Shown: in pieces, positions 1 through 27,152 of the stretch
Layout of the letters: the number at the start of each line of letters is the position of its first letter
How positions within the stretch are numbered: position 1 is the stretch's first letter
Assembly: GCA_003615045.1 (NCBI GenBank)
Contig: ML014332.1
Coordinates: 1-27,152 of the forward strand
Origin: Caulochytrium protostelioides
Lineage: Eukaryota > Chytridiomycota > Caulochytriomycetes > Caulochytriales > Caulochytriaceae
DNA: 27,152 nucleotides
Direction: 5' to 3'
Notes under the pieces: generated by a model
The model's database searches: none
What the model saw: only the letters and a program-made list of their open reading frames with translations
What the model was told of the DNA's origin: nothing
Position numbers and translations under genes: made by a program

Positions 1-2
1 TC

Positions 3-944
3 TACGTAGATGCATGGTCCCACGATCTGATGAAGGTTCCCCACCGGGTGGCCTACCGTGCCGTGATGATGGCTCTGGAAACGCTTCGTCTTAATCATTA
101 CCAGTGGTGTCCAATCAGTCAACGAGAAATAGCTTATTTTTTGCAGTATGCTTTCATGGATCTTGCGGAGGCGTACCAAACGTATGTGCCCGGCGTGGCA
201 CTGCCGGCCGATAACTTCATCATGGCGCAGCGCTACCTTCCATTAGCACAGGCGCGCTGTCCCATTGAAAAGCATGTTAATGTTCCTTTTTCTGAGAAAA
301 AGCTCGACACCCACGTGGAGTCGGCATTACGACCTCTCGGGGATATTCGCCGCCCAACCGAAAACGACTGGTTCGATACGCCCATCCTACCGGATCGCCG
401 TCTTGTCCTTGATTCGATGAAGCGAGTGATAGAAAGCCTCGGTGAAATCCAGTCGATTATAAGGAAAGCCAGATTGACTTACGACGAATACACAAGCATT
501 GTGGGTCCCCATGTTAAGTACTTCGCCACTGATGATTTAAACCGACTCGAAACGGACCTGTCAGAGTGTTTTTGGAAAATAAGGGAGCACACACCGAGAA
601 AAGAGGAACAATATGACGAGAACGCGCATGCTATCGAAGAATGGAACAGAATAAAACTCCGTTACAGACGTTCCATTGTGGAGGCGAATGCATGGAGCCG
701 GGAGGACATGAAGCGTCCTCCCCAAAAATCGCAGCCGCCCCTTCATAATCCTGATCCCTCTGAAGGGGCGGGCGCTCGTTCTAACTCTAGGCTTCGTCGT
801 GGCCCTGGCTCTGATTCTGGCGTTCATACTGGCATCCATACCAGTTTACCGTCTGGCCTTCATAATCAAGCCATCCTTCGTGCACCGTTCGACCCGGATT
901 ATCTTGCACCGAATCCCACTCCTGGAGATGTTCGAAATTCATGA
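3..944 (+). CDS. Unrecognised protein, 5'-truncated by window edge
   Basis: The frame is open from the first bases of the window, so the true start probably lies upstream; the first internal ATG is at 30. I recognise no family. The first 220 residues read as a helical, charged and aromatic-rich protein (for example AYRAVMMALETLRLNHYQW and IIRKARLTYDEYTSIVG). The last 80 residues turn into Pro/Ser/Arg/Gly-rich low complexity. Base composition is close to 50% GC, well below the conserved genes further right, which suggests a lineage-specific or foreign gene. The order of several weak motifs resembles the protein at 25356-26978 (MM-x-LET / IMM-DELS, then RKARLTYDEY / REAITMYNTY), so the two may be distant relatives. 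At about 740-960 the next frame encodes strongly hydrophobic sequence, so the real C-terminus may lie in another frame, reached by an intron or a frameshift. Confidence 0.55.
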   Translation, partial: YVDAWSHDLMKVPHRVAYRAVMMALETLRLNHYQWCPISQREIAYFLQYAFMDLAEAYQTYVPGVALPADNFIMAQRYLPLAQARCPIEKHVNVPFSEKKLDTHVESALRPLGDIRRPTENDWFDTPILPDRRLVLDSMKRVIESLGEIQSIIRKARLTYDEYTSIVGPHVKYFATDDLNRLETDLSECFWKIREHTPRKEEQYDENAHAIEEWNRIKLRYRRSIVEANAWSREDMKRPPQKSQPPLHNPDPSEGAGARSNSRLRRGPGSDSGVHTGIHTSLPSGLHNQAILRAPFDPDYLAPNPTPGDVRNS

Positions 945-1219
945 AATGATCGATTTGCGCTGTGACGGGAATCGCTGTCGTCATTGTTACCGTCATCGCC
1001 GTCGTAGGCCCCGCTTCCATCTCCGGAAAGACGAACTCTGAGCCCGTGCTCACTTGGTATGTTCGCACGCGGAGATTCTTATTGAGGACTCGGCCAGGCT
1101 CGAATTCCGCCGTGTCGGTTTTGGCCCGAGCAACTCGTCTCGTTTTCATACCTTATCCTGACGTGTTGAGTCGCAAGCAAATCTGCTCACCCGTTAGCGG
1201 TGCTGAAGTTAGGCGATGA
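712..1219 (+). pseudogene. Hydrophobic continuation of the upstream gene in shifted frames
   Basis: Where the preceding reading frame becomes low complexity, the +1 frame from 712 to 1041 reads a transmembrane-like segment (around 742-870, including GFVVALALILAFILASIPVY) and ends with the residues LRKDEL before TGA. The next +1 frame from 962 opens with a second hydrophobic stretch (GIAVVIVTVIAVVG) and runs to TGA at 1217. Two membrane-like segments in consecutive frames directly downstream of a gene suggest one coding sequence broken by two indels, or unannotated short introns. I found no GT-AG pair that joins the frames cleanly. T-rich codons in one frame can also look hydrophobic by chance, so this remains weak. 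Confidence 0.3.
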
Positions 1220-1389
1220 CCAGTGATCTCGAAATACGCGCGTTGATAAAAGGGAAGGCGAGAGATCCCGGTTGCTGCTTCCACCATTAACATCTCGGGT
1301 ACACAACATGCGCTCAGCGCTTCCGCACCGTTCTGGTTGACGAATTTCGCACGACGCAGGTGCATGCAGAGACGAATCTGGTCCTGAAG

Positions 1390-1422
<33 letters not shown>
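1390..1422 (+). repeat. Poly-A tract of 33 bases inside relic copy A
   Basis: This is an uninterrupted run of 33 A. Copy B has an interrupted A-tract at the same place (4197-4216). The A-run is therefore inside the repeat family, between two conserved blocks, and is not a 3' retroposon tail. It probably grew from a Lys-rich linker codon run. Confidence 0.9.
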
Positions 1423-1427
<5 letters not shown>

Positions 1428-1624
1428 CAAAACCGGCGCAAGGGGACCGTAGTCCGAAGCTTGCTATGGTGAGATGCCAGTTTGTAAACCGCGATCTCAG
1501 TGCCGCGTTGAACATCCAACGCTATCTAGCCTTACCCGTCAGACCGATAGCGTTGTGCTGCAACTACGAGCAAGCTCCTCTGCAGCTCATGATCGGCAAG
1601 CTCATCCATAAACTTAATGCGCCA

Positions 1625-1725
1625 CTGCCTGTGGGGAATCCCTGGGGAGCACCATGGATGGATGATTCGCTACTTTAGGAGGGGCCTATATTATGACCAT
1701 ACGTGACACGTGTGCTCGTTAAAAT
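1625..1725 (+). other. Conserved non-coding tail of relic copy A (candidate guide-RNA remnant)
   Basis: Downstream of the RuvC-III-like motif, copy A and copy B (4384-4480) keep the same blocks: GTGGGGAATCCCTGGGGAGC against GTGGGGGACCCCTGGGGCAC, then GATGAT, a GGGCCxATAT block and GCTCGTT. The G/C-rich block can fold on itself (GGGG with CCC(C)). In Fanzor and TnpB elements the guide RNA comes from the 3' end of the gene and the flanking element end, so a conserved untranslated tail here is the place to look. That role is inference; only the shared sequence is seen. Confidence 0.35.
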
Positions 1726-2035
1726 ATATTGGATTGGGAATGGGAAATGATGGGTAAACAGAGTGAAAATGAACGATGGAGGGAAGAGATGGGAGAAGAG
1801 TGAGACGAAGAAGGATGGGGCACAAGCCCAGCAAACCTAATTCGGTAGCATGGGGGTTACCGGCCTGCCGGCAATATATCCGCCCAGATGAGGAATGAGT
1901 GGGCAGCACAAATAGCACGCTGAGAGCTGCGTCAAGCAGACTGAGACGGTTAGTAGTATGAGGTATGAAGCAAATCGGTAGCGAGAAGGCCCGAATGGTG
2001 CAGGCAGAGCGGCAAATGGTGGACGGTGATGACGT
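1726..2035. other. Intergenic, no gene seen
   Basis: Purine-rich DNA (GGGAATGGGAAATGATGGG-like) lies between relic copy A and the 3' end of the LPMO-like gene. I see no supported coding region. It should contain the 3' untranslated region of the minus-strand gene. Confidence 0.5.
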
Positions 2036-2554
2036 CTACTTGACAAGGACATCGCTGCAGCTGACGTAGATCTCAGGGGCCGTCAGATCGGCGGCCCAGT
2101 ACCAGCGGATGACCGCGGGGCCCTTGTAGCTGTCGGGGATGTTGCCCTGGATGGTGTGAGTACCCAGCTCGGCCTGGAAGGGCTCGGTAATGTTGGCGAA
2201 AGATTCCTCGTCCCTGGAGATCGAGAAGTAAGCCTCGCCCTTGTGGCCGGCCGTCACTGTGTATTCGAGGCCGATCGAGCCGGCGTTCACTTCGGTCACC
2301 GGCACGCTCGAGCCTTCTTTGGTGACGCCGCCGCAGATGAAGGGATCGGTACCCGACATCATGGTGCGCGAGACCTGGCCATTGATCGGGTAGTTGCCCT
2401 CAACAGGGTCCGTGGCATCCTTGCGGTAGCGCGTGGGCGGGTTCGTCATGCGGCCGTGTGCGGCCACAAAGCTGGGCATGATGGCCAACACGACGAGCAG
2501 GGCGACCGAAAGAGTCCCGGTCAGGGCCGAAGTGGAGGGGCGGAACGAAACCAT
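2036..2554 (-). CDS. Secreted LPMO-like protein (chitin-binding type-4 fold)
   Basis: This 172-residue protein has a signal peptide (hydrophobic residues 15-30, cleavage after VAA at 32) that leaves histidine 33 as the mature N-terminus in HGRMTNPPTRY. That is the hallmark of copper-dependent lytic polysaccharide monooxygenases, which oxidatively cleave chitin or cellulose outside the cell; the first His would be half of the histidine brace. His104 in TAGHKGEAYFSISRD is the likely second ligand. Cys74 and Cys166 could form a disulfide, and the end WYWAADLTAPEIYVSCSDV matches the C-terminal strand typical of the fold. I cannot decide the AA family. The frame is open upstream to 2650, but the start at 2554 is chosen because it puts the signal peptide at the N-terminus; the extra upstream codons mostly translate a 9-bp repeat. 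The stop is TAG. No carbohydrate-binding module follows. Confidence 0.8.
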   Translation of the reverse strand: MVSFRPSTSALTGTLSVALLVVLAIMPSFVAAHGRMTNPPTRYRKDATDPVEGNYPINGQVSRTMMSGTDPFICGGVTKEGSSVPVTEVNAGSIGLEYTVTAGHKGEAYFSISRDEESFANITEPFQAELGTHTIQGNIPDSYKGPAVIRWYWAADLTAPEIYVSCSDVLVK

Positions 2555-2560
2555 GGTGCG

Positions 2561-2590
2561 AGTGTGTCGAGTGTGTCGAGTGTGTCGAGT
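2561..2590 (-). repeat. 9-bp tandem repeat (AGTGTGTCG x3) in the 5' leader
   Basis: Three perfect AGTGTGTCG units plus AGT lie directly upstream of the start codon of the LPMO-like gene, within its expected 5' untranslated leader. Confidence 0.9.
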
Positions 2591-2775
2591 AGGAGGTGAA
2601 TGAAAGATCAAGCTGTCGGAGTGGAGAATGTTGAAGAGACTGCGAAACAAGGCCGTCTGTGGTGGATGATGTGTGAATGAACAGATGAGACGGAACGCAT
2701 CTTAGGTATCTGTACATGCAATAAGAACACATGGCACGAACTGAAGAATGGCGACCGTGTGCCCACATGCCCTCC

Positions 2776-2783
2776 TATTTATA
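2776..2783 (-). promoter_or_regulatory. TATA box of the LPMO-like gene
   Basis: On the minus strand the sequence reads GGGGTATAAATAGGAGG, a perfect TATAAATA core in a GC-rich setting. It lies about 220 bp upstream of the start codon, which would give a leader of roughly 190 bases. Confidence 0.6.
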
Positions 2784-2789
2784 CCCCGC

Positions 2790-3830
2790 CGAGATGCAAC
2801 GCTGAGCAAGCCAGGGTGCAGTTCCTGAGCACTCAGCTCACGTATAGCTTCATGTAGCAAGGCCGTGCTCAGGGCACACATCATCTGGCTCAGACGCTGG
2901 CATTCACGATGCGACACGGAAGCAGGCCGTTCGGAGCGCCGCGAAAGGTCACCGACGCTAGTCCAGATCTTGGGACTTTCCGGGGTGAACGGCAGTGTCA
3001 CACCTCCGACTTTCCTTGAACCTCCTGTCGTTTGGCATTCAGACGAATCAAGTGGGCGAATCAATGAAAGTGGGGAAGAGCCCGAGATTTTCCGCTTGCT
3101 TGATCGGAATCTCATGTCTCTTGGCCGACGGCAGGGCAAGCATAAGCAAGCAAGAGCGCGGATCCTTCCATTCTTTCATTGCTATCGCCATCAAGGCTAA
3201 TGATGTCTCCCAGCCCCCGGGGCAGAAGGGGGCCTCCATCGCGCCCTTAAATTGCGTCGAGCCCATCGTTTATCCGCCCCTTCTACTTGCTTTCAAGTTG
3301 GGTCCCCGTACTCCGGCCGAAGGGCACTCTTGCGATTTCACCGCCAGCGCTCACCACTAACCCATCGGGATCACAGCCCCGTAAGCTCAGCAGCCTGTGA
3401 GCCCTGCCCATCGCATGTCATCTGAAAGCGAGAGACGGCCATAGTCCACCGCTCATTTCAAAGACCCGATATGTTCCACGCCCCGCTAAATTCCTAGAGA
3501 GCCCTGTGAGTGACTCCCTTTTTTTCTTTTCTTTTCTTTTCCTTTCTTTTCTTCTACGTGCGTGGCATCCACCAATGTGGCGCTGCAGACCATCACCGCC
3601 TCCTCGCAGGCTCGCCCGTTTCACTCAGGACACCTGAAGAGATGCCCGGTACGCTTGCTCGCCGCGTGCTCGCCTCACTCTCGGCTTTCTCGAGGCGAAG
3701 CCAGACTCCAAGACTGATAGCAACTTCTTGATTTGATGTCATGACATGCCCGTTTCTATGACCTCGGCCCCAACTCGTCAGTTTTCTATGCTTGTATAAG
3801 GAAGAAGCAAAAAATCACTGAAAATACAAA
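2790..3830. other. Gene-poor stretch, no supported gene
   Basis: Open frames here are short, overlap on both strands and show no recognisable motif. The only clear structure is a pyrimidine tract at 3514-3555. The interval lies between the LPMO-like promoter and relic copy B. Confidence 0.5.
3514..3555 (+). repeat. Polypyrimidine tract (TTTTC)n
   Basis: About 42 bases are almost purely T and C, with a TTTTC period in the centre. No gene is tied to it. Confidence 0.85.
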
Positions 3831-4196
3831 ATGCGGTATCGGGGGCGGCCGCTTTGGCGTTCCGCAAGCTGGAAGACAGAACTACGAACTCACACCGAGG
3901 ACAGAGACAGCGTCAGCATGTGCACCTCCGGCGTGTCAGACGACGTGCCTGCCATATCTGGCGATCGCCTCCAAGACTAAGCACCCATCTGGTAGGCAGG
4001 CTCTCGTACCAGGGCCTCCGCCTATATTGCATCCCAGTAAACCCTCGAGGGAGCAAAGGGGATCAGACCACTCTCATGTCTCGGGCATCCAAGGTATGCC
4101 TGCGATACCGCGACCAACATGCGCTCAGCGCTTCCGCACCGTTCTGGTCGGCGCGTTCCGCACGACACAGGTGCATGTAGAGACAACTATAGTCCC

Positions 4197-4216
4197 AAAA
4201 AAAAAAAAAAGAAAAA
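4197..4216 (+). repeat. Interrupted A-tract inside relic copy B
   Basis: Fourteen A, one G and five A occupy the position equivalent to the 33-base A-run of copy A. Confidence 0.85.
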
Positions 4217-4383
4217 CAAGCGAGCGCAAGGATATTTTGATGAGAGGTTTTCTGTGATGTGATGCCGCCAACGGCAAGTTTGTGAACCGCGATCACAATG
4301 ACTTGTGGGACATCCGACGCTGCCTTACCCGACAGACCGATAGCGTTGTGCCGCAGCCCTGGACTAGACCGAATGTGTGACTG

Positions 4384-4480
4384 CCTCGGTGGGGGACCCC
4401 TGGGGCACCACGGAGGGGATGATGCACAGCGTGAGGTAAGAAAGGGCCCATATACACGAGCATGCTCGTTGAACAAAAAA
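4384..4480 (+). other. Conserved non-coding tail of relic copy B
   Basis: This is the counterpart of 1625-1725. It contains GGTGGGGGACCCCTGGGGCA, where GGTG and a downstream CACC flank a GGGGACCCC self-complementary core. Similarity to copy A ends near the shared GCTCGTT. Confidence 0.35.
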
Positions 4481-4591
4481 TATGACCATAACCTGTCCGC
4501 ATCGTCCGGAGCGGTTGCAAGAAGGCCGCCATCCATATCGATCGACCGTTTGTGTTCCCTTGGGGTCGGTGCCCGCGACCCATGACACGTG

Positions 4592-4606
4592 CCCCCCCCC
4601 CCCCCC
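4592..4606 (+). repeat. Poly-C run of 15
   Basis: Fifteen consecutive C lie between CACGTG and TTGTGTGG. Such homopolymers are prone to length errors in sequencing. Confidence 0.85.
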
Positions 4607-4814
4607 TTGTGTGGATAACGTCGATCAGGAAACACGGGCCCGTCTCCGCATGCCCGCTGTCACTGATCGCCCTCGAGCGAGTCCTAGTCAGGCCAGACCT
4701 TTAAAGCAACTTCTCATCTCACAGACGATGCGAGGGCCGCGGACGTAGCGTGGCTCGTGAAATCGACCCTAACATTAGGCCATGAGGGGGGCGCATTTTT
4801 TCAATATATCGTTA

Positions 4815-4827
4815 CCCTAAACCCTAA
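4815..4827 (+). repeat. Interstitial telomere-like motif (CCCTAAACCCTAA)
   Basis: Two CCCTAA units are separated by one extra A, the pattern of TTTAGGG-type telomere repeats or of the telo-box. It is too short to be a telomere. It could mark an old chromosome-end junction or be chance. Confidence 0.5.
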
Positions 4828-5032
4828 GGTGATGCTTAACAGCGCGGAGCGACCGCCAGAGAACGCCGTATGAGCATCCGAGGTAGCCGTCTCGGGTAGT
4901 TTGGGGCTTGGGAGTCATTGCTGGCCCCCCTTACCCTCAAGACCCGCACTGCGCTTCTTTGACCGGCACCTGTCTATGCCGTTGTAGTTTGGTGAGTCAT
5001 ATATCGGGACTTTCTCCTATAGCATGAATCTT

Positions 5033-5056
5033 CATATATATATAAATATATATATC
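5033..5056. repeat. AT dinucleotide microsatellite
   Basis: A 24-base stretch of almost pure alternating A and T (ATATATATATAAATATATAT). Confidence 0.85.
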
Positions 5057-5257
5057 TGCCGAATGGCGACATGGGCGTGCTCTGTCCAGACTGGTGGGAT
5101 CAGAAGATCCATTGACGTAAAACCCATCGCATAAAACCCCATCACTTCGCATTTCATTCTGGCCTTCAGTGTGCCGCCTTCGACTTCACTCGCATCGCTC
5201 GGAAAGGTTGAAAGGAGTGAAGCGATGCACGGTCCTTATGCGCTAGCTCTTTATAAG

Positions 5258-5319
5258 GCCAGACCGGTCTCTGCATGCAGCTGGGTGTTCCGGAACACGT
5301 CAACCAGGGCGGTGCGGTA
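5258..5319 (-). repeat. Inverted piece of the Fanzor-like C-terminal region
   Basis: Read on the minus strand, these 62 bases match the DEFRTT region of copy A at roughly 80% by eye (shared blocks CCGCACCG, CTGGTTGACG and TGCATGCAGAGAC) and translate to YRTALVDVFRNTQLHAETG. The piece sits head-to-head with the plus-strand body of copy C, which begins within about 30 bases. Copy C is thus rearranged: its C-terminal segment has been inverted and moved in front of its middle region. Confidence 0.6.
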
Positions 5320-5346
5320 ATGCCGAAGGAACTCGAGGTGGTGGCC

Positions 5347-6090
5347 TGCAACGAGAAGACCTTCGAGACCATGACCGCAGAGCTGTGGGCGGCCACCCCG
5401 GCGTTTCGCAAGCTGAAAGGCAGGGACCACAAGTTCCTTGGCAGCATTGGCAGCGATGGCATCAGCACCTTCGTCCTCTTCGAGCGTCAGAGGAAGGTGT
5501 CCGACATCATGCCGACCATCACGGCGAACGAGAACCCCTTGGGAGGCAGCCCCAACCAGATGAACAACCTCTTGGGATACAGCGTGGATCAGATCTAGAA
5601 ACTCTTGGCAGACAGCCTCGATAAGTTCTGCACCATCGGGAACGACCCGAGCCGCATCAACATCTTCATGGCCATGGTGGGGCTCCAAGGCCCGGTCGTC
5701 AGCTGGAAGCTGAGCTGAAAGCAGTACTATGTGGAAGCCGGCATGAAAGCCGCCCAAAAGCAGTCAGAGATGTGGCAGCGCCATTTGAAAGAGCCGCTGT
5801 AGCGGCCATCAGAGGTGAGCATCAACGGCACAGCGCTCGCCGCGCACCACCGCTTCCTGGAGGTGTGGCTCGCCACGTAGGAACCGTTGTGGGCCGAATA
5901 CTTGAAGCCGATAGGAGTGCCAGCGTTCGGTTAAGGTGGACCTGTACTCTCATTAAAAAGAACGGTGGTATGGACACCGGCGATGATCCTCGTCTTCGAT
6001 GCCCTACCATGCGGGGCCGGGCGATCTTCCGCATGCGTACGACCCTTCCGTTGTGTATTATGGTAAAAGCTGATTTGGGGGCCATCGCTT
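5347..6090 (+). pseudogene. Fanzor/TnpB-like relic, copy C (middle and RuvC-I region)
   Basis: One plus-strand frame stays protein-like from 5347 to 5934 despite five stops: TAG 5596, TGA 5716, TAG 5800, TAG 5878 and TAA 5932. Signatures in order are FRKLKGRDHKFLGSIGSDGI (the Fanzor pattern F...F...I-[ST]DG[VI]S), then GNDPSRINIFMAMVG at 5638-5682 with the RuvC-I Asp codon at 5644, then a tryptophan/tyrosine-rich helical region (KQYYVEAGMKAAQKQSEMWQ; PLWAEYLKPIG). After 5934 the frame shifts and the sequence fades near 6090. Each stop is one C-to-T change from CAG, CGA or CAA, so methyl-cytosine decay is possible. Other genes here end in TAG, TGA and TAA, so recoding is unlikely. Family assignment rests on motif recognition. 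Confidence 0.62.
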
Positions 6091-6534
6091 AATTGGGCGA
6101 GCCGCCGGGAAGGGAGGGATGGAGTGACGCATGGGTGGACAGGCAACGGGGGGCGCGGGCCACTTTCACTTTTGCGCTAGGCGGCGCTCGGCGGGTCAGG
6201 TGAGGGCCGGACGGCCAGCGAGCCCGACTGGCCCGACCTGCCTCACTCACGGACCCATCCATCCATCCATCCATCCAGTCGGCGGCTCGACTATCCTGCC
6301 TGCTCCTCATCCTCGAGTAAGGCCATGCGCGGTGTATACTTGATTGACCGTGGTAAGACTAGCTAATCAGTCATATGCCGTGTGCTAGCCCTACGACAGC
6401 CTCGTGCAAAGCTGGATGGCTCGCGCGTTGGAAGGTATACCTGTCGTGGTGCTAACAGTGTGGACGCCAGAGCCCTGCTTGCCCCAGACGACCTCTTCCT
6501 TCCCCGGAACCCACCCGTTGATTTTATCGCCGCC
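6091..6534. promoter_or_regulatory. Upstream region of RPL24
   Basis: This interval has no supported gene. It lies between the end of relic copy C and the proposed first exon of RPL24, so it should hold that gene's promoter. I see no convincing TATA box. A CCAT microsatellite lies at 6254-6277. Confidence 0.35.
6254..6277. repeat. (CCAT)n microsatellite
   Basis: Five to six perfect tetranucleotide units (CCATCCATCCATCCATCC). Confidence 0.85.
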
Positions 6535-8152
6535 ATGAAGTACGTTACGACTCTTCACCGCCCACGCGGACCTATCTGCCGTATACTGCCGTATATCTGC
6601 CCACGCGTTGCTGCAGACGCTGTGGCCTGAATGAGACGGTCTGACAGCGAGAAACATGGTCTCGCTGCAGCTCATGAAGATCGCAGGCCAAACCGCTGCC
6701 CCACCAGAGCGCGACACAGCCATGAAAGAGAGATCGAGAGCGCTCATGAATCTACGAAGCCGATTAGCGCGTCCACCCACGGCCCTTCGTCAGCATTGGA
6801 GCCGAACGCCTTTATCTCCCGCCGTAGACGAGCCATAACGCGTCCATCAGGCAGCTTATCGCGGAATGAACCGCGCGCGGCTCCGGCGGGTCATGGAGAC
6901 GAGCATCCGACAGTGTCGTTTCTCCCAACAGCGCTCCCATCGTTGCCCCGCACCGTCGTTACCGTTGTAGTGTTCGGCGCGCTTGACTCGTGAATGCCAG
7001 CTCTGCTCCCCCGCGACCGCGATGTCATCGGACGCTGTTGCGTGGCGCGATGGTTGTCGCCGTCAAAATGGTCCACAGCGGCAGGATGCGTATCGGCTGG
7101 CATTCGACGCGGTGTCGCCACGTGCGACGGAGAGCCGCCGGCTTGGTTCATTTCCGCCACATGTCGGTCTGCCGCGTCTGTAGATCGCTCTACCTCCGGC
7201 GCGAATACGGTTCCCGTCGCGCTGTCGGATCGTCTCTCGTCAGCACGCCATTCGGTCTGCTTATCGAAGCAAGTTCTCCGCCGCGGCGCTGGTTCGGCCC
7301 AAGTGTGCCGTGCGACGCGCATGCGATGACCTCCGTGGCCCGACTCTTGGTGTCGTTAAGCGGCTCATGGCCCTGCACGCGCCGTCCTTCCCGAGATAGG
7401 TCGGAATTGGTCGGACGATCATCTCGACTATCCGCCTATCTTGTTTGAGATGGCAACGCACGCAACCGCGTGTAGTGACCCATGGCCCCTTTCTCGGCTC
7501 CTTTAGGCTGTCGACGGTCCCTTGATGCATGCCGTCTCCAACGACCTCCGCACTTCTAGCGCTCGCGCGAGATATGATCGGGTTCAGATCCCGTCGTCCA
7601 TATGATAGCTTGCTTGCTGATATTGACTCACCCTGACTATTCTGTTGTTCTTTTCTTTTGTTCTTTAGGCTCGACACCTGCTCCTTCTCGGGGTTCAAGA
7701 TCTACCCCGGCCACGGGAGCATGTACATCCGTGGTGACAGCCGCTCGTTCCGCTTCGCCAACTCCAAGGCCCACCGCTACTTCCTGCAGCGCCTGAAGCC
7801 GTCCAAGCTCGACTGGACCACCGTCTTCCGTCGCATCAACAAGAAGGGCGCCCAGGAGGCCACTCGCAAGAGCAAGTCGCGCAAGGTCACCAAGGCTCCG
7901 CGTGCTGTTGCTGGCGCCACCCTTGAAGACATCCAGGCCAAGCGCGCCGCCGCCCCCGAGCTCCGTGCCCTCGCCGCCGCCAAGAAGGCTTCCGACAAGA
8001 AGTCCGCGGCCGACAAGGACGCCAAGAAGGTCGCCAAGAAGGCCGCCAAGAAGGCCGCCAAGGTCGCCGGCATTGCCAACAAGGCCGCCCCCAAGGTGTC
8101 CAAGCAGCAGGCCAAGGGCGCGCAGGTCAAGGTCCAGGCCAACACCCGCTAA
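6535..8152 (+). CDS. RPL24: 60S ribosomal protein L24 (eL24), two exons
   Basis: Proposed coding sequence is join(6535-6539, 7669-8152), 162 residues. Exon 2 is unmistakable eL24: SFSGFKIYPGHGSMYIRGDS (the treble-clef N-terminal domain), then RFANSKAHRYFLQRLKPSKL, DWTTVFRRINKKG, a basic stretch, GATLEDIQAKR, and a Lys/Ala-rich tail ending SKQQAKGAQVKVQANTR. It sits in the large ribosomal subunit. Exon 2 begins after TTCTTTTGTTCTTTAG with one base of a split codon. Exon 1 is inferred: GCCGCCATGAA followed by GTACGT at 6540 is the only upstream start I found that supplies ATG-AA plus the base G. The result MKLDTCSFSG lines up without gaps with the conserved animal/fungal start MKVE(L/I)xSFSG. 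The implied intron is 1,129 bp. Exon 2 is very secure; the 5-base exon 1 needs transcript evidence. Confidence 0.88.
6540..7668 (+). other. Proposed 1.13-kb intron of RPL24
   Basis: The donor is GTACGT. The acceptor tract is TTCTTTTCTTTTGTTCTTTAG, with CTGAC/TTGAC branch-point-like sites about 35-45 bases upstream. The intron body is GC-rich with short overlapping open frames and no recognisable protein. I saw no convincing snoRNA or tRNA inside it. Confidence 0.6.
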
Positions 8153-8812
8153 GTGCGGTCAAGGCACGCCTGCCGGGTTCTTCTTTCTTTCTCTAGGGCG
8201 GGGCCGCTCATCGCCGCGCCGTTGTTGTCTGCTCGATCACGCGGTCGACGCGTGTCATGACCTGTTGATGCCTCCTCCCCCTTCCTGCCTGTTCGGCTGC
8301 TTCGTGCCAGCTTCGCCGCCGTCGGGCTCGCGACGAGAGGACCCGTCTTTGTTTCGGGTTCGCCGAGTCTTCGCGGACGGAAGGGCGGCGGTTGGCGTCC
8401 GGACGCTGGACCGACAGCGAGCGAGAACGCATCTCCTGTTATAATTAAGATCTTCTATTGGTGTTTGAGCACGTCGGCAGGTCTCGATCTGCGGCCACGT
8501 GTCTATGAAGATAGATTAAAAGCATTAAAAGCATTAAAAGCATTTGCTTTGACACAATGACGCAATGGCGGACCTCCTCGAAGGGAGTCGGCGTTCGATG
8601 ACTTGTCTCCACTGTCAATATCGATTAAAGACAACCACCGTTACTATTGATCTGACGGTCCGTCGTGTATGACAGATTAAGATAACATAAAGAGAGACCC
8701 GTGAAGAGACATAAAGTTTCAGAAAGTTTCAGAAGCACAGCAAGGACATCAAGCGCGAGAATGTGCCCAGACGGGAATCTCCATAACAACGAGGTCTTCG
8801 CGACTGGCGCAT
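8153..8812. other. 3' flanks of two converging genes
   Basis: RPL24 ends at 8152 and the minus-strand phosphoesterase ends at 8813, so the 660 bases hold both 3' untranslated regions. Composition shifts from GC-rich to AT-rich after about 8440. A 9-bp tandem repeat lies at 8515-8541. No gene is seen. Confidence 0.6.
8515..8541. repeat. 9-bp tandem repeat (ATTAAAAGC x3)
   Basis: Three perfect ATTAAAAGC units followed by ATTTGC lie in the AT-rich 3' region between RPL24 and the phosphoesterase. Confidence 0.9.
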
Positions 8813-10816
8813 TTAGTTTGTCAAGTCAGCGACGCCGACGGTGTAGCGCATGATGGTCCAGACTTTGCGCAGGGCGGCCTCGATAATGCCCAACTTCAGA
8901 CCGCTGATGCGGTTGCCGTCATCCATGAAGGGCAAGGGCTCGGGCAGGGTCGTGGGACAGTCGGTGCGGGGCTCGGAGCGTTCGAGGAAGATGCCCTCAA
9001 AGGTGGCGGCCCACGCATCGCGCCGGGTCAGGAACCGGTCCCAGCCAAACATCTTCTTGAACGTGGCGGCCAGGGAGCAGTGTTCGAAGTGGCTCGTGGG
9101 AGACGGCTTGTCGTCCGGCTCGGGCTCGCTGACGACGCGGCCTTTGTTGATCCACGGGCTGATCATGATGGTTGGAACACGGAGGCCAAGTCGGTCGAAC
9201 GCGAAGTCCGTTCGGCTCGACGAGTAGACGTCCGGCGGAGGCACCCCCTTCGCGGGCGGGGGCACGTGGTCCCAGAACCCGCCGTGCTCGTCGAAGGTGA
9301 TAATCAGCAGGGTGGTGTTCCACTGAGGCCCGTTGCGCACCGCCTCGTAGACCTCCTTGACCAGAGCCTCCGCGCGAGCCGTATCCGACGGCGGGTGAGC
9401 GTCGTTCTCCACATAGGCACCCACCATGTTGACGAAGGTCGGGTCAATCATCGTGAATTCCGGGAGCTCGCCATTGGCCGCGTGCTTGGCGAAATCTTCG
9501 TACGGCGCCGTATTTTCGCGGATGTTGCGGGCGGAGCGCTGGTCCTTGAAGAAAAGCGACAGGGGTGCCATCGTATGGTAGTTGATCCAGGACACGTTTT
9601 GCTGGGTCAGGCGGGTGAAGATTGAGTCCTGCGGGTAGCCGCGGAATATGCGCGAGTTGAAGTTGGACAAGTCGCCCCGCGACGTGCACGAGTAGATGAA
9701 GAGACGGTTCGGGTACGTCGGACCAGGGACGCTCGCATACCAGTTCTGAAACACGGCAAACTCGTTGGCCAAGGTCCACGTCACGGGGAGCATCGTCTTG
9801 GTGTCCATGCCGTCCATGATATCCCGCAAATCCGTCATCTGCGAGGAGCGCCAGTGCAGCTGCGCAGCCTTCACGAACCCTGACATGTTGGGCGGATCGT
9901 CGGGCTCCGGGAACATTTTGCCATAGATGCCGAGCCGGGCCATGTTCGCCTCGTGCGGGGGGTCGCGGATGCCCATTTGCACCGCCTCCGTCGTGCGGTT
10001 GACCAGGATGGGGGTCCGCTTCGGCATGTCGACGTCTGTCACGCCAGGGATGTAGCGATCGGTTTGAACCTGCTTCGAGAGCACGTCGAGGTCTTCGGTC
10101 TGATAGACATCCCATGTGGGGTTGGCGTACGTATCGTTCTCGTGGACCCCGTTGATATCGGGCCGCTCGTCGGCCATCGCACCAAGGTAGTGGTCAAAGG
10201 AGCGGTTCTCCAACACAATCAGCACGACGTTCTTGATCGGCCACGAGTCTGGCTTGGTCCGGTCGAACTGATACGGTGGCGGCTTTTGTCGGACGTACGT
10301 CGTATTGCGAGTACCCTGGTAGGGCGGGACCGTGCTCGCGCCACCGGCGGTCTCCAAGGGCGGGTGTTCCTCCACGTCGGCTGGCGGCTTGCCTTCCTGC
10401 GCCGTTTCCGACTGCGTGCTCGTGCCTCCAGCGGCCGCGGCTGACGCCGGGTGCGATACCGGCATCGAAGCAGATTCCGACGACGACGACGACGCCGGCG
10501 AGGTGGCCGGCTCGGCCGTCGCCTCCACGCCGTCACGCGCTAGGGCTTGGCGGACGGCTTTCTGGAGATGGGGTGGCAGGAGGCGATCCAGCGGATCGTT
10601 GCCGCTGACGACGCGCGGGTCGTCGTCAGGCAGGTCGCGTGGCAGAACGGTGCGGAAGGCCGGCCGGCGGGGCGGGGCGGCATCAGGGCCGGCGCCGCGG
10701 GCCTCGAGCCGGGGGTCGGCATCCACGACCGTGCCGAGGCTCAGGCTCAGACCGAGCGCGAGCGCCGCGAGCAGCGTGAGCGCCCGCATCGCCGCGGCGG
10801 CAGGTCGGCGCGACAT
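8813..10816 (-). CDS. Secreted phosphoesterase, phospholipase C / NPC family
   Basis: This 667-residue protein begins with a signal peptide (MRALTLLAALALGLSLSLG from an in-frame ATG at 10789, or nine residues earlier at 10816). A Pro/Ser/Ala-rich linker runs to about residue 180. The phosphoesterase domain (Pfam PF04185) follows: VLENRSFDHYLG with Glu203, Asn204 and His209; FAVFQNWYASVPGPTYPNR; FTMIDPTFVN; ITFDEHGGFWDHVPPP with Asp509, Glu510 and His511; VPTIMISPWI; and SHFEHCSLAATFKKMFG. The tail PRTDCPTTLPEP is what plant-type non-specific phospholipases C carry. The family hydrolyses the phosphodiester of phospholipids to give diacylglycerol; some members are acid phosphatases, and the sequence alone does not separate these. 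Several Asn-X-Ser/Thr sites fit secretion. No intron is needed. The gene is complete and its motifs are intact. Confidence 0.9.
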   Translation of the reverse strand: MSRRPAAAAMRALTLLAALALGLSLSLGTVVDADPRLEARGAGPDAAPPRRPAFRTVLPRDLPDDDPRVVSGNDPLDRLLPPHLQKAVRQALARDGVEATAEPATSPASSSSSESASMPVSHPASAAAAGGTSTQSETAQEGKPPADVEEHPPLETAGGASTVPPYQGTRNTTYVRQKPPPYQFDRTKPDSWPIKNVVLIVLENRSFDHYLGAMADERPDINGVHENDTYANPTWDVYQTEDLDVLSKQVQTDRYIPGVTDVDMPKRTPILVNRTTEAVQMGIRDPPHEANMARLGIYGKMFPEPDDPPNMSGFVKAAQLHWRSSQMTDLRDIMDGMDTKTMLPVTWTLANEFAVFQNWYASVPGPTYPNRLFIYSCTSRGDLSNFNSRIFRGYPQDSIFTRLTQQNVSWINYHTMAPLSLFFKDQRSARNIRENTAPYEDFAKHAANGELPEFTMIDPTFVNMVGAYVENDAHPPSDTARAEALVKEVYEAVRNGPQWNTTLLIITFDEHGGFWDHVPPPAKGVPPPDVYSSSRTDFAFDRLGLRVPTIMISPWINKGRVVSEPEPDDKPSPTSHFEHCSLAATFKKMFGWDRFLTRRDAWAATFEGIFLERSEPRTDCPTTLPEPLPFMDDGNRISGLKLGIIEAALRKVWTIMRYTVGVADLTN

Positions 10817-10966
10817 CCTGGCGGGCCTCGGGCTGACGGCCAGTGCCGTGTGTCGTTCCCTGTGCTCCCGATGCTCCCGGTGAATTCCCCCGACAGAGAC
10901 GACTCCACAGCCGGTATGAGATGGGATGAGCCGTGGAGCAGCGCAACTAGCAGAAAGTGTCAGAGC

Positions 10967-11004
10967 ACTGCTGTTGCTGCTACTGCTGCTCTTGCTGCTG
11001 CTGC
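10967..11004. repeat. Imperfect CTG/TTG trinucleotide repeat
   Basis: About a dozen CTG-like units (CTGCTGTTGCTGCTACTGCT onward) lie upstream of the phosphoesterase gene. Confidence 0.75.
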
Positions 11005-11944
11005 CCAGGCTGCAGTCGTTCCGTCCGCGCGTCAGGAGATCAGTCTTGAAAACAGAAACGGAAGCGGGGCCGTTTTAACGGGGAGAACATACCCTGTTGA
11101 AGGGACGACAGGCCATATCAAGAGCGGAGTTTGTGTGGAAACAGCTAGGCGCCCGGCCCCGGGGGGTAGGGGGACGGAAGACAGGAAACTAGGGTCGCTG
11201 GCCAAGGACAACAGGGTCTACAGGTCGGTCAACGCGAGCGGGCAACAAGGCTTCAGAGACAGCGACAAGCGGTGTCTGCCGAGAGAGGGTCGCTGCTGTT
11301 GTTGAAGAATTATCGACGATGTCACGCAAAGCGATGCGTTGCGTTGCCATGTGATGGGGACTGTGAGCGACTCCTTCGTCCGTGTTTCTGGCCAGAGCGA
11401 CCTGCTTCTACCCGAAATGGGTGCGATCCATGAACGTTCTGCTGCGTTGCACGGCCAAGTCGATGCGGGAAGCCACCGTGGACGAGCACCACGCGAGCAG
11501 CGGGGATCGCTTCGTCGCGGCGGGCGAGCGTCAGCCGAGCTCCACGATGCGGCAGCACGTTGCGGCGCCCTCCTAGGGAGCAAGAAGGCGCACGGGCGTC
11601 TGCCGCCGCTCTCGCCCTTCGACGGCCCGAGGGCGGCCCGTGTCGAGCGGTGGTCGCCGCCGCTGTGGCACGCGGGCCGACCTGGTCGCCTCCGCCACTG
11701 CGGGTGTGCCAGCCTCCGCCTCCGCCACCAGGGACCGGTCCGGTCTGGCAGGTATCGTTCGCATGGCTTCGACCATTGCGCCGCTCGTCGGCAACGCCGA
11801 CGCGTCACGGCCGTTGCGGCGCATGCAGGCCATCATGGCCGACGAGCGCGTCATTCGCCGTGCACGTCCCTCATCCAGCGTCCCTCATCCAGACCCTGGA
11901 GCGAGAGCCCCGCGTTGCCGCCACCGCCGCCGCTCACGGGACTG

Positions 11945-12055
11945 CCCGCCTGCTTGCTTGCCTGCCTGCCTGCCTGCTTGCTTGCCTGCTAGCCTGCCTG
12001 CTTGCCTGCTAGCCTGCTTGCTTGCTTGCTTGCTTGCTTGCCTGCCGTCCGCACC
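11945..12055. repeat. Tetranucleotide array (TGCC/TGCT)n
   Basis: About 110 bases are built almost entirely of TGCC and TGCT units, with two TAGCC interruptions. All plus frames through it read as repetitive Ala/Cys/Leu/Pro, an artefact of the array. Confidence 0.9.
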
Positions 12056-12437
12056 CCCTTTCCCATCGCGTCAGGGCAAGAGGGCGACGGCGACGGCGAC
12101 GGCCCGGCGACGGCCCGCCGTGCCTTCGTCGAGGGCGGCGCCGTTCGGAATGACCCGCGCGGGAGCTGCGGCGCTCGTGGGGGGTCCGCGCGTCGAGGCC
12201 GACGACTCCTCCGACGTCCGCGTCGCAGCCCACGCATGCCCCACCCTGTCCAGCGGGTGCGTCGTCGGACCGAGCCGACGCGCCGGGTGAAGCGGCCGCC
12301 GCGGGAGCCGCAGCAGCGGCGGCTGCCGCGCATTCGGGACTCGGCATGTCCGGCGCAGGCGGCCCCTGACGCGCGCGCGCGCCGAGCGTCAATGACCAAC
12401 GGCTGATCGTCGATCGGCGAAAGGGTGACTGCCGACT

Positions 12438-12479
12438 GCCGCATACCGAACGCCGAATGCCGCATACCGAACGCCGAAT
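12438..12479. repeat. Perfect 21-bp tandem duplication
   Basis: The unit starting GCCGCATACCGAAC (21 bases) occurs twice without a gap, flanked on both sides by partial GCCGA-type units. Confidence 0.85.
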
Positions 12480-13440
12480 GCCGATTGGCTAATTGGCCGA
12501 TGTGCTGATGCGGATGAGGATGGTGCGGCAGATGCGGCGGCACGCCATCACCCCCGCCGCGGGACGCCACGCACGCCGGAGCACGGCGATGGACCCGCGG
12601 TGGGCCTGGCGATGAGCGTGCATTTTTTTTTCTTGGGGGAGGAGGAAGGGGGACTGCGACGGCTGCCGACGTGGCAGGACCCCCGCGGCAGGATCGCCAT
12701 ATCGGTCGCCGGCGACGATCAGAGCGGCCAGAGCATGCCGTCCATGGAACCGACGTCAACCGCAGCGACATGCCGACATGGCAGGATCCCCCCCGTCGCG
12801 TCTGCTCCCGACGATGGCGCTCTCGATGTCAGCACGAGGGCCCTGGTGGCCGGTGGCGATGCCGATGCCGATGCCGATCGCGGCTCGTATCCTCGGGCGG
12901 GGGTCGGCGGAGCCGGCGTGACAGCGGTCCGCCATGCCGTGATGCTCGTCTTATGCGTTCGCCGCAGAACCGAGGCCGCCGGGGTCGCCTGTCGGTGCGG
13001 GGTCCGCGAGCCCTTGCTGCGCCGCGTGGCGGCGGAGCCCCGGGGACCCTGGCCCTCGGCGGAAGGCATCACGCGGCATCGGAGGCGGCGGCGTGGAGCG
13101 TCGTGTCACCTGGGCCGGCGCGAGCCGCCGCGGCAGACCGACAGGTCGATGCCGCGCGTCGTCGACGAAAGGAGCGTGCCTCCTGATCGCCGGCCTTTCT
13201 TGAGGCGCGGTCGTGACGCAGAGGCCTTCCCGAGGCGGCCGTGGGATCGCCCAACCGGGACGCGTCTACCAGACGCGCCTGGGTGGGCCGCTGTTGCCGA
13301 CGACGGTCGTGACCGCTGGAGCTGCTCTCGTTGCTCGCAGACTCGCTCCTCTTGTTGCTGGCAGACCTCCCTTTCCCAACGGCTGCAGCGGCCTTTCGAT
13401 TCTCTTGCTGCATCCCAGGGCTGTGAGCAGCGCCGCCACC

Positions 13441-14086
13441 ATGAGCGCGCCCGTGGATGCGGCCCAGGATGCGCTCGCCGATCCAAGCGTTTGCACCGAC
13501 CTCGGCTTTTTCAAACGTAACGTGTCGCCACCCACTCGCTGCGTCCCACGCGAGCGTCTGCTATCGCGATCCGGCTGATCCCGCGCTCTGCAGGTTGGGG
13601 AGACCAGGCAGGCAGCCTGGTCATACTTAGGCGGCAGAACGCGGGCTCGGATCCCCCCCGACCGGCGGCCTCAGGCCTCATTGGCGCTCTGCGCCTCTCC
13701 GGCTCGTTGCGAGGTAGCGCGACGACGATGGCTCACGTGCCGCTTGTGCTTGCTCTCTTTGCCTTCGATGGATGCTTCTGGGCATCTCGTGGATGGGGGT
13801 GGTGTCGGGGATGGGCCGCATGCTGGTGGCGTCGGTGACTGGCGGATGGCATGGATGGAACTCCGACGGGGAGGGAACCACAGGCGTGCTGCGCCTCAGC
13901 CGTCAGCTCGATGACAACCTCATTCCCCGACTGAACGCGCTGACGACGCGCGCGCCCGACCGCCACGAGTCCTGCGAGGCCTTCCTCGCCCAGCTGGCGC
14001 AGTCGTACGCGGCGCGCAACCACCTGATCCAGCGCTGCTTGCATCGCGCCGACGCCGATCTGGCCCAAGCCTCGTCTTCCGCGTCG

Positions 14087-14124
<38 letters not shown>

Positions 14125-14302
14125 CAGGCCCCCCTCATCGTCCAGTAGCGACGACCCGAGGATGATCCAGTATCGTCGGCGCCAGATCCACATGGAAAGC
14201 GAGGTTGAGGGCATTATCCGGCAACGGACGGCCGATGTCTTCCATGCGCGGTGCCGCACGCCGGTGGTTCCGCCCGCGTTCTGGGATCCCCCGTCCCCGT
14301 GA
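13441..14302 (+). CDS. MIX23: MIX23 (CCDC58 family) mitochondrial protein, two exons
   Basis: Coding sequence is join(13441-13516, 13884-14302), 164 residues. The start has a textbook context, GCCGCCACCATGAGC. Exon 1 ends CTDLGFFK plus one base before GTAACG, and exon 2 resumes after ACCACAG, giving FFKRVLRLSRQLDDNLIPRLN. This matches the MIX23/CCDC58 family: first Cys near the N-terminus, R..R.(I/L)DD.I...LN, then SCEAF...RNHLIQRC with the same Cys-20-Cys spacing as the human protein, and the end VFHARCRTPVVPP. The family is a small cysteine protein of the mitochondrial intermembrane space linked to import. A serine run and a short acidic patch (about residues 88-115) interrupt the helical core, as an insertion specific to this organism. 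The last 120 bases before the convergent dioxygenase gene hold both 3' ends. The family match is secure; exon 1 is strongly supported by phase and sequence. Confidence 0.85.
13517..13883 (+). other. Intron of MIX23
   Basis: This 367-bp intron has donor GTAACG and acceptor CCACAG, phase 1. It contains a perfect 8-bp stem with a 5-base loop at 13602-13622 (GACCAGGC / GCCTGGTC). Without removal of this segment neither flanking part makes the complete family protein. Confidence 0.75.
13602..13622 (+). repeat. Perfect short inverted repeat inside the MIX23 intron
   Basis: GACCAGGC, loop AGGCA, GCCTGGTC. It is short enough to occur by chance in GC-rich DNA. Confidence 0.6.
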
Positions 14303-14425
14303 TCCTACGGCGCTGTGGCAATAGTGTTGCCTGGGCGTGGCCACGCATGGCGTCGCGTGACATGGTGCGGCGTCTTTTGGCGAGAATGCAGAGGACACCT
14401 CCCCACATTATACAATAGGCTTCTA

Positions 14426-16258
14426 TTATGCTTCTTCGGAGGGCGGTAGGCTCGCGCTGAGACGGCCGCCGTCGTCGCTGTCGTCGGGCTCGCCGTCGTT
14501 CGACGCGCCGTCGTCCTCGCTGCCGGCCGGCGACGCCGCCTCGTCGCCGTCGAGGCCGTCGTCATCGTTGTCTTCCTGATCCTTCTCGCTGCCGCTGTCG
14601 TCGTCGTCGTCGTCGTCATCGCTGATCACAGGCCAGACCATGTGCAGATCGATACGCGGCTGGCAGGGCTGCGTCACATACTTGACAAAGCTCGAGACGC
14701 CCGCGTCCTTCACGACCATCGTCAGGCTCCCGCTGACCGGCGAGATCGTCGCTAGCGGCTCGTCGGCGTCCTCGGCGAGCCAAAACATCGTCCCGGGCAC
14801 GCCGGCGTCGTCGTCGTCGTCGTCGTTACTGACGTCGCCACCCTGTTCGGGATTCACCTGCTTGACGGGCAGGTTGGCCGTGTTCGACTGAAGGCAGAGT
14901 ATGACCTCCAGTCCCTGGGCGTCCGGGTAGTGGTCGTGGACGAGCTCATAGTCGCCTGGACGGAAGACACGGACCTCATGAATGACGGGCAGCGGGCCCA
15001 GCGTCAGCCCCGAGAGGTCCGACAGCCAGCCGCGGAAGCACGGCGTCGTCGACAGGGCCTGCAGCTGTTCGAGCCGCGTGAGCGACGCATGCAGCGGCTT
15101 CGTGAGCGGCGGCATCCGCAGGTATCGCCCTTTGCTGATCGGCAGCGGCGCCGGCACGAGCGCCGCCAGCGTGGCGGCATCGAGCCACGGCGCTGGCGGC
15201 GTGGCCGAGTCGTTCTCTTCGGTGACGCCGTTGACAACGTCATGCAGGGTGATCGTGCCTTCCTGGTGGAAGTGCTGCACGATCTGCTGGGTGCTGGGAT
15301 GAGCGGCGCCCCCGCGGTAGGCGGGGTTGAACCAGTCGGCGAGCCACTGGGCGTGCCGCTCGCGGTGGCGGTCCCGCGGCGCGGCGTCCTGGGAGTAGAA
15401 CCACCCCGAAATGGAGACGCGCGACAGCGCGCGCGCAGCGCCCCCCGCCGCGGCGGCCGCGGCCGGCGGCACGAGGACCTCGGCGACCTCGTGATAGCTC
15501 GTGTTGCCCACCTCGAAGAACGCGAGCAAGCCGCGCCGCGGCTGGATGCGTTTGGGCGCGCGTGGCGTCGGCTGCCCCGCGGCGTCGGCCTCGTACATCG
15601 TGAGCGCGCCGCCGTGCGCGGCGCTCCAGTCGGCGTCGACGAGGTAGAGGATAAACGCGATGCGGCGGCGCTGCGCGGCATTCTCGACAATGTCGTCGTC
15701 GTGGCACAGCAGATGCCCGCCGGGCGGGTAGCGGTGGCCGCTGAGATCCATCTGCGCCGTGAGCGTGATGCCCGTCAGGTCCTGAATCAGCTGCAGGAAC
15801 GCCGGCGAGTACAGCCGGTCGCAGATCTCACGGATAGCGGGATCCGTGGCGGTCTGCAGATGCGGCGTCTGGAAGAAGTGGTAGAGGTCGTTCAGTTTGA
15901 GCTCCTGCGCGAGCGCCACGACGGCGGCCTGCGCCGCGGCCAGCAGCGGCTCGCCGAACAGGCCCGTGAGCTCCACGTGGTTGAAGCAGACGCCGTCGAC
16001 GGTCACGCGGCCGTCGGGTGAAACGTACGACCGCGGCTCGCCAGCGGCCCACGCCTCCGCGGGCGCCGCCGCCGCCGCGCTCGTCTGGAAAAAGGCCTTA
16101 GCGGCGCGGCGAACGGCGGGCGTGATCGGCGCTAGCCATGCATCCGCGCCCGTCTCGGCGTCCGCCTGCGGCTTGGCCTCGGTCTTGACGCGCTTCGCGG
16201 CCGGCCCGGCCGCCGTGGCCGTCACGGCGTCACGGTCGTCCATCGCAGTCTTGGCCAT
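14426..16258 (-). CDS. TPA1: Tpa1/OGFOD1-type prolyl hydroxylase (2-oxoglutarate/iron dioxygenase)
   Basis: This 610-residue protein starts at an ATG in good context (GTGGCCATGGCC); the frame is open further to a GTG at 16396. The catalytic double-stranded beta-helix carries GHLLCHDDDIVEN (His186-x-Asp188), RRRIAFILYLVDADWSAAHG, LAFFEVGNTSYHEVAEVL (His256, third iron ligand) and RVSISGWFYS (Arg280, 2-oxoglutarate). The second, non-catalytic half follows: FRGWLSDLSGLTLGP and RVFRPGDYELVHDHYPDA. This two-domain layout is that of yeast Tpa1, fission yeast Ofd1 and human OGFOD1. They hydroxylate a proline of ribosomal protein Rps23 and affect termination and hypoxic signalling. The C-terminal 80 residues are an Asp/Glu/Ser-rich disordered tail, and an Asp run also sits in the second domain. 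All iron and cofactor ligands are intact. It converges on MIX23, with 123 bases between the stops. Confidence 0.92.
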   Translation of the reverse strand: MAKTAMDDRDAVTATAAGPAAKRVKTEAKPQADAETGADAWLAPITPAVRRAAKAFFQTSAAAAAPAEAWAAGEPRSYVSPDGRVTVDGVCFNHVELTGLFGEPLLAAAQAAVVALAQELKLNDLYHFFQTPHLQTATDPAIREICDRLYSPAFLQLIQDLTGITLTAQMDLSGHRYPPGGHLLCHDDDIVENAAQRRRIAFILYLVDADWSAAHGGALTMYEADAAGQPTPRAPKRIQPRRGLLAFFEVGNTSYHEVAEVLVPPAAAAAAGGAARALSRVSISGWFYSQDAAPRDRHRERHAQWLADWFNPAYRGGAAHPSTQQIVQHFHQEGTITLHDVVNGVTEENDSATPPAPWLDAATLAALVPAPLPISKGRYLRMPPLTKPLHASLTRLEQLQALSTTPCFRGWLSDLSGLTLGPLPVIHEVRVFRPGDYELVHDHYPDAQGLEVILCLQSNTANLPVKQVNPEQGGDVSNDDDDDDAGVPGTMFWLAEDADEPLATISPVSGSLTMVVKDAGVSSFVKYVTQPCQPRIDLHMVWPVISDDDDDDDDSGSEKDQEDNDDDGLDGDEAASPAGSEDDGASNDGEPDDSDDGGRLSASLPPSEEA

Positions 16259-16812
16259 GGCCACGACGATGAAATGGAGGGCGGCGTTTGGAGCGGCGTT
16301 TGGAGCGGAGCTAGAGCGGAGTTTGGCGAGCGGGTCTTCGCGGATCGCCGGGATGGCGTTGGCTGGGGTCGACGCGCGGCGGGTGTGGCCGTGCACGTGG
16401 TCACCGTGTGATGAGCTTGCGGATACCGGGCGTGCGTGCGTACGCTGCGAGCGCGCGAGGACGACGGCCCTGCCGGGGATCGGGCGAACGCATTGGCAGG
16501 CGAAAAATGGGCGCTGCGCAACCTGCTCGCGAAAGGTCGGTCGCAGTCTCGCGTCCCCTCATCATCGGGCTTTGTTCTTTATCACCCTTTTCGGGGTCTC
16601 CTGTGGCGGGCCGCGTCCCGCCCAACCATTTGGCGCCATCACGACCACCGCGAACGCGATGCGGCCCTGCGATGCCACCCTCTTGTGAACATCAGATATC
16701 ATGAAAAAAAAATGCATGTTGAAAAGCGAGAAGTGAGAGAATGAGTAGGAGCAGCCATAGCCATGCGTCAGCAGGCGTCGCGTCGCGCCACTGAGAGTGG
16801 ATCCTGGTTCGA
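16259..16812. other. Intergenic between dioxygenase start and kinase end
   Basis: Both flanking genes read to the left, so this stretch holds the promoter of the dioxygenase and the 3' end of the histidine kinase. A short A-run lies near 16700. I see no gene. Confidence 0.55.
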
Positions 16813-19800
16813 TCAGACGACCGGGGCCGATGCAAGGGCCGCTGGATACGCGGATGCCAACCGGTCTGCATCGTCGTCGACGCCAGTAACCACACCGGCA
16901 CCACCGGCGCCGGCGCCGGCGCCGGCGCCATCGCCAGCACCATCCAGAAGGGCGCCGTCCGGGCCGTCCGGAAGCGCGAGCAGCAGTTGATGAATGACGC
17001 GCGTAGCTTCGTCCAGACGGAAGGGCTTGGTCACGAAGGCAGAGAAGCCCTGGCGTAGGCACCGCTGGCGGTCGGTCTCGGAGGCGTTCGCCGTGAACGC
17101 GATCACCGGGATGCGCGTGTGGCCCTGCGCGCGCAGCAGCGACGTCGCTTGGTAGCCGTTGACGTGGTCCATCATCAAGTCCATCAGAACGGCATCCAGC
17201 GGGCGCCGGGCCGGCTCCACCGAGGCCGACGTCGGCTCGGCCGCACCGCCCAGCGGATTGTGGAGGTTCAGCGCGTCGAGCGCCTTCTGGCCGTCGGCGG
17301 CCAGCACCACTTCATACCCGCCCATCGTCAGCATCTTGGCGGCCAAGCGCTGCACCAGAATGTTGTCCTCGGCGACGAGAAGACGGATGGGGCGGCCATA
17401 CCGCGGGTGCCAGCCGGGCAGCCCAGCTTTGGCGGCCGACGGGGGGAGCGGGGCCGAGGCCGGGGCCGATGCCACGGCCGATGCTGATGCCGGCGCGAGG
17501 GGCGCCACCGCCACCGCCACCGCAGGCGCAGGCGCAGCGTTGGTGGACGGCGGCGCAACAGCGCCGTGAAGCGTCACGGGGAGGGGTGTCGTGACCGATA
17601 AAGGCGAGGCTGGAAGACTGGCCTCCAGGCGGCGGTTGTTGTGGCCATTGCCGCTGCCATTGCCGCAGCCGCTCATGATGACGAGCGGATCGAACCGCGG
17701 AGCGGCCATCGACGCCGATGCTGGTGGCGAGGACGATGAAAACGACGTCGCGGCGGCGGTGGTGGTAGCGGCAGTCTGAAAGGGATCGTCGACTTCGCGG
17801 ACGGGCGTCGGGAACGCCGAGGCCTCAAAGACGGTCGCTTGATCATGGGCGACGCGGTCGGGCGGGCTGAAGCTGACTACGTCAAACCACATGTCGAACC
17901 AGCAGACGGTGCCGTGCTCATGGGGGCCCCAGTCAGGCTCGCGGAGCAGCGGCTGGGGCGGCGCCGCAGGAACGGCCGTGGCGGCCGCGTCGGAGACGGC
18001 GTCAGGCACGTCGTCGCGGCGGCGCGACTTGACTATAAGCGGCGCTTGCATGTGCTGCAGCAGGGCAGCGCAGACCGCGACGCCTGTGGCGGCGACGCCC
18101 GTGATGGCCGTGCTCGAGCCGCGAGTCGCGTTCGACACCGAGAAGGGCACGGTCAGCAGCGCCGCTTGCTTGGGCGTCAGCCCGGCGCCGTTGTCGCGGA
18201 CCACAAAGCGCATCTTAATGCGCGCGACATATGGCGACGGCGACGGCTCGGCCCCGCTGGCCGCAGGCGGTGGGCGGCTACCATGGCTAAGGTCACCGGC
18301 GCCAGCGCCGGGACCGGCCGCCGAGATGCCTCTGGGCATCGGCATGGCATAACGACGACCATGCGTATGACCAGCTCCCTGCCCATGGTCCTGCGCCGAG
18401 TCGGCCGGGGCATGCGCGCGGGTATCCGAGCTGCCCAGCGCGTCCGTCGCGGGCGCAACCGCCACCGCAGCCGAGTCACTGTCGACGTCCACGACCGTGG
18501 CGGCAGGCGTCTCCGGCGGCGCGGCGGGCTGGTAGGCGAGCGCGGTGACGCTGAGCGAAACGAGGTCGGCTTCCTCGGCACGCTGGGCATTCCCCAGGAG
18601 CGAGAGCAGGATCTGCTCGAGGCGCGCGGCGTCGCCGTCCACCACCACGCGCGGAGCGGCCGTCGCGGCGAGTGGCAGCAGCGGGAACGGCGGGGGTGGC
18701 ATGATCGTGGACGCGCCGAACGGCGAGGCCGGTGCCTCGGTGGCCTGAGCGGCGGCCGCGCCATTGGTGGTGGCATGCGGTGAAGCCGCGGGGCTGGGGG
18801 TGGTCCGAGCCGGAGAAGGGGCCGCGGCGCTGCTGCCGCCGCTGTCCGGAGAGGCCGCGACGCCGTCGAGCACTGTGAGCGACTGGTGGTACGCGATGCG
18901 GGGTCCCGCGGCATCATGCTTGGCACGCGGGAGGCCCAGGCGGCCGGAGCCGCGGGCACGGTGCAGGAGGCGGGCGACCTTCTGGACGGTTTCGAGGAGA
19001 TCAAACGGCTGCCGCGCCAGGCGGATTTCGCCGCGTTCTAACCGCTCTAGGTCAAGGACATCGTCCAGCAGCGTCCGCATCACACCGGCGGCGCTCGCCA
19101 CACCGTCCAGGTTCTCCATCAGATCGTCCAGGTCGACGCCCGGGAGCATGGTCGGCGTGGGCGTCCCGTCGGGTGCCATCGTCATCGTCACCGCATCGCC
19201 GACGGCGGGACTCGACGGCGATGCCAATGCGGTAGCGGAGGCTTTAACGGAGGCCGAGCTGCTGTCACCGCCACCGCCGCCGCCGCCGCCGCGTGACGGC
19301 GGCAGGTCGGAGTGATGCGCGGCGCCCGGGGTGGCCAAAGGCGCCATGGCCGTGTAGGCTTCGGCAAGCCGGGAACGGGTGAGTTCGTTGAGGCCGAGAA
19401 CGACGTGGGTCGGAGTGCGGAGCTCGTGGCAGAGGAAGCCGACGAGGTTGGCCTTGGCGCGGGCGGCGAGGTGGGCGCGCTGGCGGGCGTCGAGCAGCTC
19501 GCGGGCGACGCGGCGGCGCGCGGTCATATCGCGCAGCAGCACGACCTGGCCGGCACCGATGTGGGGGCCCAGCACGGCGGAGTGGGTGCGTGAGAAGCTG
19601 GCCTCCGCGATAAAGGGCAGCCGGTTGGAGCCAGGCTTCGGCACGACGCGGACTTCCCGCAGCGTGCTTGGCGCCGCAAGCGACGACGCGGCATCGGAGC
19701 TGTCGCCGTCGCTGGCGCAGACAGCGTCGGGGCCGTCATGGGAGAGGGGATGCAAAGGCGCGAGTGACGACGACGACGGCAGGCCTAAAGCGGGTTTGAG

Positions 19801-22242
19801 CAGGTCCGATTTGCCGTCAGCGGCGCCGCTGCGCGTCGGCGCGCCGGGCAACGATGCGTACGTCTCGACTTCCGCGGCGGGATCAAGCAGGGGGTCGATG
19901 CGCGCCCTGCCCATATTCGTCGCCATGCCGGCGGCGGCCGCGTGATACGTTGCACTTCGATACGGGGCGTGCGGAGACGCCAGGACGGACGCGTGGTGGA
20001 CGGCGTCGGAAGGCGACGTTGACGGTGTCGAGGACGGCGGCACCATCCAGGAGTCGTCATCCAGCTGGTCGGCCGAGACTTCTTCAAAGATGGTCGAGAT
20101 GTGGACGCCCTTCCCGTAGCGGCCGCGTTCTGCCGAGGCCGCCGCCGCGCCCGCGCCCGCGCCCGAGACGGCCTCAGTTGTGGCCGTGGCGGCGGCGATG
20201 TCGCTCGCGTCGTAGCCAGTCGCCTCGGTCGCCTGCGGATTGGTGTCAAGGAGGTAGCCGTCCTGGTCAAAGGTGAGCATGGGGTCGCGGATAGCGTCGA
20301 GGATGGCGCTGGCGTTGGCGCGCGTGAGCGCGAGCCGGTTCTGGACACAGAGCAGGCGGCGCTTGTTCTTGACGACGTGGCGCTGGGCGCCGACCCAGCG
20401 GCGGACGACGATGACGATGATGCACGTGACGACGCAGAGCAGCACGCACATCATGGCGGTGAGGGCGACGGTGTTAGCGGCGAGGGCACCGCTGTCCTGG
20501 CACTGGACGGTGATGGTGCGCTCGCCGTAGCGGACCTGGCCGGCGGCGGTGCGGACGCCCGGCGCGAGCGCGGGGCGCTCCATGATTGTGTCGGTGTTGC
20601 TGCGCGGGAAGGCGTCGGCCTGGTCGGTGGTGTCATACATCACCAGGCCCGTCGCGTCGTCCCAGGCACGGAACGCGAGCGGGTCCGGCAAGGTCGCGAG
20701 CGCGTCGCCGAAGATTTCATCGAACGAGACGACGCCTGAGACGAAGGCGACGAGGGGGTTGACGGCCCCCGTCGTCGCCGACGTGTTCGCCGTGCCATAG
20801 CCCTGGAACGGGATGAGGATCCGGGACGACATGCCCTCGGTGCTGTAGTACGGCCCGCCGTAGACGATCGAGCCGGTGGCGTTCGCGCGCTGGAACAGGT
20901 CCAGGCGGTAGGTGCTCGACAGATAGTCGTAGCCTTTGGGCACGGGGTCGCGGAAGCGGCCGAACAGCAGGACCGCGTAGACGGGCGCCTCGGGGCGAAC
21001 GACGGGCGAGTGGTACGTCAGGTCGGTCGTCGTCGGGTCGCTCATCCCCCAGAACGGGTGGCCCGCCTCGGCCTCGACGGCGGCACGCTCGGCCTGCGGC
21101 ACGACGCGGTAGAACCCGACGCGCTGCGACTGCGGCGTTGCATTCATCAGCGTGCTGCCAAACGCGAGAAACATCGTCTCGTCGATGCTCGGCTGGCTCG
21201 AGAGCAGCCAGTTATACGAGGTCACGAGCAGATCGTGGATGAGCAGCGACCGTGTCACCGAGCTCGCAATCGTGCGGCACCGCATATCGACGATGCCCTG
21301 CAGACGCGCCCGATCCTGCTCCAGGAGCTTGATCGTCAGCGTGCTGCCGATCGCGATGCAGATCGCCACAATCACCAGCATCGCGGACAGGCCCACCAGG
21401 TGGAACCGCGTCATCTGCGACCGCCAGCGCGCGACGCTGCGCCATCCGCTGCGCCATCGCCACGGCCAGAGACCGTTGCCGCACCCGCATCCGCACCAGC
21501 GCGATCGTCCCGAGCCGCGGCGGCGCGACCGGGTCGAGCCTGAGTCCGACGGCGAGCCGGACCCCGAGCCGGACCCGAACCGCGTTCGTGAGTGCAGCGT
21601 CGTCAGACCGCCCGGGTCCGAGGACGCCGCGGCGCTCTTGATCACCGGGAGCGTTTCATAGTGCGGGGCGATCGTCGCGGCCGCCGCGACGGGCGCGGTG
21701 GTGCCGGGCGTCGCGGCCGCCGCGGCGGGCGGCGCCCCGCCGGCTGCCGCCGTCGACGGCGCGGGGTCCCACGGCGCGCGGAGCGGCAGGGGCCCCTGCG
21801 GGGCCCATGCGAACGCCGAGGCCGGCGCGAGGACCGGCGACGCGGCCGATACGGGCAGAGCGAAGGTCATGGCCGTGGAGACGGCAGGCGGCGTGACGAC
21901 GGCGTCGGTGTCGCCGAAGGCATGAGCGCCATGGTACTTGCGCCGCGGGCGGCGAGACGCGGCGGTGCCGCCGTGGGGCGGCGCCACGGCCGAGGAGGCG
22001 GCCGCGCCGGCGGCGGCCGCGGCGGCCTCGGCGGCTCCATGGCGCTCCGGCGTCCAGCGCCGCGGATCCTCGGAGGCGTCGACGCCGGAGGGCAGGGAGG
22101 CGGTCCGCGGCGTGTCGCAGGGTACGATCCGGTCGACGAGCTCATGGTGGGGGGTGCGAGTGCTCATGCTCATGCTCATGCGCATGGCGGGCATGGCCAC
22201 GGGCGAGCGCCGCAGGGCGGGCGGGGCCGGCGAGCGCGTCAT
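16813..22242 (-). CDS. CHASE-domain hybrid histidine kinase
   Basis: This is an 1,809-residue membrane sensor. Residues 1-276 are Ala/Pro-rich and poorly conserved; an in-frame Met at 277 (21414) just before the first membrane segment is an alternative start. Domains in order: TM1 (about 280-300), an extracellular CHASE-like sensor (about 310-570, with PKGYDYLSSTYRLDLF and YYSTEGMSSRILIPFQG), TM2 (about 588-612), PAS (about 640-685, AIRDPMLTFDQDGYLLDTN), HisKA with LVGFLCHELRTPTHVVLG (His939), HATPase (N-box LLGNAQ near 1220, G1 RDNGAGL near 1350, degenerate G2 ATGVAV) and a C-terminal receiver (LLVAEDN near 1620; VLMDLMMDHVNG with Asp1688; FTANA; TKPF). Phosphate would pass from His939 to Asp1688. 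Long Ala/Ser/Pro-rich inserts separate the blocks. The ligand is unknown; CHASE domains in other kingdoms bind small molecules such as cytokinins. Confidence 0.9.
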   Translation of the reverse strand: MTRSPAPPALRRSPVAMPAMRMSMSMSTRTPHHELVDRIVPCDTPRTASLPSGVDASEDPRRWTPERHGAAEAAAAAAGAAASSAVAPPHGGTAASRRPRRKYHGAHAFGDTDAVVTPPAVSTAMTFALPVSAASPVLAPASAFAWAPQGPLPLRAPWDPAPSTAAAGGAPPAAAAATPGTTAPVAAAATIAPHYETLPVIKSAAASSDPGGLTTLHSRTRFGSGSGSGSPSDSGSTRSRRRGSGRSRWCGCGCGNGLWPWRWRSGWRSVARWRSQMTRFHLVGLSAMLVIVAICIAIGSTLTIKLLEQDRARLQGIVDMRCRTIASSVTRSLLIHDLLVTSYNWLLSSQPSIDETMFLAFGSTLMNATPQSQRVGFYRVVPQAERAAVEAEAGHPFWGMSDPTTTDLTYHSPVVRPEAPVYAVLLFGRFRDPVPKGYDYLSSTYRLDLFQRANATGSIVYGGPYYSTEGMSSRILIPFQGYGTANTSATTGAVNPLVAFVSGVVSFDEIFGDALATLPDPLAFRAWDDATGLVMYDTTDQADAFPRSNTDTIMERPALAPGVRTAAGQVRYGERTITVQCQDSGALAANTVALTAMMCVLLCVVTCIIVIVVRRWVGAQRHVVKNKRRLLCVQNRLALTRANASAILDAIRDPMLTFDQDGYLLDTNPQATEATGYDASDIAAATATTEAVSGAGAGAAAASAERGRYGKGVHISTIFEEVSADQLDDDSWMVPPSSTPSTSPSDAVHHASVLASPHAPYRSATYHAAAAGMATNMGRARIDPLLDPAAEVETYASLPGAPTRSGAADGKSDLLKPALGLPSSSSLAPLHPLSHDGPDAVCASDGDSSDAASSLAAPSTLREVRVVPKPGSNRLPFIAEASFSRTHSAVLGPHIGAGQVVLLRDMTARRRVARELLDARQRAHLAARAKANLVGFLCHELRTPTHVVLGLNELTRSRLAEAYTAMAPLATPGAAHHSDLPPSRGGGGGGGGDSSSASVKASATALASPSSPAVGDAVTMTMAPDGTPTPTMLPGVDLDDLMENLDGVASAAGVMRTLLDDVLDLERLERGEIRLARQPFDLLETVQKVARLLHRARGSGRLGLPRAKHDAAGPRIAYHQSLTVLDGVAASPDSGGSSAAAPSPARTTPSPAASPHATTNGAAAAQATEAPASPFGASTIMPPPPFPLLPLAATAAPRVVVDGDAARLEQILLSLLGNAQRAEEADLVSLSVTALAYQPAAPPETPAATVVDVDSDSAAVAVAPATDALGSSDTRAHAPADSAQDHGQGAGHTHGRRYAMPMPRGISAAGPGAGAGDLSHGSRPPPAASGAEPSPSPYVARIKMRFVVRDNGAGLTPKQAALLTVPFSVSNATRGSSTAITGVAATGVAVCAALLQHMQAPLIVKSRRRDDVPDAVSDAAATAVPAAPPQPLLREPDWGPHEHGTVCWFDMWFDVVSFSPPDRVAHDQATVFEASAFPTPVREVDDPFQTAATTTAAATSFSSSSPPASASMAAPRFDPLVIMSGCGNGSGNGHNNRRLEASLPASPLSVTTPLPVTLHGAVAPPSTNAAPAPAVAVAVAPLAPASASAVASAPASAPLPPSAAKAGLPGWHPRYGRPIRLLVAEDNILVQRLAAKMLTMGGYEVVLAADGQKALDALNLHNPLGGAAEPTSASVEPARRPLDAVLMDLMMDHVNGYQATSLLRAQGHTRIPVIAFTANASETDRQRCLRQGFSAFVTKPFRLDEATRVIHQLLLALPDGPDGALLDGAGDGAGAGAGAGGAGVVTGVDDDADRLASAYPAALASAPVV

Positions 22243-23392
22243 GGAGGGGAGGTCGCGGCGCCGGGCATGGGCGACCCCGCGGCGCGGCGCGGCGCAGCAC
22301 GATGCGGGTGCGCGTCAGCCGGATGCACGTCGACCTCGGGTGGTTCAGCGCGACGCCGGCGGTCCCATGCCCCGCGGACCGCCTTCAACGGCGCGATCGG
22401 CCGGTCGGACGCCCGCCCCGCAGCCGGCAGGGGCCGACGACGGCAGCGGCAGCAATGCGCGTGGCGACGGCAGCAACGATGGCGATGTATGGGGGGGCCA
22501 GCAACGACAGCAGCAACAGCAGCAGCAGCGGCAGCAGCAGCAGCGGCGGGCAGCGAGGATCCGGTGGAACGGACGCGGCGGCTGGGCAAGAACGATAGCG
22601 GCGGCGGCGGCGGCGGCGGCGGCGCAGGCAATGTGCGAAGGGCGCGAACGGGTGGACGGGGCCGGTGAGGAGAGGCGGCGGCAGGGAGGATCTTGGGCGG
22701 GCAGACCGGAGTGCCGAGCGAGACCCGGGGCGTACGGGATTCGTGGCGGCGGGCGGCGGTGGTCGGCGGCGGCCGTGGCGAGGGGTGCGGCGATGGTCGG
22801 CCACTGATGAGCGGCGCCAGTCGATGGGGAGACCCGAAGAGCGGTCCTGAACGGCGGAGCGCAGCGCTGGTGGGGTCCATACCCAGGACGAGCGTCAGAG
22901 AGCCCGCGAGTGAGGGAGGAGACCGCCGGAACGCGAGACTGTCAAGCGCCACGGGCTCACGAGGGCGCTGACGTGAAATGAGCGGCGGCCGATCGCTTCC
23001 TGGCCTGGTTCAGGGCGCGCGTGGTACGGCCGTGTGCCGCATCTCGCATTCCGTGGGGCGGCCCCCAGGCGCCTCAGGCCTCGCCCCCGCACGTGGCGCG
23101 GGCGCCGCTGGTCCAGGGATCGCCGTCGCGCCGGTGTCGCCGTGCCGGCTGGCCGCGCGCCGCGGTCGCGCGTGCCTCGGCTGTCGCGGTCGGTTCCTGC
23201 CGTTGGCCGTGGCCGTTGGCCGTGGCCGTGGGCCGGTGTCGTCGGTATGGTCCTCGTCAGCCGCCGCGCCCGCCTGTCCGGGCTCGCCCGCCCGCCCGCC
23301 GGCCACCGCCGCCCGTGCGATCCCTTCGCCGTCCCTTCGCCGGCGCGCTGCCGCGCAGGCGGTCGGTCGGTGCGTCGGTCGGTCGGCCGCGC

Positions 23393-23450
23393 GAGCGTGA
23401 GCGTGAGCGTAAGCGTAAGCGTGAGCGTCAGCGTCAGCGTCAGCGTGAGC
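23393..23450. repeat. Hexanucleotide array (NAGCGT)n
   Basis: Nine to ten units of GAGCGT, AAGCGT and CAGCGT follow one another without a break. Confidence 0.9.
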
Positions 23451-23644
23451 TGGCCCGCGGGCCACCCCTCGCCGACCCCTTCCGCCGCCCGACGCCCGCC
23501 ACGCACCGCGAGAGCCGCTCCGTCCACGCCGCGGCCGCCGGCGCGGCCCGAGGTGTCCGCGGCAGCAACAGCACAGGCCTCGCTCGCGGCGCCGGCGCCG
23601 TCCCACCGCGTCCCACCGCTGCGGTCGTCGCTGCGGTCGCCGCC

Positions 23645-23695
23645 AACGCCGGTCGCCATCGCCGGTCGCCATCGCCGGTCGTCATCGCCGGTCGC
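23645..23695. repeat. 12-bp repeat GCCATCGCCGGT
   Basis: Three to four near-perfect copies of a unit like GGTCGCCATCGCC, one with C-to-T. Confidence 0.8.
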
Positions 23696-23958
23696 CGCCG
23701 CTGCCGTCGTCGTCGGGGCCCGTCCATCATGACGCGCACAGGCGCGCGAATCGACGACGCAGGCGCGGTCGTCTTCTATTTTTCGACACGTCGGCGCCGG
23801 TCCACCAGCAAGCCGCTTCCGGCCGGCGCCCTCGCCGGCGCCGTGGGCCGCCGCCGCGCGCGATCCCCCGGTCCCAAGGCGGGTGCCGGCTCAAATGCAG
23901 CCTTCGGGCCCCCGCCCGCCTTCCCGCGACGACGGCGATGGCGCTGGGCGCCTGGCGT

Positions 23959-24000
23959 GGGCGATGGCGATGGCGATGGCGATGGCGATGGCGATGGCGG
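23959..24000. repeat. (GGCGAT)n array
   Basis: About seven GGCGAT units in tandem. Plus frames read Ala-Met runs, which are artefacts. Confidence 0.9.
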
Positions 24001-24310
24001 CCGCGGAAGCCGCCGATGGCGCGAGGTATCCTCCGGCCGCGCCATGCGGAGGTGGTGGCGACGGCCTCCGGCACGCCCGGCCCGGCCCGGCCCGGCCACG
24101 CCATACCACGCCCCGTCGCGCCCCTTGAGCGGGCCGATGGGCGCCTAGCGCGGGTCCCCGTGACCGCCGACCGCGCCGCGGCGCCGGCACCACCGCCCAC
24201 CCGCGACCGAGCCGCGCTAAGCAGCACGGCGACGGTCGCGCCGGCGACACGGCGCGGCTGGGGCGGCGCCGGCGGCGGCCAGGGGCGGTCGGTCGCCACG
24301 GACCGCCGAG

Positions 24311-24361
24311 GGGCCGATGGTTGAGGGCCGAGGGCCGATGGCCGAGGGCCGATGGCCGATG
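24311..24361. repeat. GGCCGA(T/G)G repeat
   Basis: Alternating GGGCCGAG and GGCCGATG units over about 50 bases. Confidence 0.75.
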
Positions 24362-24452
24362 CCGCCGCCGACGGCGCGTCCCGGGCCGATTCGGCGTCGT
24401 CTGAGGGGCGCGTCCTCGGGCCCCATCCTCGCGCCGAGTCCATCCGCCGCGC

Positions 24453-24453
<1 letters not shown>

Positions 24454-24482
<29 letters not shown>
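24454..24482. repeat. (CGACGC)n array
   Basis: Nearly five perfect hexanucleotide units. Confidence 0.85.
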
Positions 24483-24483
<1 letters not shown>

Positions 24484-25000
24484 TGGCATCGCCACCGGCC
24501 CAGGTGGCCCCATCGACACGAACGTCCGACCCACCGGCCGCGGCGTTGCGGCGCATGGCCCATCGCCGTGCGCGGACGGACCCGCAACGTCAACGTCGAC
24601 GTCGCCGGTCGGCGCCACCGGCGTCGGGCACCAGGCCGTCGAGTTCGCCCGGGCCCGCTCGCGCGTCGATGGCGGAAGGCTCGCGGCGGCCCGGGCTCCA
24701 CGTGGCGTCGCGCCGCACGGTGGGGCGAGGCGCAGGGCCGGGCGGACCCAGCCCTTGACCGACGTTGCGATGCGCGACGCGACACGGCACGACGCCAGGA
24801 CGCCGGGAAGCATGAAGCGACCCGGTCCTCCACGCGGCGTCGGCGAGCGAGGCGACCAGGCGGCCAAGCGGCAGCAGCCGCATCCCTCCCCCGGGTGGCG
24901 GGCCCAGCGTCGCGGTGGCCGAGCGGCCTCCGACCGGCTCGGACGCGTTCGCTCTCGTATACCCTCAGAAGGGAAATGGATGTTCTTTTAACAAGCGAGA

Positions 25001-25355
25001 TGCATTTACAGCTGGTGCGGCATTTCGAGGTTGCGCGCGAGAGGGAGGAGCATCGCCATCCGCGACAGAGCCGTTGCATCGCAGCGCATGGGGGTGCGAT
25101 GGCGCGCTGGAGGACCGGCCCGATCGACGCGCTCCGACGGAGAGCCGTGAGCCCGATCAGCCTGCGGCAACGGCACGCGTGCCTCTGCATCGTGAACGGT
25201 CCGCGAGGCCGGAGAGGGTGACCGTCATGGGCCCCGGTGGCCAGAACCCGGCTGAGAACCCCCGATCGCATCATCGCCGCCGTTTGCTTTTCATGGCGGC
25301 CTCACGGCGAAGCGATGGCCGCTTGGCCGCCTCATGCGTGACGGGGCCGCCTTGT
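25001..25355. other. Unassigned 3' flank of the leftward gene
   Basis: Composition becomes less extreme after about 24950 than in the repeat-rich DNA to the left. The stretch directly follows the stop of the minus-strand gene at 25356. Open frames on both strands show no known motif. Confidence 0.4.
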
Positions 25356-26978
25356 TCAGCGCGATGGCGATCGGGATCGAGAGCGAAGGGTTAGAGCCGG
25401 GGATCCCTCCGACGGGAGGCGAGGTTCTTGGCCCTTCCGAGAACCCCGGCTGCTCACACGTTGATGACGCGAGAGGGTCGACGCAGGACTGGATGAGGGT
25501 GGAGGCGATGGCGAACGTCGCTTGTGTGAAAAGCTGAAGAGACGACGGCCGCCTTGCGACGCGCGTTCCTCCCGCCGCCGCTGCTTCTCTTCGGCCCGAC
25601 GCTGGGACGCCACGGCCCTTTCTTGCCGGAACGCAGCCCACTGTCGCCGGCGTTTTTCGTACGTCGTCTCCGGACGGTGCGAATCGGTGTCCGGCGGATG
25701 CGGCCGAGCGTTCCCGAATGACGACGAAAATCGACTCGACCACCGGCTTCGCCACGTCGAGGGATCAGCAGACTCTCCGGGATCATTTTGAGAATCCGTT
25801 GACTCACGGTCAGACTCAGGTTCCCGCTGGTTCGCATCGGCCTCGGCAAACCTCACCGTTCGATGCGGCCGCGCGGACGACGTTTCATCGACGGACTCAC
25901 GGTCATCGGACTCACGGTCCTCCTGAGAGTGTGGCGTGCGATCTTGAGAGCCCGGCCTACGGTCTACCTGAGGGCTTGGCGTACCTGCCTGCGAAGGGCT
26001 TCGCTCAGCGTCGACTGACGATGTCTCCGATTTCACGGGGATCACCTCCGAGTCTTCCTCAAGAGTCTGGGGAGTACCGACTTGGAGCGTCCTGTACGTG
26101 TTGTACATAGTGATCGCTTCTCGAACAAACTTTTGCCGCGCAGTTTCCACGCTGGCCCTCAGGACTTCAAGCTCATCATCAAATTCGGAACCGACGGCAA
26201 ACGTTGTGTCCTTTGCGAATCGTGCTTCATTGAACAGATTCCAGAGATTGAGATTCCATTCTTCGGTCAGCGACATATCCATACTCTTCGGTCGTGGCTC
26301 CTCTAAGCGCCCTTGGGCCCGTAAGCGGTCGCGCTCTTTAAAGAGGTCATGCAGCTGAAAGGGCGTCGGGAGCTCGCGGCTTTTCGCGAAACGCTGCAGT
26401 TGCCATGTAGCATACTGCTGAACACGGAGATAGTCAACGTGACGACCATTCATCATGAACGCGCCCACGATGTCTTCCAAGATCAGCTGCCATAGGGTGG
26501 CCACATCGGCCCCCGTGTACGGGAGCTTGCCAACGCGAGCCGGCTTCACGACCGTAGCAGGGGAATCGTTCGCATCACCGTCGTCATCGGGAGAAGCGGC
26601 TGGACCCTTTCCCGTGCTAAACACGGCTTCCTGGTCGCGGTATGTCGAGAGTTCGTCCATCATGATTCGATGAATCATACGGATGTAATTGCGGACCGTG
26701 GCATCCGTTTCGAGCGTTATATATCGAGTGGTGGGCTCCAGAAACTCCAACGGCGTCGGCGACACCAAGCGCTGCTCCGCTACGGCGTTCGTAGCGGGAA
26801 CGACCAGGCGGGTCTCGTTCCCCCACTGCTTCAACATTTTGCTGTCGAGGATGAGACTAATATCAAAATCCTCCGGCGAGTCGAGGGTCTCATAGTGCTT
26901 TGGATTTCGCCTCCAAAACCCGGCTGTGGCGACGACCGCCAGGCTCGCCACGAGCCAGGCCACGAACCATACCCGCAT
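25356..26978 (-). CDS. Unrecognised secreted or membrane-anchored protein
   Basis: This 540-residue protein starts with a clear signal peptide or signal anchor (MRVWFVAWLVASLAVVATAG) from an ATG with no upstream alternative in frame nearby. Residues 25-300 form a predicted helical, charged and aromatic domain (for example RNYIRMIHRIMMDELSTYRD, TLWQLILEDIVGAFMMNGRH, EEWNLNLWNLFNEARF, REAITMYNTYRTLQVG). Residues 310-540 are disordered, rich in Ser, Arg, Glu and Pro, and end in an SR-rich tail (RSRSRSPSR). I recognise no family. The helical domain shows the same order of weak motifs as the protein at 3-944. A secretory N-terminus joined to a long SR-rich tail is unusual; the tail would face the lumen or outside if the protein is secreted. 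GC content is lower than in the conserved core genes. Confidence 0.7.
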   Translation of the reverse strand: MRVWFVAWLVASLAVVATAGFWRRNPKHYETLDSPEDFDISLILDSKMLKQWGNETRLVVPATNAVAEQRLVSPTPLEFLEPTTRYITLETDATVRNYIRMIHRIMMDELSTYRDQEAVFSTGKGPAASPDDDGDANDSPATVVKPARVGKLPYTGADVATLWQLILEDIVGAFMMNGRHVDYLRVQQYATWQLQRFAKSRELPTPFQLHDLFKERDRLRAQGRLEEPRPKSMDMSLTEEWNLNLWNLFNEARFAKDTTFAVGSEFDDELEVLRASVETARQKFVREAITMYNTYRTLQVGTPQTLEEDSEVIPVKSETSSVDAERSPSQAGTPSPQVDRRPGSQDRTPHSQEDRESDDRESVDETSSARPHRTVRFAEADANQREPESDRESTDSQNDPGESADPSTWRSRWSSRFSSSFGNARPHPPDTDSHRPETTYEKRRRQWAAFRQERAVASQRRAEEKQRRREERASQGGRRLFSFSHKRRSPSPPPSSSPASTLSRHQRVSSRGSRKGQEPRLPSEGSPALTLRSRSRSPSR

Positions 26979-27013
26979 GGTGCCGCTTGATCGGGTCGGG
27001 TCAAAGTGCGGGA

Positions 27014-27152
27014 TCAGGGGGTACGTTTTTCCACGGCTACGATCGTGCGGAACACTTGAGTGGCGCAGTCGGGGCCGGTCAGATCCAATCGTTGAACGGA
27101 GGTCGGGAGCCGCAGGGCGACAGGATCGAGTCGCGGCCCGTCGCGGGAGAAC
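27014..27152 (-). CDS. C-terminal end of a further minus-strand gene
   Basis: A minus-strand frame is open from the window edge to TGA at 27014 and reads PRLDPVALRLPTSVQRLDL, then TGPDCATQVFRTIVAVEKR. The composition is more protein-like than in the other frames. Only 46 residues are visible, so no family can be given. It would end 35 bases before the start of the gene at 26978, in the same direction. Confidence 0.35.
   Translation of the reverse strand, partial: FSRDGPRLDPVALRLPTSVQRLDLTGPDCATQVFRTIVAVEKRTP

Follow-up and report, generated by a model that had tools for sequence, protein, structure and literature searches.

Probable relics of a Fanzor1-type nuclease gene family in the chytrid Caulochytrium protostelioides

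What are the related, broken reading frames in the first part of contig ML014332.1 of Caulochytrium protostelioides (assembly GCA_003615045.1), and how did they multiply? The stretch of DNA analysed, here called the window, is 27,152 nucleotides long, and an initial annotation made from its letters described three decayed copies of Fanzor, the eukaryotic TnpB, between positions 1245 and 6090. We consider it highly probable (about 0.93) that these segments all derive from a single Fanzor1-type RNA-guided nuclease gene, whose copies multiplied among the ancestors of C. protostelioides and later decayed; those seen here are dead and truncated at the 5' side.

Three relics, A, B and C, were indeed found, together with a fourth, inverted piece, and the homology is confined to narrower spans than first described, at about 1290-1734, 3841-3923, 4109-4489 and 5265-5925. 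Re-reading by frame confirmed the positions previously assigned to three motifs. Relic A (1290-1734, plus strand) is a 5'-truncated Fanzor C-terminal end, followed by the 3' end typical of the family over about 120 nt; by tblastn it covers about residues 521-549 and 573-617 of the full-length metagenomic relative P0001, and positions 1477-1734 match the 3'-end profile (E 2.6e-54). It contains the RuvC-II glutamate motif DEFRTT (1339-1356, plus strand), aligned to DEYKTS of SpuFz1, where the glutamate opposite is E541 by counting along the fused chain (residue number as given in PMC10432273). The RuvC-III aspartate motif NRDLSAALNI (1487-1516, plus strand) lies in a different frame from DEFRTT, and the reading frame of relic A shifts at an A-tract at about 1388-1423.

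Relic B consists of two plus-strand pieces. The upstream piece (3841-3923; WAATLAFRKLEG) is the stretch preceding RuvC-I and matches 12 other loci of the same genome (best blastn E 4e-7); within it, 3843-3879 is a direct repeat of 5387-5423 in relic C at 81% identity. The downstream piece (4109-4489) is a C-terminal end plus 3' end, as seen by tblastn, the 3'-end profile and blastn, in which the RuvC-II DE is substituted (VGAFRTT) and NRD is retained. Relic C (5326-5925, plus strand) is a Fanzor middle, matching about residues 284-460 of relative P0004 (tblastn E 1.4e-38), with the RuvC-I aspartate motif GNDPSRINIF at 5638-5667 on the plus strand (commonest family form GNDPGRTNIF) and one TGA and three TAG stops in frame within 5587-5892. 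Adjoining it on the minus strand, at about 5254-5340, is the inverted piece, a RuvC-II region (VDVFRNTQLHAET) that is an inverted repeat of 1314-1381 in relic A. The inverted piece matches P0001 by tblastn (29 amino acids, 41%, E 0.016) and one family copy (E 6.8e-4), with a blastn depth of 24 at 5275-5305. An Rfam search of window positions 1-8500 gave no match, and a tRNA scan of the whole window found none.

Relics A and B share stretches at 85%, 70%, 79% and 94% identity. In a blastn comparison with 69 other loci from this genome, a small database, the best E-values are 1e-45 for A, 1e-39 for B and 7e-137 for C, which was matched in own-genome searches too, and the relationship of the window segments to other loci is far beyond chance. 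The proposal that relic B joins C-like and A-like parts, and that these come from one element, is supported by the direct repeat and the 12 matching loci given above and by copy L061 (contig C37), in which a single 526-aa open frame unites C-type and A-type parts. Judged by sequence comparison, A, B, C and the small inverted piece are relics of one Fanzor1-type family of C. protostelioides.

The assignment to Fanzor could be mistaken if the motif resemblance arose by chance or reflects another RuvC-type family. Searches made directly with the decayed material might be read in this way: eight open pieces of the window had no match at E <= 10 to the Fanzor/TnpB Pfam models, PF07282 had zero matches over the C. 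protostelioides genome and matched 5 of 12 family copies below its cut-off (best 0.0022), and a PDB profile search using decayed copies alone found nothing. The profile check that the annotation had proposed for the window itself therefore came back empty, but decay and a lost zinc finger would account for the absence of Pfam matches in the window pieces and of PF07282 in the genome. The direct searches are uninformative; it is full-length relatives that identify these pieces. A profile of 44 relatives matched Fanzor1 chains in the PDB, from Parasitella (9cf0, E 1.8e-20), Spizellomyces (SpuFz1, 8gkh, 4e-13) and Guillardia (9cer, 1.8e-4), with the next chain at 0.022. The AF2 model of P0001 (mean pLDDT 90.9) has Fanzors as its top seven PDB fold matches (E 3.5e-21 to 9.7e-15, TM 0.54-0.71; SpuFz, TM 0.66-0.71), followed by Cas12f, and two of ten relatives scanned, P0040 (27.1 bits) and P0043 (26.6), passed the PF07282 cut-off of 26.3 bits. 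A phmmer search of the PDB with P0043 by itself gave no match. The window pieces are tied to these relatives by tblastn matches to P0001 and P0004 and by hhalign against profile A2 of the relatives (E 9.3e-12 for 1388-1675 in relic A, 4.9e-10 for 5275-5595 in the region of relic C). Given these results an origin outside Fanzor is very improbable, and the original identification stands by way of the relatives.

In a FastTree phylogeny of 96 sequences, 34 Caulochytrium copies were monophyletic (support 0.919), a further tie between the window copies and the relatives. The relatives include green-algal proteins from Tetrabaena (P0017) and Chlamydomonas eustigma (P0049). Searches by tblastn of 600 pattern stretches of viral contigs and 581 of bacterial or archaeal genomes revealed no encoded relative.

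All 44 relatives have the RuvC catalytic residues D, E and D, which in the Caulochytrium family copies are found in 28/32, 30/38 and 34/44, respectively. Within the window, relic C retains the first D and relic A retains E and the last D, while relic B is without E. DPG at RuvC-I is a Fanzor1 fingerprint in the account of Yoon (2023). The relatives have P in 40/44 and G in 44/44, the family copies have P in 28/32 and G in 27/34, and relic C itself reads DPS. The alternative RuvC-II glutamate is present as the E of VDEFRTT, six residues before the expected first CxxC site, although the finger itself is absent. A C4 zinc finger between RuvC-II and RuvC-III is part of the motif set out by Bao and Jurka (2013) and is carried by "many" Fanzor1 in the wording of Yoon (2023). 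Both CxxC pairs occur in 2 of 54 relatives, the second pair only in 1, and 51 have neither; this count leaves out 14 of the 68 proteins, in which flanking motifs were not recognisable. The branch fails the 2013 motif, yet its homology, its fold and its DPG/glutamate fingerprint place it in the Fanzor1 lineage. This suggests that the zinc finger, a part of the 2013 Fanzor/TnpB motif, is dispensable across a whole branch with otherwise invariant catalytic residues.

The annotation took the family to be local, and the genome probably to hold, or recently to have held, intact copies. "Local" is too small a description, since matches with two half-length queries numbered at least 163 and at least 188 and are scattered across many contigs. 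The suggested search of the rest of the genome thus yielded many further copies, but no full-length open copy was among the matches listed (132 of 409, 150 of 872 and 71 of 1218 candidates scored). Nearest-neighbour identity has a median of 84-88%, stops and frame changes are seen in the family matches, and many copies have internal gaps. Divergence by codon position is near-equal (0.235/0.214/0.259 and 0.262/0.202/0.287); the decay of the copies is near-neutral. These values do not support recent intact copies, and there is a small chance that one persists among candidates beyond those scored or in missing or masked stretches. A recent local burst was ruled out by the divergence between copies. 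The expanded loop of copy L032, when run through a tandem-repeat finder, showed no repeat in its coding sequence.

The copies are 5'-truncated and their 3' end is fixed. Lengths form a continuous range from 244 to 2126 nt in 55 copies, the shared 3' end lies about 100-130 nt past the stop and has an A-rich tail, and first-look DNA candidates climb from 5' to 3' (23, 70, 231, 462). Spread would have begun at the 3' end, by target-primed reverse transcription or by one-ended rolling-circle transposition. If LINE-type machinery reverse-transcribed Fanzor transcripts and inserted the products, the copies would be truncated at the 5' side and would share an A-rich 3' end, as the fixed end, its tail, the continuous truncation and the candidate gradient from 23 to 462 suggest. 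The genome also encodes RVT_1 domains (19 matches in 20 candidates, 15 over cut-off), which may belong to LINE or other elements. However, the tails are not clean poly(A), and target-site duplications are not above chance (mean 5.91 versus 5.65, SD 0.17, maximum 6.08, 20 permutations) in 44 copies that are old and have fuzzy 5' borders. In addition, three 5' leaders contain TATATAAA about 200 nt before the ATG, which is unexpected in a plain mRNA copy. We regard LINE-type insertion as plausible but short of an even chance.

The same standing is given to a Helitron2-like, one-ended rolling-circle transposition that starts at the 3' end, a mode proposed for CRe-1/2/3, Fanzor1 elements of Chlamydomonas. 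Those elements, as described in PMC3627910, are alike in their frequent 5' truncation and nearly always intact 3' ends, green algae are represented among the relatives, and some Caulochytrium copies have a hairpin near the 3' terminus (z <= -2 in 9 of 40 windows), although the stem sequences differ and the mean hairpin z is just -0.61. Helitron_like_N (PF14214) had no match in the genome, but control genomes were equally silent. The copies could also descend from a DNA transposon of the cut-and-paste kind, bounded by inverted ends as SPu-1 is, and have lost their 5' parts by later deletion; Spizellomyces Fanzor1 resides in such elements, and internal gaps are frequent in the family. This history is unlikely, since random deletion should strike both ends, whereas here the 3' part persists and the 5' part is lost, about 20-fold in first-look candidates, and shared inverted ends were not noticed in copies with a roughly mapped 5' end.

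Under the preferred reading of dead Fanzor1-type copies, the living element would, like other Fanzors, have used a guide RNA to cut DNA, and what is left of that guide RNA (omega RNA) may include a stem in the 3' untranslated end. RNAalifold on 38 3' ends gave no consensus structure (0 pairs). For a hand-drawn stem, paired cells were 83.1% versus 79.2% shuffled (0/500) and covariation was 0.195 versus 0.141 (0/500), but pairs changed on both sides were 3 versus 2.7 shuffled (290/500), and one pair is unpaired in 17/36; a second 3'-end stem had no support. No present activity is expected of the window copies. A wider scheme, which we hold to be tentative and somewhat improbable, is that the zinc finger was lost a single time in a distinct Fanzor1 branch (fungal, green-algal and metagenomic) whose members remain intact in other organisms, and that in Caulochytrium 3'-initiated copying took the guide-RNA region along almost every time. 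Hundreds of truncated loci would then have been left, each still with a possible guide sequence. The family offers a fungal case of 3'-biased spread, which we found described only for Chlamydomonas Fanzor1 elements, in the account of PMC3627910, and this offers a way to test how Fanzor elements are moved.

Among known systems, the Fanzor1 of Parasitella parasitica (PpFz1, PDB 9cf0) is the best profile match of the relatives (E 1.8e-20), and its host is a mycoparasite too (as stated in PMC11423790). Unlike the Caulochytrium family, PpFz1 carries the FRI insertion reported in that paper, and in the profile alignment it keeps cysteine pairs at the zinc-finger site, which the family's branch mostly lacks. 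SpuFz1 of Spizellomyces punctatus (SPu-1 element; PDB 8gkh, 9ceu-9cez) shares the RuvC core, the aligned catalytic D/E/D and the overall fold, as well as a chytrid host and many partial copies. It retains the zinc finger that the Caulochytrium family's branch has lost, and SPu-1 has inverted ends of 30-33 nt, whereas none were noticed in the Caulochytrium copies. Nineteen of its 42 loci are full-length (the count made in 2013 gave nine intact frames), while the Caulochytrium family is 5'-truncated, with none intact among the matches listed.

The CRe-1/2/3 elements of Chlamydomonas reinhardtii are Helitron2-borne, with ends common to Helitrons (Bao and Jurka 2013, PMC3627910, for this and the following CRe features), whereas the Caulochytrium genome has no Helitron by PF14214, a search with a silent control. 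CRe-1 copies are young, at about 98% to their consensus, and many CRe copies have flanking duplications of 7-19 bp; the Caulochytrium copies are old, with no detectable duplications. The likeness to CRe is drawn from the copy pattern and not from protein kinship, and it comprises the same 5' truncation, 3' over-abundance and internal deletions.

We regard the window segments as real and well-identified relics of Fanzor1, ordinary as fossils and unusual in their lost zinc finger, their scale and their 3'-biased spread. The motifs named in the initial annotation, GNDPSRINIF (RuvC-I) in relic C and DEFRTT (RuvC-II) and NRDLSAALNI (RuvC-III) in relic A, were found where it had placed them, and repeats link A with B and B with C, bearing out its view of the three as related copies. 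Comparison by blastn with 69 other loci of the genome (20.9 Mb in 337 contigs, the window being contig C222) delimited relic A at 1290-1393 and 1424-1724, relic B at 3841-3923 (upstream piece) and 4109-4483 (downstream piece), and the relic C region at 5265-5925; with a profile of the 3' end, relic A reaches 1734 and relic B 4489. A fourth, inverted piece of the A type adjoins relic C in the repeat comparison and tblastn. Between A and B lies an LPMO_10 gene (2039-2572, minus strand), and a short telomere-like run, CCCTAAACCCTAA, occurs contig-internally at 4815-4827, between B and C. Pfam, which identified the LPMO_10 gene, also identified those for ribosomal protein L24e (7658-8149, plus), a phosphoesterase (8816-10816, minus) and an Ofd1-type 2OG-Fe(II) oxygenase (14429-16396, minus); the long open frames at 30-941 (plus) and 25359-26978 (minus) had no Pfam match at E <= 0.01. 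Caulochytrium protostelioides is a mycoparasite (PMC6784888).

The profile match that the initial annotation anticipated for these segments did not appear in the window pieces, none of the eight stop-free pieces matching a Fanzor/TnpB Pfam model at E <= 10, and searches using decayed copies alone gave weak or no matches. The Fanzor identity was upheld by way of relatives. A profile built from 12 family copies (A1) retrieved 68 proteins, the top one at E 7.1e-74; many are about 570-632 aa long, and Caulochytrium, Tetrabaena and Chlamydomonas eustigma are among the named sources. The PF07282 cut-off was passed by 2 of 10 relatives scanned, and the best NCBIfam guided_TnpB value among eight relatives was 2.3e-5, far under the cut-off of that model. 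The top PDB chains for a profile of 44 relatives (A2) were the Fanzor1 proteins of Parasitella (1.8e-20), Spizellomyces (SpuFz1, 4e-13) and Guillardia (1.8e-4), ahead of all others; an AF2 model of the relative P0001 has a mean pLDDT of 90.9 and matches the structures of SpuFz, PpFz and GtFz first, then Cas12f; and window pieces match A2 at 4.9e-10 and 9.3e-12. As we read the HMMER alignment, the three motifs would be the counterparts of residues D383, E541 and D606 of SpuFz1 (PMC10432273). A second invariant glutamate (GELSVPT, P0001 residue 512; the RuvC-II glutamate is 535) occurs in 44/44 relatives of A2.

The Fanzor/TnpB motif as published includes a C4 zinc finger (PMC3627910), which later work ascribes to "many" TnpBs and Fanzors, with DPG and the alternative glutamate as fingerprint (PMC10711439). 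Both DPG and the alternative glutamate are retained in this branch. Both CxxC pairs are present in 2 of 54 relatives (P0061 and P0062), the second pair alone in one and neither in 51, a count that leaves out 14 of the 68 relatives and a ratio valid for this branch only, since the 68 were retrieved with a finger-less query. In a FastTree tree of 96 sequences rooted on P0062, P0061 is the next to diverge and the remainder follows; given that root, which is an assumption, the order is consistent with a single loss of the zinc finger. A literature search, not exhaustive and covering its sources in part, found no description of a zinc-finger-less Fanzor1 branch, and among the papers it covered none named both "Fanzor" and "Caulochytrium". 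A long insertion, rich in R/P/A/S and with repeat-like units, occupies the former place of the zinc finger between RuvC-II and RuvC-III in many Caulochytrium copies (L032 2108-2749, also L044, L037, L047 and others; columns ~203-300 of alignment A1); P0001 and copy L028 are without it, and in relic A an A-tract (1388-1423) lies at this place.

Protein searches of the genome gave at least 163 and at least 188 matches with two half-queries (132 of 409 and 150 of 872 candidates scored) and at least 96 with full-length P0001 (71 of 1218 scored), totals that are lower bounds and count matches, not distinct copies. The suggestion that the genome probably holds intact members is not supported, as none of the matches listed was at the same time full-length in alignment and open in frame; of the joined frames retrieved, the longest (526 aa, contig C37) is without the N-terminal part. 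Among the copies compared, a set biased by its choice for similarity to the window segments, divergence is near-equal across codon positions (0.235/0.214/0.259 in 528 pairs; 0.262/0.202/0.287 in 672 pairs), and nearest-copy identity has medians of 0.88 and 0.84. This comparison excluded L042, which occupies the position of L008, as well as any pair that shared under 50 codons or differed at over 35% of its sites. The few near-identical pairs (one on contig C151, 97% in protein, and L058/L059) are perhaps segmental or assembly duplicates. Several relics lie at extreme contig ends (C252:19-300, C245:1-315, C317:4-357, C332:2-283, C301:1-306), which may be due either to repeats at which the assembly broke off or to a subtelomeric position. 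P0007 (CXG81DRAFT_23488; C6:206638-207338), one of the proteins recovered by homology and assigned to Caulochytrium protostelioides, is annotated as a hypothetical protein of 554 aa. Its first 140 or so residues come from a decayed Fanzor copy and the sequence after them is unrelated, so that it would be either a gene-model artefact or a captured fragment.

A hand-drawn 3' stem of seven pairs is a candidate remnant of a guide RNA, a lead and not a result. Its share of paired cells (83.1%) and its covariation score both beat all 500 shuffles, the stem having been derived from the same sequences that were scored; shifted by +2, the score is 0.188. Pairs changed on both sides are no more numerous than in shuffles, 17 of 36 sequences break the same pair, and another change is common to one subfamily. 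RNAalifold gave zero pairs for 38 3' ends, and a second 3'-end stem failed its test.

First-look DNA candidates numbered 23 for a 5' leader query (561 bases, all scored), 70 for the N-terminal coding part (530 bases), 231 for RuvC-I (851 bases), 462 for the 3' part (446 bases) and 442 for the 3' end (341 bases), with 40 scored for each of the last four, a gradient taken from queries of unequal length, to which a faster decay of the leader, being non-coding, could contribute. With copy borders set by blastn depth and matches above 97% disregarded, homologous length ranges from 244 to 2126 nt without large steps among the 55 copies having the 3' end, and homology stops about 100-130 nt past the stop codon, inside an A-rich stretch. 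Flanking duplications at 44 copies show no excess over chance. Three leaders (L032, L047 and the single locus L051/L068) have TATATAAA in common about 200 nt upstream of the ATG. Some copies have a hairpin of varying sequence close to the 3' terminus (z <= -2 in 9 of 40 windows, mean z -0.61; 18 of 58 sequences were left out, the anchor being absent). The copies may have spread in a retro-like manner or by a one-ended rolling circle, and we rate the two as equally probable. The same pattern of 5' truncation and 3' persistence is seen in the Fanzor1 elements CRe-1, CRe-2 and CRe-3 of Chlamydomonas reinhardtii, where it has been attributed to one-ended rolling-circle transposition (PMC3627910).
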